NCBI GenBank assembly: GCA_002786715.1
Contig: PCTW01000061.1
Location: 1-64,000, forward strand
Length of the DNA stretch: 64,000 bases
Source of the DNA: Bdellovibrio sp. CG22_combo_CG10-13_8_21_14_all_39_27
GTDB taxonomy: Bacteria; Bdellovibrionota; Bacteriovoracia; Bacteriovoracales; Bacteriovoracaceae
Reading direction: 5' to 3'
Translations under genes and position numbers: made by a program
In this document: in pieces, positions 1 through 64,000 of the stretch
How positions within the stretch are numbered: the first letter of the stretch is position 1
How the letters are laid out: every line of letters starts with the position of its first letter
Notes under the pieces: model-generated
Told to the model about the DNA's origin: nothing
The model's input: the letters and a program-made list of their open reading frames with translations, nothing else
Databases searched by the model: none

Positions 1-1
1 T

Positions 2-100
2 GTTGCTTACGTTCAAAGCCCAGTTCGTACAGTTAAGTTCCTAGACGAAGACGACAGAGTAATTAAGACTCAAAAAGTTACTGTTCCAGCTTGTAAGTAA
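2..100 (+). CDS. C-terminal end of a small exported Cys protein (paralog of 997-1395), 5' truncated by window
   Basis: Only the last 32 codons are inside the window, read in the frame starting at base 2 and ending in TAA at 98-100. The visible tail (SPVRTVKFLDEDDRV... ending in ACK) closely resembles the tail of the protein at 997-1395 (SEVRKVDIIEDDRV... ending in QCK): same VR-V spacing, same acidic DDRV block and the same terminal Cys-Lys. I infer two paralogs separated by one HTH gene. A strong terminator follows directly. Function unknown. Confidence 0.75.
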   Translation, partial: VAYVQSPVRTVKFLDEDDRVIKTQKVTVPACK

Positions 101-120
101 TTACGATAAGTTACCCCCTC

Positions 121-162
121 ATTCATGGGATTCGGCTTCGCCCTTGTCCCATGAATTTTTTT
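121..162 (+). terminator. Rho-independent terminator
   Basis: A perfect 10-bp stem (ATTCATGGGA at 121-130 against TCCCATGAAT at 147-156) with a 16-nt loop is followed by a T tract through 162. It lies 20 bases after the stop of the upstream truncated gene and ends that transcript before the gene at 206. Confidence 0.85.
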
Positions 163-205
163 CAAGAGAGTTTGATAATAATTTGATGAGGAACTAGTAT
201 CCAGC

Positions 206-997
206 ATGCAAAATTTCACGGACTTAAACCTAGATTCACAGGCAAATTTCGGTTCCCTTGTTGACCAAGTGGCTTTCGATTTGGCCAGTTATTTAGGTCA
301 ATATCCCAACAAGAGTTTTGCCATTAGAATCCTTTCAAAAGAAACCGGCCTCAATGAAAAAACACTTAAAAGATTATTGAATAGAGAAAACAAGCCGACC
401 TATCAAACGCTGTTTAAGTTGTACTCAATCTTTTTAGAAGAAGAATGTTTTCAAAAGCTACTCGATAAAAGCCCCGAAGTTGTTAGAAGTTATCTTGCCC
501 AATATACTCCAGAAGAAAAAAAATCTTCTACCCAAGATGAGCAGGACCTACTCGATTTATTTAAGAAAGAACCGCTGGCTGCTGAGATCTTTGTTCTCGC
601 GGGAACGGCGCCACTGATAAAAAGCGCAATTGGATTTAGATACGGACAATATGGACTTGAAGTGATTGAACTCTTGCTAAGTAAGAATATTCTTATTCAA
701 TCAGATAAGGATGTTTATAATCTCTCAGCAAAAGTACCAAACCTCGATGGAGAAGCTTTAAAGTTTCTAGGTGAATACTTTGTTCAAAGATTTGCTAAAG
801 TCAGAGATGTGATGAGCGAGAACATGATTTCTTTCTTTGCTGAAGGATTAAACCAAGCGGGAAAAGAGGCTTGGTTAGAAATTGATACTAAGGCTTTTTA
901 TAAAAAAGTAGAGATTGCAAACGATCCAAAATTTAAAGGGCCCTTACCTTATTTTACATTTACAGTTACTGATTCAATAATTCGGGAGAAGTCATAA
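206..997 (+). CDS. Helix-turn-helix protein of unrecognised family
   Basis: A 263-residue protein. Residues about 35-78 (FAIRILSKETGLNEKTLKRL, then a basic NRENKP turn) read as a lambda-repressor-like helix-turn-helix. The remaining ~180 residues are mostly helical with no motif I recognise. The overall plan, N-terminal HTH plus a long helical C-terminus, resembles the TIGR02147-type regulators common in Bdellovibrionota, but I cannot confirm that family. There is no signal peptide, so it should be cytoplasmic. Its stop overlaps the ATG of the next gene (TAATG), so the two are translationally coupled; it probably controls, or is co-made with, the small exported protein at 997-1395. Confidence 0.7.
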   Translation: MQNFTDLNLDSQANFGSLVDQVAFDLASYLGQYPNKSFAIRILSKETGLNEKTLKRLLNRENKPTYQTLFKLYSIFLEEECFQKLLDKSPEVVRSYLAQYTPEEKKSSTQDEQDLLDLFKKEPLAAEIFVLAGTAPLIKSAIGFRYGQYGLEVIELLLSKNILIQSDKDVYNLSAKVPNLDGEALKFLGEYFVQRFAKVRDVMSENMISFFAEGLNQAGKEAWLEIDTKAFYKKVEIANDPKFKGPLPYFTFTVTDSIIREKS

Positions 998-1395
998 TGA
1001 AATCGTTAATTCTAGTTGCACTTATTGGCTTTTCAAGCGCCAATGCTGGTATTGGTGGAGCCTCTGGTGGTCACGTTAACTTTCAACGTGAAAGCACTTT
1101 TGTGAGTCCTCTTTTTAGCAAGTCACTTTGTTTTGACGGCGTTGATTTTCATGCTGACGTCAGCAAATGTGTAAAATGGTCAAATGACGATGATCGCGAC
1201 TGCCTAGAAAAGGTTAAAGTACATGCTGTTCAGCCTCAAGAGAGCACGAGAGAGCGTTGTGATAAGTACAATGATAATCGCTGTGAACTTTGGAAAACAG
1301 TTCCTTTTATTCAAAGTGAAGTTCGTAAAGTGGATATCATTGAAGACGATCGAGTCGTGGCGAATAAGTTTGTTAAAGTAAAACAATGTAAATAA
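997..1395 (+). CDS. Small exported six-cysteine protein
   Basis: A 132-residue protein with a clear signal peptide (MKSLILVALIGFSSANA, cleavage before GIGG). The mature part has six cysteines, an even number compatible with three disulfides in the periplasm or outside the cell, and is rich in charged residues (a DDDRD block). The C-terminal third matches the truncated protein at 2-100, so this is a paralog pair. It is coupled to the HTH gene upstream by a 1-nt overlap and followed by a strong terminator. I do not recognise the family and assign no function. Confidence 0.75.
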   Translation: MKSLILVALIGFSSANAGIGGASGGHVNFQRESTFVSPLFSKSLCFDGVDFHADVSKCVKWSNDDDRDCLEKVKVHAVQPQESTRERCDKYNDNRCELWKTVPFIQSEVRKVDIIEDDRVVANKFVKVKQCK

Positions 1396-1426
1396 TGAAG
1401 TTTTTAAAGTGATTCTTTAAATAGAG

Positions 1427-1453
1427 AAAGGGGGCTTAAAGCCCCCTTTTTTT
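1427..1453. terminator. Rho-independent terminator between convergent genes
   Basis: The stem AAAGGGGGC (1427-1435) pairs with GCCCCCTTT (1441-1449) around a TTAAA loop, with seven T from 1447. It ends the plus-strand unit at 1395. On the other strand the downstream tract is poorer in T, so termination of the facing minus-strand gene here is likely weaker. Confidence 0.9.
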
Positions 1454-1456
1454 CGT

Positions 1457-2236
1457 TTAGCGAGCGTCTGAGTTAATTTTCATTGTCACTGCTCCACTAA
1501 ACAGCTTTCTTGAATTCACTTTTGCTAAACTATTACCTGCCGCTCTTCCTGCAATTTGGAGGGGGCCATCTGCAAGTGCTAAAGCAAAGTCATTGTTTGA
1601 AGCATTGAATGAATCCTTAAATCCAATTCCAGATCTCCAGGCCATCAAAGCTGGTACAAATTCTACTTCTGAGTTTGCATTTACTCCTATTGAACCATTG
1701 GCCACTTTAAATCCCATGTTGAGGAAATTCTGACGATGAGAAGCCCCGAAGCATGATGTATTATAGATCATACGAAGTTTCTTCTTCATTCTCATTTTAT
1801 CAATCGTGTCCTGTCTGCTAGAGACTGAAAGCATTGCCGCTTCCATGTCCGTTGTTTTCCAAGTCAAGTCTTGAAAGGCCAGCTTACCAGGGGCCCCATG
1901 GACAGACATGATCACATCGATCGCCAGGACATTTGGGTCACGAGAGAACTCTTTTACGACACGTTTAAATTCTGGAAAGGTTGCTCGACCACCGGTTAAT
2001 ATATCAATGCGGTCGTACTTATCACCTAAGACTCCTTGAACAGTAACTTGAGTGAGCTCTTCAAGCGCACTATAGAGAGCACTTAATTCAGGAGCTCCTC
2101 TACTGTCGAGCTCCGCTACGACAACTAAAACTCGATTGCGAACACTCACACTCGCAATGGCCTGTGACATTGAACTGTAGGCAGCTGTTGCAGTTAAAAG
2201 GCCCGCTACCAGTAATTTTTTAAAAGTTGTTTTCAT
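1457..2236 (-). CDS. Secreted clan CD (caspase/gingipain-like) cysteine peptidase candidate
   Basis: A 259-residue exported protein. The start at 2236 is preferred because GGGGA lies 6 nt upstream and it gives a clean signal peptide (MKTTFKKLLVAGLL... to about QAIA). Two hydrophobic strands end in the clan CD hallmarks: IDVIMSVHG with His113-Gly, then LRMIYNTSCFGA with Cys162, in the expected order and about 49 residues apart. Caspases, gingipains, clostripain and legumain share this His-Gly/Cys dyad; a few residues upstream of His, FSRDPNVL has the spacing of the alpha/beta core. No RNA or p10-like extension is seen. It is divergent from the regulator at 2350. Peptidase activity is inferred from the dyad; the fold itself is only suggested. 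Confidence 0.6.
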   Translation of the reverse strand: MKTTFKKLLVAGLLTATAAYSSMSQAIASVSVRNRVLVVVAELDSRGAPELSALYSALEELTQVTVQGVLGDKYDRIDILTGGRATFPEFKRVVKEFSRDPNVLAIDVIMSVHGAPGKLAFQDLTWKTTDMEAAMLSVSSRQDTIDKMRMKKKLRMIYNTSCFGASHRQNFLNMGFKVANGSIGVNANSEVEFVPALMAWRSGIGFKDSFNASNNDFALALADGPLQIAGRAAGNSLAKVNSRKLFSGAVTMKINSDAR

Positions 2237-2349
2237 TTCTATCCCCATTTGTTTTTGGATGTTCATTCATCCTGAAATAGTTATCGCACCTCCTTTGATG
2301 AAGTTGTATAAATGTATGCTTATATAAAATGTTGTGATATGTTGTAATA

Positions 2350-4098
2350 ATGAAATCGATTAAACTCAAGAATTACGAGGGGTTATTTAAAAAGGGAGAA
2401 TACGAGCTCCTTAAGAAGTCTTTTGATAAAAATGATTACTCGGAAGATGAATTCCCATGGGTTCTTGCGGGAATGTGTTTTTTAGGACGTCTCGATGACC
2501 TGAAGATTATCATTAAAAAACGAAAGCTCTCATGCTTTGAATGTTTTTTCTTAATCATTGCTGCGACTCGAATTGGTGACTACCAAAGTGCAAAGAAATG
2601 GATTCAACAATTAGGAGCAATGTCATTTCAATCCAAACGAGACAGTGATCTCTTTTTTTATTATCAAGCACTTGCCTTTTATTCACACATTCATTGTCGC
2701 TATCGAATTAGCTTGGCCTTAACAAAAAGAAGTCATCAGTATTCACTTTTCTTATCCAATTCACTCTGGAAGGTTTTAGCTATTGATCTTCTTGGGCACA
2801 ATTATATTCATATGGGCAATATTCATCAGGGATTATTTTATCTCAATGAAGGAAGGACTCTTTCAAGTGAAATGGGGAATAAAAGTTGGGTTTCTGCTGC
2901 AACCGTATCAATTCTTTCTTATAAAGCACAATTTAGTGAAAATCCCGAAGATGATAAATCTAAAATCAAGAAGCATTTAAAAAAGATTAAAAATAACGAC
3001 AACTACTCTGAGGGATTACTCCTTTTAAGTTTGGCCCATCTTGAAATGTTGACTGGGCAGATGGAAGAGTGCCGCTTGATTCTCAATAAAGCTCAGACCA
3101 TTATTTTTGGAAATCAAGTTTTAAGACATATGGGGTTGTGGCACTTTGAGAAAGCTTACTATCATTACTTAACAGGTGAAGCTGAAATTGCCTTGTCTGA
3201 ATTGCAAAGAGCTTTGGGTTTGACTACGACAAGAACAGATAAAAAACTAAGACTAAAAATTTTGGGACTTAAGCAGCAAATAGGGAATCGATTAGGTAAA
3301 AAGGAAATTTTCCTCGATCAAGAAATCCTTGATCTGAGCAAAAGTCTTGGCGATCCTCGCTCTCACAATCAGTTGGCAAGAAGAGGAATTCATCAATTTG
3401 TGCCCAGTGAAGATCCTCTGGAGTCCTTGTTTAATGAGTTCTCTTCTGAGAATTGGCAAAAATCAATAACTGGAATTATTCACTTTGGCCTTTGGGGTTT
3501 GCTGAGAGAAAAGGTCGCGAGCAAACAAAGAAATTATTTAGTTACAGGTCTTTGGAAAAGCGGCGCTCTCTTTATTACCCAGCATAATGTTTATCCCGTC
3601 TTTAAAGGAGTAAGTGATCTCTTGTTAAAAGCATTTTTAATTTTAAATGCCAAAAACAAAGTTTCCAAAGAGGAACTGGTAGAGAGCCTTTGGGGTTATC
3701 AGTATGATCCTTCAAGGCATGACACCCTCATTTTTAGTCTCATTCATCGATTAAAGGTTTTGATGGGAACGCTTGGTCTGGATATAAAGGGCGAAGCTCA
3801 TCATTATAATCTAAGGACAAAATACGATATTTTGGAGCTAAGTCCTCTAAAAGACGAGCTTATTCAATCCGAAATCTTACATAGTAGCTTGTTAAACGGC
3901 CAAAGCTTTAATATAAGACAGCAACAAGCTTTACTCATGATCAAAAAAGGACGCTTCTTTAAGGTTTCCGACTACGCTCAAGAGTTTAAAGTTACAACAA
4001 TGACAGCTTTGCGAGACCTGAAAGAGTTGTTAGATCAACATCAGATCGTAAAATACGGAAGAGCTCGAAGTACTACTTATGGGGAAGTTATAAAATGA
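2350..4098 (+). CDS. TPR-type regulator with two C-terminal winged-helix segments
   Basis: A 582-residue cytoplasmic protein. Residues about 60-330 are helical pairs resembling tetratricopeptide repeats. Residues about 435-500 (KEELVESLWGYQYDPSRHD, then a helix IHRLKVLMG and YNLR) look like the OmpR/SARP-type winged helix. The last ~65 residues (VSDYAQEFKVTTMTALRDL, QIVKYGRAR) look like a second, DeoR/Fic-C-terminal-type winged helix. The whole resembles large SARP/LuxR-like regulators with the sensor and DNA-binding parts in swapped order. No Shine-Dalgarno precedes the ATG. It overlaps the next gene by 4 nt (ATGA) and faces the secreted peptidase gene across an 113-nt intergenic region, which it may control. 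Confidence 0.65.
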   Translation: MKSIKLKNYEGLFKKGEYELLKKSFDKNDYSEDEFPWVLAGMCFLGRLDDLKIIIKKRKLSCFECFFLIIAATRIGDYQSAKKWIQQLGAMSFQSKRDSDLFFYYQALAFYSHIHCRYRISLALTKRSHQYSLFLSNSLWKVLAIDLLGHNYIHMGNIHQGLFYLNEGRTLSSEMGNKSWVSAATVSILSYKAQFSENPEDDKSKIKKHLKKIKNNDNYSEGLLLLSLAHLEMLTGQMEECRLILNKAQTIIFGNQVLRHMGLWHFEKAYYHYLTGEAEIALSELQRALGLTTTRTDKKLRLKILGLKQQIGNRLGKKEIFLDQEILDLSKSLGDPRSHNQLARRGIHQFVPSEDPLESLFNEFSSENWQKSITGIIHFGLWGLLREKVASKQRNYLVTGLWKSGALFITQHNVYPVFKGVSDLLLKAFLILNAKNKVSKEELVESLWGYQYDPSRHDTLIFSLIHRLKVLMGTLGLDIKGEAHHYNLRTKYDILELSPLKDELIQSEILHSSLLNGQSFNIRQQQALLMIKKGRFFKVSDYAQEFKVTTMTALRDLKELLDQHQIVKYGRARSTTYGEVIK

Positions 4099-4583
4099 AA
4101 ATTCTATCTTTATTTTTTGTTTTTTCTTTTTTCAATCTTCACGCTGAAGAGATTTTAAAATTTAATGCAAATTATAAAGTGCCAACAATCACGATGGAAG
4201 AGGAAGCTCTTTCTACCTTCGAATTGGTTGAATACACTGTTACCAAAAATGATCCAGGTTCAGAGTTTAAAGCATCACTTAAGTATGAGTTGCCTTATGA
4301 GATGACCGGAGTGGATCATCAGACGGTTGAAATGAATCTTATGATAGAGCAGCTTCCTCTTCGCGTTTTCGAAGGTGAGAAGGCGATTGCTCTATGCCAA
4401 GGGCTCTGGAATCAAATGAAATGTGATGTCCGTTTTAAAAAGCTCGATTTTGATTTTTCCAACATTGAACTTGATTTAGCCACTAGAGGTTTCCCATCTC
4501 AAAATATTCAGATCCGACTCGACCTTCTCAAAAGATTTTCAGGCGACCCTATTGGAAAGAGTGAAGTCATCACAGCTCCATAA
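4095..4583 (+). CDS. Exported protein of unknown function
   Basis: A 162-residue protein with a signal peptide (MKILSLFFVFSFFNLHA, cleavage before EE). The mature part alternates short hydrophobic and charged stretches, suggesting a beta sandwich, and has only two cysteines (LCQGLW and KCDVRF), spaced for a possible disulfide. It is translationally coupled (ATGA overlap) to the regulator gene upstream, so it may be a periplasmic partner of that regulator or simply co-expressed. No family recognised. Confidence 0.65.
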   Translation: MKILSLFFVFSFFNLHAEEILKFNANYKVPTITMEEEALSTFELVEYTVTKNDPGSEFKASLKYELPYEMTGVDHQTVEMNLMIEQLPLRVFEGEKAIALCQGLWNQMKCDVRFKKLDFDFSNIELDLATRGFPSQNIQIRLDLLKRFSGDPIGKSEVITAP

Positions 4584-4602
4584 TGAAATTAAAGTTGGAT
4601 AA

Positions 4603-5550
4603 ATGAATAAGAATATCTCAGTAGAATTGCTCAATGAAATTGTTCAAGAGCTTTATCATAAATACAAAGGTGTTAATGACGGAAGTCTTGCGACTTATAT
4701 TCCGGAGCTTGCGAAGGCCAAGCCAAATCATTTTGGCATTTCAATTACGACAATAGACGGGGAGACAATCTCTGCGGGGGATTTTGAAGCTCCCTTTACC
4801 ATTCAATCCGTTTCAAAACCGTTTGTTTTCGGCATGGCCTTGGAAAAGCATGGCATGGATCATGTTCGTTCTAAGGTTGGAGTTGAACCCTCTGGCGAAC
4901 CCTTTCACTCCATCATCAAACTCGATACCGATTCAAAACGTCCTGCAAACCCTCTGGTTAATGCCGGGGCTATTGCCATGACTGATCTTGTAAAGGGGAC
5001 CACTCAGAAAGAGGGGCGCGATTTTTTACAGAAAAGCTTTGAAGCTTATGTCGGTCATCCTTTAAATATAGATTTATCTGTTTATGAATCTGAAATCGAC
5101 ACTGGACACCGCAATCGTGCGATTGCTCACTTGATGCTGCATTTTGGAATGATAGACAAAGAAATTGAAAAGACGGTGGATCTCTATTTTAGACAATGTT
5201 CCTTTATCATTAACTCGTCTGACCTTAGTACCATGGCCGCGACTCTTGCGAAGGATGGCCTTAATCCAAAAACAGGTGAACGCGCCTTAGAAGAACGTTA
5301 CGTAAAATCTTTGCTAACTCTTATGCTCACTTGTGGACTCTATACCTATGCTGGTGAATGGGCCTTTAATGTAGGCATTCCTGCAAAAAGTGGTGTGAGC
5401 GGTGGAATCTTGGGTGTCGTTCCAGGGAGAATGGGAATTGGCGTTTATTCACCACTCGTTGATTCGCATGGAAATAGTGTTCGTGGAGTGAAGGTTTTCG
5501 AAGAGCTATCTCAGAAGCTTAAGCTTCACGTCTTAGAAAAAAATCCTTAA
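4603..5550 (+). CDS. glsA: Glutaminase
   Basis: A 315-residue cytoplasmic glutaminase hydrolysing L-glutamine to glutamate and ammonia. It has the family's serine beta-lactamase-like SxxK motif (Ser69-Val-Ser-Lys72 in IQSVSKPF), the NPLVNAGAI segment with its substrate-binding Asn, the glutaminase motif CSFIINSSDLS, and the C-terminal AKSGVSGGILGVVPG loop that closes the active site. Length is typical of bacterial GlsA (about 308 residues). It lies 19 bases after the exported protein and may share its transcript. Its stop codon overlaps the stop of the small convergent gene at 5547-5720. Confidence 0.95.
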   Translation: MNKNISVELLNEIVQELYHKYKGVNDGSLATYIPELAKAKPNHFGISITTIDGETISAGDFEAPFTIQSVSKPFVFGMALEKHGMDHVRSKVGVEPSGEPFHSIIKLDTDSKRPANPLVNAGAIAMTDLVKGTTQKEGRDFLQKSFEAYVGHPLNIDLSVYESEIDTGHRNRAIAHLMLHFGMIDKEIEKTVDLYFRQCSFIINSSDLSTMAATLAKDGLNPKTGERALEERYVKSLLTLMLTCGLYTYAGEWAFNVGIPAKSGVSGGILGVVPGRMGIGVYSPLVDSHGNSVRGVKVFEELSQKLKLHVLEKNP

Positions 5551-5720
5551 ATTTTCTTAGCGATGAGTTCAATTTTTCGAAGGATATTTTCAGCCTCGGC
5601 GGTCAGTTGAGCGTAGAGATCAATATTGCCGTTGCGCTGTGCCTTCATGGCCTCTTCCATTTTCTGAGAATATTCTTTTTCGAGCTTCTTTTTAGGGTTA
5701 GACTTCAAAAATTCAAACAT
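5547..5720 (-). CDS. DUF6435 family small protein
   Basis: A 57-residue protein. It begins MFEFLKSNPKKKLEKEYSQK and continues with the AQRNGNIDLYAQLTAEAE block that typifies DUF6435 (small, helical, widespread in marine and predatory bacteria; function unknown). A very strong Shine-Dalgarno, GGAGGTG, lies at 5724-5730, four bases before the ATG. It is cytoplasmic and probably a coiled-coil hairpin. Its last bases overlap the glsA stop codon on the other strand. Confidence 0.8.
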   Translation of the reverse strand: MFEFLKSNPKKKLEKEYSQKMEEAMKAQRNGNIDLYAQLTAEAENILRKIELIAKKI

Positions 5721-5837
5721 ATTCACCTCCCTTTTATCTTAGCTCAGTTTAAACAGCTTTATCCTGACTATTTATTAGACTAAAAGCAGCTCGTGAGTCT
5801 TGAAAAGTACCCTAAATTGCCATAATCTTGAGAGATT

Positions 5838-7748
5838 ATGAATAATCCCAATCAACACCGTCCGCCCCAAGATATCCCCGCTCTTTTAGAGAGAATTAAA
5901 AGACCCAAAAAGGCCGTTATCACTGCAGGTATGCCCTACGCTAATGGTCCTCTTCATATTGGGCACTTGGCGGGCGCACACGTTCCGGCAGATATTTATG
6001 CGCGCTGGATGAGAATGTTGATCGGCGGAGATAATGTCCTTTTTGTTTGTGGTACGGATGATCACGGATCGACTTCAGAAGTGGCTGCGAAAACTCAAGG
6101 GAAAACGACACGCGAGTTTATTGACGAGATCCATGCTAAGCAATCAAAGACGATGGATAAGTATAGTATCTCTCTCGATGTTTATACAGGAACATCTCGC
6201 GAAGAAAATTTCGAAGCTCATAAGAACTATTGCCAAGATTTTTTACGAAAACTTTACGACCACAAAATGCTAACTAAAAAATCGAGTGAGCAATGGTTTG
6301 ATCCGAAGATGAATCTCTTTCTACCTGATCGCTACGTTTACGGGACTTGTCCTAATCCAGAATGTGATAATAAAAAAGCGTATAGCGATGAGTGTGATGT
6401 TTGTAATACCAATTACGAGCCAAAAGAGCTGAAGGACCCTAAAAGTGCCATTAGTGATGCCACTCCCGTCCTCAAAGAGACCGAGCATTGGTGGCTCGAT
6501 ATGTGGAAGGTTAGTGATCCTTTGAAGAAATGGATTGAATCAAAACAGAAAACTTGGCGCAAAAGTATTATCAGTGAAGTGTTAACCACGGTTTCACCAT
6601 CGATTATTTTTGCCAATACCAATGAAGAAAAATTTAAAACGCTTAAAGAAAAATTGCCCGCTCATAAGAGTCGCTATGCTCCTGGCAAAAAAATTGTTGT
6701 CCAATTTGAAAGCTTATCGGATTTGGACCAAGGCCAAAAGCTCTTGGCCGATAATGGTGTTGAGTCGCAATTATTAGATGCTTGGGCCCATCGCTCAATC
6801 ACACGAGATGTGGCGTGGGGGATTCCTGTTCCGACGGATCGAGACACTGGTATGGAAGGAAAGACCCTTTATGTTTGGCCGGAGTCACTTATTGCTCCTA
6901 TTTCTTTTTCTCAAGTTGCCTTAAAAAAGAAAGGACTCGACCCAGCAACTTATAAAGACTATTGGCATGATCCCGAAGCTAATGTGTACCAATTCCTTGG
7001 ACAAGATAACGTTTATTTTTATGTGCTCATGCAAGGGGCAATGTGGTTAGGAATCAAAGATGACCAACAGACATTGCCGCAGAAGGGGGATCTTCAAATG
7101 ACGGATATCCTCAGCTGTTATCATTTACAAATTGATGGACAAAAAATGAGCAAGTCCAAAGGAAATTTCTATACTGCAGATCAGTTGGTTGATGAGATGA
7201 ATTATACTCCGGATCAAGTTCGCTATTTCTTAGCTCTCTTGAGTCTAACTGAAAAGCCTTCAAATTTTGATTTTGAAACTTTCAAACAAAGAAATGATTT
7301 CTTGGCCGGTCCACTTAACGCTTCTTTTGAAAAACCCATTTCAGCGACTCACTCCAAATTTAATGGCGTTGTTCCTCAAGGTAAATTGATGGAAAAGGTA
7401 GAGAAGGAAACTTTCAAAATCGTTCAAACTTATCTTCGTTCTATGGAAAAGGCAGAATATTCCAAACTGCTCTTTATGATTGAGAATTATGCTCGAACCA
7501 TTAATGGGCTTTTTACTCAATTTAAGCCCCATGATGATCGCCATGATTTGCAAGAGAGAAGTGACGCTCTTTATTCTTGTTTCTACATTTTAAAGAATGT
7601 GATGATTATGCTTCATCCCTTTGTTCCCCAAACGATGGAACGCTTGCGACTCTCTCTCAATTTACCTGAGACAGTCTTCTCAGTCGATGAATTGAACGTT
7701 CCTTTTCCTCAGAATCATAGTATCGGAGAGCAGTCTCAATATTTTTAG
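5838..7748 (+). CDS. metG: Methionyl-tRNA synthetase with a ~70-residue insertion
   Basis: A 636-residue class I synthetase charging tRNA-Met. It shows HIGH at residues 40-43, the zinc knuckle with paired cysteines (CPNPEC, CDVC) in the connective-peptide region, the SITRDVAWGIPVP block, and KMSKS at 436-440, followed by an anticodon-binding helical domain. The C-terminal tRNA-binding (EMAP/Trbp111-like) domain of E. coli MetG is absent. Between about residues 248 and 316, before SITRD, there is an extra segment (VSPSIIFANTNEEKF to VESQLLD) that most MetG proteins lack. The ATG lies in a short leader with no strong Shine-Dalgarno. Essential single gene; monocistronic here. Confidence 0.95.
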   Translation: MNNPNQHRPPQDIPALLERIKRPKKAVITAGMPYANGPLHIGHLAGAHVPADIYARWMRMLIGGDNVLFVCGTDDHGSTSEVAAKTQGKTTREFIDEIHAKQSKTMDKYSISLDVYTGTSREENFEAHKNYCQDFLRKLYDHKMLTKKSSEQWFDPKMNLFLPDRYVYGTCPNPECDNKKAYSDECDVCNTNYEPKELKDPKSAISDATPVLKETEHWWLDMWKVSDPLKKWIESKQKTWRKSIISEVLTTVSPSIIFANTNEEKFKTLKEKLPAHKSRYAPGKKIVVQFESLSDLDQGQKLLADNGVESQLLDAWAHRSITRDVAWGIPVPTDRDTGMEGKTLYVWPESLIAPISFSQVALKKKGLDPATYKDYWHDPEANVYQFLGQDNVYFYVLMQGAMWLGIKDDQQTLPQKGDLQMTDILSCYHLQIDGQKMSKSKGNFYTADQLVDEMNYTPDQVRYFLALLSLTEKPSNFDFETFKQRNDFLAGPLNASFEKPISATHSKFNGVVPQGKLMEKVEKETFKIVQTYLRSMEKAEYSKLLFMIENYARTINGLFTQFKPHDDRHDLQERSDALYSCFYILKNVMIMLHPFVPQTMERLRLSLNLPETVFSVDELNVPFPQNHSIGEQSQYF

Positions 7749-7754
7749 AAAATT

Positions 7755-8585
7755 TTATTTCCAGACGTTGTTGATTGTAGAAGCATGAGTATCATTTTGC
7801 CCTAGATCTCCTAATCCAAACTCATCTTCAATTAAGCGAAGAATGCTGTAGTGAGTGAGCTTGTCTTGGAAGACTGTTCCGGCCTTTACCATATTGCCGT
7901 AGAGACTTGTATAGATGCGGTTCGCTCCCAGCGGTCCCGTTTCATCGAAAGTTGTTACAAGTAGCATGTTGTCGATAAATTGAGGGTTGTTTAACAGAGG
8001 TCCGAATCTTTTCTCGTACCAACTGCTAGCGTAATTCATATTGCTATCATGACCATCATTTTTCATGTTCGGAACATAAAAGGCATACTCAGGAAGATTT
8101 CCTTCTTGAATATCTTTATCGAGTTGATCAGCATTCACTATTCGAGCACATCTCTCGGGAGACTTTTGAACATTGATATAGCTTATAAAGGGGTTATGTT
8201 TTCTTTTGTAAAGACCAGAATTACCTAAAAAACAATTTCCTGGATAGTCTTCAGCATAAACCTTCCAGTTAAGCCCTTTTGCTTCTAGCAAATCTCCAAT
8301 GTGACTAACATCTAGATTTACATCTTTATCATTTCGTACACCATGTAAATCACCACTAGTCATGGCAATGTAATTCCCTTGAGAAGGGTGAGTGATAGCA
8401 TTCATGTTGTTAAGAAGAACGCCCTCATCTGCTAATCGCTTAAAAAATGGCTGGGAGATCACACGATTAAAATTGGTATTTTCAAAAATAACAATCATGA
8501 TCTTATCGAAGTGAATTCCGCTGGCATAAGTTTGAAATGAATAAAACAAAGTAAAAAAGAAACTTACATATTTCAAGAGGGCCAT
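7755..8585 (-). CDS. Secreted phosphoesterase (phospholipase C/acid phosphatase family, PF04185-like)
   Basis: A 276-residue protein with a signal peptide (to about SFQTYASG). It carries the metal-binding and nucleophile signatures of the alkaline-phosphatase-superfamily phosphoesterases: IVIFENTNFNRV near the N-terminus, THPSQGNYIAMTSGD with the candidate nucleophile region, VYAEDYPG, FYVPNMKNDGHD and TTFDETG. At this length it fits the short acid-phosphatase-like members rather than full phospholipase C. It probably releases phosphate from exogenous or prey phosphomonoesters or phospholipids in the periplasm or outside. Convergent with metG, 6 bases between stops. Confidence 0.8.
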   Translation of the reverse strand: MALLKYVSFFFTLFYSFQTYASGIHFDKIMIVIFENTNFNRVISQPFFKRLADEGVLLNNMNAITHPSQGNYIAMTSGDLHGVRNDKDVNLDVSHIGDLLEAKGLNWKVYAEDYPGNCFLGNSGLYKRKHNPFISYINVQKSPERCARIVNADQLDKDIQEGNLPEYAFYVPNMKNDGHDSNMNYASSWYEKRFGPLLNNPQFIDNMLLVTTFDETGPLGANRIYTSLYGNMVKAGTVFQDKLTHYSILRLIEDEFGLGDLGQNDTHASTINNVWK

Positions 8586-8823
8586 CCTTGGAGTGGTCTG
8601 GATATGAGAGTAGATTAATTCTTTGTTAACCAGTTGTCATCATTCCATAAGCTATTGAAGTCAATAAGGAAAATTTAAAGAAATGATACTTCGTGACAAT
8701 TTCAAAAGGAATGTTTCCATCTTGATTTACAGCATTCTCTAACGTATTCCACATCAAACCCTAACTTGGTTAACTTGCCGAGTTATCCATAATATCCAAC
8801 TATAAACAAAACATGGAGAGGAT

Positions 8824-9144
8824 ATGAAGAAGTTTTTCATATTATCATGCCTTAGCTTGAGTGTGGCCACAAGTGCAACCACTATTCATCTTATTGGCCT
8901 TGATAATGATGGTCAGGAAGTAGTCTATCAAACTGATTCTGAAATTTTGAAAAAAGAATTTTTGTTAGTGAATGAACAAAAAAACAAAACCGCTTTAGCT
9001 GCCCTCGAGCAAGTGACTGAAAAATCTCAATTCAAATTGACAAAATTTAGCTTAGGGCTCGGTTTAGAAGGTGAAGCTGGTATTGGGCCATGGAATTTGG
9101 GATTAGCGCTTAAACACCGTATCTTTTTTGCGAAGGGGAAATAA
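8824..9144 (+). CDS. Small exported protein, first gene of a repeat-module cassette
   Basis: A 106-residue protein with a signal peptide (MKKFFILSCLSLSVATSA). GGAGAGG precedes the ATG. The C-terminal 40 residues (FKLTKFSLGLGLEGEAGIGP, then a beta strand and KHRIFF) resemble the basic-aromatic beta module repeated four times in the next protein and found once in the third. It is 1 base from the next start, so the three genes form one operon. Secreted or surface-located; function unknown. Confidence 0.7.
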   Translation: MKKFFILSCLSLSVATSATTIHLIGLDNDGQEVVYQTDSEILKKEFLLVNEQKNKTALAALEQVTEKSQFKLTKFSLGLGLEGEAGIGPWNLGLALKHRIFFAKGK

Positions 9145-9145
9145 G

Positions 9146-10276
9146 ATGAAAAATATATTAATCGCTTTTTTATTTTCTTCTTCTCTTTTTGCTTCCCAAG
9201 TTCCAAGTTCATGGATGGTTGAGTCTTCAAACCAAAAAAATGATCAAGGCTTAGCTTCATTTGAAAAGTATTTTGAATCTGTCATGTCTGTTCAAGAAGA
9301 AATGCTTGAATCAAGTGAAAGTTCAATTGAGAAAGGTTTGGGAGACTGGAAAATTTCTGGCTACAAGACTGATCTTGCGGTCAGCAAGTCAGGACTTTTT
9401 GGGTTTTCAGCTCTTCAAGGAACTTCCACAGTTGAGCTTTCATGGGCCAAAGCCAAAAACAAAAATTTAGAAGATTCTGAAGAGCAAGTTTTAGAGCTTT
9501 CAACTGATATGAGCAATGATCAAATTGTTCAAACGATCAGTCAATCATCGGAGTTCCTTCTCCAAAGATTGGAGAGTGATAAGAAGCGCCGTAAACAAAA
9601 AGAATTATGGACTGAAAAAGTTCTTACTATTCACGAAGCCTTACAAGGTATCGCTCTTGATCATCAACAAAAGTTTACTCCTAGTAAATTTAGAGTCGAT
9701 TTAACCTTGAGCTATAGCGCTCCACTGTTTGGATTAACCAAATTGAGTGGTGATGCCAGATTACGTTTGGAATGGAAAATTGTTCAAAACTCTTCAAAAT
9801 CCAAAAGAGAGCAAAAGCTCATTAATAATTTAGTAGAAGATATCAATGTGGCCATGAGTAAGATCACACCTGTAACAAATCAAGGTTACAAGTTTGATCA
9901 ATTTGCAGTTGCCTTAGGATTGAATAAAAAAAGCCTTCTGTCTTTTTCAAAAGTAAAAGGTGGAGTAAATGGTGTTTTATTCTTCAAGGTAAACAAAGAA
10001 AAAAGTGAAGTTGTTCCAGTTATTTCAAATGATGAGGACTACTCATGGGTAGAAGATGAATCAAAAGAGAGAACTGCTGTTAAAAGAGATCGCTTTAGAC
10101 AAGGTTTGGTAAAAACGGTAGGAATCGGAAATTGGTTTTCAGAAAAACTTTCTCGCCGCCAAGCTCTATGGAGCGTGAACAAGTTTAAAGTCAACTTTAC
10201 CATGAGTTATTCAGGTCTTTTTGGCCTTTCGACAACTGGTGGATCTGGCGAAATTGAACTTTATTATTCTAAGTAG
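9146..10276 (+). CDS. Exported protein with four copies of a ~33-residue beta module
   Basis: A 376-residue protein starting at 9146 (AGGGGAA 6 nt upstream; a TTG 18 nt earlier is less likely). Signal peptide MKNILIAFLFSSSLFA. I see four internal repeats, at about residues 68-102, 181-212, 248-282 and 346-376, each of the form K-F-x-V-(hydrophobic)-S-Y-S, LFGL, small residues, then E-L-x-(aromatic)-(K). For example KFRVDLTLSYSAPLFGLTKL and KFKVNFTMSYSGLFGLSTTG. Helical, charged linkers separate them. The pattern suggests amphipathic beta hairpins that could line or insert into a membrane. Middle gene of a three-gene operon; family not recognised. Confidence 0.75.
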   Translation: MKNILIAFLFSSSLFASQVPSSWMVESSNQKNDQGLASFEKYFESVMSVQEEMLESSESSIEKGLGDWKISGYKTDLAVSKSGLFGFSALQGTSTVELSWAKAKNKNLEDSEEQVLELSTDMSNDQIVQTISQSSEFLLQRLESDKKRRKQKELWTEKVLTIHEALQGIALDHQQKFTPSKFRVDLTLSYSAPLFGLTKLSGDARLRLEWKIVQNSSKSKREQKLINNLVEDINVAMSKITPVTNQGYKFDQFAVALGLNKKSLLSFSKVKGGVNGVLFFKVNKEKSEVVPVISNDEDYSWVEDESKERTAVKRDRFRQGLVKTVGIGNWFSEKLSRRQALWSVNKFKVNFTMSYSGLFGLSTTGGSGEIELYYSK

Positions 10277-10286
10277 GAGATTCTAG

Positions 10287-10544
10287 ATGAAAGAGATATT
10301 TTTAATACTTGCACTAAGCTTTTCTGTAACAAATCTACAAGCAGCTGAAAAAATTGAATTGCAAAACTGGATAGTGGCAGAAGGAACTTCTCTTGATGAA
10401 TATTTAGATCAAATAGAGGCTTCAACTTACGCACTTCAGATGAAGACCATTCAAGTTCGTATGCGCGCCACTTATGGAGTGGAAGTGCCATTTTTCGCAA
10501 AGGCCAAAGTTCGCCCAGAAATTGAATTTTACTTCGAAAGATAA
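10287..10544 (+). CDS. Small exported protein, third gene of the repeat-module cassette
   Basis: An 85-residue protein with a signal peptide (MKEIFLILALSFSVTNLQA). TAGGAGA at the previous stop supplies the Shine-Dalgarno. The mature 66 residues contain one copy of the module seen upstream (KTIQVRMRATYGVEVPFFAK, ending EIEFYFER). Co-transcribed with the two genes before it; no known family. Confidence 0.7.
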   Translation: MKEIFLILALSFSVTNLQAAEKIELQNWIVAEGTSLDEYLDQIEASTYALQMKTIQVRMRATYGVEVPFFAKAKVRPEIEFYFER

Positions 10545-10562
10545 AGATTAAAACATTTCATG

Positions 10563-10592
10563 ACCCAGGCATGTATCGGTGCTTGGGTTCAT
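10563..10592 (+). terminator. Possible weak terminator after the repeat-module operon
   Basis: ACCCAGGCA (10563-10571) pairs with TGCTTGGGT (10580-10588) with one G-U pair, followed by only a short T-rich stretch (TCATTCTT). It sits between convergent genes, so it may serve the plus-strand operon, but the poor T tract makes this uncertain. Confidence 0.4.
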
Positions 10593-10599
10593 TCTTCAG

Positions 10600-10887
10600 C
10601 TATTCATATATTTGATTAGCAGATTTCAAATCTGCTTCTTCATTAACTTCATCGCTAAATAGCGCTTTTGGGTTTATAGCTCGAATAATTCTCTTGGCTT
10701 CTGCAATTTCTTCATCAGTGAAATCTGCTGGTCGAGGATTCAATTCATAGAGACGAGCTTCGCATGCTTCATGATTTTTATTGATCAAACATTCATCTTT
10801 CATTTTCTTTGAAAATTCAAGTTCTTCATTTGAAGCACAAGAAAATAAAATGATCGAAATGAGAGCGTAAAAGAAATTAATTTTCAT
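10600..10887 (-). CDS. Small lipoprotein
   Basis: A 95-residue protein starting at MKINFF. The hydrophobic signal ends in a lipobox, ILFSC, with lipidated Cys17. The mature part is acidic and helical with two more cysteines (DECL, EACEARL). An upstream ATG at 10905 would add six residues but spoils the signal peptide. No family recognised; likely an envelope lipoprotein. Confidence 0.65.
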   Translation of the reverse strand: MKINFFYALISIILFSCASNEELEFSKKMKDECLINKNHEACEARLYELNPRPADFTDEEIAEAKRIIRAINPKALFSDEVNEEADLKSANQIYE

Positions 10888-11069
10888 GCTCTTATAATGA
10901 GGCATTTTTTAATATTCACAATAAATTTCTTGTAAAGGTCTTGCTTTATTTCAGGTAGCCGTAGGGGAAGTTGGGGATATCCGGTAACGATGATCATAAA
11001 TGGTCGATAAGTGCAGTCGAGTTTCGAGGATTTGATTTAAAAAACTCGTAAGCAGAAGAGTCGAGACGA

Positions 11070-11876
11070 TTATTGCTCAAAAAATGATTCGACTGAAATT
11101 TCTATTCTTCTCATGAAATGATCGGAGTCTTTAATATCAGTGACGGTTTCTTCGGAAGTAATTTTTAATCCTCTTGTGAAAACGCGATCGAGGTACATCA
11201 TGGCCGCTCTGTTGCCTGAATTGGTGCTAAAAGTGAGCTCATCAAGATGGTTGCTTTTAGCAAATTGGGGCAAGAGAGTTCTGACGCGACTTGGAGTCCA
11301 GCCATTAAAATCTCCTGCGATTAAGAGTGGTCCACGGTGAGAGAGAACTTCATGACTCAGTTTATTGAGTGCCCTTTTATAAGCACCATTTCCGAAAGTC
11401 GTAGGATTCATAAAAAGAGGCAAGTGGACGTTAATAACTTTTAAAATCAATTCTGATTTTTGTTTGAATTTATAAAAATGAACAACGAGCCCTTTATCGA
11501 TCTTTGACATGATTGGCTCATCTGCCACTTCGATGGTGTATTGATCACAAGGCTTCAAAGTAGAGAGAATGCCGACCCCATATTTTTTATGGTTGTGGAG
11601 TGTTTGGACAAATGATCTTTGTCCTTGTTCTGTTTGCAGCAAGTCTAAACCGACCTGATTGACCTCTTGGAAGAAGTAGAGATCGCTCTGTGAATTTAGC
11701 AGCTCAGGTGGACGGGCCAAAATACCCTCAGCTTGCTTTACATTCCAAAGGGTTAGCTCAATATTTGGGAGGTCTTTGTTAACTGGAGAACTGGGCGCCA
11801 GGCAATCAGCGTGAGCAATGGCCATCGTCATTGTCGAAAGTAGTGAAATGAAGAATAGTGCCAGCGGAAATTTCAT
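11070..11876 (-). CDS. Secreted endonuclease/exonuclease/phosphatase (EEP) family protein
   Basis: A 268-residue protein with a signal peptide from MKFPLALFF to about IAHA. It has the EEP-fold signatures in order: TLWNVKQ, FFQEVN (metal-binding Glu), INVHLPLF, IAGDFNGWTPSR (catalytic Asp-Asn), LDRVF and SDHF (catalytic Asp-His). The family includes DNases, sphingomyelinases and phosphoinositide phosphatases, so the substrate is not determined. An exported nuclease or phospholipase fits a predatory lifestyle. No clear Shine-Dalgarno is seen at 11876; a longer frame reaches 11912 but lacks a good signal start. Confidence 0.8.
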   Translation of the reverse strand: MKFPLALFFISLLSTMTMAIAHADCLAPSSPVNKDLPNIELTLWNVKQAEGILARPPELLNSQSDLYFFQEVNQVGLDLLQTEQGQRSFVQTLHNHKKYGVGILSTLKPCDQYTIEVADEPIMSKIDKGLVVHFYKFKQKSELILKVINVHLPLFMNPTTFGNGAYKRALNKLSHEVLSHRGPLLIAGDFNGWTPSRVRTLLPQFAKSNHLDELTFSTNSGNRAAMMYLDRVFTRGLKITSEETVTDIKDSDHFMRRIEISVESFFEQ

Positions 11877-12076
11877 GGACACGAAAGTAAAATGTCCGGC
11901 CGAAAGATACAAGGCACTGTGAAAAAATACTGCTTTTCAAAATGTGAACAGATCGAAGTGCTTGAAATCTGATGCACTGCTCTGACATTATCTTACACTT
12001 AAGTCCGACTGAAACGGTCTGAAAACTAACAGTTTCTAACTTCAACTGTTTATGTCCAGCTTTATGATGCACAAAA

Positions 12077-12105
12077 TTGACAGTGTCTCTTTCTCTATTA
12101 AGAAT
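12077..12105 (+). promoter_or_regulatory. Candidate promoter of the Glt/Agl-like operon
   Basis: The roughly 400 bases from 11877 to 12274 hold no convincing gene. A perfect -35 TTGACA (12077-12082) is followed, after 17 bases, by AAGAAT (12100-12105, 4 of 6 matches). It would give a ~160-nt leader before the first gene at 12275. Just upstream, AACAGT (12028-12033) and ACTGTT (12045-12050) form an inverted repeat that could be an operator. Confidence 0.45.
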
Positions 12106-12274
12106 CTATTGGGATTAAAACAGGATCATATTTTCAGGGAGGAAAAGTGCATTGCATTTCACTTAAAAAGTGTTGTGAAAGCGGACTGGGGCAGCAATGT
12201 TCCGTTCAATCTTTTCTTATTCTTAAAAATCTTAATCATTCAATTCATTCAACGTCTTTCAGGAGGACATTTCC

Positions 12275-12985
12275 ATGAGTCTATTATTAGAGCATTTTCA
12301 AAAGGGCGGAATTTTCATGTATTTCATTTTGGTGTTCGGTTTATTAACAACCGTATTCATCATTGAACGTTTCGTTACGCTTTATTTGAAGCACAAAGAA
12401 GCTCCAGTTGATTTCAGAAAAAATATTTTGGGTTTTATTGCTCAAGGAGATTTTAAATCAGCTCAAGCTTATATTGAGATGAGTGGTCATGATACTAGTA
12501 TTGGTAAAGTCACTATGGTTGCAAGCAAGCTTAGAAGCGCTGGTGCCGGTGACGAAGCTCTCCAAGCAAGAATGGATGAACAACTTTCTAAAGAAATTTC
12601 TTCATATGACAAAAGAACTGGCTTCTTGGCCATGTTCGGTAACGTATCTACTCTTTTCGGATTGCTAGGTACAGTTACAGGTTTGATTGGATCATTTGCT
12701 GGTGTTGCAGCGGCTTCTCCTGTTGAGCGCGCCAATCTTCTTTCTAATGGTATTTCGGAAGCGTTGAACACTACTGCTTTTGGTCTGGTTGCTGCGATTC
12801 CTGCTCTCGTTGCATTTGCGATCTATCAAAACAGAACTGAGCAAATAGTAACTTCTCTAACAGAACAAGCTTCTGAAATTTATCACGACTTTTTGTTTTA
12901 CACTGAAAGCCATAAGAATGAAGAAGATGAAAGAGTTGTTGTTGCATCTTCTACAGAATCAATGTCAAACATGAAGAGAAACTAA
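12275..12985 (+). CDS. MotA/TolQ/ExbB-type proton channel subunit of a gliding-type machine (AglR-like)
   Basis: A 236-residue inner-membrane protein. AGGAGG at 12261-12266 sets the start. TM1 is residues about 15-35. The second and third TM segments carry the TolQ/ExbB signature GNVSTLFGLLGTVTGLIGSF and the ISEALNTTAFGLVAAIPALV helix with the conserved Thr residues. With the two ExbD/TolR-like proteins that follow it forms a proton-driven motor, equivalent in position to AglR with AglQ/AglS in Myxococcus and the homologous Bdellovibrio clusters. First gene of a ten-gene operon. Confidence 0.85.
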   Translation: MSLLLEHFQKGGIFMYFILVFGLLTTVFIIERFVTLYLKHKEAPVDFRKNILGFIAQGDFKSAQAYIEMSGHDTSIGKVTMVASKLRSAGAGDEALQARMDEQLSKEISSYDKRTGFLAMFGNVSTLFGLLGTVTGLIGSFAGVAAASPVERANLLSNGISEALNTTAFGLVAAIPALVAFAIYQNRTEQIVTSLTEQASEIYHDFLFYTESHKNEEDERVVVASSTESMSNMKRN

Positions 12986-13004
12986 TCATTCTATTGAGGA
13001 CTGT

Positions 13005-13487
13005 ATGCGTAGAAAAACTGGATTAGGAACAAAGAAAGAGCTTGATTTAGAGTTAAACTTAACTCCATTCATTGATCTTCTTTCAACAATGGTTTGCTTT
13101 TTGTTAATCACTGCTGTTTGGATTGAAATCGGAACGGTAGAAGTTAAGCAAAGTAATGGGACAGAAGCTCCTGCTGAAAAGAAAGAGTCTTATGATCTCG
13201 ATCTTGTTTTCAAAGATCCAACAGCTTTACGTTTAAATCTCAAGAAAAATGGTAAGCAGTACAAGGCCATCGACGTTAAGTCTGAATCTTCAGAGGGAAT
13301 GTTGGCACAGTTGAATGAAGCCATCACAACTCAAGTTTTGAAAATCAAAGATAAGACAGTTGAAATTGCCACTGCTACGGTTACTCCACGTAGCTCTGTC
13401 AATTATGGACAGCTTATTTCAACGTTGGATGTTCTTCGTAAAAATCAAATCGTAAATATTGGCGTGCTAACCGCCAAAGGACAATAA
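13005..13487 (+). CDS. ExbD/TolR-type motor subunit 1
   Basis: A 160-residue protein with a short cytoplasmic N-terminus, one TM helix (about residues 22-43) containing the proton-accepting Asp in LTPFIDLLSTM, and a periplasmic C-terminal domain with the TolR-like end (IVNIGVLT). It pairs with the ExbB/TolQ-like protein encoded just upstream. It is one of two adjacent TolR paralogs, like AglQ and AglS of the Myxococcus gliding motor. Confidence 0.85.
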   Translation: MRRKTGLGTKKELDLELNLTPFIDLLSTMVCFLLITAVWIEIGTVEVKQSNGTEAPAEKKESYDLDLVFKDPTALRLNLKKNGKQYKAIDVKSESSEGMLAQLNEAITTQVLKIKDKTVEIATATVTPRSSVNYGQLISTLDVLRKNQIVNIGVLTAKGQ

Positions 13488-13488
13488 G

Positions 13489-14001
13489 ATGATACTCAAT
13501 CATAGTTTAGTAGCCTCTGACGCTTTCGAAAAACATTTGGTTAATCGTCGTCGTAAGATGAGCTGGGGGATGAAAGCCGCTGGCTTTACACTTATGTTAA
13601 CTTCGATGGTCGACATGTTTTCAATGTTGGTTGTTTTTCTTCTCCAAACATTTTCAAGCTCTCCTGAAATCTTGATTTTAAAAGGTGTAGAATTACCAAA
13701 CTCGATTACTGCGGCAGAAGTTAAAGAAGCTCCAGTCTTAGCAATCTCTAAAGATGGAAATCTCTATCTCGATCAAAAGCTAGTTGGCATGACTAAAGAC
13801 GTGATGACTAAGCCTGAAGAATTGCTAAAGAAGCTCAATGGGATCAAACACAATTGGGCTCAGTCTCATACAAATCCTTTTTCAGGTGAGATTAATCTCC
13901 AAGCTGATAAAGAAATCGAAAGTACGACTGTATCTATGGTTATGGCGATTCTCACCAGTTCTCAATTTCAGTCCATTCAGCTGGCGGTTATGGGACGATG
14001 A
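13489..14001 (+). CDS. ExbD/TolR-type motor subunit 2
   Basis: A 170-residue second TolR-like subunit. TM helix about residues 32-53 carries Asp in LTSMVDMFSMLVVFLL, where a typical ExbD has P-x-x-D. The periplasmic part includes the conserved strand-loop LAISKDGNLYLD. It starts 1 base after the previous stop and overlaps the next start by 4 nt. Two TolR paralogs per TolQ suggest a heteromeric stator. Confidence 0.85.
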   Translation: MILNHSLVASDAFEKHLVNRRRKMSWGMKAAGFTLMLTSMVDMFSMLVVFLLQTFSSSPEILILKGVELPNSITAAEVKEAPVLAISKDGNLYLDQKLVGMTKDVMTKPEELLKKLNGIKHNWAQSHTNPFSGEINLQADKEIESTTVSMVMAILTSSQFQSIQLAVMGR

Positions 14002-16790
14002 TGAAAAAGACATTAGCTCTCACATTATTGTTAACATTATTGCCGAAAGCTTATGCTAACGATTCACAATATTTAATTAAAGAGATGGAAGCCTTAAGAG
14101 ATTCTCTCAGCGTAGAAGATCCTGCGAGAATTGACTTAACCTTGAGGCTTGCTGATCTTTATTTTGATGTCTCTATTCAAGAGGGGAAAGGCGAAGACTT
14201 CGAAACTCTTCGCCAAAACCGTCTCAAGGCACTTCAACTTTATAAGGCTTCTTTGAATGGAACAGATGGATTAGTTAAAGCTACTGGATTAAAAAGAATT
14301 AAGATTCAATTCCAAATGGCCCGACTTCTTTCGCGTTTGAGCGAAGGAGCCATGGCGGAACCTTATTATTCAGACGTCCTCAAAAATAAAGAAACTCCGA
14401 AAAAAATGGTTGAACAATCAGCACTCGCTCTTGCCGAATGGTATGAGGACGAAGCTAAATTTGTGAACGCCAAAAAATATTATGATCAAGCCATTTCACT
14501 TTGTGACGTCGTTAGTGCCTGCAATTACGCTAACTACAGAAAAGCCTGGTTATACTATAAAGATACTCAACTCGACGACGCCATCGTCACGATGGAGAAA
14601 TCTCTCTGGACTGCTGAAGGTTTAGTACGGGAAAACTCCCTGACCGATCTAATGCTTTTCATGTCTAATAAAGAGACTGATGGTTATGCAGAATTGGAGC
14701 GCATTAAGAAAATCGCTGCTCGAGCTCATCGTCCAGAATTGATTAGACAATTAGTTGAAGCTTTTTATGTCGCTGGAAATCGCTATGCCGGCTCCAATCT
14801 CCTGGCAGAGCTTAATAAGGAAGATGCTAATCTCTATTATGAAGTTCGCTTGCTAGAGGAATTCTATGGATTCAGAAAGTGGGATAAAGTCGATAATTAT
14901 TTAACAATTATTGAAAAGCGCACTCAAGCTGATATGCCTAGTAAGCCAGAGGAAGCAAAAGAAGTTCTTACAATCCTCAGGCGCTACATCGTTCAAGTCG
15001 ATGCCGAAATGCAAGTCGTGAAAGAGCTCAATGTTTTCTTAAAACGCTCAATTGACATCTATTTAACATTCTATCCAAATGATGAGCTTCGCAAGAAAAT
15101 GCAAGCTGGTTGGTTAAGTGCTGAAGACGATGATGCCAAGAAAGTCGTTCGATTAGGTAAATGGATCCAAGAAGACATTGCCTACGGAGTTTCACCTGAT
15201 GAGATCAGAAAACTACGTCAGACCCGTTTAAGCTTGGCCCAACAGCTCAAGCAACAAGATGTGATGATTGAAGAATCATTGGCGATTGCGACAATTTTAA
15301 AAGGCCAAAAAGAGGCTGATGAGTTTACCTATGTCGCTGCTCGGGAACTTTACTCACAAAAGAAATACGACCAAGCTTTGCCTTACTTCCAAGAGTTGGT
15401 TAGTAATGCTCAAAAATCAAAAGAAATTGGAAAATGGGCCGTTCTTTCTCAAAACTTAGTTCTGGATATTTTTAACAATCAAAAGAAATATGATGAAATC
15501 ATTGCTCAAGTTGGACTCTGGAGAGTTTTGACTGCGGATAATGACTCAGAAGAAATTAAGAAAGAGAGCAAGTCGATGGATCAGATTTTGATTCAAGCTC
15601 AATTCGAAAGAGCAGCTAAAATGGCAGAGTCTCCAGAAGCCCTTGAGAATTTCTATAACTTTTGCTTCCAGAATGTTTATCCAGAGAAATCCTGTCCAAA
15701 TGCAAAGGTTTTATCAGTTAAGTTTAAAGACCAAGAGAAACTGGTTAAGCTTCTTGAAAAAGCCGGAGATGAAAAAGCTCTCATGGTTGAATACGAACTC
15801 ATGGGGCGTTTTAGCGAAGCTGCCCGCCTTCAAGAGAAATACGAACTTAATAAGAAGTCTGACTATGAGGTTTATCTAAAAGTTGCTCTACTCTATGAAT
15901 TAGACCAACAATACAAGGAACGTGATCGTATCCTTGGTAAGCTGGTCGATAAACTTAAACATGAAAAATCAATTTCTAAAGAGTACGAAGGCGCAATCTT
16001 CTTAACTCTAGATGAAGCTAACTTGATTGATGCAAAAGCTCTTTTCCTCCCTTGGTCGATGGAACTTAAACTTAAGCTAGCGACTCGGTTAGAAATGGAT
16101 AAGCCGTCGGCGACAACTCAAAAACTTCTTCTTTCTCAAACTGAAGCGAAAGGACCGGTTTGGTCAAAGCTCATTCTTGAGAAAGTGGAAAAAGAATATG
16201 CCAATGTCAGTAAGATTAAATTTTACGGGACTCGCAGTAAGACTCTCTTTAAGAGAAGAACTCAAGCAATCGATAAATTTGTGAGCTTGGCAAAACCTAT
16301 CTTGGACGGCGCAGATCTTGAAACTCGAGTTTATATTCTTCATATGTTGAAGATGACTTATAAGACAATGGCCAATGAAATTCTCAACACTCCAATCCCT
16401 GATGGGCTTGATGAACAAACAATGGCGATGGTCGCGAATCAAATTTCAACCATGGCCGATCCCTTTGATCGCGTTAATGAAGATTACGACAAACTTCTTA
16501 ACGATCAATTAACAGCAATGACTGATGCTGAATTGAAAGCAAGAGTAATCGCCAATTTGAATCCTGAAGTTGTAAAGTTCTCAGATTTTATCGTGCTTAA
16601 TAAGGTTGATCGTAAAGACTTGATGGCACTTGATTACTCACCAGCTTTAGAGATGAAGAAAAAGCTGCTGGTGCAACCAGAGAATCGCCAAACTTTAGCA
16701 GAACTAAAAGATTTTTATAGCAAGAATGAGAGCCTGCGATTAGCAGCTTATTATTCTGGAAGAATTGATAACCTCAAACAGGTGGAATGA
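13998..16790 (+). CDS. Large periplasmic TPR protein of the gliding-type machine (GltD/GltE-like)
   Basis: A 930-residue exported protein with a signal peptide (MMKKTLALTLLLTLLPKAYA). Nearly all of it is helical hairpins. Tetratricopeptide-like segments are visible at about 45-190 (IDLTLRLADLYFD, YYDQAI) and 440-640 (ALPYFQELVSNAQ). It likely scaffolds the periplasmic part of the machine between the inner-membrane motor and the outer-membrane barrel, like the TPR Glt proteins of Myxococcus. The assignment to a particular Glt member is by position and architecture only. Overlaps neighbours by 4 nt on both sides. Confidence 0.75.
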   Translation: MMKKTLALTLLLTLLPKAYANDSQYLIKEMEALRDSLSVEDPARIDLTLRLADLYFDVSIQEGKGEDFETLRQNRLKALQLYKASLNGTDGLVKATGLKRIKIQFQMARLLSRLSEGAMAEPYYSDVLKNKETPKKMVEQSALALAEWYEDEAKFVNAKKYYDQAISLCDVVSACNYANYRKAWLYYKDTQLDDAIVTMEKSLWTAEGLVRENSLTDLMLFMSNKETDGYAELERIKKIAARAHRPELIRQLVEAFYVAGNRYAGSNLLAELNKEDANLYYEVRLLEEFYGFRKWDKVDNYLTIIEKRTQADMPSKPEEAKEVLTILRRYIVQVDAEMQVVKELNVFLKRSIDIYLTFYPNDELRKKMQAGWLSAEDDDAKKVVRLGKWIQEDIAYGVSPDEIRKLRQTRLSLAQQLKQQDVMIEESLAIATILKGQKEADEFTYVAARELYSQKKYDQALPYFQELVSNAQKSKEIGKWAVLSQNLVLDIFNNQKKYDEIIAQVGLWRVLTADNDSEEIKKESKSMDQILIQAQFERAAKMAESPEALENFYNFCFQNVYPEKSCPNAKVLSVKFKDQEKLVKLLEKAGDEKALMVEYELMGRFSEAARLQEKYELNKKSDYEVYLKVALLYELDQQYKERDRILGKLVDKLKHEKSISKEYEGAIFLTLDEANLIDAKALFLPWSMELKLKLATRLEMDKPSATTQKLLLSQTEAKGPVWSKLILEKVEKEYANVSKIKFYGTRSKTLFKRRTQAIDKFVSLAKPILDGADLETRVYILHMLKMTYKTMANEILNTPIPDGLDEQTMAMVANQISTMADPFDRVNEDYDKLLNDQLTAMTDAELKARVIANLNPEVVKFSDFIVLNKVDRKDLMALDYSPALEMKKKLLVQPENRQTLAELKDFYSKNESLRLAAYYSGRIDNLKQVE

Positions 16791-17068
16791 GCATGAAGCA
16801 CATGATGATTCTCGCTTCGTTATTAATCAGCTCTCTCGCTTTTTCAGCTACGGATGAAGAAGTAAAAGCGGCGGTTAAGTCGAACAAAGTGAAATACAAA
16901 GAGTCGGGAAGAATCGACTTTGAATCTCTTCTCATTGAAGGGGAGAGAAAGAAGCCTGAACTTTCTGTCGTTACCGGTAACGTCGGCGAGAAAGACAATG
17001 GACTGATGGTTATAAGAAAAGATTTTAAAGATATGATGGCAAATGATTTTGGGGAGATTATCGAATGA
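16787..17068 (+). CDS. Small exported protein of the gliding-type operon
   Basis: A 93-residue protein with a signal peptide (to about SSLAFSA). The mature part contains IDFESLLIEGERKKPELS, a segment of the kind found in small Glt-cluster proteins of Myxococcus and Bdellovibrio. ATG codons at 16787 and 16793 are both possible starts; the first overlaps the upstream stop. It lies between the TPR protein and the TonB-like protein and is probably a periplasmic accessory (GltF-like by position). Confidence 0.65.
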   Translation: MSMKHMMILASLLISSLAFSATDEEVKAAVKSNKVKYKESGRIDFESLLIEGERKKPELSVVTGNVGEKDNGLMVIRKDFKDMMANDFGEIIE

Positions 17069-18264
17069 TTGCGATTCAATCCGAAAATGGGGAACTGGTT
17101 AAGGTTCTCAAAAATGTGCTTGAAGGCGAATTTGGCTTTCACAAAAACTTCGGCTTTATCAGCAAGGAAAGAGCTGAAAAGCGCGTAGAAGCACGTAAAC
17201 GTCAGTGTTATGACTACACTAACGATGAATGGCTTTGTTCTTTTAAAATCCAAAGCCATAACGACACTCTTAAGCTTTCAGGTCTAGCTGGCTGTGAAGC
17301 GATTGAGAGTAGCGGAGCTTGGAAGCTTAAAACCCCAATGGGGACCTTTAGTATTACTGAAGGTCTAGGCGGAAGAATTGCTCCTCTATTGGAAGAGCAT
17401 CCTGATAAAAAGACATGGCTTGATAATCTTTTGGCCATTACTTTCTTATTAACATTTCTTTTAGTACCTCTTCTTTATTTTATGCAAGCTGAGCCGGTTG
17501 AAGAAGTTGAAGAAGAAAAAATTCTCGAGCCCATTACTGTTCAAATTATGAAGCAAGTTAAAACTGTTAAAATTGAACAAATGGTAAATCCAAATATTCA
17601 AACCAAGCCAATCGATAAAGCTGAAGTTTCTAAGCGTGCTGTTCAAAGAAATCTTGGATTTCTAGGAATGGTAGGTTCTAAAGACTTAAGCAAAGTTGTT
17701 GGTGGCGTTCCTCAAGAACTTAAAGTTGCAACGGCTGGGGCAGGTCCTGGCGGCGATGCTGGTTCAGGTGGTGAAGTTCTGACTGGTCTTGGAAAAGGAC
17801 TAAGAAAAACGACTGTCGGCAATACGGGCGTTCAAGGTCTTGGCGGAATTGGTACTAAAGGTGCTGGCGGTGGAAAAGGCGGTTACGGAAATACTCTCGT
17901 TGCTTCAGGTGAGGGAAAGGGAATTTCTGCCATTGCGGTTTCTAGCAATGACATGGTTCTCGAAGGTGGTATTAGTCGTTATGCCATTAATGCAACAATC
18001 GCAAAATACCTAAACCAAGTACGTCGTTGTTATGAAGCAGAACTGAAAAACAAACCAGAAATTCAAGGTCTGGTTGAAATGAATTTTGAAATCAATGCGG
18101 CAGGAAGACTCAATTATTCAAAGGTTAATAAATCAACGTTGAATAGCCCTCCTGTTGAATCATGTATCAGTACAAAAATGATGGATTGGCAATTTCCAAA
18201 GCCCAAGGGCGGAGTCAACGTCAATGTGAAATACCCCTTTATGTTAAGACCGGTAGGTACCTAA
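17065..18264 (+). CDS. AgmX/PglI C-terminal-domain (TonB-like) transenvelope protein (GltG-like)
   Basis: A 399-residue protein. A cytoplasmic N-terminal domain (about 1-115), one TM helix at about 119-140, a short acidic EEVEEEK segment, a Gly-rich flexible stretch (about 205-290), and a C-terminal TonB-like domain (ISRYAINATIAKYLNQVRRC, then GLVEMNFEIN and the conserved Cys in VESCIS). The last domain is the AgmX/PglI type of myxobacterial gliding proteins. It probably transmits motor motion across the periplasm to the outer membrane, as TonB does. ATGA overlap upstream and TAATG overlap downstream show coupling. Confidence 0.8.
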   Translation: MIAIQSENGELVKVLKNVLEGEFGFHKNFGFISKERAEKRVEARKRQCYDYTNDEWLCSFKIQSHNDTLKLSGLAGCEAIESSGAWKLKTPMGTFSITEGLGGRIAPLLEEHPDKKTWLDNLLAITFLLTFLLVPLLYFMQAEPVEEVEEEKILEPITVQIMKQVKTVKIEQMVNPNIQTKPIDKAEVSKRAVQRNLGFLGMVGSKDLSKVVGGVPQELKVATAGAGPGGDAGSGGEVLTGLGKGLRKTTVGNTGVQGLGGIGTKGAGGGKGGYGNTLVASGEGKGISAIAVSSNDMVLEGGISRYAINATIAKYLNQVRRCYEAELKNKPEIQGLVEMNFEINAAGRLNYSKVNKSTLNSPPVESCISTKMMDWQFPKPKGGVNVNVKYPFMLRPVGT

Positions 18265-20282
18265 TGAAGAAAATAAAAAGTAGTCTCCTTCTTCTCCTCG
18301 TCGCCACAAGTGTTTTTTCTTGTAAGCAAGATCCCTATCCCGCTGATGGTGAAATAAGAGTCGTTCAAAGAGAAGAGCAGCGTTCTGTTGAACCTCCACT
18401 GGCCATGTCCGTAGAAGACGTGATTGAGTATAAGGAAGGTCGCTATAGAGAATACAAAATTCGCGTTTCTGTCAAAGATCCGGGTAAGGCAATCGTGAAT
18501 ATTGATAATTTACCTGCGGGTACTGAATTTGATCCTGAAACATTTATTTTAAAGTGGCGTCCTAATTTCTTTGATGGAAATGATCCTACTGATCCTGCGA
18601 TCAAGAGCCGTATTTATCCAATCACGGTTTGGTTGAGAAATAGTGCCGATCCTGTTCGTGCTTTAAGAAAGACAATTAATCTTGTGGTTTATGATGTCCC
18701 TCAAATTATTGAGATAGAACCTTCGCGCACAACGACGGTTGAAGAAGGTCAACAATTTAGCAATACTTTTACGATCGCTAATGCTGATTACCCCCAAGGT
18801 CCTTTTAGAGTTGTGACGACTGGAATGCCGGCCAATACTGAACTGGTTAAAGTTAATGAAACAACTTTCAAGCTAGAGTTCTCTCCTGATTTTTATCATG
18901 TGAATCGTCGAGTCGATGGTGCAAGCAAAGCCTATAAAGGCAAGATCATTGTGGCCAATCCTGCCAATCATACGATGGAAAAAGAACTTAATATTACAGT
19001 TAATGACAAACGATTAGAATCAAAACTTGTGACTCCAACTAAATTGATTCAAGGATTGGACGTCAGCTTCCAAGTCGTGGCCTACGATCTTAATAAAGAG
19101 ATGTCACCTGTTTTAACTATGACTTCTGATCGTCCTGACTTTGGTAAATTTACATTTCAAGAAGTTAAAAATGAAGATAGCAGTTCAACTGTTCTCAACG
19201 TTTTTTGGACAGATATCCCACCAACTCATAATGGTGAAGAGTTTACCCTGAGATTCAAATCATGTGTTCAAGGACGCTGGTCTGCTAACGATAATTGTAA
19301 TGAATCTTCTACTAAAGTTAAGATTGTCGTTCGCGATCGCATGCCACCTCAAATTACACGGACTGATTGGCCAGCAGGAGAGATGATCTATCTCGGTTAT
19401 GGGGAATCAATGTCTCGCAGAGTTACGATTAGAGATCGTGAAGATTCTAATCTCAAGCCCAAGATTGAAATCTTTCCCGTCGAAATGAGAAAATACGTTT
19501 CATGGTCAGGTGATCAATTGAGAATGAACTTCTCTCAAGATGGGGTCTTTCAATTTAATCTTCAAGCGACTTCGGATTATAACGTGTCTTCTGCTGAAAG
19601 CTTTCTGGTAGAGGTCTTCCCTAAGAATAGAAATAAAATTCTCTTCTTTGCTGATTCAACTCGCGATCCTGAAGTGATTTTCTACAAATCAACATTTAAA
19701 AATGTCGATATCATGAATCCTGCCATTCAAGATGTGAATGTTCGCAATATTTCTGATCGTGACACATTGGTGATTGGCACAAGCACTTTGATGGATGTTG
19801 AAGTCCAAGACAAAGTGATGAAGGCGATTGATAAAATCAAAAACATTGTCGTTGCATCTCCATTGATTGATCAATTACCGGAAAAGTTCTTGGCCAAGCT
19901 TCGCGATGATTACGATATGGTCACTATTGGTCGTTATAGTCAGTTGCCGAATCTTCCTCCATTGGAAAAAATGTCTTTTGCTAAGACTCGTCAGTTTTCT
20001 GATACCAAGAGTCCTATTTTCTTAAAGCAAAGCGCTTCTCAAGAATCTCGTGATCCAATGCTCTTTAATGGCGGTCTTTATGATCCTCAGAAAGTTTGCA
20101 AGGGTGTTTTAGGTCTCTCTCTTGATGGTAATAATCCGTACGTTATTGGTGTCGTTTGTGACCGCGATAACGGTGGACGAATTTCTTTGCTTGGAACGGA
20201 GTGGGCCGATTTAAAAGTCTCCGCTGGCGATGAGCAAGTTCCGGTTGAATGGTTTAATACAATGATTAAAGGTCAATTCTGA
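18264..20282 (+). CDS. Large lipoprotein with Ig/cadherin-like domains, gliding-type operon
   Basis: A 672-residue protein starting at 18264 (TAATG overlap). Signal with lipobox VFSC, Cys20. Several tandem ~100-residue beta domains follow: LPAGTEFDPETFILKWRPNF is the putative-Ig/cadherin-like signature, repeated as GMPANTEL...TFKLEFSPDF at about residues 190-215 and again near 280-370. The C-terminal ~190 residues (NKILFFADSTRDPEVIFYK onward) form a separate alpha/beta domain. A membrane-anchored, surface or periplasmic adhesin-like part of the machine is inferred. No exact Glt homolog is recognised. Confidence 0.7.
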   Translation: MKKIKSSLLLLLVATSVFSCKQDPYPADGEIRVVQREEQRSVEPPLAMSVEDVIEYKEGRYREYKIRVSVKDPGKAIVNIDNLPAGTEFDPETFILKWRPNFFDGNDPTDPAIKSRIYPITVWLRNSADPVRALRKTINLVVYDVPQIIEIEPSRTTTVEEGQQFSNTFTIANADYPQGPFRVVTTGMPANTELVKVNETTFKLEFSPDFYHVNRRVDGASKAYKGKIIVANPANHTMEKELNITVNDKRLESKLVTPTKLIQGLDVSFQVVAYDLNKEMSPVLTMTSDRPDFGKFTFQEVKNEDSSSTVLNVFWTDIPPTHNGEEFTLRFKSCVQGRWSANDNCNESSTKVKIVVRDRMPPQITRTDWPAGEMIYLGYGESMSRRVTIRDREDSNLKPKIEIFPVEMRKYVSWSGDQLRMNFSQDGVFQFNLQATSDYNVSSAESFLVEVFPKNRNKILFFADSTRDPEVIFYKSTFKNVDIMNPAIQDVNVRNISDRDTLVIGTSTLMDVEVQDKVMKAIDKIKNIVVASPLIDQLPEKFLAKLRDDYDMVTIGRYSQLPNLPPLEKMSFAKTRQFSDTKSPIFLKQSASQESRDPMLFNGGLYDPQKVCKGVLGLSLDGNNPYVIGVVCDRDNGGRISLLGTEWADLKVSAGDEQVPVEWFNTMIKGQF

Positions 20283-20287
20283 GGTTT

Positions 20288-20980
20288 ATGATGAAAAAAA
20301 TACTACTAGCTCTCTTCGTTTTAAGTTCTTCAGTGATGGCCCAAGAAGCGACTGAACTTGAAAAGAAATTAGATGCTCTGAATATTCCTGATGATAAGGT
20401 CACGCCTGTTTTGAGCGAAGATAAGCTCTATGTTGTGAATACTCGTTATTCAAGCTTAGTGAATCGTCATGAGTTAACTCTTCAAGGAGCTAACAACTTC
20501 ACAGCCGATAGTCATCTTTCTACTAATCAAGCCGCGGCTTCTTACCGCTATCATATCAACAGTAAATGGTCGCTTGGGCTTCGCTACACTCGTTACTCAA
20601 ATGAGCTAACTGCAGCAGGTAAGAAATTATTCGAAGATAAGCAAATTCTTCCTGACACAGACTTTGCGAAAAATGGTCAAGAAGCCTATGTAAGCTACAA
20701 TACGATTTACGGAAAACTTCGTTGGTCACAAGATACTGTGGTTTATTTTGATCAATACGTTGCTCTTGGTGGTGGAAAGGTTGAACTTGCTTCAGGTAAA
20801 AAGAACATGGCTTTTGCTGACCTTGGTTTAGCTTTTTGGTTAGGCAAACACATGAGTACTCGTGTTGGCTTTAAAAATGAATTCTATAAGCAATCTCAAC
20901 GTAATGGTGATCGTAGTATTCATAATGGCATGGGCTATTTGGAAATAGGTTATCTCTTCGGCAGTGGTGATCGCGGATGA
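20288..20980 (+). CDS. Outer-membrane beta-barrel protein (OMP_myx_plus type)
   Basis: A 230-residue protein with a signal peptide (MMKKILLALFVLSSSVMA). After a short helical linker it has alternating amphipathic strands with aromatic girdles (AASYRYHINSKWSLGLRYTR, AYVSYNTIYGKLRW) and a glycine-rich end (GYLEIGYLFG), the plan of the TIGR04565-like outer-membrane barrels found in Myxococcus and Bdellovibrio. It is the probable outer-membrane component of the operon's complex, comparable with GltA/GltB/GltH barrels. GAGG precedes the start. Confidence 0.75.
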   Translation: MMKKILLALFVLSSSVMAQEATELEKKLDALNIPDDKVTPVLSEDKLYVVNTRYSSLVNRHELTLQGANNFTADSHLSTNQAAASYRYHINSKWSLGLRYTRYSNELTAAGKKLFEDKQILPDTDFAKNGQEAYVSYNTIYGKLRWSQDTVVYFDQYVALGGGKVELASGKKNMAFADLGLAFWLGKHMSTRVGFKNEFYKQSQRNGDRSIHNGMGYLEIGYLFGSGDRG

Positions 20981-22491
20981 AAAAATTTGTAGCTAGCTTC
21001 CTCATTGCTTGTTCATTTAACTCATTTGCTGATTCAGGAACTTTATTGAATCAAGCGGGAAGTGATATCGATTTTTCATCACAGATCCAACGTCAAAAAC
21101 AACTGAATTTGGACAATCCATTTGTGATTCAACTTTATTCAGCCTGGAAAGCCTTAGGCGCACTTGAAAATAATTCAAATGTCTGGGTTGATTTGATTCT
21201 TAATAAACAACATGATCAAGCTTTGGCCCTTTTACCAAAAGTAACTGAAGCGAAGATGAATACCATTAAGCAGGCCAGTGAACTTTATCTTCTTTACCAA
21301 ACTGGCCATGTACAGACATTTGTGAACCGTTGGATTGATGTCGCTTCTTCAACTTCATTTCTCAAAACAGAAATGGGGATCGCCCTTGATCAGATCGTAG
21401 GTCCAGGGAGTACTCAACTTTTGTTGGTCAATGGTTTCTTCTTGTCTGATGACATCCGAGAAAAATTGAAGAGAATTGAAAGTATTCCTTCTCAAATGAA
21501 TTATTCTCTCCAAGCCTTGAAGGCCTTAAGAACTGGTGAAAATGCTGTTTCTTGGATTGGTAAACTTGATGAATCGAATCCTCTTCGGATGCCTTTGGCC
21601 CAAACTGCGCTCCTTCATTTTGCCAAAGATGGAAAACTAGGTGCTTCAGGGAAATTAATTAAGAGCGTGGTTGAACCTATTCTCAATAAAACAGAAGACG
21701 AGGAAGAGTTAGCTTTATACTTTATGACTTTGGGGCGCTTGCTTTATCAAGCTGGTGCTTTGGCAGAGTCAAAAAAGTATTATGATCTTATCCCAGAAAC
21801 TTCAGCCTATTTCTTAAAAGCAAAAACCGAGTCTCTTTGGGTTCACCTTCGCGAAAAAGATTTTTCTCGCACTAAGGGAGAACTTGCTACGTTAGAGATG
21901 AAAATTTTCAATGATAAATTCTATCCTGAAGCTTATCTCATAAGTGCTATGGCCAATGTGATGTTATGCCAATTCGTTGAATCAAAAGCGGCCATCACCA
22001 GATTTATCAATGTAAATAGAAAATGGGCCCATGAAATTGAAGCGAATATTGGATCAGCAACAGCTCCAGCAGTTGATCGTAATCTTTTTATTGTGAATCT
22101 TGAAAGAGCAATCTCATCTCTCCAAAGAGAAAAATTGCTACTTGAACAAAAGAAAGTTGATGCCTCTTATATCGCACCTATAGATCAAAGAGTTGTTGAG
22201 GCCCAGAATTCTCTTCGTAAAGAAATAACAGCTCAATGGGTAAATCGTAAGGCAATGTTAGAGAGTGCACTTTATAAAATGAAGTTTGTAAAAATAGAAT
22301 TGATCTCTCGCATGCGCCAAGTGGCAATGAATATGAAAGTTGATGGTAGTGATGAAGTCAGCCAGTACAGCGCTGCTGTTGCTCGTAATAATGAACTAAG
22401 CTTTCCTAATGATGGTGTGATTTGGGGCGATGAACTCTTTAATATGAGTGCAAAGGTTTTGAATAAATGCATCAAAGGCGAATTAAAATGA
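20977..22491 (+). CDS. Exported TPR-like protein of the gliding-type operon
   Basis: A 504-residue protein with a signal peptide (MKKFVASFLIACSFNSFA). It is helical throughout with TPR-like pairs (LYFMTLGRLLYQAGALAESK, KYYDLIPE) and a long charged coiled-coil segment near 370-450 (ERAISSLQREKLLLEQKK). Likely periplasmic scaffold. Overlaps both neighbours by 4 nt. Confidence 0.7.
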   Translation: MKKFVASFLIACSFNSFADSGTLLNQAGSDIDFSSQIQRQKQLNLDNPFVIQLYSAWKALGALENNSNVWVDLILNKQHDQALALLPKVTEAKMNTIKQASELYLLYQTGHVQTFVNRWIDVASSTSFLKTEMGIALDQIVGPGSTQLLLVNGFFLSDDIREKLKRIESIPSQMNYSLQALKALRTGENAVSWIGKLDESNPLRMPLAQTALLHFAKDGKLGASGKLIKSVVEPILNKTEDEEELALYFMTLGRLLYQAGALAESKKYYDLIPETSAYFLKAKTESLWVHLREKDFSRTKGELATLEMKIFNDKFYPEAYLISAMANVMLCQFVESKAAITRFINVNRKWAHEIEANIGSATAPAVDRNLFIVNLERAISSLQREKLLLEQKKVDASYIAPIDQRVVEAQNSLRKEITAQWVNRKAMLESALYKMKFVKIELISRMRQVAMNMKVDGSDEVSQYSAAVARNNELSFPNDGVIWGDELFNMSAKVLNKCIKGELK

Positions 22492-23531
22492 AATTAAGAT
22501 TTTTCTTTTTAGCTCTTTTTGCTCTCTCTTGTGTCGGTGAAACGAAATATGTTCACTACGACAATCTTCCTCCGCAAGATGAAGACAATCGCGTTTATCC
22601 TTTAAGCCTTCTCGAAGTAGATAAGGATATTGATGTTTTGATTGTGATTGATAACTCTGGTTCAATGGATTCGATTCAGCAAAACGTCATTCGCAATTCA
22701 AGAATCTTTCTAGAGCAATTCGCGAAACAGCCTTATATCAATTGGAAAATCGGATTGATCTCAACTGACAAGTCGGAAGCTCCTTATTTAGGATTTGATA
22801 CTAGTTTTGATTGGGGTTTGATTGATTTTAGAGATCCTACTTCTTTCGATAGGACAGTTGCTCGTTTTCAAGAAGCCGTTTCAAGTTTAGGTACTAATGG
22901 TGATCCTTCAGAGTATGTTTTTTATAATGTCAAAAGAGTCGTTGATTTGTACGACGGCCGCCAACCATCACGACCAGCTTTTCTTCGTCAAAACTCTCAC
23001 TTCGTTGTCATCATGATTTCAGACGAAAAGGAACAGAGTAAGGAAGATTTTGGAGCTGCCTATGACGCTCCTAATTTTTTCAACACAATGTCTCAGTACA
23101 TTGCAGGTAATAAAATCTTAAGATTTTATGGAGCTCTTAATCGAAAGGATCTTCAAGGATGTACTCGGCCAGGTGATAGTGATACCTATGCAGGAAGCCA
23201 ATACGAATCAATTATTAATCTTTCAAATGGATTTAATATTTCAGCATGTATAGATAACTTTGGTACAGAGCTTGCAAAAATCGGGAAAGACATTGCTTCA
23301 TTAATTGGTTTACCTAGTTTGCTTTTAAAACAGAGACCAATCGTTGATACAATTAAAGTTTTCTATAAAGGAAAGCTTCTTCCGCCAGGTCGCAAAGACG
23401 AAGGTGGATTATGGTTTTATGAAGAAAGCACAAATACTATCAACTTCTATACGATGGAGTTTGTGGAAGATGCTCGAAATGACGTTTTCAAAATCGAATT
23501 CGAAGTTGATGACGGCTATAGCCGAGATTAG
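22488..23531 (+). CDS. Lipoprotein with von Willebrand factor A domain
   Basis: A 347-residue protein starting at 22488 (ATGA overlap). Lipobox FALSC with Cys15. The vWA domain starts near residue 47 and has an intact MIDAS motif, VIDNSGSM (Asp55, Ser57, Ser59), plus a later strand VVIMISDEKEQS. The C-terminal ~70 residues add a beta domain. vWA domains bind protein partners through a metal ion; here it is the last gene of the gliding-type operon and could be an adhesin or assembly factor at the outer membrane. Confidence 0.8.
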   Translation: MKLRFFFLALFALSCVGETKYVHYDNLPPQDEDNRVYPLSLLEVDKDIDVLIVIDNSGSMDSIQQNVIRNSRIFLEQFAKQPYINWKIGLISTDKSEAPYLGFDTSFDWGLIDFRDPTSFDRTVARFQEAVSSLGTNGDPSEYVFYNVKRVVDLYDGRQPSRPAFLRQNSHFVVIMISDEKEQSKEDFGAAYDAPNFFNTMSQYIAGNKILRFYGALNRKDLQGCTRPGDSDTYAGSQYESIINLSNGFNISACIDNFGTELAKIGKDIASLIGLPSLLLKQRPIVDTIKVFYKGKLLPPGRKDEGGLWFYEESTNTINFYTMEFVEDARNDVFKIEFEVDDGYSRD

Positions 23532-24271
23532 TAACCAATCACTTCATTCCATTTGATTTCAGGGGAATTGGGTCTAACACCCAGTTTGTAGTTGTCATCT
23601 ATTTCTTCAGGATCAAGCCAAGTTCCAAACCAACGATCCCAAAAGGAGAAGATGGTTCCTATGTTTTTCATTCGTCTCCCATTTACAGAGTGATGCAGAC
23701 GATGAACTCTTGGAGTTACTAATACCCATTCAATCCAACGATGACCGATGCGCGCATTCGTATGTTGATAAAAATTGGTCGTGTATCCAATGACTAAATA
23801 AACAAGCATTTCATAAGAATTCAGATTAAATAGCAGTACTCCAATAGTGGCCCGTGAGAAAATGAAGGAAGCATAGTGGACAAAGCTGGCCCGTAATCCG
23901 GAGAACCAATAGAGTTGCTCAATCTTATGATGAAGCAGATGACCTTTCCAAAACCATGGCCATTTGTGCATGAATAAGTGAATCCAATAGTTAAAGAAAT
24001 CAAGGACTATCGTAGCAATGAGGACTTTGGCCAAAGAGTTGATTGATGAGAACCATACCCAGTGGGGAAGATTTAAAATTTGATAAAATTTCATAAGAGG
24101 AGCTGAGATCAGCACGCCACTTAGGATGAGCATGCCAAAGGCCAAAAGATCTTTCTTGAATTCGAGCTTGCGATCAATTTTTCGATCTGGTCTTAAGATT
24201 TCCATGGCAAAAAAGAGCAGGCCCACAACAAAAAAGAGGCTGTTTAAAATAAGTGAATGGTCCTTGGTCAT
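23528..24271 (-). CDS. Fatty acid hydroxylase / sterol desaturase family protein
   Basis: A 247-residue integral membrane di-iron enzyme. The eight-histidine pattern of the family is present: HLFMH, HLLHH, QHTNARIGH and HRLHH, between four or more TM helices. Typical members hydroxylate or desaturate a lipid (ether lipid, carotenoid or sterol); the exact substrate cannot be read from the sequence. The end of the gene overlaps the convergent vWA gene by 4 nt. Confidence 0.85.
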   Translation of the reverse strand: MTKDHSLILNSLFFVVGLLFFAMEILRPDRKIDRKLEFKKDLLAFGMLILSGVLISAPLMKFYQILNLPHWVWFSSINSLAKVLIATIVLDFFNYWIHLFMHKWPWFWKGHLLHHKIEQLYWFSGLRASFVHYASFIFSRATIGVLLFNLNSYEMLVYLVIGYTTNFYQHTNARIGHRWIEWVLVTPRVHRLHHSVNGRRMKNIGTIFSFWDRWFGTWLDPEEIDDNYKLGVRPNSPEIKWNEVIGY

Positions 24272-24373
24272 AGATATTCCTTAATCAATTAACATGTTGC
24301 ATTGAGTCATTGATCACAATCAGTCTTTCTTTTTTTCAAAGTCTATGGCCAATCATATTCATTTTTATCTAGT

Positions 24374-24397
24374 TTGACACTGTTGCCGGATGCAACA
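24374..24397 (+). promoter_or_regulatory. TTGACA box with overlapping palindrome (candidate promoter/operator)
   Basis: TTGACA (24374-24379) is directly followed by TGTTGC-CGGAT-GCAACA (24381-24397), a 6-bp perfect inverted repeat. A TGTTGC half-site also lies at 24295-24300. The best -10 at 17 bases spacing (ACTATT, 24397-24402) is poor and would put the transcript start inside the Shine-Dalgarno of the next gene, so the promoter part is doubtful. The palindrome is a better candidate for a repressor site. Confidence 0.35.
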
Positions 24398-24415
24398 CTA
24401 TTAGGAGAGAGAGTT

Positions 24416-25282
24416 ATGAAGGTTTTTATACCCCTTGTTTTTGCCTTTTTAGGAATGGCCGAAGCAGCCCCTCGATATAATGCATCAGATGTTCTTAAAT
24501 ATGCCCTTACAGCGCATGGGATATCCTATTTGTTGCGAGATAAGCCAGGTTCCGTGAATGCTTGGAAAGTTGGTGAAACCTCAGAGCTCATCAAAGTAGA
24601 AACTCTCGATGGCAAAGTGGTTGCTTCTCGCTGGGGAAATACAGATTGCTCAGGGCTAACGAGTGCAGCTTATCGCTACCTTAAATTTAAAAAGCCTCAT
24701 GAAGGTGCTAAGCCAGCTTTATCAACCTCATTGTTTGCTGAAGCTGCCCAAGCCAAAAAGAATGGTTTCTATTTTGTTGAAGGAAGTTTGCCAAAACTGG
24801 CCCAACATGGAGACATGATCAACCGAACAGGTGCTCCTTATGGACACGTTTTTCTTTTTAATGGAATGAATGAAAGAGGCTTAGTGGAAACAGTTGAAGC
24901 GAGATGTACCAAGTGTGGAGTCGGTCGTTTTGTTCGCGGCTGGAATGATATTCTTGCTTCAACCTATAAAATCGTGCGCAACACTTCTATTAATCAAGAC
25001 GTCACTGATTCTCACCGAAATTTTAGTTTGGACGAAGCAAGTGCAACCGAAACGACTTTTAAATCAACAGGGTCTAGTCCTGAAGTGGAAGAGCGTAGAA
25101 GACCTCGCTGGTGGCCATTTGGTAAGAAAGAAAAAATTGGCTACGAAGTATTGAGCGGCGACGGAGTTTCTGAAATCGCAAAGTCCAATCAAGTTTCTGT
25201 TAAAACGCTTATGACGCTTAACAAAGACATCGATTGGAGACGTTTGAAAGTCGGAGATAAGCTAGACCTCGTGCTGGAATAA
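24416..25282 (+). CDS. Exported NlpC/P60- or CHAP-like peptidoglycan hydrolase with C-terminal LysM
   Basis: A 288-residue protein starting at 24416 (AGGAGAG upstream). Signal peptide MKVFIPLVFAFLGMAEA. The catalytic papain-like domain shows Cys78 in NTDCSGLTSAAYR and His144 in YGHVFLFNG, the NlpC/P60-CHAP order. A basic, Pro/Trp-rich linker (RRRPRWWPFGKK) leads to a LysM module at about 243-287 (YEVLSGDGVSEIAKSN, VGDKLDL) that binds peptidoglycan. It probably cuts peptide cross-links of self or prey wall. Two cysteines (ARCTKCG) may form a disulfide or metal site. Confidence 0.75.
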   Translation: MKVFIPLVFAFLGMAEAAPRYNASDVLKYALTAHGISYLLRDKPGSVNAWKVGETSELIKVETLDGKVVASRWGNTDCSGLTSAAYRYLKFKKPHEGAKPALSTSLFAEAAQAKKNGFYFVEGSLPKLAQHGDMINRTGAPYGHVFLFNGMNERGLVETVEARCTKCGVGRFVRGWNDILASTYKIVRNTSINQDVTDSHRNFSLDEASATETTFKSTGSSPEVEERRRPRWWPFGKKEKIGYEVLSGDGVSEIAKSNQVSVKTLMTLNKDIDWRRLKVGDKLDLVLE

Positions 25283-25300
25283 TTTTAGACTGTCTTAAAA

Positions 25301-26143
25301 ATGAATAAGACACTTTTTATAATTACTGAACAAAAATATCCTCATCTTACCCAAGATGATCAGGTTTTGAAGTCCGCTTTTGGAAAGCTCCAAGTTGATG
25401 TCAAAGTCGTGATATGGAATCACTTTAAACCTCAATTAAAAAGTCATGTTCTCATTCGTACGCCTTGGGATTATTCTGAGCATCGGCAAGATTTTGAAAA
25501 TTTTTTAGGTCTTTTAGAAGAAATGCAATGTCAGGTTTTTAATCCGCTTTCCACTCTAAGATGGAATATGAATAAACGTTATCTGTTAGAACTTCAGGAG
25601 CTCAATATTCCCATTGTTCCAACTCATATTGTCGATCATTATTCATTTTCAGATGCTTCTCAATTTTTAAAATTTGGGCCAATTGTAGCGAAACCATTAG
25701 TAGGAGCTGGAGGGCGCGATACTTTCTTGATTCGCGATGAATCTGAAATTCAAAAGAGCATTTCATTACTTGAAACGGAAGTTATTTTGCAACCGATGAT
25801 TGAAAGTATTTTGAATGAAGGTGAGTACTCTTTTCTTTATTTTGGTGGTGAGTTCTCTCACGCCCTTTTGAAGAAAGCAAAAAAGGGTGAATTTCGTATT
25901 CAAGAAAAACACGGTGGAACAGTTGAACATTATCAACCCAGTGATTTTGAAATAAATGAGGTCACTGCATCTTTAAAAAAAATAAAATACTCAATGACTT
26001 ATGTTCGTGTCGATATGGTTCGCATTGAAGGGAAGTTGTCGATCATGGAACTTGAAGCGGTCGAACCGGAACTCTTTTGGAGATTAAAACCTCAAGCCGC
26101 GGACGAATTTGCCAGTTTAATTGCGAAGGAATGGACGTTATGA
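25301..26143 (+). CDS. ATP-grasp family enzyme
   Basis: A 280-residue cytoplasmic protein of the ATP-grasp fold: an N-terminal domain with LIRTPWDYSEH and WNMNKRYLLEL, then the ATP-binding core with GPIVAKPLVGAGGRDTF (Lys plus glycine-rich loop) and a C-terminal metal-binding strand (RVDMVRIEGKLSIMELEAVEP, ending in Glu pairs). The R-x-x-WDY motif is typical of the DcsG/glutathione-synthetase-like group that ligates a carboxylate to an amine. The substrates are unknown. Its stop overlaps the start of the arsC relic. Confidence 0.75.
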   Translation: MNKTLFIITEQKYPHLTQDDQVLKSAFGKLQVDVKVVIWNHFKPQLKSHVLIRTPWDYSEHRQDFENFLGLLEEMQCQVFNPLSTLRWNMNKRYLLELQELNIPIVPTHIVDHYSFSDASQFLKFGPIVAKPLVGAGGRDTFLIRDESEIQKSISLLETEVILQPMIESILNEGEYSFLYFGGEFSHALLKKAKKGEFRIQEKHGGTVEHYQPSDFEINEVTASLKKIKYSMTYVRVDMVRIEGKLSIMELEAVEPELFWRLKPQAADEFASLIAKEWTL

Positions 26144-26268
26144 ATAAAAAGAAAATTCTCTTTTTATGCCTGGAAACTCATGTCGGTCACAGATGGCCGA
26201 AGCGGGTGTCGATATCTCTAAGCATTATTCGAAAACAGTTGAAGATCTTGGAGATGTTAAAATGTGAA
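26140..26268 (+). pseudogene. arsC: Remnant of an arsenate reductase / low-molecular-weight phosphatase (ArsC) gene
   Basis: The frame opening at 26140 (ATGA overlap with the ATP-grasp stop) encodes MNKKKILFLC, the start of a thioredoxin-coupled ArsC. One base later the frame is lost. Reading two bases on gives GNSCRSQMAE, the remainder of the CxGNSCRSQMAE active-site loop, followed at once by AGVDISKHYSKTVEDLGDVK. In intact ArsC some 30 residues separate those two blocks, and the second is itself normally preceded by a Met-Ala-Glu-like sequence. So this copy has a -1 frameshift inside the P-loop and an internal deletion, and it stops at TGA 26265-26267, lacking the C-terminal half. It cannot make active enzyme. 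Confidence 0.75.
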
Positions 26269-26287
26269 AATGAAGAAGGGAACACTC

Positions 26288-26689
26288 ATGGTTGTTGTTG
26301 ATCAGAGAATCGTTGATGAATCTGAGCTGATTTTAGAGAATGATTTTATCTCGCTGCGGTTAATTCGCGATCGAGACCTGCCGTGGTTCGTCCTTGTGCC
26401 AAAAATTGAAGGGGCGACAGAGCTCATTGATTTAGATGAAAGAGAACAAGGACTTTTGTTGATTGAAATAAATAAAGTAAGTCGTTGTCTTAGAGAACAG
26501 TTTAAGGTGGATAAAATTAATATTGGTATAATTGGGAATATGGTTCGCCAGCTTCATATTCATATCGTCGGTCGTTTTGAATCTGATCGCCATTTTCCGA
26601 GAACTATATGGGGGAATCGCCTCGATATCTCAGCCATTGATCCTCTTTTTGTCGAGAGAATGAGACAGTGTTCAATTCTTAGTCAGTAA
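26288..26689 (+). CDS. HIT family protein
   Basis: A 133-residue protein. The start at 26288 is preferred: AAGGG lies 7 nt upstream and the family's N-terminus begins about here; ATG 26270 or GTG 26264 are alternatives. It has the PWFVLVP strand and the histidine triad-like loop RQLHIHIVGRFESD, followed by the PRTIWG motif of this HIT subgroup (histidine-triad nucleotide hydrolases or transferases). Its 5' end abuts the arsC relic. Confidence 0.8.
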   Translation: MVVVDQRIVDESELILENDFISLRLIRDRDLPWFVLVPKIEGATELIDLDEREQGLLLIEINKVSRCLREQFKVDKINIGIIGNMVRQLHIHIVGRFESDRHFPRTIWGNRLDISAIDPLFVERMRQCSILSQ

Positions 26690-26803
26690 ACTCTGCTTAG
26701 AAACAGGCATTTACCCTATAAATCATGGCATCATTTTCGCTATAGATTGAGCAAGGTCGATTCAGACCACATTCAATCCCCCTAATATTTTTAAAGCGAG
26801 GTC

Positions 26804-27214
26804 ATGATGTCCCACTTTACCCGTCTTATGATTTTATCTGCAATAATGCTCCTGAACTTAATGTTCATTACAAGTTGTTTAGCGGCCTACGGAGATACTT
26901 CCAAAGTTGTTCTGAATGTAGAAGACGGTCAACGCGGTAGTCTTAAAGCCTATGTTTTTAGAGATGGTATTAAAGATCCTATTTCTGTCACTGTCTGCGG
27001 TGAGCGTTGTGAATTCGAAGCGCGTAAAGGTGACCAAATTTTCTTAGATTTAGACACTATGGAGCGCCATTATAAGGCCGTTTGGGGTGGAGTATGCGCT
27101 TGGACCACATTACCAAAATGTTACTTTATTAAGAAAGATGAAGGGATCAGTTTGGTCTCTCTCCGCTATCAATTGGGCAATTTAAAATCACTCTTTTACC
27201 CAGCTCAGCAATAA
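26804..27214 (+). CDS. Small lipoprotein or exported protein
   Basis: A 136-residue protein. The leader ends in MFITSC, a plausible lipobox with Cys25. The mature part holds two cysteine pairs (VCGERC, VCAW...KCYF) suggesting disulfides and beta structure (GSLKAYVFRDG). Adjacent ATG codons at 26804 and 26807 follow GCGAGG. No family recognised. It ends 70 bases before the purine-catabolic operon and does not look related to it. Confidence 0.65.
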   Translation: MMSHFTRLMILSAIMLLNLMFITSCLAAYGDTSKVVLNVEDGQRGSLKAYVFRDGIKDPISVTVCGERCEFEARKGDQIFLDLDTMERHYKAVWGGVCAWTTLPKCYFIKKDEGISLVSLRYQLGNLKSLFYPAQQ

Positions 27215-27225
27215 GCTTCGATCGA

Positions 27226-27254
27226 TTGGAATATCAAGAGCATTGTGCTTAAAT
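27226..27254 (+). promoter_or_regulatory. Candidate promoter of the urate-catabolic operon
   Basis: TTGGAA (27226-27231) and TTAAAT (27249-27254) are separated by 17 bases, each matching the sigma70 consensus at 4 of 6 positions. The transcript would begin near 27261, which argues that puuD starts at TTG 27285 (or GTG 27273) rather than at TTG 27243. Confidence 0.4.
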
Positions 27255-27284
27255 CATTCATTCAATTTACGAGTGAGTTATGCT

Positions 27285-28940
27285 TTGAGTCAAGAGTTCT
27301 TCGATTGGTTGCTATTATTAGGTCGGTGGTTGCACATCACGGTTGCCGTGACGTGGATTGGAACCAGCATTTTCTTTATGTGGTTGGACCGTACTTTTTC
27401 ACCTAATCCTAATAACCATCGAGAAGGTCACGTTGGGGATCTTTGGATGGTTCATGGTGGCGGCTTTTATCAAGTAGAAAAAATGCTGATGGGGCCAACT
27501 AAAGCGCCAGAACATTTGCATTGGTTCAAATGGGAGAGTTATTGGACTTGGATCAGCGGTATGTTTTTGCTGATTCTCACTTATTATTCTGGAGAAGGAA
27601 CTTTTCTTCTCGACTCAAGTGTTTCCTCGATTACTTTTTATCAAGGCATCGCCATCGGACTTGGTACCATTTTTGGGACTTGGTTTCTCTATGACTTTAT
27701 TTGGGAAACCAAGCTCAGTCGCGAAGTTCCCGAACTTTGTCATATCATCACCATGATTATTTTCTTTCTGGTAACAGTCTTCCTTTGTAAGACGTTAAGT
27801 GGTCGCGCCGCTTATATTCATGTGGGTGGGATGCTCGGAACTTGGATGGCCGGTAACGTTTTCATGCGAATTATTCCTCGCCAGCTCAAAATGGTTGAGG
27901 CATCGAAGGTTGGGACTCCGGTTAATCAAGAGTGGGCGAAGAATGCCAAAAATCGCTCAACCCATAATACTTATTTTACTCTGCCCGTTATTTTCATCAT
28001 GCTCTCCAATCATTTCCCTATGACCTATGGGCATGATTTGAATTGGCTCATTCTCCTCGTGATCAGTGCTGCAGGAGCAGCGATCAGACAATATTTTGTT
28101 ATTCGTTTGAAGAAGCCAAAAAATGCTAAGATATTTGCTGTTATTGGAGTGCTTATTCTTCTCGGTCTGATTGTTGCAACATCGATGAATTCGTTGATGC
28201 CTAAAACTGATCATCATACCGATTCTCATAAGGGACCTGTCAGTTTGGCGACTCCTTACCAGGAAGATGCAGTTGATGCTTCAACCATTAAAGATGAGTT
28301 TGTTGCAACCGTGAAAGGAACAGTTTCCTTTAAGGGTATTGTTCCTCAAGGCAAAAAATTAAGGCTACCAAGTGCCTGTGCTAAACAATACCCTGGCGAC
28401 GTTTATTCAGATGAAATTAAAGTAAATAATGGTCATCTGCAAAATGTGTTGATTCGTATTTCAAAAGGGTTGGAAAAACGCATTTACAAAGATGTTCCGC
28501 AACAGGCAGTTGAAATTGATCAACGTGGATGTATATACCTGCCGAGAGTTTCAGCGGTGAGAATTGGACAGCCTGTGGCTTTTATCAATTCAGATCCTGT
28601 CGTGCATAATGTGAAGTCATTAACTAAAAATAATCAAAGCTTTAATTTGATGATGCCTAAGCAAGGGCAAAGAGAAGAGAAGAAGTTTGATCAAGCCGAA
28701 CTTTTGCTTGAGACCAAATGCTCGTTTCATCCATGGATGAGTTCTTATATTGCCATTCTCGACCATCCTTTTTTTGCTATTACAAAAGAAAATGGAAGTT
28801 TTGAAATTTCCAATTTGCCGAAAGGTACATATACGCTTGAAGCCTGGCACGAAGTTTTAGGAACGCTAACACAAGAGATTACAGTTACTGACTCAAAAGA
28901 TATCAATGTACATTTTACCATGGAGAGAGGGGAGAAATGA
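27285..28940 (+). CDS. puuD: Membrane urate oxidase PuuD with a C-terminal cupredoxin domain instead of cytochrome c
   Basis: A 551-residue protein that oxidises urate to 5-hydroxyisourate at the inner membrane. The N-terminal ~320 residues match the PuuD/Urate_ox_N membrane domain: WLHITVAVTWIGTSIFFMWL, MVHGGGFYQVEK, HLHWFKWESYWTWISG and eight or so TM helices. Canonical PuuD ends in a cytochrome c domain with CxxCH; none exists here. Instead the last ~200 residues carry a type-1 copper site: His441 (FINSDPVVHNV) and Cys479-x-x-His482-x-x-Met485 (TKCSFHPWM). A peptidase-regulatory-like beta segment follows (FEISNLPKGTYTLEAWHE). Electrons would pass to copper rather than haem. The start is a TTG, chosen from family N-terminus and promoter position; upstream TTG 27243 is an alternative. 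Overlaps uraH by 4 nt. Confidence 0.85.
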   Translation: MSQEFFDWLLLLGRWLHITVAVTWIGTSIFFMWLDRTFSPNPNNHREGHVGDLWMVHGGGFYQVEKMLMGPTKAPEHLHWFKWESYWTWISGMFLLILTYYSGEGTFLLDSSVSSITFYQGIAIGLGTIFGTWFLYDFIWETKLSREVPELCHIITMIIFFLVTVFLCKTLSGRAAYIHVGGMLGTWMAGNVFMRIIPRQLKMVEASKVGTPVNQEWAKNAKNRSTHNTYFTLPVIFIMLSNHFPMTYGHDLNWLILLVISAAGAAIRQYFVIRLKKPKNAKIFAVIGVLILLGLIVATSMNSLMPKTDHHTDSHKGPVSLATPYQEDAVDASTIKDEFVATVKGTVSFKGIVPQGKKLRLPSACAKQYPGDVYSDEIKVNNGHLQNVLIRISKGLEKRIYKDVPQQAVEIDQRGCIYLPRVSAVRIGQPVAFINSDPVVHNVKSLTKNNQSFNLMMPKQGQREEKKFDQAELLLETKCSFHPWMSSYIAILDHPFFAITKENGSFEISNLPKGTYTLEAWHEVLGTLTQEITVTDSKDINVHFTMERGEK

Positions 28941-29260
28941 TTAGTACTCACATACTCGACACAAGTAATGGCAAACCTGCTGCTGAGATTCCTGTACGTC
29001 TCGAACGGTTTGAAAACGAAACTTGGAATCTGATTGATGAACAGTCATCAAACGGAGATGGAAGAATTGTTTTTAACTGCCCATTCGAAGAAGGTGTCTA
29101 TCGCTTGCTCTTTGAAATTGACGCCTATTTTGAAAAAAATAACCAAGATCATTTTTTCTTAAGAACTCCCGTGGTTTTTAAAATCACCGACGTGAAACGA
29201 AAATATCATGTGCCTTTGCTTTTAAATCCTTATGGCTACTCTACTTACCGAGGCAGTTAA
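28937..29260 (+). CDS. uraH: 5-hydroxyisourate hydrolase (transthyretin-like)
   Basis: A 107-residue HIUase converting 5-hydroxyisourate to OHCU. The full family signature is present: STHILDTSNGKPA with His5, Arg43 in GDGRIVF, His91 in KYHVPLLLNPYGYSTYRGS, including the C-terminal Y-R-G-S. It has no signal peptide, so it acts in the cytoplasm. ATGA overlap with puuD and 5 bases before the fused enzyme place it as the second step of the operon. Confidence 0.95.
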   Translation: MISTHILDTSNGKPAAEIPVRLERFENETWNLIDEQSSNGDGRIVFNCPFEEGVYRLLFEIDAYFEKNNQDHFFLRTPVVFKITDVKRKYHVPLLLNPYGYSTYRGS

Positions 29261-29265
29261 TTTCT

Positions 29266-32200
29266 ATGAGCTTTGAAATTCCTTATTATAGCGATTATCT
29301 CTCTAACCAATTGAAAGACCATTTGCTGTCCAAAGCGAAGCCTCTCTTTGGAATAGAAGGGCTTTCTTTGGTTGGAGAAAGTGGAGGCCTTGAAAATAAA
29401 GCAGCCATGCAGTTCTTAGTTGATCTCTATGGCGAAATTCAACCAAGTCTCGCCCTCGTTTTGAAAAAACGAATGGAAGATCGGGTCTTTATTGATGAAC
29501 GAACTCGCTCTTGTGTGGAATTTAATAAAACTTTGAAAAATGATTTTCAAACGAGTGAATATAAAACGTTATTAGGGGAGCGTGACAGTAACGGCCGAAT
29601 TGTGATTGGCCCTCATACTGAAAATTATGTAACGAGTGTTGGCAAAAAACCAGTAGCTCCTATCCCTGATTATTTACAAGGTCCCCATGTCACCTTGTTT
29701 GGTCCACCCGATAGCGAAAAAATGTGTGTGAATGCCATGAATGCTTTTCACCGCACCGTGAAGAATGAGCCGGCCATCATCAAAGAGTTGGTTTCTAAAG
29801 TTAAATATACTCCCAAATGGGGTGCGGATAATGAAGATTCAAAAACCCCTCTTCATCGCGATTTTCAATCGGCAGGGGTTAATTTATCACGATCACTCAG
29901 TCACGACCTCGACTTCACTGATGAAAGAGGGAAGCGCTATCAACTAGAGAATGATCACCTCTCGCACGCCATAAAAAGATTTCCAGGATTGGCACTACCG
30001 AGCTTTTTTCTTTTTTATCGAAATGAACCGGTGCCTTTGCATGTTTATGATTTTGCTCTCCATATGTTTGAAAATTGGAACAATAAAGAAGCCTTAGTTT
30101 TTTATGTTCCTAAATTAGAAAACGAAGAAGAAGCAAAATACATCAAGCTGATGATGGAGACAGCTGAGAGCTTGATGAAGAAAGTTCACCCCGAGTATCA
30201 AATGGGAACCATTCGTTTGATGATCGTGCTTGAAAACCCCCGTGCCGTTTTTCGAGTGAATGAGATAATGGATGAGCTCTATCCTTACTTTGTCGGAGCT
30301 TCTCTCGGTTGGCATGATTATTTAGGCTCTACGGCCAGACTTTTTAAAGAAGATCCCAATTACCGAATTCCTGTCAAGGCCGATCCAGATATCGTGATCA
30401 AATATATTAAGGCTTCTCATCGCTTGCTCGCCGATGTGGTGGGTGCAAGAGGCGGAATTAAAGTTGGAGGGATGTACGGCATTCTGCCAACGACCTATGA
30501 TATCGATACAGCTTCTTTTCAAGTGACCATGGTTGGTTATATTCGCGATGTCATAACTCAGATGAAGCGCGACCTGACTGGCTTCTGGGTGGCCCATCCC
30601 GATTTTGTTCGCATCGGAATGGCCTTAGTCGAAGCTTGGAAAATCTATCAAAAAGGTGATTTTAGTAAACTCGAATCCTTAGTCAAAAGCTTGCTGCATG
30701 AAAAACACCACAAACCGGTGCTCGATTTTATTTTGGGTGATGATATCGAGGGACTTGATACTCACGATCCTCTTTATGCTCGCTCTCTATTGGTTGCCGA
30801 TGTTGGAACTTCTAATATAGTGGCCAATAACGATCCTTGGGAAATTCGCTATAATGTTTTTCAATCACTTCAATACATAACTGATTGGCTCAGTGGAAAT
30901 GGATGCGTTGCTCTTCCGACAAATATTGGAGGTGAAGCAGTTCGTATCATGGATGATTTAGCTACGGCCGAGCGCTCTCGTTGGGAAGTCTGGCATGAAC
31001 TTTATCACGGACGATTTGATCTTTTTGAATTTCTGAAAATTGCTCACGAAGAACTGCATTTCATTCGAAAAGATTTATCTGACTCTAAGAAAATAGTTCA
31101 AGTGAAGTGGAATGAGCAAAATGCCAAGTGGTACCCCGTTGCGATGAAGATCATGCTGAAGCTGATGACAGATAAACGCCCCGCTGAATTTGCCACTGAA
31201 GTCTTATTACCTTTTACAATTGATACGATTCGCAATAGTAATGATCCTTGGAAGGCCGCTTGTGGCATTGATCCTGTGAAATTTGCCATTGATCCCGTTA
31301 TCTTAAAATTCAATTACTATTTTGAGCGCTGTGGAGACTTGTCGTTCGCAAAAGCTTTGGCCAAAGATAATCTGGTAGATTTAAATAAAGTAGAAAAGCT
31401 TATCTTGAGCTTCAATCTGTCTCAAATTCAATCGGCTGCCAGTTTTCACGGAGACATCGGAGAGTCTAAGAAAACACTCGATGCCATGGCTTCAAAAGAA
31501 CAAGCTCTTGTCTTTAATGAAGAGGCGAGTATCCTCGCTGAGTTAAAAACACTGGGACAACAGTATCTCGATCAATTTGGCGTAAAGTTTCTCATCTCAG
31601 CGAAAGGAAAATCAGGTGGTGAACTATTACAAGCCTTAAAACAGAGAATAGTAGGAACAAAAGAGCAAGAGTTGCAAAATGCCCGAATCGCTCTTTTTGA
31701 AATTACCAAAAAACGCATGTTAGATGAGCCATTGAATGAACTCTCAAATAAAATTCTTAAGCTAAAAGAAAAGTTCAATGTTCATTCGCTTCAGGTTGCC
31801 ATAACCGAGCAAGGTTCAACTCAACAAATGAGTTTTGGAGTCGATTCGTATTTTGAAATAGCTTCTCTTTCAAAAACAATAGGAACGACAATTGCTCTTG
31901 AGATCTTTAGAAAAGAAGGAATACCTCTTACATCCAAAGTAAATGAGTTGTTGAATAACTATCAATCTTCTTTTCAAATTCCTGATGGGAAAGATGTAGA
32001 GCTGACCCACTTAATGAATCACACCGCTTTAAATATGCATTATGTAAATGGAGTTCCTTCAAACATTGATATGCCTGCGATAGATCAATTTTTAACGGGA
32101 CTTGAGCGCTATGGTTATGAACCAGTTCGAGCTTTAGGGAATCCTGGTCAACAATTTCACTACTCAGGTGCTGGCTTTATTGTTCTGGAATATTTACTTG

Positions 32201-33897
32201 AGCTCATTTCTAAAAAGAAGTTTTGTGACCTGCTAAAAGATTTTACTCAGCAGTTTCAATTGAAAGGTTTGATTAGTGAGAATGAAGCGAAACAATTTTC
32301 AATTGCCACAGGTTATCGTGATAGCGAAGAAGAAGTCCCAAGTGGACGTCTTATGTTTCCAAGTATTGCGGCTGGACTTTTAGGCACGGCCACTGGCATG
32401 CAAGAGTTCTTACAGCTTTTAACTAAGGCCCATTCAGACATCAATCATCCCTTGCATGATACAGCTACTCAAATGCTATTGGGAGAAGATTGGGGAAGTC
32501 GCACTTTTATGGGCGTTGATATGGGACTCGGTGTTTTTATCGGAGAGTGTGGTCCAAATAAAGTGATGATCCATCAAGGGGCCAATGATGGTTACCGTGC
32601 GCTCTTTTTTCATTGCTTTCAAGGGCCAAATCGCGGAACAGGCTTTACTTTGCTAGGTAATGGAGAGCTTAATAATGTTTTTCTCAATGCTCTAGTCGCT
32701 CAAGAGATTTTAAAAGAGCTTAAGTTTGATGGAATAGATTTTTCACAATTTAATTTGCGTTTTGATCCAAGTAGCTTAAAGCAAGAAGAAATCGTCAACT
32801 ATGGTTATAAAAAACTGGTATTTGATGCTTTTCAGCCGGATCTTCCAGAAGTTTATCAACATGAAGAATTAGATCCTTTGTGCGGGTATAATCATCTGGT
32901 TGGAGCAGATATCATTGAAGTTTCAAATCAAAAATTTGCTCGAGCAGAAAATGTCATTTCTCCTTATGTCCCTCTTTTTGATCCCACTTATTTTGGTCGT
33001 CAAGGTAAGGTGATGGATAGTTGGGAAACTGTTCGTCACAATACTAAAGGCGTTGAGCGACTCCTCTTAAAGATGGAATTTCCTGTTAATGTCGAATATG
33101 CCTCAATCTGTACTAAATATCATCACGGCAATCAGGTTCAAGAAGTTGAGCTGCGAGGACAAAATGTTAAGGGAGAATGGCTTGATCTCCTTCCAAAGAC
33201 CTCTATGGAAGGCCATTCGTTCCGAAAAATAAAATTAAATCAGATTTATCGCGATATTAAGTTTGTTCTCGTTTTAGCATATCCCGATGGAGGGCTCACA
33301 CGACTTGGGCTTTATGAGATGATTCCATCAGAATTTCAAAATGAATTTGATGGAAAACTTCATCAGTACAAAGAAAAAATTCCGGCGACGTTAAAACCGC
33401 TCAGCCTTCATATCGATATCACACCAGATTTTATTAAAAGACAGTTTTCTAAACTTAAAATCGGTGATCTCTATGATGCAGCTTCTATGGCCTTTGGTGG
33501 AAAAATTGTGAAAAGTAGTAATGAACATTATGGCCCAGCTGCTCAAGTGATTTCGCCCTTTGCCCCCATTAATATGTTTGATGGCCTAGAATCGGCCCGA
33601 AGTCGAATAGCAGGTAATCACGAAGAAGTGGATATTGCTCTGGCAAAAACCACAAGCATTGAATCCATTGAGTGTGATTTCACTTATTTTGTGAACAATA
33701 ACCCAATGGATATGGAAATTTTAGGATTGAGTAAAGGCCAATGGATCAATCTTATGAAGAAACGCAAAGTGAAGGCTTATGCGGGAAATAAGATGAGAAT
33801 TTGCATAAACTCGCAAGAATTGTTTGAACAAATTAAAGTAAAATGTTTTCCCGATGGAGGATTGAATCGAATCCATGTCTTCGCCAAACACTCCTGA
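29266..33897 (+). CDS. Fused ureide-pathway mega-enzyme: malate-synthase-like / OHCU decarboxylase / serine hydrolase / double allantoicase
   Basis: One uninterrupted 1543-residue frame. Residues about 1-625: malate synthase A family (FGPPDSEKMCVNAMNAF, VPKLENEEEA, GTIRLMIVLENP with Glu322, GWHDY with Asp351, VAHPDFV, GNGCVALP, MDDLATAERSR); the RPRGWH segment is diverged (RFPGLAL). About 685-818: OHCU decarboxylase UraD (His728 in FHGDIG, SKEQ at 743-746, QRIVGTKEQEL). About 835-1165: serine beta-lactamase-like hydrolase (Ser867-x-x-Lys870, Tyr966-Ser-Gly, His1103-Gln-Gly). About 1190-1540: two allantoicase domains (GKVMDSWETVRHN, AYPDGGLTRLGLYE; GKIVKSSNEHYG, CFPDGGLNRIHVF). Together these cover OHCU to allantoin, allantoate to ureidoglycolate, and glyoxylate to malate. 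Domain calls are solid by motif; activity of the first and third domains is inferred. Confidence 0.85.
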   Translation: MSFEIPYYSDYLSNQLKDHLLSKAKPLFGIEGLSLVGESGGLENKAAMQFLVDLYGEIQPSLALVLKKRMEDRVFIDERTRSCVEFNKTLKNDFQTSEYKTLLGERDSNGRIVIGPHTENYVTSVGKKPVAPIPDYLQGPHVTLFGPPDSEKMCVNAMNAFHRTVKNEPAIIKELVSKVKYTPKWGADNEDSKTPLHRDFQSAGVNLSRSLSHDLDFTDERGKRYQLENDHLSHAIKRFPGLALPSFFLFYRNEPVPLHVYDFALHMFENWNNKEALVFYVPKLENEEEAKYIKLMMETAESLMKKVHPEYQMGTIRLMIVLENPRAVFRVNEIMDELYPYFVGASLGWHDYLGSTARLFKEDPNYRIPVKADPDIVIKYIKASHRLLADVVGARGGIKVGGMYGILPTTYDIDTASFQVTMVGYIRDVITQMKRDLTGFWVAHPDFVRIGMALVEAWKIYQKGDFSKLESLVKSLLHEKHHKPVLDFILGDDIEGLDTHDPLYARSLLVADVGTSNIVANNDPWEIRYNVFQSLQYITDWLSGNGCVALPTNIGGEAVRIMDDLATAERSRWEVWHELYHGRFDLFEFLKIAHEELHFIRKDLSDSKKIVQVKWNEQNAKWYPVAMKIMLKLMTDKRPAEFATEVLLPFTIDTIRNSNDPWKAACGIDPVKFAIDPVILKFNYYFERCGDLSFAKALAKDNLVDLNKVEKLILSFNLSQIQSAASFHGDIGESKKTLDAMASKEQALVFNEEASILAELKTLGQQYLDQFGVKFLISAKGKSGGELLQALKQRIVGTKEQELQNARIALFEITKKRMLDEPLNELSNKILKLKEKFNVHSLQVAITEQGSTQQMSFGVDSYFEIASLSKTIGTTIALEIFRKEGIPLTSKVNELLNNYQSSFQIPDGKDVELTHLMNHTALNMHYVNGVPSNIDMPAIDQFLTGLERYGYEPVRALGNPGQQFHYSGAGFIVLEYLLELISKKKFCDLLKDFTQQFQLKGLISENEAKQFSIATGYRDSEEEVPSGRLMFPSIAAGLLGTATGMQEFLQLLTKAHSDINHPLHDTATQMLLGEDWGSRTFMGVDMGLGVFIGECGPNKVMIHQGANDGYRALFFHCFQGPNRGTGFTLLGNGELNNVFLNALVAQEILKELKFDGIDFSQFNLRFDPSSLKQEEIVNYGYKKLVFDAFQPDLPEVYQHEELDPLCGYNHLVGADIIEVSNQKFARAENVISPYVPLFDPTYFGRQGKVMDSWETVRHNTKGVERLLLKMEFPVNVEYASICTKYHHGNQVQEVELRGQNVKGEWLDLLPKTSMEGHSFRKIKLNQIYRDIKFVLVLAYPDGGLTRLGLYEMIPSEFQNEFDGKLHQYKEKIPATLKPLSLHIDITPDFIKRQFSKLKIGDLYDAASMAFGGKIVKSSNEHYGPAAQVISPFAPINMFDGLESARSRIAGNHEEVDIALAKTTSIESIECDFTYFVNNNPMDMEILGLSKGQWINLMKKRKVKAYAGNKMRICINSQELFEQIKVKCFPDGGLNRIHVFAKHS

Positions 33898-34789
33898 ACA
33901 GGAACATATTGTTGAACGTGCAGTAGGGCTTTCCTTGATTGAAGTCTTTCTCGGTACTTTTCTTCATACTTTTAAAATTCCTTTTGCTGGTCATTTCTTG
34001 TCCCTCAATCAAGGACTCTATCTCACTCGAATGACTGAAGTCGGCCAATCGCGTTTTAGCGTTGCCAAAAACTGTTTCGAAGTTTCAGTGGTTGCTGCCA
34101 TGATGAAAACCTTAGCGCCTTCGGTTAAAAAATTGGGACCGATGATAAGTATTTCAACCCAAGGATTTCTATATGCCCTAGGACAAGTTCTTTTTGGGAC
34201 AAAAACGATGGGACAGATTATTTCCATGGTCTTGCTCTCTCTCTGGGCCTTCGTTCAGCCTCTTATCACTTATTATATTATGTATGGTTCTGACTTAAAA
34301 CGGGCCCTCATTTACTTTGCCGAAAAAGTACAATCAGGACTTTCAATTCCAGAGGAGTTCTTTTGGGGATTTTTTATCGCACTTATCTTAGTCAAATTAA
34401 CTTTCGCAACTTCGGTTCCTTTTATAGTTAAAAAAATGGAAGGGTCCTTGCTAGATCGTTTTGAGCAATTCTTAAAATCATTTAGTCGTGTGAAGAAAGA
34501 GGCGACATCTAGATCACCATTACATGGTGCCTTTATGGATCTTTTGCGTCCCTCAGTCGTTTTTTCAATAGTGATGATGGGAGTCTTTTTTAGTTTTAAT
34601 GGATTGGACTCGGCTTTGGTGGTTTGGAAACTCTCACGTGCAATTTCTATCGCCTTTCTTCTCTTTTATTTGGCGCGAACACCTATCGCATCAAGATTCT
34701 TCTTTAAACTCGCGCGAAAGCATCCAAGCTTTGAACGGCTCTATCAAATTTCATCTCTTGCCTATAAAGAACTAAGGGCGAGACTTTAG
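33875..34789 (+). CDS. Multi-pass membrane protein, candidate purine/ureide or urea transporter
   Basis: A 304-residue inner-membrane protein with about six TM segments. The first half (LIEVFLGTFLHTFKIPFAGH, FLSLNQGLYL, TQGFLYALGQVLFGTK) resembles S-components of ECF vitamin/purine transporters in hydrophobic pattern. The second half adds further TM helices and a basic C-terminal tail. I do not recognise a precise family. It overlaps the mega-enzyme gene by 23 nt, so it belongs to the urate operon; a GGAGG 14 nt upstream is distant. Uptake of a purine base, or export of the urea or ureide product, is inferred from context only. Confidence 0.6.
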   Translation: MSSPNTPEQEHIVERAVGLSLIEVFLGTFLHTFKIPFAGHFLSLNQGLYLTRMTEVGQSRFSVAKNCFEVSVVAAMMKTLAPSVKKLGPMISISTQGFLYALGQVLFGTKTMGQIISMVLLSLWAFVQPLITYYIMYGSDLKRALIYFAEKVQSGLSIPEEFFWGFFIALILVKLTFATSVPFIVKKMEGSLLDRFEQFLKSFSRVKKEATSRSPLHGAFMDLLRPSVVFSIVMMGVFFSFNGLDSALVVWKLSRAISIAFLLFYLARTPIASRFFFKLARKHPSFERLYQISSLAYKELRARL

Positions 34790-35557
34790 CCAGGCATCAC
34801 GGACTGTTAGCAATTCTGCTACAATGCTGATAGCGATTTCCTCGGGATCATTGCTTCCAAAAGAAAGACCAATTGGAACTCGCAGCTTTTTTAAAAAGTC
34901 TGCATTAACATCAAGAGCTTGAAGTTCGGTCCTAAGGGCATTTCCCTTGCTCTCAGAGCCAATGGCTCCAACATAAGGAGCATTGGGAAAATGCTTAGCG
35001 ATCTCTCGAAGAACAGGAACATCAGAGGTATGGCCTTTGGTTACTGAAATAAAAAAAGTATTAGAGTCGAAAGAGGCTACGGCCTCTTCAGGTTTATCAA
35101 ACTGAAGTTTTTTGAGTTTAGAGTTGGTAGGCAATTGATCGAGCCATACACTTCGATCATCAATTACTGTTAGCTGACATTTTAAATTTATCAGCGCTCT
35201 GGTGAGAGCTTGCGAGACGTGACCTGCTCCAAAGAGCGCCAGTTTCCAAGATTGAAAAGCAAAATGTTCAAAGAGAAAGGTGACTTCTCCACCACAAGTC
35301 ATCTTAATATCTTTTTGTAAATTCCATGTGATTGTTTGGGGAGCTTTCTGATGAGATTGACCTAAAATTTCTTGAGCATACTTTTCGCAGGCTGCCTCCA
35401 CTTTTCCACCACCAACTGTTCCTGCTTCTAATCCCTTGGCAGAGAAAAGGGCCTTCGCTCCAAGATCTTGAGGAGCAGATCCGCGAACAGCAATAATGGT
35501 TGCAGTGACGAAACTACAATTAAGGTCTGTGAGTTCCTGAGCGCGTTTGAAGATCAT
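34772..35557 (-). CDS. xdhC: Xanthine dehydrogenase accessory protein XdhC
   Basis: A 261-residue chaperone that binds molybdenum cofactor and promotes its sulfuration and insertion into XdhB. XdhC features: AVRGSAPQDLGAKAL, GTVGGGKVEAAC with the conserved Cys, MTCGGEVTFLFE, a Rossmann motif LALFGAGHVSQALTR, and a C-terminal IGLSFGSNDPEEIAISIVAEL. The start overlaps the xdhB stop (TAATG), so xdhA-xdhB-xdhC are coupled. Its end overlaps the convergent membrane protein gene by 18 nt. Confidence 0.9.
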   Translation of the reverse strand: MIFKRAQELTDLNCSFVTATIIAVRGSAPQDLGAKALFSAKGLEAGTVGGGKVEAACEKYAQEILGQSHQKAPQTITWNLQKDIKMTCGGEVTFLFEHFAFQSWKLALFGAGHVSQALTRALINLKCQLTVIDDRSVWLDQLPTNSKLKKLQFDKPEEAVASFDSNTFFISVTKGHTSDVPVLREIAKHFPNAPYVGAIGSESKGNALRTELQALDVNADFLKKLRVPIGLSFGSNDPEEIAISIVAELLTVRDAWLKSRP

Positions 35558-37974
35558 TAAGCATCCCACATTTTAAAAAGATCAGGGTGAATATTTCTCA
35601 GGATCTCTTCATTCGTCGCTGGAATTTTTATTTGCGGAGGTGCCGACTCAAAATGCGGAAGTGACATCAAGGCATTGTTAACGGCCGCCCACACACTCAA
35701 GGCCAAAAGAAGGGGAGGTTCACCCACTGCTTTCGTTCCGCGAACGTTAGCATAATTCTCTTCATTCTCAAGGAGCTTAATGCAAAAGTGCCTTGGAGTA
35801 TCTTGGACACTTGGAATTTTATAAGTGCTTGGTGCGTGAGATAACAGAAGTCCTTGGTCGTTATAAAAAAGATTTTCAGTTGTGACCCAGCCCATGCCTT
35901 GAATAAAAGCACCGGCCACTTGGCCAATGTCGAGAGCTTCATTCACTGGGCGCCCTAGATCCATCAGAATATCAGTGGCATCAACTTTAAGCTCACCTGT
36001 ATCTTTATTTAAAGTTACTTCCGAACAAGCAACACCTTGTGTGAAATAGAGAAAAGCATTTCCTTGGCCACTGAGTTTGTTAAATTCAATCCCTGGAATT
36101 TTATAATGGGCATAGTCAGAGAGACCAATGCGATTGAGATAGGCTTCAAGAATGAGATTTGAGAAAGCTATCTTCTTTTCAGGTTGATCTTCGTGGTAAA
36201 CCATTCCGTCCTTAAATAGGATTCCGAAATAAGTGGCAATTCCCGTCGGCCAAATAGCTCCTTCATTAGGATCATTAACATCGAGATTCGGTTTTTCTAA
36301 TTCGATTTCCGGTTCCGTTCCTAGACCTGCCGTTTTCGAAGCCCATCGATCAGATGGAGTCTTGAGCAGCTTCGAAGCAAACTCACTTAAACGAAACTTG
36401 ATTTTTCGAGTAGCGAGTAAGGCCGCTGCACCGTTGAGATCTGTTCCTGAAGAAGCAGCAGTTGGAGAGGTATTGGCATTTTTATCAGTACGAGTGGGCA
36501 TAACTCTGGCCTGATGGCGTGGAAGGCCCAATTCACTGGTCACCATTTGGGAAATGCGGGCATTCACTCCCTGGCCCATCTCGGTGGCTCCGGTTGAAAT
36601 TTGAAGCGAACCGTCTTGGTGAATAATCACCATCGCATTGGCTTGATTTAAAAAACGAGTGGTAAATGAAATGCCAAACTTCACGGCCGTCATGGAGAGG
36701 CCTTTTATATACTGATGATTCTCGCGATTAAACTTTTGAATCGCTACTCTTCGCGCTTGATAATTGCAATCCGCTTCTAGTTTTTCAAAAAGCTTAGGCA
36801 GGCAATTGTTTTCAAATTTTTGACCATAATGGGTCATGTTGCGATTTTCAATATCGGAGTAAACATTGAGCTTGCGAATCTCAAGCGGATCTTTGTTTAA
36901 AGCATGGGCGATACGCTCAATGATTAATTCAATGGTCGCGACACCTTTGGGGCCACCGAAACCTCTGAAAGCTGTATGAGGGTGATGATTGGTTTTGCAA
37001 ACTTGTCCGGTCACATGCATATGCGGAATATAATAAGCATTATCGGAGTGAAGCATTGCTCGTTCCATAATGGAAGTCGAAAGATCGGCGTAAGCACCTG
37101 CATCTGAGTAAAGCTGAACATCAAGTCCTAAGATTCGACCATTTTCATCAAAGCCCACTTCAAAATCATTCTCGAAGGGATTGCGCTTTCCAGTCATGAT
37201 CATGTCATCGTCTTTAGTGAGGACGATACGAACAGGACGATTGAGTTTTTGTGCACAAAGAGCGGCCATGGCTGCGAAAGGCGCCGCTTGCGATTCTTTT
37301 CCTCCGAATCCTCCTCCCATGCGCTTCACAATACAAACCACATCTTTGTCGGGAATGCCTAATGCATGAGCGACCACGTGTTGAGTTTCAGTTGGGTGTT
37401 GAGAAGAAGAATGTATTTCGATTTGCCCATCTTCAAGGGGATAAGCAATCGAGACTTGGCTCTCAAGATAAAAATGATCGGCACCCTGTATGGTAATGCG
37501 ACCAGAAAGTTTATGAGGTGCAGACTTGATAGCCTCTTTAGCGTCGCCACGCTTAATGAAGCGAGCATCGGCAATAAATGATTTTTTACTGCGAGCTTCT
37601 TGAATAGACATGACCTTCGGAAGGTCATTGTATTCAATCTCCACCAATTGCTTGGCCCTTTGGCAGTCGGCCAGATCAGAGCCTACGATCAAGGCAATGG
37701 GTTCACCTGCAAACTGGACTTTATCTGTAGCAAGCAGTGGTTGGTCTTTAAAAATCGTTCCCCACAAATTATGGTGAAGATCGTGACCAGTAAAAACGGC
37801 GACGATATTTTTGTGTGCGAGCACTTTATCAAACGATATTTTTTTAATTTCAGCATGAGCACGAGTTGAATAGAACACATCGACGAAAAGTTCATTTTTT
37901 AAGAGTGGACGGTCATCGACATACTCGCTCAGACCTTGAACATGGTTATGGGCACTATCATGAGGTAATTTCAT
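35557..37974 (-). CDS. xdhB: Xanthine dehydrogenase, molybdopterin-binding subunit
   Basis: An 805-residue subunit holding the Mo cofactor, oxidising hypoxanthine/xanthine to urate. Recognisable are the N-terminal beta-barrel-type domain (AHNHVQGLSEYVDD), RMGGGFGGKESQAAPFA, HTAFRGFGGPKGV with the substrate-binding Arg, ATEMGQGVNARISQM, and GTKAVGEPPLLLALSVW with the catalytic Glu. Length is normal for bacterial XdhB. It overlaps xdhA by 4 nt and xdhC by 1 nt. Confidence 0.95.
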   Translation of the reverse strand: MKLPHDSAHNHVQGLSEYVDDRPLLKNELFVDVFYSTRAHAEIKKISFDKVLAHKNIVAVFTGHDLHHNLWGTIFKDQPLLATDKVQFAGEPIALIVGSDLADCQRAKQLVEIEYNDLPKVMSIQEARSKKSFIADARFIKRGDAKEAIKSAPHKLSGRITIQGADHFYLESQVSIAYPLEDGQIEIHSSSQHPTETQHVVAHALGIPDKDVVCIVKRMGGGFGGKESQAAPFAAMAALCAQKLNRPVRIVLTKDDDMIMTGKRNPFENDFEVGFDENGRILGLDVQLYSDAGAYADLSTSIMERAMLHSDNAYYIPHMHVTGQVCKTNHHPHTAFRGFGGPKGVATIELIIERIAHALNKDPLEIRKLNVYSDIENRNMTHYGQKFENNCLPKLFEKLEADCNYQARRVAIQKFNRENHQYIKGLSMTAVKFGISFTTRFLNQANAMVIIHQDGSLQISTGATEMGQGVNARISQMVTSELGLPRHQARVMPTRTDKNANTSPTAASSGTDLNGAAALLATRKIKFRLSEFASKLLKTPSDRWASKTAGLGTEPEIELEKPNLDVNDPNEGAIWPTGIATYFGILFKDGMVYHEDQPEKKIAFSNLILEAYLNRIGLSDYAHYKIPGIEFNKLSGQGNAFLYFTQGVACSEVTLNKDTGELKVDATDILMDLGRPVNEALDIGQVAGAFIQGMGWVTTENLFYNDQGLLLSHAPSTYKIPSVQDTPRHFCIKLLENEENYANVRGTKAVGEPPLLLALSVWAAVNNALMSLPHFESAPPQIKIPATNEEILRNIHPDLFKMWDA

Positions 37975-39410
37975 ACTTGAACCTCACTGAAAAAGCGCCG
38001 GAGATAATTGCTCATGAGAACTCGGCGATAGCTGGCCGAAGCTCTGACATCGCTGAGAGGCTTGAACTCGGAATGAGCAATTTGAATGGCCTGATCAATC
38101 ATGGCGGCATCAAGTTTTTTGCCCATGAGAAACTGTTCTGTTTTCTTCAAGCGAAGAGGAATGGCCGCGATTCCTCCTGCTGCAATTGTAATTTGTTTGA
38201 TCGTGCCAGCATCGGCAGAAGCTAAAATACCAAGATTGACGGTAGAAATATCTAAGTCTTTTCGAATGCTCGTTTTATATAATTTCAAAATTTGATTTTT
38301 TTCTGGAAGCTTAAAACTTATGGCCGTTATCAATTCATCTTTGGCCTTTGCCGTTTTGCGATAATCGAGAAAGAATTCATGCAAAGGGATTTGCCTTGAA
38401 CCTTTAGTCGATTGCAAATGTATTTCTGCATTCAAGGCCAGAAGAGCTGGTGGAGTATCCCCAATGGGTGAGGCATTGGCCACATTGCCGATGACTGTTG
38501 CATTGTTTTTAATTTGGGGAGATGCAAAGAGGTCAATGTAATGCGCAAGCTCAGGAATTTTGTTTTTTACGAAATGGCGAAATTCATTGATCGTCACTCG
38601 TGCGCCAACAGTGATGATATTTTTGTCTTCAGTGATAGCATAAAAATCATTGATCAAATGAAGACTCATCAAACGGGTTAATTCTAATTTTCGTTTGTTA
38701 TGAACGACTCCTAAATCGGTTCCCGAAGCGATGATGCGAACATCTTGATGGGAACTTAAATAGTCACAGGCTTCTTGTGCTGTCTTGGGGGCAAAGTATT
38801 GATACTCACTATTTTCTAGTCCGACACTTTGATTAAAGACGGACTCAAGTTCTTTTTGAATTTCTGCCGAATGGTAGCGGTCTTTTAAGCTTTTCTCTTT
38901 AGTGAGGTCCATTTTAGTACCGGCAGTGATAATCGCTTCATAGCCAGTACAGCGACAAAGATTTCCAGTGGTCGAATTTTTACATTCTTTTTCGGAAATT
39001 ACTTTTTCATTGCGAGAAAGTTTTTCTTCGCAAAGTCCGGCGTAGGCCATGACAAAACCAGGGGTACAAAAACCACACTGACTGCCATGACAATCAACCA
39101 TGCTTTGTTGGGATTCATGCAAACGCGAATCATCTTTCAACGATTCAACCGTTAAAACATGGGAGCCATCGAGTGTTGCGACTGGTGCTAAACATGAATT
39201 GATCGCGAGAAAGCGATCGGCGTCAGTTCCCTTAGAGTGCGGGAAATAGCGAAGAACGCTACAGGCTCCGCAGTCACCTTCGGCACAAACCACTTTGGTT
39301 CCGGTCAAAGATTTTTGATAACGAAGATAATCAGCCAGCATCATCGAAGCATCGGCTGCTTCGACATCACAACGCTGACCATTGAGGTAAAAAGTTATTG
39401 TTTTTCGCAT
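37971..39410 (-). CDS. xdhA: Xanthine dehydrogenase small subunit (2Fe-2S and FAD domains)
   Basis: A 479-residue subunit. The N-terminal plant-type ferredoxin domain has Cys42, Cys47, Cys50 (CAEGDCGAC) and Cys73. The second [2Fe-2S] domain has CGFC at 112-115 and CRC at 152-154. The FAD-binding domain follows (VIGNVANASPIGDTPPALLA) and the CO-dehydrogenase-like C-terminal domain ends the chain. It passes electrons from Mo in XdhB to FAD and NAD. First gene of xdhABC; no Shine-Dalgarno precedes the ATG, which is close to a strong -10 box. Confidence 0.95.
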   Translation of the reverse strand: MRKTITFYLNGQRCDVEAADASMMLADYLRYQKSLTGTKVVCAEGDCGACSVLRYFPHSKGTDADRFLAINSCLAPVATLDGSHVLTVESLKDDSRLHESQQSMVDCHGSQCGFCTPGFVMAYAGLCEEKLSRNEKVISEKECKNSTTGNLCRCTGYEAIITAGTKMDLTKEKSLKDRYHSAEIQKELESVFNQSVGLENSEYQYFAPKTAQEACDYLSSHQDVRIIASGTDLGVVHNKRKLELTRLMSLHLINDFYAITEDKNIITVGARVTINEFRHFVKNKIPELAHYIDLFASPQIKNNATVIGNVANASPIGDTPPALLALNAEIHLQSTKGSRQIPLHEFFLDYRKTAKAKDELITAISFKLPEKNQILKLYKTSIRKDLDISTVNLGILASADAGTIKQITIAAGGIAAIPLRLKKTEQFLMGKKLDAAMIDQAIQIAHSEFKPLSDVRASASYRRVLMSNYLRRFFSEVQV

Positions 39411-39418
39411 AGCTGGAC

Positions 39419-39447
39419 ATTATAGAAAGCTCGAAGAACTTGGTAAA
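39419..39447 (-). promoter_or_regulatory. xdhABC promoter, possibly leaderless
   Basis: On the minus strand TTTACC (39447-39442) and a perfect TATAAT (39424-39419) are 17 bases apart. The -10 ends only 8 bases before the xdhA ATG at 39410, so transcription should begin at or next to the start codon, consistent with the missing Shine-Dalgarno. Confidence 0.6.
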
Positions 39448-39466
39448 ATGCTATGCGTAATGAGCA

Positions 39467-40186
39467 CTATAAAAGGCTTAAAAAGGTCTCTTGAACGATA
39501 TCGATCTTTGTAACGCCGACATGATCAGTTTGAACTTTTTGGTTTTGCGCTCCTTTGATCGCATATCCAGGCATCCAAGGCCCTTTGTGGAAAAAGTTGA
39601 AATGCTCGGCAACATTAGGGGGAGTTGCAAAGTACTTGTACTCGCTTGGCATAGCTCGTGCGTCCATGGTCAACATTGAGTCGATTTCAATTCCTAATTT
39701 TTTGACTTCAGTGGCGAAATTGAGAGCGGCATAGCCACCAAAGCTGTGTCCTAAGACAATAAGTTTGAGTTTGGGGCCGTACACTTTTGACCAAGCATCC
39801 ACACATTGAGTAGCAACACTGTTATTCTCTCTTTGGGAATTTTCCGACATCAAGAGAAGCTCACTGTCTTTGGCAATTTGTTTCATCTGGGGGACGAGTA
39901 AATTCTTCGCTACAAAATTCATGTTACCTAATCGCGGAGCACGGCCCTGGTTATTGTTCTGAAGCAAATCTAAATATCGATAAGTTTTCTCTGCTGCTGA
40001 ATTTGAGTAGCTCGCTAATCCTTCAAAAGAAACAATCAATTGATTGACGCCCTTTTTAAAAGAGGCCTTCGCCCAAGTCGAGCATAAAGCTTTCGCTTCG
40101 TCTGGAGGAGTACTCGCCGTGGGCCGATTTAAGGCCATTGCTGAAGTAGAAAGAACGAGAGAAATAAGTAGTGTTTTTGTTTTCAT
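39467..40186 (-). CDS. Exported alpha/beta hydrolase
   Basis: A 239-residue protein with a signal peptide (MKTKTLLISLVLSTSAMA). It has the nucleophile elbow LIVLGHSFGGYAAL and a downstream strand IDSMLTMDARAM that may carry the acid; the late HVGVTKIDI region supplies a His candidate. The plan fits a periplasmic or secreted lipase/esterase, but the substrate is unknown. The annotated start at 40186 is preferred to a GTG 9 bases upstream. Confidence 0.7.
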   Translation of the reverse strand: MKTKTLLISLVLSTSAMALNRPTASTPPDEAKALCSTWAKASFKKGVNQLIVSFEGLASYSNSAAEKTYRYLDLLQNNNQGRAPRLGNMNFVAKNLLVPQMKQIAKDSELLLMSENSQRENNSVATQCVDAWSKVYGPKLKLIVLGHSFGGYAALNFATEVKKLGIEIDSMLTMDARAMPSEYKYFATPPNVAEHFNFFHKGPWMPGYAIKGAQNQKVQTDHVGVTKIDIVQETFLSLL

Positions 40187-40380
40187 GGACTGCACTTTAA
40201 TCGAGATTTTAAATGAGAGATGAATTTTGAAAATTGTTCTAGAGTGACTGTGATCACAGTGAAAACAGCACTAAAACTGGGCAGTGAAAGCTTCTTGTTG
40301 AGACTCTCAAGTCATTAAAATTAATGAGGATCAGAGCTTTAAATCAGTGAAAATCCATTTCAGCGTTATCATCATCTCCT

Positions 40381-41154
40381 ATGAAAATACGTAAGGAAAC
40401 ACTCTGCCTCTTAGGTGCGTTGGTGATCAGTGTGGGTCAGCAAATTCTCTTTTCAACGTTTTATTATATGTTGCCAGAAGACTCGCTTATGAAGCGAATG
40501 ATGACGCTTTTGGGAGGAGATTTTTTGGCTGGCGGCTACATTCAATGGGCCACTTTTTTCGCGTTCTATTGGTCTCTTGCTGAAATCTTCGTCAAACGGA
40601 CACGCTTAAAAAGAGAACTCAAAGTTCTCTCGTCTCATTTGCTTCCGACAAAAGATCGTCACATCATTATGCCTAATGAAGTCAGTGCTCTCTATTCCAA
40701 GGCTTGTGATTTTGAGAATAAGCGAGGAGCAACTTTATTAACCAATATTATTAAGAAAGCCTGCTTAAAATTTCGTTCTACTAATTCAGTAGGTGAGATG
40801 ATTGAGATCATCTCCATCCAAACAGATATTGATAAAGACAAAAGTGAAAGTGCTCAATCAAATATTCGCTATCTCACTTGGCTTATCCCTTCGCTTGGAT
40901 TCATTGGTACTGTTATTGGTATTTCTCAAGCTCTTCAGATTGCCAACTCCGGTGATATGGCGATGATTACTAAAACCTTGGGAGTAGCGTTTGATACGAC
41001 TTTACTCGCTTTAGTTTTGAGTGTGGTTGTGATGTGGTTTTTTCATTCATTGCAAGAGGAAACAGACAATCTTCATGGTCAATTTAAAGAATACGTCATT
41101 GAAAATCTCGTCAATAGAGTCGAGAAGAAAGAAATCGATCAGGCGGCCAGCTAG
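40381..41154 (+). CDS. MotA/TolQ/ExbB-family proton channel protein (paired with membrane vWA protein)
   Basis: A 257-residue membrane protein. Two N-terminal TM helices, a cytoplasmic loop, then the channel signature YLTWLIPSLGFIGTVIGISQ and LGVAFDTTLLALVLSVVVMW with the conserved Thr residues. This second ion-channel set is distinct from the gliding-type motor at 12275. The next gene starts with GTG overlapping its TAG stop, so the two proteins probably form one complex. Confidence 0.8.
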   Translation: MKIRKETLCLLGALVISVGQQILFSTFYYMLPEDSLMKRMMTLLGGDFLAGGYIQWATFFAFYWSLAEIFVKRTRLKRELKVLSSHLLPTKDRHIIMPNEVSALYSKACDFENKRGATLLTNIIKKACLKFRSTNSVGEMIEIISIQTDIDKDKSESAQSNIRYLTWLIPSLGFIGTVIGISQALQIANSGDMAMITKTLGVAFDTTLLALVLSVVVMWFFHSLQEETDNLHGQFKEYVIENLVNRVEKKEIDQAAS

Positions 41155-42068
41155 TGAGAAAGCGCGATCACCAAATATTCAGTATTGCATTGTTAGATAT
41201 CCTCTCTGGAGCTCTTGGTGCCGTGATTATTCTCTTTGTGGCCGTTCCGAAAGCGACAGTTGAACCTGAAACTGTTAATAAAAATCCACCTCAAGCTCTT
41301 GAGACTGAAATTCAAAAGGCCATCACCTTAACTCCCGACAATGACAAGCAGATTACAAGTGTCATGGCATTGCGTGAAATTGCTTCTGAAAAAGAGATTG
41401 AATCACTCAATGAGAAGATTGCTCAATTGACCAAAGACAATAAATCGCTAGAAAATGAAATCGCCGAAATTCAGAAACTCGTCGAACAAAAAGAAGAGCC
41501 CTCTGACAAGAATGGTATTCCTGTAGACGTAGGCTTTCGCTTTAAAGGTAAGCGAATTGTCTTCTTAATTGATGTGTCCGGCAGCATGGTTATTGAGGAT
41601 AGGATTGGACAAGTTAAGGCCGGTCTTAAAATGTTGATCACTTCAATGGGCAAAGAGTTTTTAATAGATGTGGTTTTTTTTCCAGGTTATACCAGTTCTT
41701 ATCAATATCTTTGGGGACAAATGAATCCGGTAGATGAAGTGAATAAAGAGGATATATATAATTTTCTTTTTTTCTTAAAGCCTTATGGAGCTACTCCAAC
41801 TCGCGACGTTTTGACTTATGCTCTTAGAAATTACCCTTACATGTCTGACATCGTTCTCCTTTCTGATGGTGCTCCAACGGTCAATAGTGGTCGCTATGAA
41901 GAAAATATAGAAGACGTTCTACGTGATATTCGCTCTAAGAATAATCGCAAAATTCAGATTAATACGATTGGCGTTGGATCTGACTTTCTAAAAAATAAAA
42001 ATAATCCTAAGTACGTTTTCTTAGAAAAATTGGCCAAGCAAAACAATGGATTCTTTTACGGCTTTTAA
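41154..42068 (+). CDS. Membrane-anchored vWA protein with an ExbD-like transmembrane segment
   Basis: A 304-residue protein (GTG start). The N-terminal TM helix SIALLDILSGALGAVIILFV has an Asp at residue 15 placed as in ExbD/TolR/MotB, suggesting a proton-accepting stator partner for the upstream channel. A long coiled coil (about 75-115) leads to a vWA domain at about 128-304 with an intact MIDAS: VFLIDVSGSM, then ATPTRD and LLSDGAP. No OmpA peptidoglycan-binding domain is present. I infer that proton flow changes the position or ligand state of the vWA domain. Confidence 0.75.
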   Translation: MRKRDHQIFSIALLDILSGALGAVIILFVAVPKATVEPETVNKNPPQALETEIQKAITLTPDNDKQITSVMALREIASEKEIESLNEKIAQLTKDNKSLENEIAEIQKLVEQKEEPSDKNGIPVDVGFRFKGKRIVFLIDVSGSMVIEDRIGQVKAGLKMLITSMGKEFLIDVVFFPGYTSSYQYLWGQMNPVDEVNKEDIYNFLFFLKPYGATPTRDVLTYALRNYPYMSDIVLLSDGAPTVNSGRYEENIEDVLRDIRSKNNRKIQINTIGVGSDFLKNKNNPKYVFLEKLAKQNNGFFYGF

Positions 42069-42511
42069 ACCAGAATAAAGGCTTTTAAGAGATCTTTTCT
42101 TGTAATCATTCCTACTAGAACGCCATTATCAACGACGGGTAAACGCTTATGATGCTTTTCAATCATGCTCTTGACCACCCCATCAATTGAAGTCTCTGGC
42201 GTCACCGTATTTAATTTGGTTGTCATGATTTGACTTACTTTAAAATGCTGAGTCTTTTTATAGATATCTTCGATACTAATTCGATAAAAATTCTGTCCAA
42301 GAAGTCTTTTCATTGATGCCATGGCGTGCGGAACTTCAATTTCTTTACCGATGAAATCTGAAGCTGAAATGATACCGCGAATTTCGTTATTGCCATTGAC
42401 GACAGGAAGAGAGCTAAAACCTTTGAGCGTCATTAAACGAGCGGCATCTTTAACACTGGTATCAGGATGACAGGAAACGATATTTGTGGACATGATATCT
42501 TTTGCTTTCAT
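42065..42511 (-). CDS. Two-CBS-domain protein
   Basis: A 148-residue cytoplasmic protein made of two tandem CBS domains (MSTNIVSCHPDTSVKDAARL, GFSSLPVVNG; and VSQIMTTKLNTVTPETSIDG, HKRLPVVDN). CBS pairs bind adenosine nucleotides and act as regulatory sensors. It overlaps the response-regulator gene by 4 nt (ATGA), so the two are co-translated and probably act together. Confidence 0.9.
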   Translation of the reverse strand: MKAKDIMSTNIVSCHPDTSVKDAARLMTLKGFSSLPVVNGNNEIRGIISASDFIGKEIEVPHAMASMKRLLGQNFYRISIEDIYKKTQHFKVSQIMTTKLNTVTPETSIDGVVKSMIEKHHKRLPVVDNGVLVGMITRKDLLKAFILV

Positions 42512-42963
42512 TTAAAAAACTTGCTGAATAATCCACCACGTTCTTTTTCTTTCTCTCTTCTGTCCCAACAAAACTGAAGTTTTTCGAGCAAATCTTTGGT
42601 GGTGTAAGGTTTAACAATATAATTGGTTGCTCCTGCTTCAAAAGCAGAAATGATAATGTCTTGTTGAGATTCAGTCGACATCACGAGAAAGGGTTTGCCG
42701 GCCAAAAGTTTCGTCGAACGCAGCTTTTGCAGAATCTCCAGACCAATGCCATCAGGGAGGTGGAGATCGGAAATGACGATGTCGATATTGGAATCAGATT
42801 TTTCCATTAAATCGATCATTTTGAGACCCTGAGAAACAGAAGAGACATGGATGACTTCGCCTTCGAAACCCAATTCCTTGAGGGCCTTAAGAAGGTTCTC
42901 AAAGTGAAAGGGGGTATCCTCAACCACAAAAAAATCGGCATCTCTAGGTATTTCGTTACTCAT
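42508..42963 (-). CDS. Single-domain response regulator (CheY-like)
   Basis: A 151-residue receiver domain with no output domain. Phospho-acceptor Asp66 (VISDLHLPDG), acidic pair Glu15-Asp16 (VVEDTPF), Thr/Ser in MSTES and Lys in NYIVKPYT are all present. A short basic tail ends in FSKFFK. It is the first gene of a pair with the CBS protein, and the kinase is not in this window. Confidence 0.9.
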   Translation of the reverse strand: MSNEIPRDADFFVVEDTPFHFENLLKALKELGFEGEVIHVSSVSQGLKMIDLMEKSDSNIDIVISDLHLPDGIGLEILQKLRSTKLLAGKPFLVMSTESQQDIIISAFEAGATNYIVKPYTTKDLLEKLQFCWDRREKEKERGGLFSKFFK

Positions 42964-43125
42964 AAGAACCTATTTTAAGTGAGATAGACCATTTATCAAA
43001 GGAGAATTAGGCCGATTAATCTATTTGTTTTTTATTTAGAGAGAAAATTACAGTGCTTTTCTTCGACACCTTGCCAAATTAGGAAAAAATGTTAATTTCC
43101 AGCGACTTAAAACAAAGAGAAGACT

Positions 43126-43650
43126 ATGGAAAAGACATTAAGAACACGTTCTAAGCCCAAAACTTTAGTTGCTGGAAAAAAAGCGACCAAAGTTACTAAG
43201 AAAGCAACAGGAGACAAGGCATTTAAGGCCCGTCGCCCAAAAGTGACTCGTGAAAAACCAACTACCATTTATGTAGGAAATTTGAACTATAAAATGGAAG
43301 AAGATGATATTTTGAATCTCTTTCGCGATTTCGGTAGCGTGAAGTCAGTTAAGATTGTTCCTAATGATAAAGGAACAAAAAAAGGAATCGCCTTTGTTGT
43401 GATGCCTTGGAAGCGCGATGCTGTCGAAGCGATTCGCACTCTTGATGGGCAAGTTGTTTGGGATCGTACTTTGAAAGTGAGTGAAGCGATTGATGGCTTT
43501 AAACTTGATGATGAAGAAATGAAGAAAATGAAGATGGCGAAAGCCAAAGCTTTAAAAGAAGAAAAGACTGAACCAAAGAAAGCTGTGAAGAGAAGCAAGA
43601 AAGCTGAAACAGGTCTTAAAGTACTTATGGATTTTTTAGGTAAGAAATGA
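43126..43650 (+). CDS. RRM RNA-binding protein with basic N- and C-terminal tails
   Basis: A 174-residue protein. A Lys/Thr-rich N-terminus (about 1-45, KPKTLVAGKKATKVTKKATG) precedes one RRM: RNP2 IYVGNLNY at about 47-54 and RNP1-like GIAFVVMP at about 86-93. A Lys-rich helical tail follows (about 130-165). It is the first gene of a three-gene operon with a SUI1 protein, overlapping it by 4 nt, so a role in translation or RNA handling is likely. Confidence 0.8.
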   Translation: MEKTLRTRSKPKTLVAGKKATKVTKKATGDKAFKARRPKVTREKPTTIYVGNLNYKMEEDDILNLFRDFGSVKSVKIVPNDKGTKKGIAFVVMPWKRDAVEAIRTLDGQVVWDRTLKVSEAIDGFKLDDEEMKKMKMAKAKALKEEKTEPKKAVKRSKKAETGLKVLMDFLGKK

Positions 43651-43979
43651 GCTCAAACCGTATCGTCTGGTCGGATGAAGATGGTGATGTCCGAAAGAAA
43701 AAAGAATCGATTACAAAGCAAGATCTTCACGTCGATGAATCAAAGCTTGAGCTAAGGTTGCGAAGGCTCTCTTCAGGTAAAGGAAGAGTTGTTATAGAGA
43801 TTAAGGGTCTACCTAAGAACGTTGAGTGGTGTAAAAAACTGGCTTCCGATCTTAAGAAAAGCCTAGGCGTCGGTGGCGCTTTTAAAAATGATTATATTGA
43901 GATTCACATTGATAATATTGAAAAGGTAATGAACTTCTGCGATTCCAAACAAATCAAATGGAAGAAGACAGGAGGCTAG
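43647..43979 (+). CDS. SUI1/eIF1-like translation factor (YciH family)
   Basis: A 110-residue protein matching the bacterial SUI1/YciH family: RRLSSGKGRVVIEIKGLPKN, LASDLKKSLGVGGAFKNDYI and a C-terminal beta strand. In bacteria YciH/eIF1-like proteins affect initiation fidelity and stress translation. Overlaps the RRM gene by 4 nt, and is followed 7 bases later by a small gene, so these three are one operon. Confidence 0.85.
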   Translation: MSSNRIVWSDEDGDVRKKKESITKQDLHVDESKLELRLRRLSSGKGRVVIEIKGLPKNVEWCKKLASDLKKSLGVGGAFKNDYIEIHIDNIEKVMNFCDSKQIKWKKTGG

Positions 43980-43986
43980 GACAATT

Positions 43987-44193
43987 ATGAAAAAAGAAAT
44001 TGAATTAAAAAGCATGTCACCAAAAAGACTTCGTACATTGAGAAATAATCTCAATAATCGTCTTTCTAGTTTTAAAGTAGATGGGGAAAAGGCAAAGCCT
44101 CTTCAACCGAGCCATACTCTCTACGGTCGTTCAGAAGCAGAATGTCAAAATCTTCTTGATAAAGTTATCGCTAGACTTAAAGAACAAGCTTAA
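43987..44193 (+). CDS. Small basic protein of the RRM-SUI1 operon
   Basis: A 68-residue basic, mostly helical protein (MSPKRLRTLRNNLNNRLSSF, LLDKVIARLKEQA). A strong AGGAGG sits at 43971-43976, with 10 bases to the ATG. Its tail overlaps the convergent phospholipase D gene by 4 nt. Unknown family; RNA binding is plausible from composition and context. Confidence 0.65.
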   Translation: MKKEIELKSMSPKRLRTLRNNLNNRLSSFKVDGEKAKPLQPSHTLYGRSEAECQNLLDKVIARLKEQA

Positions 44194-45488
44194 AAGAGTG
44201 GTCTCAAAGGCAGTACGAGAAGTCTCTTTAGGAAATAAAGAGCTTTCGACGAGTCATAATTTTCAAAAAAATCTTCCGTCGTATTTGAATCGAGATACTG
44301 TTTATGCATGTAATTTGAGAGTTGCTGACCCAAATGAGGTGAAGAATCACAAATTAATGTTCCTTCCAAATTGATCGCCTCTGATCTTCTATCCCAATTA
44401 AAAGAGGAAATGACAAAAGACTGCTGATCTATCAAATAGGTCTTGGAATGAATGCGGTAAAGCTTATTTTCATCATTGTCGCGGTTGCTTGGCGCTTCTC
44501 CATTAAAATAGCGAATGGGGAGACCATGTTTTGCAAAGCGATGGGCGTCGTAGTTAGCGAGAGAGATGTGAAATTCCAATGAAGAGAGTGCTCCGTTGGT
44601 AAGAAATTCAATATTGATTCCTTTATCTAACCAGCTCTTCATTATTTTGCGTTGGGTACGAGAAGGAATAAAATAAGGAGATTCTACTTGGATACTTTTC
44701 TTGGCCGATTTGAGACGTCTATAAAACTCGCCTAAGATATCTTGATGGTTGTCTTTATCTGTCGATGTTGCCCAAGTAATTTTATCACAAGTTCCAATAA
44801 GTAGATCACTCCTTTGAGGAGTGGTTCGAGCGAGGTCATTTGAAAGTTTAATATCGGACTCATTTGTCTCTAAGTAATGAGAAATGACCTCTCGATCTTG
44901 TTCTTTCACTTTGGCCTTGAACGAGTTATTGGCCCATCTTCCAGTGTGAACAATATCAAATGAATGTTGAATGTCTTTAACGATTGGACCGCTTAACAAG
45001 ACCTCACGATCAATGGCCGTTAAATCCTCTTCAATTTCATATTGTGAGCTCTCATTATTTCTTCCTCCCACAATGGCACGCTCCTCATCGACGATGAGTA
45101 GTTTGCGATGAGTTCTGAAGCCTAATTGAAGCTTTTTAGTATTAAAAACTTTGATTGAAATATTCTTCGTATGAAGTAATTTTTGCAATAGCGATAATTT
45201 TGCGGAGTCTGTACCTACTTTATCGATCGTCATTTCAACTTTGACACCATGATTAGCTCGTTCAACTAAGGCTTGAACAATCAGTCTTGTCGCTGGGCCA
45301 AATTCAAAAGCAAAAGTCTCCATTGAGATACGTTTTTGAGCGGAACGAATAAGTTCCAGTCTTTTGGCCAATCCAATTTTTCCGTAATTCATGATCTGCA
45401 TTTGATGAGTTTGATTCGAATGGGCCACCAGGGCATGAGCTGATGCCACAGGCAAAATCGTCAATAAGAGAAGCGCTTTTAAATTCAT
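44190..45488 (-). CDS. Exported phospholipase D / cardiolipin synthase-like protein
   Basis: A 432-residue protein with a signal peptide (MNLKALLLLTILPVASAHA). It has both HKD motifs of the PLD superfamily: H127-R-K129-LLIV-D134 followed by GGRN, and H347-S-K349-TYLI-D354 followed by SSFN. The signal peptide and the pairing favour a secreted phospholipase or phosphatidyltransferase over a membrane cardiolipin synthase, since no TM helices are seen. It may act on prey or self envelope phospholipids. Confidence 0.85.
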   Translation of the reverse strand: MNLKALLLLTILPVASAHALVAHSNQTHQMQIMNYGKIGLAKRLELIRSAQKRISMETFAFEFGPATRLIVQALVERANHGVKVEMTIDKVGTDSAKLSLLQKLLHTKNISIKVFNTKKLQLGFRTHRKLLIVDEERAIVGGRNNESSQYEIEEDLTAIDREVLLSGPIVKDIQHSFDIVHTGRWANNSFKAKVKEQDREVISHYLETNESDIKLSNDLARTTPQRSDLLIGTCDKITWATSTDKDNHQDILGEFYRRLKSAKKSIQVESPYFIPSRTQRKIMKSWLDKGINIEFLTNGALSSLEFHISLANYDAHRFAKHGLPIRYFNGEAPSNRDNDENKLYRIHSKTYLIDQQSFVISSFNWDRRSEAINLEGTLICDSSPHLGQQLSNYMHKQYLDSNTTEDFFENYDSSKALYFLKRLLVLPLRPLF

Positions 45489-45537
45489 GACAGCTGTATC
45501 TCATAAAAGAAGCGAATTGAGACAAACTGGATAAACT

Positions 45538-45885
45538 TTACTTATTTTGAGGAAGATCGCGAAAGATAAAAAAGACGGCTAAAATCAAGCAGATAGAGGC
45601 ATAAAGGAAGTTTTTTGAAAGAGGAACCTTCATATAAAAAAGACAAAAGAGCCCAAAGATGGTCATCGTGATGACTTCTTGAATGATTTTAAGTTGGGGG
45701 AGAGTAAAGACCTCATGCCCTAAGCGATTTCCAGGAACTTGAAAGCAGTATTCAAAAAAGGCAATTCCCCAGCTAATCAAAATGACAATCCATAATGGCC
45801 TATCGCTTAAATTTTTAAGATGCCCATACCAGGCAAAGGTCATAAAGATGTTAGAAATTATGAGTAGGCCTATGGGTTGAAACAC
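45538..45885 (-). CDS. DUF486 (DMT-like) small membrane protein
   Basis: A 115-residue protein with four TM helices. The VPGNRLGHEVFTLPQLKIIQ motif, with LGHE and the QEVIT segment, is the signature of DUF486, a small drug/metabolite-transporter-like family. Function unknown. It faces the esterase gene at 45912 with 26 bases between them. Confidence 0.8.
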   Translation of the reverse strand: MFQPIGLLIISNIFMTFAWYGHLKNLSDRPLWIVILISWGIAFFEYCFQVPGNRLGHEVFTLPQLKIIQEVITMTIFGLFCLFYMKVPLSKNFLYASICLILAVFFIFRDLPQNK

Positions 45886-45911
45886 AAAGATCTCCGTTCT
45901 AGACTTTCGTC

Positions 45912-46988
45912 ATGAATTTATTCTTAATCTTATGGATTGGCCTATTAAATGCCAAGACTGTTTTTATCAATGTCCCTTGGTGGACCACTGGCCCGATTTA
46001 CGTTACTGGCAGTTCTCAAGCACTTTGCCAATGGAAACCCAATTGCCAAAGACTAAAACAGGTTGCTCCTTTGACCTATTCTTTTGAAAGCAATGAACTC
46101 GATCTCGAATTCAAAGTCACTCGAGGGACTTGGGAAACTGAAGCCACTAAATCAAATGGAATCCGCTTTCCAAATTTTGACCTTGCCTCCCAAAAGGAGA
46201 CTCAGTTTATCTCTATAGAAAATTGGGCCGATCTTCCGGGCCTTTCAGCCACCAGCGCCATTGAAGAGTTTGATCTTTATTCTCCAGAGCTCAAAAGAGA
46301 TAAAAAAATACGTATCTTGTTGCCCAAATCTTATCAACTCAATACGAAGAAACGCTATCCCGTCATCTACGCTCAGGATGGTCAAAATCTTTTTGATTCG
46401 TCGGTTGGAAATTTTGGCATGGAATGGGCCTTTGATGAAGCCATTACTAAATTAGTGAATGAGAAAGCGATTCCAGAAGTGATTGTCGTGGGAATTGATA
46501 GCAATGAATTTAGAACGAGAGAATATAATTTCCCACTAGAGGGTCAGCAGTACGCTGATTTTTTAAGCGATACTCTTAAAAAGCATGTTGATTCAAAGTA
46601 TAGAACATTGAGCTCGAGGGAGAATACTTTTCTTATGGGAAGTAGTTACGGTGCAATAATTTCGTTTGAAACACTTTGGTTTCATTCCGAAGTTTTCTCT
46701 CGCGCCGCTTGTTTGAGTTTTCCTGCCCAGGCGACGAACAGTTATGTCTTCGATTTCATCGATCAGCAGAAACTTCAAAATCCCGAAGTTTATTTTTATC
46801 TTGATCACGGGATGATTGGAAGTGATGCTGGCTATTTTCAGCATACTTCTTTGTTTGTGACAAAGTTAAGAGAGCAAGGTTTTAATCGCGATCGACTAAC
46901 TTATAATCTTTTTCCTTACGCTGATCATCGCGAAGTTGATTGGGCAAGAAGACTTCCTGGAGTTTTAAAGAATCTTTTATTGCAGTAA
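45912..46988 (+). CDS. Exported esterase (enterochelin-esterase/S-formylglutathione hydrolase-like)
   Basis: A 358-residue protein with a short leader (MNLFLILWIGLLNA). The N-terminal ~110 residues form a beta sandwich like a carbohydrate-binding/CBM20-type module (VTGSSQALCQW, LEFKVTRGTWE). The alpha/beta-hydrolase domain has the oxyanion region VIYAQDGQNLFD and the nucleophile elbow MGSSYGAI, with YADHREVDW holding a candidate His. The group includes Fes-like siderophore esterases and feruloyl esterases; the substrate is not determined. Confidence 0.75.
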   Translation: MNLFLILWIGLLNAKTVFINVPWWTTGPIYVTGSSQALCQWKPNCQRLKQVAPLTYSFESNELDLEFKVTRGTWETEATKSNGIRFPNFDLASQKETQFISIENWADLPGLSATSAIEEFDLYSPELKRDKKIRILLPKSYQLNTKKRYPVIYAQDGQNLFDSSVGNFGMEWAFDEAITKLVNEKAIPEVIVVGIDSNEFRTREYNFPLEGQQYADFLSDTLKKHVDSKYRTLSSRENTFLMGSSYGAIISFETLWFHSEVFSRAACLSFPAQATNSYVFDFIDQQKLQNPEVYFYLDHGMIGSDAGYFQHTSLFVTKLREQGFNRDRLTYNLFPYADHREVDWARRLPGVLKNLLLQ

Positions 46989-48083
46989 ATGATTCATGAG
47001 TTGTAAGCAGCTTTGTCCACCAATTCCCGTTTTTAATTTCTTTTCAACAGGGGAGAGCATATTAAGAAAATGCCTCCAAGCATCGTCGCGATTGGCGTGC
47101 CCTTTTCTCCAATTATCGGCAAACTCATGTGACCAATTCCAAGGATAATCTTTCTTAGAATAAAACCAACGATCACCGGCCTCGGCCTTTATACTTTTAT
47201 CGTAGCCCCACTGAGCGAAGGGGATTTGCTTATTGGGATTGATACTTTTGAGGTCATCTCTAACGACATAGTGACCAAAATCAAAGATGCCTCCGTGATT
47301 TTTGGTTCCTTGTATATTTCGATTAGGATCGACGCCATATTGATGAAAAACGTTTTGGATTTTCATCCTTAAGTCTTCTGGAAGCCAAGCTCCAGACTGG
47401 GGAACCCGATCATGTCCTTGGCGAACATAGAATCCTGCGGGTGAAGTTGAACCATCAGCATGAACGACATCAAATCCCGGATCAATGACAGCATAAGAAC
47501 CAACTGTTTTTTGAGTGAGTTCTGAGTCCTTAAGAACTCTTCTCATCATATTTTCGTAAACAAATTCTCGAATGGTTTCGCCTAAGGTTGCCACGCCATT
47601 TCCGTGATCTCGTTGCCCAGGTCTTAAAGCACCTACGCCTTTAACATCCATAATTCCGATTTCGTTTCCAGTGACAGGATCTTTCATATCAAAAACCAAT
47701 GCTCGACCATAATCAGTTGGGCGGTGAGCATCGATAAGTTCTCCAGTAGTCGGAATAGCAGTATTAACGATTGTTTGTTTGGTTTGGGGAATGGAAACGT
47801 AACCCACCTGATCAATAAGCCACTTATCAATTTCAGAATCGCTGTAATTTTTCATGACCGGAAAATCTCTTTTGATCAGGTCATAGTCAACAATAACAAC
47901 TTTTGCATTTCTAAGTTTGACGACTTGTTCTGTTTCACTATGGACATCGACTTCTTTAATATTTCTTTTAGGTTCAATATTCCAAAATTGAGAATCATTA
48001 TCGCTATTTGCAATTGTTCGATGAGGACTTTGGCAAGCAAGGGAGAGTGTTAAGAGAACTAAACTGATGAGTATGTTTTTCAT
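46977..48083 (-). CDS. Lipoprotein with a SelO-like (protein AMPylase) core
   Basis: A 368-residue protein; the start at 48083 gives a leader with lipobox LSLAC, Cys17. Its middle matches SelO family landmarks, though distantly: GIMDVKGVGALRPGQRDHGN, ATLGETIREFVYENMM, TQKTVGSYAVI, GFYVRQGHDRVP, then GGIFDFGHYVV where SelO has a DYGPY motif. SelO is a pseudokinase that AMPylates proteins in the cytoplasm or mitochondria; an exported lipidated version is unexpected. The last 12 bases overlap the esterase gene. The SelO relation is an inference from these spaced motifs. Confidence 0.6.
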   Translation of the reverse strand: MKNILISLVLLTLSLACQSPHRTIANSDNDSQFWNIEPKRNIKEVDVHSETEQVVKLRNAKVVIVDYDLIKRDFPVMKNYSDSEIDKWLIDQVGYVSIPQTKQTIVNTAIPTTGELIDAHRPTDYGRALVFDMKDPVTGNEIGIMDVKGVGALRPGQRDHGNGVATLGETIREFVYENMMRRVLKDSELTQKTVGSYAVIDPGFDVVHADGSTSPAGFYVRQGHDRVPQSGAWLPEDLRMKIQNVFHQYGVDPNRNIQGTKNHGGIFDFGHYVVRDDLKSINPNKQIPFAQWGYDKSIKAEAGDRWFYSKKDYPWNWSHEFADNWRKGHANRDDAWRHFLNMLSPVEKKLKTGIGGQSCLQLMNHLLQ

Positions 48084-48266
48084 GACAATCTTATCGTCAA
48101 GCTCGTCAGTTTTATTAGAGAGGAAAATACTCAAGTAAGTGGCAGCCCAGTTGAGGGACCAACTGGACTGCAATGGAAGTGCTAGAGAGATAAAGTCATG
48201 ATAAGAAGAACAAAGAGAACAACTACTGATTTCATTTTTTACTCCAAAGAAATCGTAAACGTTGAG

Positions 48267-48295
48267 AAAAGGCTCCCTCAATTAACTTGAGGGAG
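48267..48295 (-). terminator. Rho-independent terminator for the small gene at 48298
   Basis: CTCCCTCAA (48273-48281) and TTGAGGGAG (48287-48295) form a perfect 9-bp stem around a 5-nt loop. On the minus strand it is followed by CCTTTT, a short T tract, just after the stop of the gene at 48298-48483. The ~190 bases beyond it up to 48084 hold nothing else convincing. Confidence 0.65.
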
Positions 48296-48297
48296 GA

Positions 48298-48483
48298 TTA
48301 GTTAAACGGCTTGGCGTACTGGTTGAGAAGATGGACGTCAGGGCCGTTTTCTCTGATACGATGATTTTTTTCTGGGATCTCTGTCTCTTCTTCTAAGTAA
48401 AAAGCCTCGGCGAGTAGGCGAGTAAGCCATCCGCGAAAAGGTTCACTTACTTCGGCAATGCTGTGTTCGTGTGTGTAGTCCAT
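48298..48483 (-). CDS. Small acidic protein
   Basis: A 61-residue protein. A near-perfect Shine-Dalgarno AAGGAGGTC is followed by two ATG codons; spacing favours the second (48483). Composition is acidic (EEETEIPEK) with a central hydrophobic helix (GWLTRLLAEAFYLE). No family recognised. An 18-base palindrome lies 37 bases upstream and a terminator follows, so it is a monocistronic unit that may be regulated at the leader. Confidence 0.65.
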   Translation of the reverse strand: MDYTHEHSIAEVSEPFRGWLTRLLAEAFYLEEETEIPEKNHRIRENGPDVHLLNQYAKPFN

Positions 48484-48519
48484 CATGACCTCCTTGTTTT
48501 TTTGATGGAGCGATCCCCT

Positions 48520-48537
48520 TTGCCCTGTTCAGGGCAA
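48520..48537 (-). promoter_or_regulatory. Perfect palindrome in the leader of the small acidic protein
   Basis: TTGCCCTGTTCAGGGCAA is an 8-bp inverted repeat around TT. It lies about 37 bases upstream of the 48483 start. It could be an operator, or a leader hairpin affecting transcription or translation. No T tract follows on either strand, so it is not a terminator. Confidence 0.5.
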
Positions 48538-48692
48538 CCAAAGAATCTAGTAAATTTCTATCAAGAGTCGGAGTTTTTGATGCTCCGATGTGTGTATAAG
48601 GTATTATAACTTACGCATTAGTTACGCACAAGACACAAAGTTTCAAGACTTTTTTAGTTTGAGTTAAAAGGGTGAGAATAGGCCCTTTTAAG

Positions 48693-49145
48693 CTATTTTA
48701 GCGCTTCTTTTTCGATCCAAAATATTTTTCCAAAGCCACCAATAAAGCGTAAGCGCACCGGGTTTAAACGATAAAAAGCGAAATCATGAGTTCCAAAATA
48801 AGCACGAGATTCTGGAAAGCGAGCAAAATAACGATCAAAAGTATCTTGATCTTTAGAAACGAGCTCAGCATCGGCCATAAAGCTGAGACGTGCCAAGGCC
48901 TGTTTATTTTGAGTGTCAGCAGTTTCTGCGACAGTAAGGCATACCTTTGGATTAGTGATGAGATTCTTTGTATGTTGGGCAATAGCACTGATGAGAATGA
49001 CGGGACGATTGTTCTGGTCAAGAGCATAGGGAGTGAGTGAGCCAAACGGATAGCCAGGAACATCAAGGGAGTGCGTAGAGAGAATTCCTTCTCGACAGTT
49101 TTCAAGAAGTTCAAGAGCTGTATTCCATTGTTCATTTGTAGTCAT
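48693..49145 (-). CDS. HugZ/pyridoxamine-5'-phosphate-oxidase-like protein
   Basis: A 150-residue split-barrel flavoprotein-like protein. The HugZ/PNPOx landmarks are LLENCREGILSTHSL, PGYPFGSLTPYALDQ and NPKVCLTVAE, then a C-terminal FIGGFGKIFWIE. Family members bind FMN or haem and act in haem oxygenation or detoxification. The exact reaction is not determined. Confidence 0.8.
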   Translation of the reverse strand: MTTNEQWNTALELLENCREGILSTHSLDVPGYPFGSLTPYALDQNNRPVILISAIAQHTKNLITNPKVCLTVAETADTQNKQALARLSFMADAELVSKDQDTFDRYFARFPESRAYFGTHDFAFYRLNPVRLRFIGGFGKIFWIEKEALK

Positions 49146-49210
49146 TTCTCTTTCCTTGTAACATTCTATAAGATGAATTTAATAGTCTCATATTTTTAAA
49201 GGATGTAATC

Positions 49211-49576
49211 ATGCAAGTCGCCTATCTGTATATCGGACTCAATAGCTTTATTATGATGGCATTGGCAGTTGTTGTTGTTATGGGACGTGGAAAGAATAAA
49301 GTCTCTTTTGGTGATGGGGGAGTTAAAGCACTTAATACAGCGATACGAGCTCATGGAAATAATACTGAGTACGTACCGTTCGGTCTTATACTTATTTTTG
49401 CTCTCGCTACAAAAGGTGCTAGCAATATGCAATTACACCTTCTTGGTGCAAGTTTAACTGTGGGGAGAATATTACATGCACTAGGATTGATCATTGGTCT
49501 ACCAATGGGAAGAATGTTTGGAATTATTTTGACCTGGTTAATGATCATTGTCGGCGCAGTGATGATTACTCTCTAG
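49211..49576 (+). CDS. MAPEG family membrane protein
   Basis: A 121-residue protein with four TM helices, matching MAPEG (glutathione S-transferase-like microsomal) proteins: the FGDGGVKALNTAIRAHGNNT segment with RAHGN, then EYVPFGLIL and GRILHALGLIIG. Likely a glutathione-dependent transferase or peroxidase in the inner membrane. It is 8 bases from the VOC gene, possibly an operon. Confidence 0.85.
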   Translation: MQVAYLYIGLNSFIMMALAVVVVMGRGKNKVSFGDGGVKALNTAIRAHGNNTEYVPFGLILIFALATKGASNMQLHLLGASLTVGRILHALGLIIGLPMGRMFGIILTWLMIIVGAVMITL

Positions 49577-49584
49577 GAGAAGAT

Positions 49585-49956
49585 ATGATTACAGGTATTC
49601 AAGATATTTATTATAATGTTTCCGATATGGATCGCGCCGTTCAATTCTATACGAAAGTGATTGGCATGAAAGTTCGTTTCAGTGAAGAGCATTGGACCTC
49701 ACTTGATGCCTGGGGGACAAATATTGGTTTGCATTGGACTGAGGGGCAACCCGTTCCTCATTCTCCGCGCGACTCCCATGGTGCTCACTCTGGGGCTACT
49801 CTTACACTAAAATCTAATGATGTGACTATGGATAAGGAAAAGCTTATTCAAGCTGGGGCAACAATTCTGGGAGAGATGGATGCCGCTTGGGGGCATATGT
49901 TGATTTTTGAAGATCTCGATGGAAATGTTCTCAAACTCATGAATCCCAAGTACTAA
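49585..49956 (+). CDS. Glyoxalase/VOC superfamily protein
   Basis: A 123-residue single VOC domain: GIQDIYYNVSDMDRAVQFY with a start motif typical of the fold, GMKVRFSEEHWTS, a mid His (IGLHWTEG), and the end FEDLDGNVLKLMNPKY with the conserved Glu region. Glyoxalase I, dioxygenase or fosfomycin-type activity cannot be told apart. Preceded by AGGAGA. Its end overlaps the convergent eptA by 4 nt. Confidence 0.85.
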   Translation: MITGIQDIYYNVSDMDRAVQFYTKVIGMKVRFSEEHWTSLDAWGTNIGLHWTEGQPVPHSPRDSHGAHSGATLTLKSNDVTMDKEKLIQAGATILGEMDAAWGHMLIFEDLDGNVLKLMNPKY

Positions 49957-51542
49957 TCAGCAAAAAGACTAAGATTCTTTTTGTAAACTTCAGTATTCAC
50001 TTGGAAGAAATTTAACAGTGTATGAGAGAGGTGATCGTGGGAGATCTCTTGTTCTTTTTTTCCACTTAGTTTTTGAATGACTTGTTTATGATTGGTCCAA
50101 ATAATCCAAGGAATATGAATCTGCTCTCTCGGAGCAAATAAGTAAGGCATAGCATGCAGATAAACACCCATTTCTCCGAGTGATTCTCCGTGATCAGATA
50201 AGTACATCATCGCAACATCTCTCTGATCCTGATATTTTTGAAGTATCGTTATAATATGATCGAGAACGTAGTCAGTATAAACGATAGCGTTGTCATAGGC
50301 ATTTACGATTGTTTCTTGTTCACATAAGCTGATGTCGTCTTGAGTACATTCAGGTTTGAATTTTTTGAATTTTTCAGTCGTGCGTTTATAATAGGCTGGG
50401 CCGTGATTCCCCCGTTGATGAAGCACAATCAGTTGGTCACGATCAACAGAGTTAATTCTCTCTTCGAGATTTGTGATCAAGATCTCATCGCGACATTCAT
50501 GTTCGCTACAAAATTCATTATGATCTAATCGATTGAGGTCCTCATTTTCGATACGATCACAAACTCCTTTGCAACCATCATCATTATCGCGCCAAAGAAC
50601 ATTAACATTGGCCCTTTTCAGAACATCGAGAACATTGTCGTAATAGCGACCTTTGACATCGTTATAATTTGTTCTTTCAAAAAGTGAAAACATACAAGGT
50701 ACAGAAATTGAGGTTTCGGTTCCGCATGAAGTGGCGTTGCTAAAATAAACGAGGTCCTCTCTTTGTGAAAGGAGAGGGTTGGTTTCTTTCTTGTAACCCC
50801 CAAGTTGGAAGTTTTCAGAGCGAGCTGTTTCGCCAACCACTAAGATCATCAATCTTTTCTTTCTCTCTGGAATAGTTGCTGCGTGGGCATCAAGACCCAT
50901 ATGAGTAAAGGGGGGGGTTGAAGTGAAGAGATTTTTCTTTGTAAATTTAATAAGTGAATAAACATAAGTAATAGGATTGGTATAATAGCGAACTTGCTTG
51001 TGGTTGCGAAAAAGATTGGCATAGCTTCTTCCAAAACCGAGTGCTGTTAAAATAATGATCAAGAAAGTTGCAATGAGTTGAAGACCATTCTTTTTAAGCG
51101 GACTTGGAATAATTTTAATTTGCGAAATAATAAAAGCAGGAAGTACTCCGAAAAAAACAAAATAGAGAAGTAATTTAGCATTCAATAAACTCAAAAATTC
51201 ATTTTTATTAGTTTCGACAATATTTTGAAACATGCGATCACTGATGATGACATGATAAGAGTCCATAAAATAAGCGGCGAATGAACTAAGGACAAAAATG
51301 ACAATCAAGAAGTATTTTAGGATTCGCAATTGACCAATAATCGAGAATACAATTGTTTGCAATCCAACGATCGTAACGGCCAACGAAATATAAAAAAGAA
51401 AGTTGCCAAAATCCATGGGGAAGACATTTGAAACCTTGTTCCAAAAAGTCACATTATAAAAAGCACAGAGGACAATGCTCACAACCAATGAAAGATTGAA
51501 AGTTGAGATTTGAAAATTTTTGATCTTTTGCCAGATAAACAT
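49953..51542 (-). CDS. eptA: Lipid A phosphoethanolamine transferase (EptA-like)
   Basis: A 529-residue protein with an N-terminal bundle of about five TM helices and a periplasmic sulfatase-fold domain. AGGTGAGC gives the start at 51542. Catalytic features are VVGETARSENFQLGGY, the nucleophile region SCGTETSISVPCMFS with Thr, HQRGNHGPAYY, and LSDHGESLGEMGVYLHAMP. It adds phosphoethanolamine to lipid A phosphate, reducing surface charge and polymyxin binding. The gene before it on this strand is a PAP2 phosphatase. Confidence 0.9.
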   Translation of the reverse strand: MFIWQKIKNFQISTFNLSLVVSIVLCAFYNVTFWNKVSNVFPMDFGNFLFYISLAVTIVGLQTIVFSIIGQLRILKYFLIVIFVLSSFAAYFMDSYHVIISDRMFQNIVETNKNEFLSLLNAKLLLYFVFFGVLPAFIISQIKIIPSPLKKNGLQLIATFLIIILTALGFGRSYANLFRNHKQVRYYTNPITYVYSLIKFTKKNLFTSTPPFTHMGLDAHAATIPERKKRLMILVVGETARSENFQLGGYKKETNPLLSQREDLVYFSNATSCGTETSISVPCMFSLFERTNYNDVKGRYYDNVLDVLKRANVNVLWRDNDDGCKGVCDRIENEDLNRLDHNEFCSEHECRDEILITNLEERINSVDRDQLIVLHQRGNHGPAYYKRTTEKFKKFKPECTQDDISLCEQETIVNAYDNAIVYTDYVLDHIITILQKYQDQRDVAMMYLSDHGESLGEMGVYLHAMPYLFAPREQIHIPWIIWTNHKQVIQKLSGKKEQEISHDHLSHTLLNFFQVNTEVYKKNLSLFAD

Positions 51543-51544
51543 GC

Positions 51545-52246
51545 TCACCTTTTTCGCAAGAAATGCAATGTATAGGTTACCGTTAAAGGCAATAGTAAGC
51601 AAAGGGTAACAGTTATCAAATCATGAGACAAAAAGTGTGCGCCTCGGAATTGTTGGGAAATTCCGAAAATGAGACCTAAAGTAAGTCCTGGAAGCAAGTA
51701 TTTAAGTGAACTTCTCTGATAAAGACTCTTGGCAAAATAGAGCACAAAAAGCCCATAGCCTGCGGAAGCATGACCAGCAGGAAAGCAATTACCCTTAGGG
51801 TATAGCGAATTGAAAAGTGTCCATATGGCTTGAAAATCGCGAGGTCCATCAAATTCTTTTACATGCCAAGGGCACGGGAGAGTTGTCTGTTTTTTTAATA
51901 GGCCAATAACGGTTACTGTCAAAATATAGGTTAGAAGAAAATAAATTTTTTCGACTTTTTGCTCACGAGTGAGTTTCTTTTGATAGAGTTCGTAAATAAA
52001 TTTTAAGATGTAGATTGAGAAGCCTATGATGATGAGCTTCATCCCGCCTTTATGAAGAATCGTTTCAGTCCAAAAACTGTCTTGGTATAACCATTTTGCC
52101 CCGCCTGTATAAAACAAACGGGCCAGCGAAACATCCACTTGAGTTTGATGAAATAAAACAGCTAGGATGAAACAAAGCAGCGAAAGGCTAAGGACCAAAA
52201 AGAGGTGAAAGGGAAGAATTATGGGACGTCGAGCATCACTGGTCAT
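51545..52246 (-). CDS. PAP2-type phosphatase, likely lipid A-related (LpxE-like)
   Basis: A 233-residue membrane protein with about six TM helices. The three PAP2 motifs are visible: KKQTTLPCPW, CFPAGHASAGYG and FRGAHFLSHDLI. Adjacent to eptA, it is likely to remove or transfer phosphate on lipid A or undecaprenyl pyrophosphate, as in the LpxE-EptA pairs of Helicobacter. Overlaps the nuclease gene by 4 nt; eptA starts 2 bases after its stop. Confidence 0.8.
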   Translation of the reverse strand: MTSDARRPIILPFHLFLVLSLSLLCFILAVLFHQTQVDVSLARLFYTGGAKWLYQDSFWTETILHKGGMKLIIIGFSIYILKFIYELYQKKLTREQKVEKIYFLLTYILTVTVIGLLKKQTTLPCPWHVKEFDGPRDFQAIWTLFNSLYPKGNCFPAGHASAGYGLFVLYFAKSLYQRSSLKYLLPGLTLGLIFGISQQFRGAHFLSHDLITVTLCLLLPLTVTYTLHFLRKR

Positions 52247-52761
52247 TGCTGGTCACATTTAAGCAGAGAATAATTTTTACGTTCCTCATCGCTAATAGAT
52301 AATTGATATTTATTTTTTACTAAAAACCAGCGCTCAAAATATTTACAGGCGTAGTTGCGATTAATAGGCATCCATTCAAGAACGGTCTTCGCACCTTTTT
52401 GACGATTATATTTTTTATTAGTAATGACTAAATTATCCATGTCATTGGCAAATTCTGTACGTTTCATTTTAGTCCAATTTTCAGCACCCGTAAGCCAAGC
52501 ATGTTTAAGTGGAACGACGTGATCAATGTCTACATCTCCAGCATTAGTTAGCTCTTCGTTAAAATAAAAATCGGCCCATTTTCCATCGGCGACTGTGCAA
52601 TTTTTCTTTTTTGTAAAAGTTACTGAAACTTTTGATCGTGCAATCAAGACTTCTTGGCGGGTATTCTGGCAATCATGATCGCTATCGATCCAATGCTTAA
52701 AAGCTCGTCTATTATAATCCCCAGCAGAGGCCATGGCGCAAATGAGTATTAAAAACTTCAT
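52243..52761 (-). CDS. Secreted HNH nuclease (DUF1524/GmrSD-C-terminal type)
   Basis: A 172-residue protein starting at 52761 with a signal peptide (MKFLILICAMASA). The HNH core DVDIDHVVPLKHAWLTGA is followed by NLVITNKKYNRQKG, the usual DUF1524 spacing of His, Asn and Lys. Cysteines (HDCQNT, KNCTV, YACKYF, LKCDQQ) suggest disulfides. Probably degrades DNA outside the cytoplasm, in line with nucleic-acid feeding. First gene of the operon with PAP2 and EptA. Confidence 0.85.
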   Translation of the reverse strand: MKFLILICAMASAGDYNRRAFKHWIDSDHDCQNTRQEVLIARSKVSVTFTKKKNCTVADGKWADFYFNEELTNAGDVDIDHVVPLKHAWLTGAENWTKMKRTEFANDMDNLVITNKKYNRQKGAKTVLEWMPINRNYACKYFERWFLVKNKYQLSISDEERKNYSLLKCDQQ

Positions 52762-52871
52762 AGATCTATTGTGTCGATGAGCTAAAGCAACTGTCAACTC
52801 TTTGATTTTACGAAGTTCATACTTATTACATACTTAGACTGCAAACACCACTTTTCTGCTATATTCTGGCC

Positions 52872-53606
52872 ATGAATAAATGGTTATTTCTTTTCACCTT
52901 ATTAATTTCGACATCGAGTTTTTCGGCAGAGCTGTTTCGCGATTGCTTTAAAATTCATGTGAAAGAGGCAATGGAGATCAATCGTCATCGGCGCGATTTC
53001 TATGCTGAGATGTCAGGTGGAAAAACGCGATCGATTTCAAATGGCCATATTTTTGTTGAGAAATTGATTTATCTTTGGGCTTCCGCTTATGATCGGAAAG
53101 ATCGAGTTTATTATGGTGAATTTGAAAAAAGTCCATTTTGTTCAATTTTAATGGACATGGCGACGACTCCTGAGCTTCAAACAGAACTAGAATTTCCGGA
53201 AAAGCCTTATCAAGAGATCTCGAAAAAAGAAATGAAAGCCTTTACTAAAAATTTGAAAGAAAGCTTTAATAAAAAAGACATGAAAACTTTCGAAGCAAAG
53301 ATCGATGCCTTTATGGCCTCTGAGAAAATGGATAATCCGTATTTTCATTGCCTCGTTCGGCACTATCTTGAATCGATTATGCGAACAAGTATGTTGATTC
53401 CTGCAATGAAGAAGTTAGCTTCAAAAAAAGGGTTGAAAGATCCTGAAGCCGTCATGAGACATTTCATTGCTTATCAAGTCGGTGGACTGTCTCTTGGAAA
53501 TCATTTTGATAAGCTGGCCGAGCCTCATCAGACAAATGGTCTTCGTCTTTTTTGTCGGGATAATCCTTTTATTCCCAAGCCAGATCTTTCTCAATACGAA
53601 CAATAA
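52872..53606 (+). CDS. Exported protein of unknown function
   Basis: A 244-residue protein with a signal peptide (MNKWLFLFTLLISTSSFSA). The mature part is mainly helical, rich in Lys/Met/Phe, with four cysteines (RDCFK, PFCSIL, FHCLVR, LFCRDN). No recognisable domain. It ends with a Pro-rich tail. Its own transcription unit. Confidence 0.65.
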   Translation: MNKWLFLFTLLISTSSFSAELFRDCFKIHVKEAMEINRHRRDFYAEMSGGKTRSISNGHIFVEKLIYLWASAYDRKDRVYYGEFEKSPFCSILMDMATTPELQTELEFPEKPYQEISKKEMKAFTKNLKESFNKKDMKTFEAKIDAFMASEKMDNPYFHCLVRHYLESIMRTSMLIPAMKKLASKKGLKDPEAVMRHFIAYQVGGLSLGNHFDKLAEPHQTNGLRLFCRDNPFIPKPDLSQYEQ

Positions 53607-53745
53607 TACTCGGATATAAATTCAAAAATTGGCCTGATTATCAAGAGATACTCATGCGCCGAAATCTCAGTGCCACAGCTGTTATGACCGAATAGTTAAG
53701 CATCCACAGATGGATTTAGTGATCGACCCAAGGAGGGTTCGTCAA

Positions 53746-55752
53746 ATGGCCTTAAAGCGCTGGCTCTTCATATTGATGATTGCTTTGCCCCAACTTCTTT
53801 GGGGTGCTGAGGATCTCACTAAATTCAGCACTTTTAAACTCGGCAAAAATTTAAAACAACGGGCGCTTGAAATTCAAAACCCTCAGTTGAAGTCGATACG
53901 TGGAACAAATGATCCCAATCCTATGTATCAAAGAATTCTTGATGCCATTCAAAACACTCATCGCACGATAGGTGAGCAATTAACCGGGCATCTGCTGCGA
54001 TTGAATCAAGGTTTTGATCTTGGTAATCAAAATTTTGATGGCATCAATTGGCAAAAACCTTTTGGGTCATTCTCGATTGGAGTGAACCGTCAACTTTCAC
54101 CAGATCTGTTTGATGATCATCGTTGGATCGTAGATGACACTTTCACCATTTTTATTAATGCCTCTACTTATTTAAGCCAGCTCCAAGAAAGTGGAGATAT
54201 CGATATTTCTGATCGCCAGCTGGCCGCCTATGCCGGGATCACTTTTAAACGCTCATATCGCTATGTTCATTTCGCCAGCAATTTTACCAACGCATTGACA
54301 TCAGATTATTCAAAACTCTTTATGTCTTTTTGGAAAATGCGGACGGGTGATATTTTTAATCTTGGTGAATACGAGATCTTGAGTCGCTCTGATTTTATGA
54401 GTATTCAAGGCGGAGGGCTTATAAGTTCTCCGAGTTATGGCGGGTTTAATGTGAGCGGTGGAGTCATTGCCAGCTTTGAAAAGTTGTCGAAAGTTCAGCT
54501 TCAAGGTGTGGGTCCAATGGATATCCCTATCAACAATGAGTTTCTCCGTTTGAGCTTTGAAAAAGAAGAGGGAAGAGAAGTGACGGGGCAAACTCGTTTG
54601 CAAGCCGATTTCTTTAAACTCTTAAAAATTACTCTTCTCAGTTACGATATTGGTTATACCTATTCAGAAACTGATAAGAAATATTTCAGTTTCACTCGTC
54701 AAGATATACAAGATATTCAGGCCAATCCTTCAAAGAACTCAGAACTCCAGGATCTTTTAAAACTTAAAAAAGTAAAAGTCCAAGAGTTAACGCCTTATCA
54801 AACTCAAGCTGAGTATCGTGAAAAGGAAAACTTTTCTTCGAAATACTCTGCGCTTATTTGGGGCGGGGAAGCGGAACGTGGTTCTCAAACGATTATGATC
54901 ACCAAAGAGTCTGGGCAAAAAACTTTTGTCATCCATCATGCCAAGAGTGTTCGCTTTACAGAGCGGATTTTGACCAAGCTTGCCGGTATTATTTTTGCAG
55001 CCATTTTCAAATCTGATTCAATTCTCACTCAATATCAAGAAAGTATTGGACGAGAAATAATTCTCGAGTTTGAATCTAATCGCAGTGCCATTGAAGGCAA
55101 TGATCAAGATCGTATGAGGGAAGTTACTGATCCAACAAAGCTAAGCTTGCGCATTATTAAGGAATATAAAAACCGCACAAATTTTAAAAAATCGAAAGAT
55201 TGGAAAAAGAGTGATGTTCGCAATCGTGCCATGGGCTTTGCTGAACGTTTCACTTCACTTGACTCTGGGGTCAAGAGTAACTTGAGCTCAGGAAGTCTAA
55301 AGTCTCCACTGGTTATTCAGTCAGTTCTTCGGATTGAAAAAGAAGGCATTGCTCACTTTAATGCCATGACTAGAGAATCTGTTTTTCAAGTCATTGATGA
55401 TCTTTGTAAAGTCAGTGAAACCGAAACGGCGAAACAGGAATATTGTTATAAAATGATTGAAGGCAAGTATAAGGCTTATATCATTCCTTACTTAGCCTCA
55501 GGCAAGATCCATGTAGTTCGCCTTAAGGACTTTCTTTATTCACTCAATAATCAATTTGATGATGTGAAGTATTTCCAAGAACTCTTTGGAAGAGATTTTA
55601 TATTTATCAGCGGTTCACTTGAAGCCACTCGTAGTAATGGAAAACTGTTCATGACCTATTTTCATGAAGGAGATTTTAGAGGACTTGGAGTGATGGATAA
55701 CTATATCAGAGAGTCTGGCATGGTCTTGCCAGCCCCCATTCTCAATTATTAA
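53746..55752 (+). CDS. Large exported protein of unknown function
   Basis: A 668-residue protein starting at 53746 (AAGGAGG at 53730-53736). Signal peptide MALKRWLFILMIALPQLLWG. Central beta-rich region about 110-320 with alternating hydrophobic strands (AAYAGITFKRSYRYVHFASN, SSPSYGGFNVSGGVIASFEK), compatible with a membrane barrel or beta sandwich. It is followed by a helical charged region and a C-terminal alpha/beta part. No family recognised. Its last bases overlap the convergent gene by 4 nt. Confidence 0.65.
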   Translation: MALKRWLFILMIALPQLLWGAEDLTKFSTFKLGKNLKQRALEIQNPQLKSIRGTNDPNPMYQRILDAIQNTHRTIGEQLTGHLLRLNQGFDLGNQNFDGINWQKPFGSFSIGVNRQLSPDLFDDHRWIVDDTFTIFINASTYLSQLQESGDIDISDRQLAAYAGITFKRSYRYVHFASNFTNALTSDYSKLFMSFWKMRTGDIFNLGEYEILSRSDFMSIQGGGLISSPSYGGFNVSGGVIASFEKLSKVQLQGVGPMDIPINNEFLRLSFEKEEGREVTGQTRLQADFFKLLKITLLSYDIGYTYSETDKKYFSFTRQDIQDIQANPSKNSELQDLLKLKKVKVQELTPYQTQAEYREKENFSSKYSALIWGGEAERGSQTIMITKESGQKTFVIHHAKSVRFTERILTKLAGIIFAAIFKSDSILTQYQESIGREIILEFESNRSAIEGNDQDRMREVTDPTKLSLRIIKEYKNRTNFKKSKDWKKSDVRNRAMGFAERFTSLDSGVKSNLSSGSLKSPLVIQSVLRIEKEGIAHFNAMTRESVFQVIDDLCKVSETETAKQEYCYKMIEGKYKAYIIPYLASGKIHVVRLKDFLYSLNNQFDDVKYFQELFGRDFIFISGSLEATRSNGKLFMTYFHEGDFRGLGVMDNYIRESGMVLPAPILNY

Positions 55753-56525
55753 CGATTAGAATAGCGAAAAGTGGTGTCCACTTTCGACGTTGGTGGATTG
55801 GCGAGAATGTCGCGAGAGCCTTTAGTAAATAATCTCCACCCATTGAGACTTGGAGCGATGGTAACAGTAATCGAATGCTTTTTTCCACGTTCAACTTGAG
55901 TTAAAACTCTCGCTAAATCAACTGTCACTAATGTTCGGTCGCGACCAAATTCGGTCAAGGTCCAATCCTTTTTCGTCAAAGTTTGATCGTAAATGACTTC
56001 GTCACTTCTTAAAGATTTTTTTCTAACGATAGTCACATGAGGAGCAAAGGCAAAGTCATTTTCCATTTTTCCGATCGTGAATGATAAATAATCATCGAGC
56101 ACCATAGTGTCTTGAATAGGAGTTATGTAGGGATACATGAATGTATCAGCTTCTGGGATGAATTTTATATCGACATCCATGACAACATTCCAAGTTTGAC
56201 CTTGAACATCTCTATCTGAAGATCGAAACTTTAAAAGTGACAAAACATTTTGATCGCGGCTAGCTTCCATTCCAATATCAAGCTTGTTCATACCCACATA
56301 GATTTGCACTTCGCGACCAATCTCACGAGAAGCTTCTTCAAAATGAAGACGAGCCTCAGTTCTCACTTGATAACTAGGGACACCGCGGTTATCAGCATAA
56401 ACCTGCGACAGGTGAACAGAATGTGATTCCTCTTGTCCGTCATAGGTAAAGTCATCTTGCGACTTGGCCCAAACGGTAGACATCAGAAGAAAAGAAATGG
56501 CGATAATGGCATAAGTTTTTAGCAT
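55749..56525 (-). CDS. Exported protein of unknown function
   Basis: A 258-residue protein with a signal peptide (MLKTYAIIAISFLLMSTVWA). The mature part is beta-rich (VRTEARLHFEEASREIGREV, NVVMDVDIKFIPEAD), like a beta-sandwich adhesin or enzyme accessory. No Cys. Convergent with the large exported protein, and the two stops overlap; a functional pairing is possible but not shown. Confidence 0.65.
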   Translation of the reverse strand: MLKTYAIIAISFLLMSTVWAKSQDDFTYDGQEESHSVHLSQVYADNRGVPSYQVRTEARLHFEEASREIGREVQIYVGMNKLDIGMEASRDQNVLSLLKFRSSDRDVQGQTWNVVMDVDIKFIPEADTFMYPYITPIQDTMVLDDYLSFTIGKMENDFAFAPHVTIVRKKSLRSDEVIYDQTLTKKDWTLTEFGRDRTLVTVDLARVLTQVERGKKHSITVTIAPSLNGWRLFTKGSRDILANPPTSKVDTTFRYSNR

Positions 56526-56718
56526 GATTAAACGCTAGCAAGGAAAGAGGTGAGATGACAAACGAGAGGCTTTACTAGACAGCTTTTCGAGCATTTAGAG
56601 CTGCTAGTGTGCGATGTGTTGGCCATAAAAGAGCTTTTGTCCATTATGAAATTGTTTACAAGAGTCAGATGAGCGGAATAGAGTCAGCCCATAGAAAACT
56701 TTAAACCAAGGATCTGTT

Positions 56719-57237
56719 ATGGAAAACCTCGTACATGAAATTATCGTTACTAGTTATATTAGAAACCTTAAAGCGATGAAGACAATCTTAGCAAAGGCGA
56801 AAGCTCACGCAGATACTAATAAATTTGAAGTGAACCGTTTTATGGACATGAAATTGGCTCCAGATATGTTTAACTTCACAAAGCAAATTCAAATTGCCAC
56901 TGATAACGCAAAAGGAGCAGTCGCTCGTTTGGCCGCAGTTGAAGCTCCGGTATTTGCTGACACTGAATCAACATGGGAAGAAATCACTTCTCGTCTCGAT
57001 CAGACGATTGCTTTCATTTCAAAATTCAAAGCAGAAGATTTCAAAAACTGGTCGGAGCAAAAAATCACCTTCCCTTGGTACCCAGGGAAAGCAATTAACG
57101 GTAAAGACTATTTAACTGGCTTTGCTATTCCGAACTTCTATTTCCACTTAACAACGGCCTACGATTTGCTTCGTCAAAATGGCGTTCAAATTGGAAAGCA
57201 AGATTTCCTTGGCGAGATCAACTGGATCAATGCTTAA
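56719..57237 (+). CDS. DUF1993 family protein
   Basis: A 172-residue cytoplasmic protein matching DUF1993: NRFMDMKLAPDMFNFTKQIQ, KNWSEQKITFPWYPGK, YLTGFAIPNFYFHLTTAYD and FLGEINWI. The family has a DinB-like four-helix appearance and unknown function. A strong terminator follows the gene. Confidence 0.85.
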   Translation: MENLVHEIIVTSYIRNLKAMKTILAKAKAHADTNKFEVNRFMDMKLAPDMFNFTKQIQIATDNAKGAVARLAAVEAPVFADTESTWEEITSRLDQTIAFISKFKAEDFKNWSEQKITFPWYPGKAINGKDYLTGFAIPNFYFHLTTAYDLLRQNGVQIGKQDFLGEINWINA

Positions 57238-57259
57238 ATTACCTTAAAGAATTCAAAGT

Positions 57260-57287
57260 AGGCCTGCTTTATGCAGGCCTTTTTTTT
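57260..57287 (+). terminator. Rho-independent terminator
   Basis: AGGCCTGC (57260-57267) pairs perfectly with GCAGGCCT (57273-57280) around TTTAT, and seven T follow. It ends the DUF1993 transcript. Confidence 0.95.
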
Positions 57288-57316
57288 GTGGTATAATGTT
57301 AAAAAGAGGGGGAGTT

Positions 57317-57499
57317 ATGTGTTTGATGTGTATGGAAATTGCGAAAGGAAGAATGAAGATCTCAGAGGCGAGAACAGCGCTTCGAGAGCTTATTGATACT
57401 TCACAAACTCCAGATGATTCAAAACACTACCAAGATCTCGATCGTGCGACGGACGAGGAACTCCTTGAAATTGCTAAGGAAAATTCTCAGAAATCATAA
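57317..57499 (+). CDS. Small conserved MCLMC protein
   Basis: A 60-residue protein. It starts MCLMCMEIAKGRMKISEART with a CxxC that could bind metal or be redox-active, followed by a helical acidic tail (RATDEELLEIAKEN). I know this small protein from Bdellovibrio-type genomes; function unknown. GAGGGGGAG lies 4 nt before the ATG; an earlier ATG at 57296 is a poorer start. Confidence 0.7.
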   Translation: MCLMCMEIAKGRMKISEARTALRELIDTSQTPDDSKHYQDLDRATDEELLEIAKENSQKS

Positions 57500-57576
57500 T
57501 TTTGTCTCGATTTTATCTAGCTGTCATCCTTCATCACTATGGTAGAAATAGTTAATACTATTACCTAGGAGTGAGG

Positions 57577-58104
57577 ATGAGATCTCTTATTTTATTGGCC
57601 ATGATTGCTTTCGCAAGTTGCGCGCAGGCCGACATTCACGATCGTCTTCCAACTGCTGACCATGTTGAAATTAATCGTTATATTGGCAAGTGGTATGCAG
57701 TAACATCACTTCCTCAGTTCTTCACTCGCAAGTGCTTAGGTCAAACGGCCGAGTACGGAATCAAAGATAGCAAAACAATTACAGTTCTCAATACTTGCTT
57801 AAAGAAGAAAGGCAAGACGACGACCATTGAAGGTCAGGCGGTCATTAAAAACTTTGATACCAACGCTGAACTCGAGGTAACTTTTAACAATTTCTTTACC
57901 CGCCTTTTTAAAGTGAAAGGAGAGTACGTCATTGTTAAGATTGATACCGATTATAAGACGGTAATGGTAGCTTCTAGTAATCGTAAATCTTTATGGATTA
58001 TGTCTCGGACTCCAAGCATTGATGCAGACGTATTAAAAGATTATGTAGCCTATGCAGAAGAACTTGGATTTGATTCTCACCAGTTTATCAACTCACAGTT
58101 CTAA
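57577..58104 (+). CDS. blc: Lipocalin (Blc-like)
   Basis: A 175-residue exported lipocalin. The first structurally conserved region is RYIGKWYAVTSLPQFF, with the G-x-W; later parts fit the eight-stranded barrel (YVIVKIDTDYKTVMVAS, LWIMSRTPS). A leader MRSLILLAMIAFASCAQA allows either lipidation at Cys (F-A-S-C is a loose lipobox) or cleavage after AQA. Blc-type lipocalins bind lysophospholipids or fatty acids in the periplasm. Start at ATG 57577 with AGGAGTG upstream. Confidence 0.85.
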   Translation: MRSLILLAMIAFASCAQADIHDRLPTADHVEINRYIGKWYAVTSLPQFFTRKCLGQTAEYGIKDSKTITVLNTCLKKKGKTTTIEGQAVIKNFDTNAELEVTFNNFFTRLFKVKGEYVIVKIDTDYKTVMVASSNRKSLWIMSRTPSIDADVLKDYVAYAEELGFDSHQFINSQF

Positions 58105-58131
58105 TTTTTAAATTGAAATCTAGACAATTAA

Positions 58132-58156
58132 AAAAGGCCGGATAAACCGGCCTTTT
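58132..58156. terminator. Bidirectional terminator between lipocalin and helicase genes
   Basis: AAAAGGCCGG (58132-58141) pairs with CCGGCCTTTT (58147-58156) around ATAAA. T-rich sequence (TTTTCTTTTTT) follows on the plus strand and T from the A tract on the minus strand, so it can end both convergent transcripts. Confidence 0.9.
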
Positions 58157-58161
58157 CTTTT

Positions 58162-59724
58162 TTAGTAATTGTTGAATTCTCTTTTAGGTTTTTTCGGGGC
58201 TTCTTTTTTGAAGTTACCACCGTCTTTCCCCTTGTACGCTCTACTTGCAGGAGGGGCTTCTTCGCGTCTTGGGCCATCACGACGACCTTGAGGTCTACCG
58301 CCACGACTTCCACCGCCACGAAAATTGCGATCTCTGCTACCACCAGCTGAACGACCTTGTGGGTCTACTGGTCTTGGTCTTCTCGCTTCGAGTTCTCCCA
58401 TGTCGTTAAGACGTTGAAGATCACGATTGAAAAGGAAGGCAAACAAAACTTTTCTAACGTCTTCGCTTTCCATATCTTCAAAAAACTCATTGAAAACAGA
58501 GAAGCTAGAGTCGATCTTAAAAGATTCACCTTTCTCAAGAATCGAAGTTTTGAGTTTTCCTAGTCTTTCCAGCTGAGCTGAGATCATTGCCGACTTCAAT
58601 TGACTGACGTTCGGTAATTGATGTTCAACCATCTGCTTCTTAGTAATACTCTCAATTCGACGAAGATCTCTCATGTCTCTTGGATCAACAAGAGTAATGG
58701 CAATACCAGTTGACCCGGCACGACCAGTTCTTCCGATACGGTGAACATAAGAGTCGAAATCTTGAGGAAAGCCCATGTTAAAAACATGGGTAAGGTTATT
58801 GACGTCGATGCCTCTCGCGGCCACATCAGTACAAATCAATAATTTGACCTTTTGTGACTTGAAGCGGGCCATGGTTTGTTCCCTTTCGGTTTGTCCCATG
58901 TCTCCGTTTAAGCAATCAACAGCAAAACCGCGATCGAGCAATTCTGCGGTTACATTTTTGGTTTCTGCTTTTGTGTTGCAGAAAACAATTCCGTAAGTCT
59001 CAGGCTCGATGCTTAAAAGACGAACAAGGGCTTCAGCTTTGTGACGTTGTTGAACGACGTAATAACGTTGTTCAATATCGTCATTGCTTAAAGTCTTCTT
59101 GTCGATCTTAATGCAAATTGGTGTGCGAAAATCATTTTGAATCATGTTCAAAATTGGTCTTGGCATTGTTGCTGAGAACATCCAAATCTTACGGTCATCT
59201 CCAAAAGAGCTGAGTAAAGTTTGAACGTCATCAAAGAAACCCATTTTGAGCATTTCATCGGCTTCATCAAGAATTAAAAATTCAGACTCATCAAAGTTCA
59301 AAATTCTTTTCTCGAGAAGATCGATAACACGACCAGGAGTACCTACGACAATCGCTGGCTTATCTTTACGAATAGCTGTGATTTGACGAGTGTACGAGTC
59401 ACCACCGTAAACGCATACAGTTTTGTATGCAGTGAACTTCGCAAGTTTTTTGATTTCATTCTCAACTTGAGTGGCGAGTTCCCGTGTCGGGGCCAAAATA
59501 AGGGCCTGAATCCCTTTTTTGTAAGGATTCAGGCGATCTAATAAAGGAAGTGCAAAAGCTGCCGTTTTTCCAGTGCCCGTTTGTGCTTGTCCCACAAAAT
59601 CGACATCTGATTCTAGAAGCATTGGAATCGCTTCAGCTTGAATCTCAGTCGGTGTTGTGTAGGAAAGTTCTTCCACTGCCTTAATCAACGAAGGCGACAA
59701 ACTGAGCTCTGTAAAAGTAGTCAT
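58162..59724 (-). CDS. deaD: DEAD-box RNA helicase with RGG-type tail (DeaD/CsdA-like)
   Basis: A 520-residue helicase. Motifs: GQAQTGTGKTAAFALP (I), APTRELATQ (Ia), LILDEADEML (II, DEAD), FSATMP (III), and HRIGRTGRAG (VI). A DbpA/CsdA-like accessory domain follows, then a Gly/Arg-rich C-terminus (about 450-510, e.g. GGGSRGGRPQGRRDGPR) that binds RNA. It unwinds structured RNA and assists ribosome assembly in the cold. It lies 13 bases behind an RRM gene in the same operon. Confidence 0.95.
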   Translation of the reverse strand: MTTFTELSLSPSLIKAVEELSYTTPTEIQAEAIPMLLESDVDFVGQAQTGTGKTAAFALPLLDRLNPYKKGIQALILAPTRELATQVENEIKKLAKFTAYKTVCVYGGDSYTRQITAIRKDKPAIVVGTPGRVIDLLEKRILNFDESEFLILDEADEMLKMGFFDDVQTLLSSFGDDRKIWMFSATMPRPILNMIQNDFRTPICIKIDKKTLSNDDIEQRYYVVQQRHKAEALVRLLSIEPETYGIVFCNTKAETKNVTAELLDRGFAVDCLNGDMGQTEREQTMARFKSQKVKLLICTDVAARGIDVNNLTHVFNMGFPQDFDSYVHRIGRTGRAGSTGIAITLVDPRDMRDLRRIESITKKQMVEHQLPNVSQLKSAMISAQLERLGKLKTSILEKGESFKIDSSFSVFNEFFEDMESEDVRKVLFAFLFNRDLQRLNDMGELEARRPRPVDPQGRSAGGSRDRNFRGGGSRGGRPQGRRDGPRREEAPPASRAYKGKDGGNFKKEAPKKPKREFNNY

Positions 59725-59737
59725 ATTTTTCTACTAA

Positions 59738-60064
59738 TTAATAACGACGACGGTCATTACCACCGCCACCGAAACCGCCACGACTACCGCCGCCGCCGCC
59801 GCCACCTGTGCGTGGAGCTTGCTCACGAGCTTCTGATACAGTTAATGTACGGCCTTCAAATTCTTTGCCGTTCATTCCTGAGATAGCTTCTTGAGCTTCT
59901 TCATCAGAAGACATTTCAACAAAGCCGAAGCCTTTGCTTCTACCTGTGTCACGGTCTGTGATGATACGAGCTGATACAACAGTTCCGAAGTTAGCGAAAC
60001 CATCAGCAAGTGATTCGTTGGTGAGAGTGTAAGAAAGGTTTCCTACATACAATTTCTTAGTCAT
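59738..60064 (-). CDS. Glycine-rich RRM RNA-binding protein (cold-inducible type)
   Basis: A 108-residue protein: one RRM (RNP2 KLYVGNLSY at 4-12, RNP1 KGFGFVEM at about 44-51) plus a C-terminal Gly-rich tail (GGGGGGGSRGGFGGGG) ending DRRRY. This is the bacterial RbpA/glycine-rich cold-shock protein plan. It is cotranscribed with the DEAD-box helicase 13 bases downstream. AGGGGG precedes the ATG in a ~95-nt leader. Confidence 0.9.
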   Translation of the reverse strand: MTKKLYVGNLSYTLTNESLADGFANFGTVVSARIITDRDTGRSKGFGFVEMSSDEEAQEAISGMNGKEFEGRTLTVSEAREQAPRTGGGGGGGSRGGFGGGGNDRRRY

Positions 60065-60164
60065 ACAAAATCCCCCTAAGGATTAAAAGGTTGCGAGTAT
60101 CTTTCGAGGGACTAGTAGCTAAAACTTAGATTACTATTCTCAAAATTTACCGGTTCTTGACGCA

Positions 60165-60193
60165 CTTATACACTAGGCAAATTTGAAAAGCAA
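60165..60193 (-). promoter_or_regulatory. Candidate promoter of the RRM-helicase operon, with long leader
   Basis: On the minus strand TTGCTT (60193-60188) and TATAAG (60170-60165, 5 of 6 matches) are 17 bases apart. The transcript would start near 60158, giving a ~95-nt leader, as often seen for cold-shock mRNAs. Confidence 0.5.
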
Positions 60194-60238
60194 TAGCCTA
60201 ATGTAAGCTAAATTAAGTTATCACCCTTCGGAGCATTA

Positions 60239-60267
60239 TTGACATAAGTCTAGGTAAATAGGTTAAT
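60239..60267 (+). promoter_or_regulatory. Candidate leaderless promoter of the DUF4416 gene
   Basis: TTGACA (60239-60244) and GTTAAT (60262-60267, 4 of 6) are 17 bases apart. Only six bases (CAGCCC) separate the -10 from the ATG at 60274 and there is no Shine-Dalgarno, so the mRNA would be leaderless. Confidence 0.5.
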
Positions 60268-60273
60268 CAGCCC

Positions 60274-60780
60274 ATGCCGAAAGCTGCGATTTACCCACCA
60301 ACTCAAGCAAAATTATTTTTTGCCCTCTTATGGAGAGAGGACTGGGATGGATTTAATCATTTTCTTCATGAGCTTGAGAATCAATGGGGAAATATTAAAC
60401 GCGATTATCGCCCGAGCTTTTTCCCCATGGTGAAATACTATGAAAAAGAAATGGGTGCTCCTCTCTCTCGCGCTTTTCTTTTTATCGAGGGAAAAGTTGA
60501 TCGCGCGGAATTCGCTAAAATTAAAAAGTGGTCAATGGATTGGGAGGATAAAACCTGTTTGCAAGAGAAGAGAGTTATCAATATCGATCCGGGTTTGCTT
60601 TGCCTCGAACAAGTTCTTTTGATTTCTACTAAGCCTTATGCTCACAGAATTTCAATTCCAGGGAATCTTTATATCGAACTCACTTATATCTATGACCGAG
60701 GAGAGTTTAAACCACTCCCTTGGACTTATCCTGACTATTCTCATAGAGAGACCATTGAAATATTTGAAAGTGAACGTTAA
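60274..60780 (+). CDS. DUF4416 family protein
   Basis: A 168-residue cytoplasmic protein with the DUF4416 core: AKLFFALLWREDW, RAFLFIEGKVDR, INIDPGLLCLEQVLLISTK and FKPLPWTYPDYSHRE. Found in delta-proteobacterial-type genomes; function unknown. No Shine-Dalgarno; see the promoter just upstream. Overlaps the convergent methyltransferase gene by 4 nt. Confidence 0.85.
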   Translation: MPKAAIYPPTQAKLFFALLWREDWDGFNHFLHELENQWGNIKRDYRPSFFPMVKYYEKEMGAPLSRAFLFIEGKVDRAEFAKIKKWSMDWEDKTCLQEKRVINIDPGLLCLEQVLLISTKPYAHRISIPGNLYIELTYIYDRGEFKPLPWTYPDYSHRETIEIFESER

Positions 60781-61982
60781 TCGTCGAGTCTAAAAATCGC
60801 AAATTTTAAATATCGAAGTTCACTCATTACCAGTGGAAAGGGATGATCACTTGGTTGACCACCAATGGAGACGACAGTTCCTTTTCTTCTGGCCGTTGAA
60901 AAAGAATTTTGCAAAATTTCTAAAAATTGTTCTTGAGAGATATGACTAGAGCATGAACTCGCGACAAAAAGTCCACCGTTTGGCACCAGCTTAATCGATG
61001 AAGCATAAACTCGAGTGTATCCTTCTATTGCTTTTGGTAAGGCTTTTTGATTAGGAGCAAAACTAGGAGGATCAGTAATCACGATATCCCAAGTTTTCTT
61101 TTCCTTTTGGGCCGTTTCTAAAAACTCGAAAGCGTCAGCGTGAATGGCATGATGAGTATTCTTGAGTCCGTTGATATCAAAATTCTTTTGAGAGGCAGCA
61201 ACGGCTGCAGCGGCAATATCGACACTCGTCACTTCACTCGCACCACCAATGGCGGCGTAAACAGAGAATCCTCCAGTGTAGCTGAAAAGATTGAGAACTT
61301 TTTTACCTTTTGAAAAATGAGAAATCATTTTGCGATTATCTCGTTGATCGAGAAAAAATCCAGTTTTTGCCGCGTCTCTTATATTGCTAGTGAATTGAAC
61401 ACCATTTTCTTTAAAACTCACTTCAGGAGAGAGTTCGCCATAAAGATTGGCTCCCTTTTCCTCTTCGTCATTTTTGCGCTTAAGATAAATACACTTGAGA
61501 TAAGGCAAATCTCTTTTTAACCACTCAACGAGTTTCTCGTGATTCCAAATTTCTTCCATAACGGGGTGATCATGCTTGATTACTGCAGTGTCGTTATAGA
61601 TGTCTATTATGAGTCCCGGAAATCCGTCGCCTTCACCATTGATAAAGCGAAAAGAATTGGTCAGTTCATTAGGAAATTGAGCTCTCAATTCAAGTGTCTT
61701 TAGCCACTGAGATTGAAAATATTTTTTAAGTTGAAAATCAACCGAATCTTTTTCATTGAGAAGGACAATGATTCTTGCGCGCAGGTGAGTATCCTTTTGA
61801 ACGACGACAAAAGCGAGCTGCTGCTTTTTAAATGTTACTAAAGCTGGCCCATCTTGAAATTTCTCAGTTGATGCAAAACAGTCAGAAAAGATCCAGCGAT
61901 GTCCACGTTTAACATGTTTGGTGACATCACGAATGAGATCATAACGGAGAAAATTCTTTGGGTAATTGATCAAAACTGTCAT
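60777..61982 (-). CDS. rlmI: Class I rRNA (cytosine-C5) methyltransferase, RlmI-like
   Basis: A 401-residue protein: an N-terminal PUA domain (VTKHVKRGHRWIFSDC), a linker domain, and a Rossmann methyltransferase with SAM motif KVLNLFSYTGGFSVYAAIGG, acidic VTSVDIA and the catalytic ITDPPSF. A Cys (ASSCSSHIS) is the likely nucleophile. E. coli RlmI makes m5C1962 in 23S rRNA. Start taken at 61982; a TTG 36 bases upstream would add an atypical extension. Confidence 0.85.
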   Translation of the reverse strand: MTVLINYPKNFLRYDLIRDVTKHVKRGHRWIFSDCFASTEKFQDGPALVTFKKQQLAFVVVQKDTHLRARIIVLLNEKDSVDFQLKKYFQSQWLKTLELRAQFPNELTNSFRFINGEGDGFPGLIIDIYNDTAVIKHDHPVMEEIWNHEKLVEWLKRDLPYLKCIYLKRKNDEEEKGANLYGELSPEVSFKENGVQFTSNIRDAAKTGFFLDQRDNRKMISHFSKGKKVLNLFSYTGGFSVYAAIGGASEVTSVDIAAAAVAASQKNFDINGLKNTHHAIHADAFEFLETAQKEKKTWDIVITDPPSFAPNQKALPKAIEGYTRVYASSIKLVPNGGLFVASSCSSHISQEQFLEILQNSFSTARRKGTVVSIGGQPSDHPFPLVMSELRYLKFAIFRLDD

Positions 61983-62063
61983 AGGGGAATTGCTAACATG
62001 AGGCTTTATCCTCGTCAATCAGATACCCTTTTTATTCGTTAAAGGTTCATGTTAGGATAGGGC

Positions 62064-62561
62064 ATGCTTGGATATATCGAAAAAATTTTGATCGTTGATG
62101 ACAACAAAGATGTTCGGGAAACTCTCTTTGCTCAGTTTGAACTTGATGAAGAGGTAGAATGTTTTATCGCCTCTGATGGTGTAGAGGCTTTGAAAGTACT
62201 TGAAGAGTTTGAAGTTCATATGGTTATTACTGATTTGAATATGCCCAACTTAAATGGACTCGATTTTTGCAAAGAGATACGGGCCCGAAATCAAGAAGTC
62301 GGTTTAGTCGTCATATGTGGCGACATTAAAACTAGAGACTGTCTTGAACTTTTGAAGCTTGGCATTTCAAATATCTATTTAAAGCCAATGAACTTAGAAG
62401 AAGTTTACGTCGAAATCAAGGCCATGCTTGAAAAACGAATTGTTGCAGAAATGGAAAATGTGTTTTTGGAAAAACTTTTTCAAGAACAGGCCGAAATTGA
62501 AAACTATTCTGAACTTAGCATAAGTGATAAGGCCAAGATTTTAATTGATTATATTGAATAA
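62064..62561 (+). CDS. Response regulator receiver protein
   Basis: A 165-residue receiver: acidic pair Asp12-Asp13 (ILIVDDNKD), phospho-acceptor Asp57 (VITDLNMPNLNG), and Lys in IYLKPMN. The C-terminal ~45 residues form a charged coiled coil (MENVFLEKLFQEQAEIENY) rather than a DNA-binding domain. It probably signals by protein contact. No kinase nearby. Confidence 0.85.
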   Translation: MLGYIEKILIVDDNKDVRETLFAQFELDEEVECFIASDGVEALKVLEEFEVHMVITDLNMPNLNGLDFCKEIRARNQEVGLVVICGDIKTRDCLELLKLGISNIYLKPMNLEEVYVEIKAMLEKRIVAEMENVFLEKLFQEQAEIENYSELSISDKAKILIDYIE

Positions 62562-62575
62562 AGATAGAATTGAAA

Positions 62576-63073
62576 CTATAGATGATCTGGGGGACGTTTA
62601 GCGTACAAAAACTTCCAACCGAGGCGCCATTTTATAGGTGATACAAAAGGTCGCTTCGCGATGCCTTTGTTATCCAATGTTTGCCAGTGATTAACAGCAA
62701 TTCCAACATGGCAATCACCACCGCCCTTGCATTCATCATCAGAAAAGCGTCTTTTCCAGAAAACGACATCCCCAGGTTCAATGCTATCTTTGGCAACAGT
62801 TTGCCAATTCTTTGTGAAAAATTGAATATCACGAACAAGATAGACTGGTTTTTGGAATTGAGGAATATCGGCTTGCTTCAAAATAATTTGGGCGACTCTG
62901 GCACAAGCGAGTTTTGCGTCCTTAGTAATCGGAGCTCTAAAGATGTCACCATATAAGGTGTATTTTTCTAAATTTTCTTTATACTCGTCAGCTGCTTGCG
63001 CTACTCGATCGCGAATGCTCAATTGAGCGAAAGAAATTGTGGGCAATAAAAAGACAAATAATAGAAATCTCAT
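62576..63073 (-). CDS. Exported NlpC/P60-like cysteine amidase/peptidase
   Basis: A 165-residue protein with a signal peptide (MRFLLFVFLLPTISFA). Papain-like arrangement: Cys57 in LACARVAQIIL, PGDVVFWKR, and His122 in CHVGIAVNHW. This fits NlpC/P60 or CHAP-type peptidoglycan hydrolases. Cys116 and Cys121 (ECKGGGDC) may form a disulfide. It is shorter than the enzyme at 24416 and lacks LysM. Confidence 0.75.
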   Translation of the reverse strand: MRFLLFVFLLPTISFAQLSIRDRVAQAADEYKENLEKYTLYGDIFRAPITKDAKLACARVAQIILKQADIPQFQKPVYLVRDIQFFTKNWQTVAKDSIEPGDVVFWKRRFSDDECKGGGDCHVGIAVNHWQTLDNKGIAKRPFVSPIKWRLGWKFLYAKRPPDHL

Positions 63074-63115
63074 TTTTCTATTTTAACCAAGAATAGATAA
63101 GAGTCGAGAGTTGGT

Positions 63116-63140
63116 AAAAAAAAGGCCCTCAGAGAGGGCC
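63116..63140 (-). terminator. Rho-independent terminator of the small lipoprotein gene
   Basis: GGCCCTC (63124-63130) pairs with GAGGGCC (63134-63140), loop AGA. On the minus strand the stem is followed by eight T (63123-63116). It lies 14 bases after the lipoprotein stop codon. Confidence 0.9.
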
Positions 63141-63154
63141 AATAAAAGATCAAA

Positions 63155-63346
63155 TTACTCTGATTGAGATTCAGTGCTTGAACCTTCTTCATTTGCTGGC
63201 AGTTGCTCAGCCGCTTCATGAGCAGCTTCAGTAGTTTCTTGTTGAACAGAAGTTCCTTCAGTAGGAGCTGGTGCTGTCTCTTGCTTATTACAAGCAACTG
63301 CTAATAAAGTCGTAAGAGCTAAAACATTTAATAGTGATTTTAACAT
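63155..63346 (-). CDS. Small lipoprotein
   Basis: A 63-residue protein starting at 63346, with lipobox LLAVAC and lipidated Cys19. The mature part is a Glu/Ala/Thr/Ser-rich low-complexity sequence (TEAAHEAAEQLPANEEG), probably disordered. A terminator follows. Resembles entericidin-like or spacer lipoproteins only in size; no function assigned. Confidence 0.7.
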   Translation of the reverse strand: MLKSLLNVLALTTLLAVACNKQETAPAPTEGTSVQQETTEAAHEAAEQLPANEEGSSTESQSE

Positions 63347-63433
63347 AATAACCTCCAATGTAATTTGAGTTAGTTATATCAATTTAATCAGGTTTTGACT
63401 ACGAGATTTTGAGTATTTATGTACTGGAATCAA

Positions 63434-64000
63434 CTAGCTTTTCATCCACTCTATGCAATTTTGCATTTCGACAATCATTTTTTGAGGAGGTGCATAAAAA
63501 GGAGCCCCGTGACCTGGAAGAATTTGAGAAAAAGAGTAGTTTTGCAATTTCTCCATCGAATTAATTTGAACAGTGAAGTCATACCAGCAGGCATTTTTGA
63601 ATGCGATCAATTGCTTATTCTTATTTGAATAAGCTAGATGATCGCCAGTGAATAAGAAATGATCTTTGTATAGTAAAGTGGTGTGCCCTTTGGTGTGGCC
63701 GGGAACTGGAATGATGATGGCATCTTCATAGAGCTTAAAATTGTCTTGTCCTTTTAAAATAATCTCATAATTTTTAGTTTTAGAATTTGTGTCATCAAGA
63801 TGAATAATTCTCTCTGACTTAAAATGCTCATAATACTTATCGGTGTCGGCGATATCATCTTTGTGTGTTAAATATTGATAACGAATACCACCTAACTTTT
63901 CAAAAGCCTTAACCAAGTGAGGAAAAAAGCGAGGTGAATCAATGAGAATATTTCCACGGGGGTCTTGGATAAAATAAGAAGCAGCTCCATAAGAGCTTTC
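63434..64000 (-). CDS. Metallo-beta-lactamase-fold hydrolase, 5' end beyond window
   Basis: The frame stays open to the window edge, adding 28 codons before the first in-window initiator (SYGAASYFIQDPRGNILIDS), so the gene starts outside. MBL features: THKDDIADTD (the THxDD-type metal motif), PVPGHTKGHTTLLYK, FTGDHL and LPGHGAP. At least 188 residues are visible. It belongs to the glyoxalase II/MBL hydrolase group; the substrate is unknown. Confidence 0.85.
   Translation of the reverse strand, partial: ESSYGAASYFIQDPRGNILIDSPRFFPHLVKAFEKLGGIRYQYLTHKDDIADTDKYYEHFKSERIIHLDDTNSKTKNYEIILKGQDNFKLYEDAIIIPVPGHTKGHTTLLYKDHFLFTGDHLAYSNKNKQLIAFKNACWYDFTVQINSMEKLQNYSFSQILPGHGAPFYAPPQKMIVEMQNCIEWMKS

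Follow-up and report, generated by a model that had tools for sequence, protein, structure and literature searches.

What would a serine hydrolase be doing in the middle of a protein whose other parts belong to malate synthesis and purine breakdown? The question is raised by an open reading frame in the window, a stretch of 64,000 nucleotides from a Bdellovibrio sp. assembly (contig PCTW01000061.1). Positions 29266-33897 of the plus strand translate as an uninterrupted frame of 1543 aa, with an ATG start and a stop at 33897. This bears out the earlier note, which had described a single polypeptide of 1543 residues, and every motif quoted there is present. The gene and its parts are as follows.

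29266..33897, plus strand: the entire fusion (1543 aa), in domain order malate synthase, UraD, serine hydrolase, allantoicase
29266..31305, plus strand: malate synthase (MS) domain, residues ~1-680 (Pfam, alignment to 3cuz, AlphaFold model, invariant residues)
31306..31740, plus strand: OHCU decarboxylase (UraD) domain, residues 681-825 (Pfam, comparison with UraDs of the phylum, invariant residues)
31741..32865, plus strand: S12/class-C-beta-lactamase-fold serine hydrolase (SH), residues 826-1200, predicted serine allantoinase (Pfam, model, Foldseek, invariant residues, AllB/fusion exclusion)
32866..33894, plus strand: allantoicase domain of two repeats, residues 1201-1543 (Pfam, alignment to 1sg3, conservation)

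The same four domains had been proposed earlier, and Pfam agrees, all four families exceeding their curated cut-offs, including UraD and allantoicase, whose failure to match had been named as grounds for giving the proposal up. The MS TIM barrel (PF01274) covers residues 239-453 (E 1.1e-21, 77.5 bits against a cut-off of 26.4) and MS_C (PF20659) residues 526-644 (36.4 against 23.1 bits); OHCU_decarbox (PF09349) covers 707-818 (E 1.1e-16, 62.2 against 24), Beta-lactamase (PF00144) 839-1135 (E 5.3e-17, 62.4 against 27), and Allantoicase (PF03561) two stretches (E 3.6e-40, 137.7 against 27). Relatives in the PDB are E. coli malate synthase A (MSA), yeast allantoicase and OHCU decarboxylases. The NCBIfam models recognise the same families, yet all equivalog cut-offs are missed: malate_syn_A TIGR01344 gives 143.1 bits against 594.5, UraD TIGR03180 64.5 against 139.4, allantoicase TIGR02961 149.9 against 277.9, and bla_class_C, for SH, 31.9 against 415. 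The domains are thus divergent members of their families, whose scores do not guarantee their specificity; judged by TIGR01344, the fused MS domain is malate synthase-like and no standard MSA, and judged by bla_class_C, SH is no resistance gene. The allantoinase models AllB (TIGR03178) and PuuE (TIGR03212) do not match the fusion protein.

The genes around the fusion place it in urate catabolism.

27243..28940, plus strand: PuuD-type membrane urate oxidase (PF06181, 5fc9 match, motif census)
28937..29260, plus strand: 5-hydroxyisourate hydrolase, HIUase (TIGR02962 over cut-off, spacing)
33875..34789, plus strand: membrane protein, 304 aa, no known family (no Pfam match; homologues beside purine genes)
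34772..35569, minus strand: XdhC, xanthine dehydrogenase maturation factor
35557..37974, minus strand: XdhB, xanthine dehydrogenase molybdopterin subunit
37971..39410, minus strand: XdhA, xanthine dehydrogenase FeS/FAD subunit

The urate oxidase, HIUase and fusion genes run in the same direction and overlap or almost touch: the stop of the first overlaps the start of the second, which ends just before the fusion begins, and the membrane protein gene overlaps the 3' end of the fusion. Of the 89 loci examined, some of which lack the fusion, 82 encode HIUase and most encode urate oxidase, planctomycete loci having a soluble uricase in place of the PuuD-type enzyme; a dCMP/guanine deaminase-type enzyme is encoded at 11 loci. 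With these neighbours every step up to OHCU has its own gene.

The steps beyond OHCU would fall to the fusion itself. Its UraD residues H728, E745 and Q746 are present in 67 of 67 fusion proteins and identical in the stand-alone UraDs of the phylum; a Ser-to-Ala change in the S..EQ motif was considered as a defect and rejected, since this substitution also occurs in stand-alone UraDs encoded by AllB operons of the phylum. Yeast allantoicase 1sg3 aligns across both allantoicase halves, and in both repeats the residues examined vary little or not at all. Judged by family models, the conversion of allantoin to allantoate is the step without a recognised enzyme in this pathway, and SH is the domain without a role. 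The purine-to-malate logic of the earlier note is upheld as to domains, operon and catalytic residues; the note had overlooked the allantoinase gap and given SH no role.

What kind of enzyme, then, is SH? It carries the motifs S867-xx-K870, Y966-S-G and H1103-Q-G, and S867, K870, Y966, S967, G968, H1103 and G1105 are invariant in all 67 non-identical fusion proteins; the motifs LMxHxALNMHYVxGxP and HQGANDGxR are also strongly conserved. Its structure model (pLDDT 94.7, pTM 0.93) resembles S12 esterases, DD-peptidases and class C beta-lactamases (Foldseek, E 5e-18; TM 0.6-0.7 at 15-19% identity), with TM 0.70 and 17% identity for the best match. By its PF00144 match, SxxK, Tyr motif, HxG and modelled fold SH is an S12 serine hydrolase, and sequence and predicted fold indicate nothing narrower. 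We know of no S12 allantoinase.

It is the comparison of genomes that points to SH as the domain filling the allantoinase gap. Over the TIGR03178 cut-off AllB is found in 23 of 369 genomes of the phylum Bdellovibrionota and the fusion in 67 (52 of them with an essentially full-length match), and the two never occur in the same genome. Of about 26 genomes with a stand-alone allantoicase 22 have AllB (24 if two contig-edge fragments are counted; best E-values were the basis for six of the 26, two of which were confirmed), against none of the 67 fusion genomes, which gives a Fisher p of ~1e-17 to 1e-20, uncorrected for relatedness. A Fisher test on all 369 genomes (p 0.012) was set aside as having the wrong denominator. 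The AllB clusters that were read hold the genes for AllB, allantoicase, UraD and HIUase side by side, and the two types alternate within genera: in g149 genome G327 has the fusion and G328 AllB, in g160 G342 has the fusion and G341 AllB. No AllB passes the cut-off in the 17 genomes from which the planctomycete-clade loci derive, and for Planctomycetota the exclusion covers these 17 fusion genomes only. PuuE over the TIGR03212 cut-off was found in none of 80 genomes searched, 78 of them fusion-bearing.

A true split of the gene, into malate synthase, SH-allantoicase and AllB-UraD, is seen only in genus g9 (loci L132, L133, L028, L029, L135 and L136), where the products are a malate synthase-like protein of 728 aa (two copies in G008), an SH-allantoicase of 763 aa and an AllB-UraD of 617 aa. 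There SH has Y966F and HHA for HQG (G1105A), with the allantoicase residues retained, and this loss of the SH active site alongside AllB supports SH as the allantoinase elsewhere. AllB passes the cut-off only in G008 of the three genomes, is partial in G137 and was not found in G138, which is 68% complete; the evidence comes from a single lineage and hence counts as one event.

Because of the AllB exclusion and the conservation of the SH active site, we propose, and regard as quite probable, that the fusion is a four-enzyme polypeptide leading from OHCU to malate, in which the allantoinase is SH, a serine enzyme that needs no metal and is related to neither AllB nor PuuE. OHCU, supplied by the urate oxidase and HIUase encoded next door, would be converted to (S)-allantoin by UraD. 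In the manner of S12 enzymes, Lys870 and Tyr966 would activate Ser867 for attack on the hydantoin amide, and the ring would be opened to allantoate via an acyl-enzyme on this serine. SH would pass the allantoate to the next domain, the allantoicase, to be cleaved into urea and ureidoglycolate; the latter would release another urea together with glyoxylate, either on its own or through the allantoicase domain, since some allantoicases are said to cleave ureidoglycolate too. The malate synthase domain would then condense glyoxylate with acetyl-CoA to malate. Each catalytic activity, above all that of allantoinase, and any channelling between domains are what we infer from this arrangement.

One may suppose instead that SH acts on another intermediate, most likely on ureidoglycolate, freeing glyoxylate, and that an unrecognised enzyme opens allantoin. 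The absence of an AllA-type ureidoglycolate lyase from the 39 relatives, AllB and fusion types alike, leaves ureidoglycolate cleavage without an assigned enzyme and would agree with such a role. The AllB genomes of the set, however, lack AllA as well and have no SH in the pathway, so that it is AllB that SH complements, and ureidoglycolate breaks down spontaneously to glyoxylate and urea (PMC3793230). Nor do the clustered flanking ORFs of the loci contain a further hydrolase family that is widely conserved. We consider this reading unlikely, if the most serious of the alternatives.

It is rather improbable that SH is a structural element, or an unrelated esterase or peptidase, and that the allantoinase is a divergent dihydroorotase-like cyclic amidohydrolase. 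Fusion genomes do have such homologues below the AllB cut-off, and related reactions are known within the cyclic amidohydrolase family. The sub-cut-off AllB matches (~120-290 bits) were rejected as allantoinases, as the two examined are of dihydroorotase type: the sole full-length AllB-like match of the window genome is best to dihydroorotase models (pyrC_multi, below its cut-off), and that of genome G016 passes the PRK09060 dihydroorotase cut-off. Matches of this kind are equally common in genomes without purine genes, and none was seen in purine clusters. As for a scaffold, catalytic residues of SH that stay invariant across two phyla would not be expected of one.

To return to the proposed route from OHCU to malate, its last step depends on the MS domain. 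The residues R238 (catalytic Arg), E323 and D351 (Mg-binding) and D564 (base Asp), encoded by codons at 29977, 30232, 30316 and 30955, align with R165, E249, D277 and D446 of 3cuz, a numbering one below the published Asp447; the catalytic roles in malate synthase, including that of the base Asp447, are described in PMC3112382. All four are invariant in 67 of 67 fusion proteins. The AlphaFold model of the domain (pLDDT 92) has MSA 3cv2 as its best fold match, with TM 0.84 by target length. Loss of the catalytic Arg through the change of RVRGLH to RFPGLA was considered and rejected: the first Arg, taken as catalytic, is retained. It might still be thought that the domain uses another aldehyde with acetyl-CoA, or is a lyase, and that something other than malate is formed. 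The domain shares only about 23% of its residues with E. coli MSA, two active-site residues lie in altered surroundings (RFPGLAL for RVRGLHL, GWHDY for GRWDY), and the malate_syn_A score falls short of the equivalog cut-off. Against this stand the four retained active-site residues, among them the counterpart of the base Asp447, the fold match, and a pathway that supplies glyoxylate, and we hold another product to be very improbable.

The source of this glyoxylate can be considered too. Isocitrate lyase is missing from 22 of the 39 fusion genomes, the window genome included; in the latter a role of the fused malate synthase in the glyoxylate shunt is therefore unlikely. Where isocitrate lyase is present, it often adjoins a separate canonical malate synthase (for instance G024 C1 and G013 C32). 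The fused MS domain looks dedicated to purine-derived glyoxylate. Urease was not detected in 43 genomes searched, nor in particular in the 37 fusion genomes tested, which makes urea a probable waste product; together with the missing isocitrate lyase in 22 of 39 genomes, this leaves carbon, as malate, as the likely yield of the pathway.

The composition is not peculiar to the window genome; it belongs to a family conserved in two phyla. Seven orthologues from other genera near the window genome share 43-57% identity with it and have the same architecture and order in one frame. An alignment-based scan of 84,980 species genomes retained 80 related loci (a single-sequence scan of genome contigs gave no matches). 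Among the related loci in public genome assemblies 65 hold complete one-frame ORFs with the four domains in the same order, which answers the suggestion made earlier to look for their co-occurrence elsewhere. Their hosts are Bdellovibrionota (Bacteriovoracaceae, Oligoflexia, Bdellovibrionales) and Planctomycetota, and a few loci come from bins whose labels, Proteobacteria or Deltaproteobacteria, are loose. A quick maximum-likelihood tree (midpoint root, SH-aLRT support only) places the planctomycete proteins in a single clade with support 100, nested within the Bdellovibrionota proteins, which suggests that the planctomycete fusion arose from one transfer; of 294 sampled Planctomycetota genomes one has the fusion, namely the centre genome itself. 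Some few loci (L090, L102, L119) are split by frameshift or contig ends, mostly within a domain. That an assembly artefact had joined separate genes, a doubt raised with the first description and one for which no support was found, is a practically negligible prospect, refuted by orthologues that are likewise single frames in dozens of distinct genomes.

How does the protein compare with known systems? The allantoicase model PRK13797 / NF010371 (521 aa) matches the allantoicase part, where it scores 105.7 bits and stays below its cut-off of 814. Its members are bifunctional allantoicase/OHCU decarboxylase proteins, which have two of the four activities of the fusion on one chain but lack malate synthase and SH, and by score the fusion protein is not one of them. 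E. coli MSA (3cuz/3cv2) shares the TIM barrel, the C-terminal domain and the four catalytic residues; the fused MS chain differs in being longer, in having an insert before the C-terminal domain and in being joined to three purine enzymes. AllB (TIGR03178) performs the reaction predicted for SH and holds its slot in genomes without the fusion, but it is a cyclic amidohydrolase, unrelated in fold and mechanism to an S12 serine hydrolase, and a dinuclear metalloenzyme (PMC9863593). PuuE offers a precedent for drawing an allantoinase analogue from another enzyme family (Ramazzina 2008, cited in PMC6983136). Its source was the polysaccharide deacetylases; it is not homologous to SH and was not found in the 78 fusion genomes. 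The MEROPS S12 enzymes IS11 (7spn), R61 (3pte) and LACTB (7v21) share with SH the fold and the SxxK, Tyr and HxG motifs; SH stands apart by its low identity and TM to these relatives, its own motifs and its position embedded between UraD and allantoicase.

In the open-access literature no paper was found on the four-domain composition or on a serine-hydrolase allantoinase, in line with the earlier note, which knew of no described enzyme of this composition. Fused pathway enzymes are already known as a kind; the four-domain combination and the predicted third class of allantoinase appear to be new. That SH represents such a class, metal-free and working through an S12 acyl-enzyme, within one polypeptide covering OHCU to malate, we think likely. 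A single chain would then feed urate catabolism into central metabolism, and an old reaction would have a new enzyme. The hosts are related to bacterial predators and may meet prey nucleic acid in large amounts. The proposed reading would also correct annotations that name such proteins malate synthase or beta-lactamase, and it illustrates how the enzyme for a seemingly absent pathway step may be concealed in a fusion as a domain that looks "extra".

In the window urate oxidase a blue (type 1) copper-like domain replaces cytochrome c at the C-terminus: residues 431-503 match 5fc9 (E 1.6e-5) and are followed by a carboxypeptidase-regulatory-like tail. Among the urate oxidase homologues of the loci a copper-type motif, C..H..M, is present in 44 and a haem motif, CxxCH, in 15; no protein combines the two, and 10 have neither. 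A cytochrome has been reported as invariably present in PuuD (PMC4562309), and the copper-domain protein looks like a second electron-transfer variant of that enzyme. At loci L023, L052, L059, L066 and L105 the urate oxidase homologues have 301-310 aa, lack a C-terminal electron-transfer domain and lie shortly upstream of HIUase and the fusion. The 304-aa membrane protein, homologues of which adjoin purine genes at L025, L095 and L140, may be a purine or urea transporter, or simply an operon member. Further upstream in the window, at 25301-26143, there is an ATP-grasp enzyme whose nearest match, D-cycloserine synthetase DcsG, scores 120 bits against a cut-off of 360. At locus L137, positions 1338-3965, an ORF of 875 aa joins a PuuD-type urate oxidase to an AllB allantoinase and is followed by genes for allantoicase, UraD and HIUase.

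Follow-up and report, generated by a model that had tools for sequence, protein, structure and literature searches.

A four-domain fusion within a purine degradation locus

The window, as the whole stretch of DNA analysed here is termed, comprises 64,000 nucleotides of contig PCTW01000061.1 from Bdellovibrio sp. CG22_combo_CG10-13_8_21_14_all_39_27. It encodes a single-chain protein in which a malate synthase, a UraD domain, a serine beta-lactamase-like domain (BLac) and an allantoicase follow one another in an uninterrupted frame, without an internal stop (Table 1). Within this protein, the Pfam matches above cut-off cover residues 239-453 (MS_TIM-barrel) and 526-644 (MS_C) of the malate synthase, and the best of the Allantoicase repeats corresponds to residues 1213-1350. 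Inspection by eye found no signal peptide at the N-terminus (MSFEIPYYSDYL...). The locus is linked to urate degradation by the presence of uricase, HIUase, UraD and allantoicase, and the xanthine dehydrogenase genes lie beyond the fusion on the opposite strand. Between these, a gene for a 304-aa protein (33875-34789, + strand) overlaps the end of the fusion gene, starting 23 bases inside it; the product has no Pfam match, and appears hydrophobic by eye.

Table 1. Features of the purine degradation locus, with positions in the window
Feature	Position (residues)	Strand	Evidence or remarks
PuuD-type membrane urate oxidase	27243..28940	+	PF06181 350.5 bits; blue-copper-like domain replacing cytochrome c
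HIUase (5-hydroxyisourate hydrolase), TTR family	28937..29260	+	PF00576 116.8 bits; TIGR02962 above cut-off
Four-domain protein, 1543 aa	29266..33897	+	malate synthase - UraD - BLac (serine beta-lactamase fold) - allantoicase
Malate synthase domain	29266..31335 (~1-690)	+	PF01274 77.5 bits, PF20659 36.4 bits, both above cut-off
UraD (OHCU_decarbox) domain	31384..31719 (707-818)	+	PF09349 62.2 bits, cut-off 24; allantoin-making
BLac domain, proposed allantoinase	31729..32841 (822-1192)	+	PF00144; AlphaFold2 model
Ser867-Leu-Ser-Lys870, proposed nucleophile and general base	31864..31875	+	S and K in 65/65 visible genomes, g9 excluded
Asn923-x-His925, family-specific, proposed substrate contacts	32032..32040	+	N923 64/65, H925 65/65
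Tyr966-Ser-Gly968, proposed proton relay	32161..32169	+	Y966 66/66, g9 excluded
His1103-Gln-Gly1105, KTG/HTG counterpart	32572..32580	+	65/65, g9 excluded
Allantoicase domain, two repeats	32902..33885 (1213-1540)	+	PF03561 137.7 bits, cut-off 27; allantoate-consuming
XdhC	34772-35569	-	xanthine dehydrogenase genes 34772..39410
Xanthine dehydrogenase molybdopterin subunit	35557-37974	-	
Xanthine dehydrogenase small subunit	37971-39410	-	

The urate oxidase differs from the published PuuD, for which the accessible text describes a strictly conserved CXXCH motif (PMC4562309), in having a blue-copper-like domain where a cytochrome c would be expected; the protein in the window contains no CxxCH. 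Its C-terminal part (approximately residues 343-565) consists of a type-1 copper-like domain (H455, C493-SFH-PWM), which was modelled with a pLDDT of 91.5, followed by a CarboxypepD_reg-like part. Fifty PuuD-like open reading frames were found by pattern in the loci, 42 of which have the copper motif, five neither motif, and three CxxCH, these being L200 of genome G154 and the overlapping L078 and L089 of G075. The H, C, H and M residues are invariant among the 37 rows of the corresponding profile (A4), which matches a blue copper protein (E 6e-7) and amicyanin.

A missing ring-opening step in the host genome

In this pathway, UraD makes allantoin, allantoinase converts it to allantoate, and allantoicase consumes the allantoate. 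As uricase, HIUase, UraD and allantoicase are all present, allantoinase is the missing step, that which opens the ring. The allantoinases known to us belong to two unrelated families, AllB and PuuE. AllB is described in the accessible text of one article as a binuclear metal enzyme with a carbamylated lysine (PMC9863593), and PuuE, which is recruited from the polysaccharide deacetylases and is the subject of a 2008 paper cited there, provides a precedent for a non-homologous allantoinase.

The initial annotation, made from the sequence alone, had noticed that a metal-dependent allantoinase was absent from the window, and this absence holds throughout the host genome, which is 99.78% complete. 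The highest score for the AllB model (TIGR03178), that of the dihydroorotase-like protein discussed below, was 127.6 bits (cut-off 357.85); the best match to the PuuE model (TIGR03212), on a contig (C64) other than that carrying the fusion, scored 29.3 bits, against 424.6. All PF01979 matches were inspected, and comprised guanine-deaminase-like, imidazolonepropionase and dihydroorotase-like proteins, a NagA in two contig pieces, peptidase-like and deaminase-like amidohydrolases, and one spurious match, by eye an IMP dehydrogenase. The dihydroorotase was considered as a candidate allantoinase and set aside: its top model was that of dihydroorotase (219.7 bits, cut-off 279.05), with just 127.6 bits for AllB, suggesting it does not have this role. 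A search of the genome for AllB and PuuE, which the annotation had named as one check on its proposal that the serine hydrolase fills the gap, was negative.

A conserved serine hydrolase between UraD and allantoicase

The BLac domain matches the Pfam Beta-lactamase family, PF00144, over residues 839-1135 (62.4 bits, cut-off 27). The motif set of this superfamily is SxxK, Tyr and [KH]xG, and these occur in BLac in the characteristic order as S867..K870, Y966-S-G968 (for Tyr-x-[N/S/G]) and H1103-Q-G1105 (for [K/H]xG). All three are located at exactly the residue numbers initially assigned to them; the span originally given to the domain, 31768-32760 (residues 835-1165), lies within BLac, and the Pfam order of domains agrees that a serine hydrolase is placed between UraD and allantoicase. 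BLac shares its fold and motif set with the class C-type hydrolases of PF00144, but differs in being only 16-18% identical to them, in residing in what is probably a cytoplasmic metabolic fusion, and in its proposed substrate, a hydantoin. It is further distinguished from them by the stretches H919-x-A-x-N923-x-H925-Y926-V and HQGANDG.

Conservation was counted across the 67 fusion genomes found by profile, excluding genus g9, using only residues that lie on a contig. On this basis, Ser867, Lys870, His919, His925, Tyr926, Tyr966, His1103, Gln1104, Gly1105 and Arg1111 show no variation in any of the 65-66 genomes in which they are visible. This has a bearing on whether BLac might be a catalytically idle scaffold, as could be imagined for a domain positioned as a linker between UraD and allantoicase. 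However, such a domain would not be expected to keep Ser, Lys, Tyr and HQG unchanged wherever they can be seen in these genomes, making a purely structural function very improbable.

AlphaFold2 modelled residues 822-1192 with a pLDDT of 96.8 and a pTM of 0.94. The best match of this model among solved folds is the IS11 esterase (7spn; VIA Z 34.0, 329 aligned residues, rmsd 2.8), followed by a Pyrococcus PBP homologue (2qmi, Z 33.8), LACTB (7v21, Z 32.1), a D-amino acid amidase (2drw, Z 31.9) and the R61 DD-peptidase (1hvb, Z 31.2), with ClbP (7mdf) also among the matches. Overall, Z ranges from 31 to 34 and rmsd from 2.8 to 3.1 A over 305-329 residues, at 16-18% identity. The nearest solved folds are thus esterases, peptidases, amidases and beta-lactamases, with no allantoinase among them. 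A sequence search of solved structures with BLac returned only remote members, and tblastn against plasmids only distant serine hydrolases, at 20.7-26.7% identity among the 15 of 16 matches listed. The four-domain protein as a whole has no match to the AllB (TIGR03178) or PuuE (TIGR03212) models at E<=0.1.

Membership of this superfamily, together with a weak score of 31.9 bits against the class C beta-lactamase model (NCBIfam NF033085), might be taken to indicate a role in beta-lactam resistance or in the cell wall. That score is far below the cut-off of 415, BLac has HQG in place of KTG, and the domain appears to be cytoplasmic, since it is part of a protein that contains malate synthase and has no visible signal peptide; hence such a role is scarcely credible. 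The replacement of KTG by HxG is the pattern of DD-peptidases and D-aminopeptidases, and fits the cleavage of an amide rather than an ester.

Recurrence and genomic context of the fusion

A scan of genome contigs identified 79 loci, of which 78 are members of the family and one (L168) is a distant relative only. The same four-domain order is found in one open frame at 67 of the 78 member loci, a recurrence that means the fusion did not arise by chance; at the other 11, the protein is cut by a contig end (seven loci) or interrupted in frame (four loci). The interruptions, in L120, L134, L153 and L164, fall in UraD or BLac, and are either real breaks or assembly errors.

When 679 open reading frames from 60 fusion loci were clustered, the genes beside the fusion were those for HIUase (50/60 loci), PuuD (45/60), the molybdopterin and small subunits of xanthine dehydrogenase (24/60 each) and XdhC (20/60). 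No non-purine gene was conserved in these surroundings, the next cluster being present at 7 of the 60 loci. This context bears on the possibility that BLac is an esterase, peptidase or amidase for some other substrate, carried as a passenger in the fusion, while the allantoinase is an unknown non-homologous gene. The leading fold matches (IS11 esterase, the Pyrococcus PBP homologue, LACTB and D-amino acid amidase) are of the kind this would predict, but the conserved neighbours are purine genes alone, the postulated gene must be supposed missing or superfluous in every genome with AllB, and the active site of BLac is altered in the genus that acquired an AllB-UraD protein. Hence a passenger with another substrate is quite unlikely.

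Planctomycetes and a few other groups are among the labels of the loci. Neither AllB nor PuuE exceeded its cut-off in any of the 33 further fusion-bearing genomes searched (0/33 for each), which correspond to 33 of these 79 loci and include planctomycetes, and some of which duplicate the phylum set (e.g. G390 and G347). The tree unites the planctomycete rows with their close relatives in a 14-member clade (support 100/99) nested within those of Bdellovibrionota, and it is therefore likely that the fusion was transferred to planctomycetes.

Mutual exclusion of BLac and the known allantoinases

The two known allantoinases were searched for across 368 genomes of the phylum. Allantoicase is encoded by 96 of these, and is of the BLac-allantoicase type in 70, the BLac profile (A1) having matched 72 genomes at E<=1e-15, from which G078 and G030 were dropped as weak paralogues. 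AllB exceeded its cut-off in 23 genomes, and PuuE in one (G030, which lacks the fusion). All 70 BLac genomes and all 23 AllB genomes fall among the 96 with allantoicase. Three incomplete genomes at first seemed empty; at a lower threshold, AllB pieces were recovered from contig ends in G306 (312 bits) and G363 (309 bits), and another was seen in G154 (281 bits).

With g9 set apart, AllB or PuuE occurs in none of the 67 fusion genomes versus 25 of the 26 genomes that have allantoicase but no BLac, with a Fisher p of 8.6e-22 (7.0e-18 before the AllB pieces were counted) that is optimistic, as related genomes are not independent. Since BLac is fused to allantoicase, this exclusion compares alternative gene sets, rather than genes free to vary separately. 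Full AllB accounts for 22 of these 26 genomes, AllB pieces for two and PuuE for one, with nothing found in the last, G148, which is 62% complete. Restricting the comparison to genomes with a listed completeness of 90% or more and contamination of 5% or less gave 0/39 with the fusion and 17/17 without. The same split is repeated in several families, and the genera g154 and g165 each contain one species of either type.

AllB, a member of the cyclic amidohydrolase superfamily, would resemble BLac in reaction and place in the pathway, with a mutually exclusive distribution, while being metal-dependent and of unrelated fold. PuuE likewise has a different fold, but shares with BLac the property of being, on our reading, an allantoinase not homologous to AllB.

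Altered BLac in a genus with AllB

Genus g9 (G008, G154 and G155) is the only genus in which both BLac and AllB are found, the latter in two of its three genomes; AllB was not found in G155, which is 68% complete. In G008 (L070 3874-5730) and G154 (L242), AllB is part of an AllB-UraD fusion protein that adjoins HIUase, which is itself another joining of the steps that flank allantoin. The BLac of this genus is still joined to allantoicase. The malate synthase is a separate protein (visible in G008 and G154), and the fused UraD has been lost (visible in G154 and G155; off contig in G008).

The active site of BLac is altered in g9. HQG has become HHA in all three genomes, Tyr966 is replaced by Phe in G154 and G155 (the position being off contig in G008), and residues 923 and 925, elsewhere Asn and His, are E and N in G154, and D and G in G155. 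Relative to 64 intact sequences, changes affect 9/37, 7/37 and 4/18 of the invariant columns visible in these proteins, versus 2/39 in the worst leave-one-out case among the intact sequences themselves. The allantoicase halves of the same proteins each have 1/36 invariant columns changed, and g9 malate synthase has 8-10% changed, such that the drift of BLac is partly general rather than exclusive to this domain. Ser867 and Lys870 are kept, such that the altered domain may not be completely inactive, which counts against the allantoinase reading. The g9 proteins branch from inside the clade of intact ones (70 rows, support 98/92). As the fused UraD is lost, and BLac altered, where AllB and UraD have arrived, the simple reading is that BLac formerly did the work of AllB.

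In G008, two class V aminotransferase-like genes lie beside the BLac-allantoicase gene (L071 1745-2872 and 5978-7126, + strand). They are nearest to glyoxylate or phosphonate aminotransferases, below the respective cut-offs, and transamination may be a fate of glyoxylate in g9.

The same genus, and the fusion genomes more widely, offer some grounds for the main rival explanation, in which BLac acts on ureidoglycolate or another late ureide, leaving the opening of the hydantoin to an enzyme not yet recognised elsewhere in the genome, or to a dihydroorotase or hydantoinase of promiscuous activity. The ureidoglycolate lyase AllA was found in only one of 78 genomes searched, which lacks the fusion; hence in the fusion genomes two steps, allantoinase and ureidoglycolate lyase, have no assigned enzyme, and BLac could supply the second. 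The malate synthase of the same protein requires glyoxylate, and in G155 an AllA-like gene (L202 3890-4468, - strand; best score 100 bits, cut-off 230) directly adjoins the altered BLac-allantoicase gene. However, AllA is also missing from nine of the ten non-fusion allantoicase genomes among the 78, and its absence therefore does not track the fusion, whereas that of AllB and PuuE does. Nor was AllA found in G008, which has both AllB and the HHA motif. In addition, a serine nucleophile would be better suited to opening an amide than to a lyase reaction, and BLac is placed between UraD and allantoicase in the fusion. A ureidoglycolate-directed activity is consequently unlikely.

A proposed serine allantoinase

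We therefore favour the reading, with a probability of roughly 80%, that residues ~822-1192 constitute a serine hydrolase, located in the cytoplasm and belonging to the class C beta-lactamase/DD-peptidase superfamily, that supplies the allantoinase step within a fused enzyme for urate degradation. That BLac may be a non-homologous allantoinase was suggested by the initial annotation on positional and chemical grounds, and it has gained strong support from three lines of comparative evidence: the exclusion of AllB and PuuE, the replacement in g9, and the invariance of catalytic residues together with the purine neighbours.

The substrate, the acyl-enzyme, the part played by each residue and any channelling from one domain to the next are inferred, the chemistry and residue roles by analogy with the superfamily. 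The neighbouring UraD domain would deliver (S)-allantoin to BLac, in which Lys870 would activate Ser867, with Tyr966 relaying a proton. Ser867 would then attack the C4 carbonyl of the hydantoin, expelling N3 and breaking the C4-N3 bond to give an allantoyl-serine ester, with the substrate held by His1103-Gln-Gly and the family-specific region around Asn923 and His925. Water would free allantoate, which the adjacent allantoicase domain would cleave, and the malate synthase domain would condense the resulting glyoxylate to malate.

It is also probable, with somewhat more reserve, that BLac represents a third class of allantoinase, one that needs no metal, as well as the first enzyme of the serine beta-lactamase fold to be assigned the opening of a hydantoin. 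It would do so within a single-chain line of UraD, serine allantoinase, allantoicase and malate synthase, leading from OHCU towards malate, that is widespread in one phylum and was probably passed to planctomycetes. In the open-access literature, as far as its text was accessible, no report was found of a serine or beta-lactamase-type allantoinase, or of a UraD-BLac-allantoicase-malate synthase fusion.

If this assignment is true, it would fill a gap in the pathway in dozens of genomes, and the hydrolysis of allantoin would have had a third independent origin. The reach of the beta-lactamase fold would extend beyond beta-lactams and peptides to natural hydantoins, offering a lead for metal-free hydantoinases. 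Furthermore, the unusual fusion of four enzymes in these bacteria would be explained.
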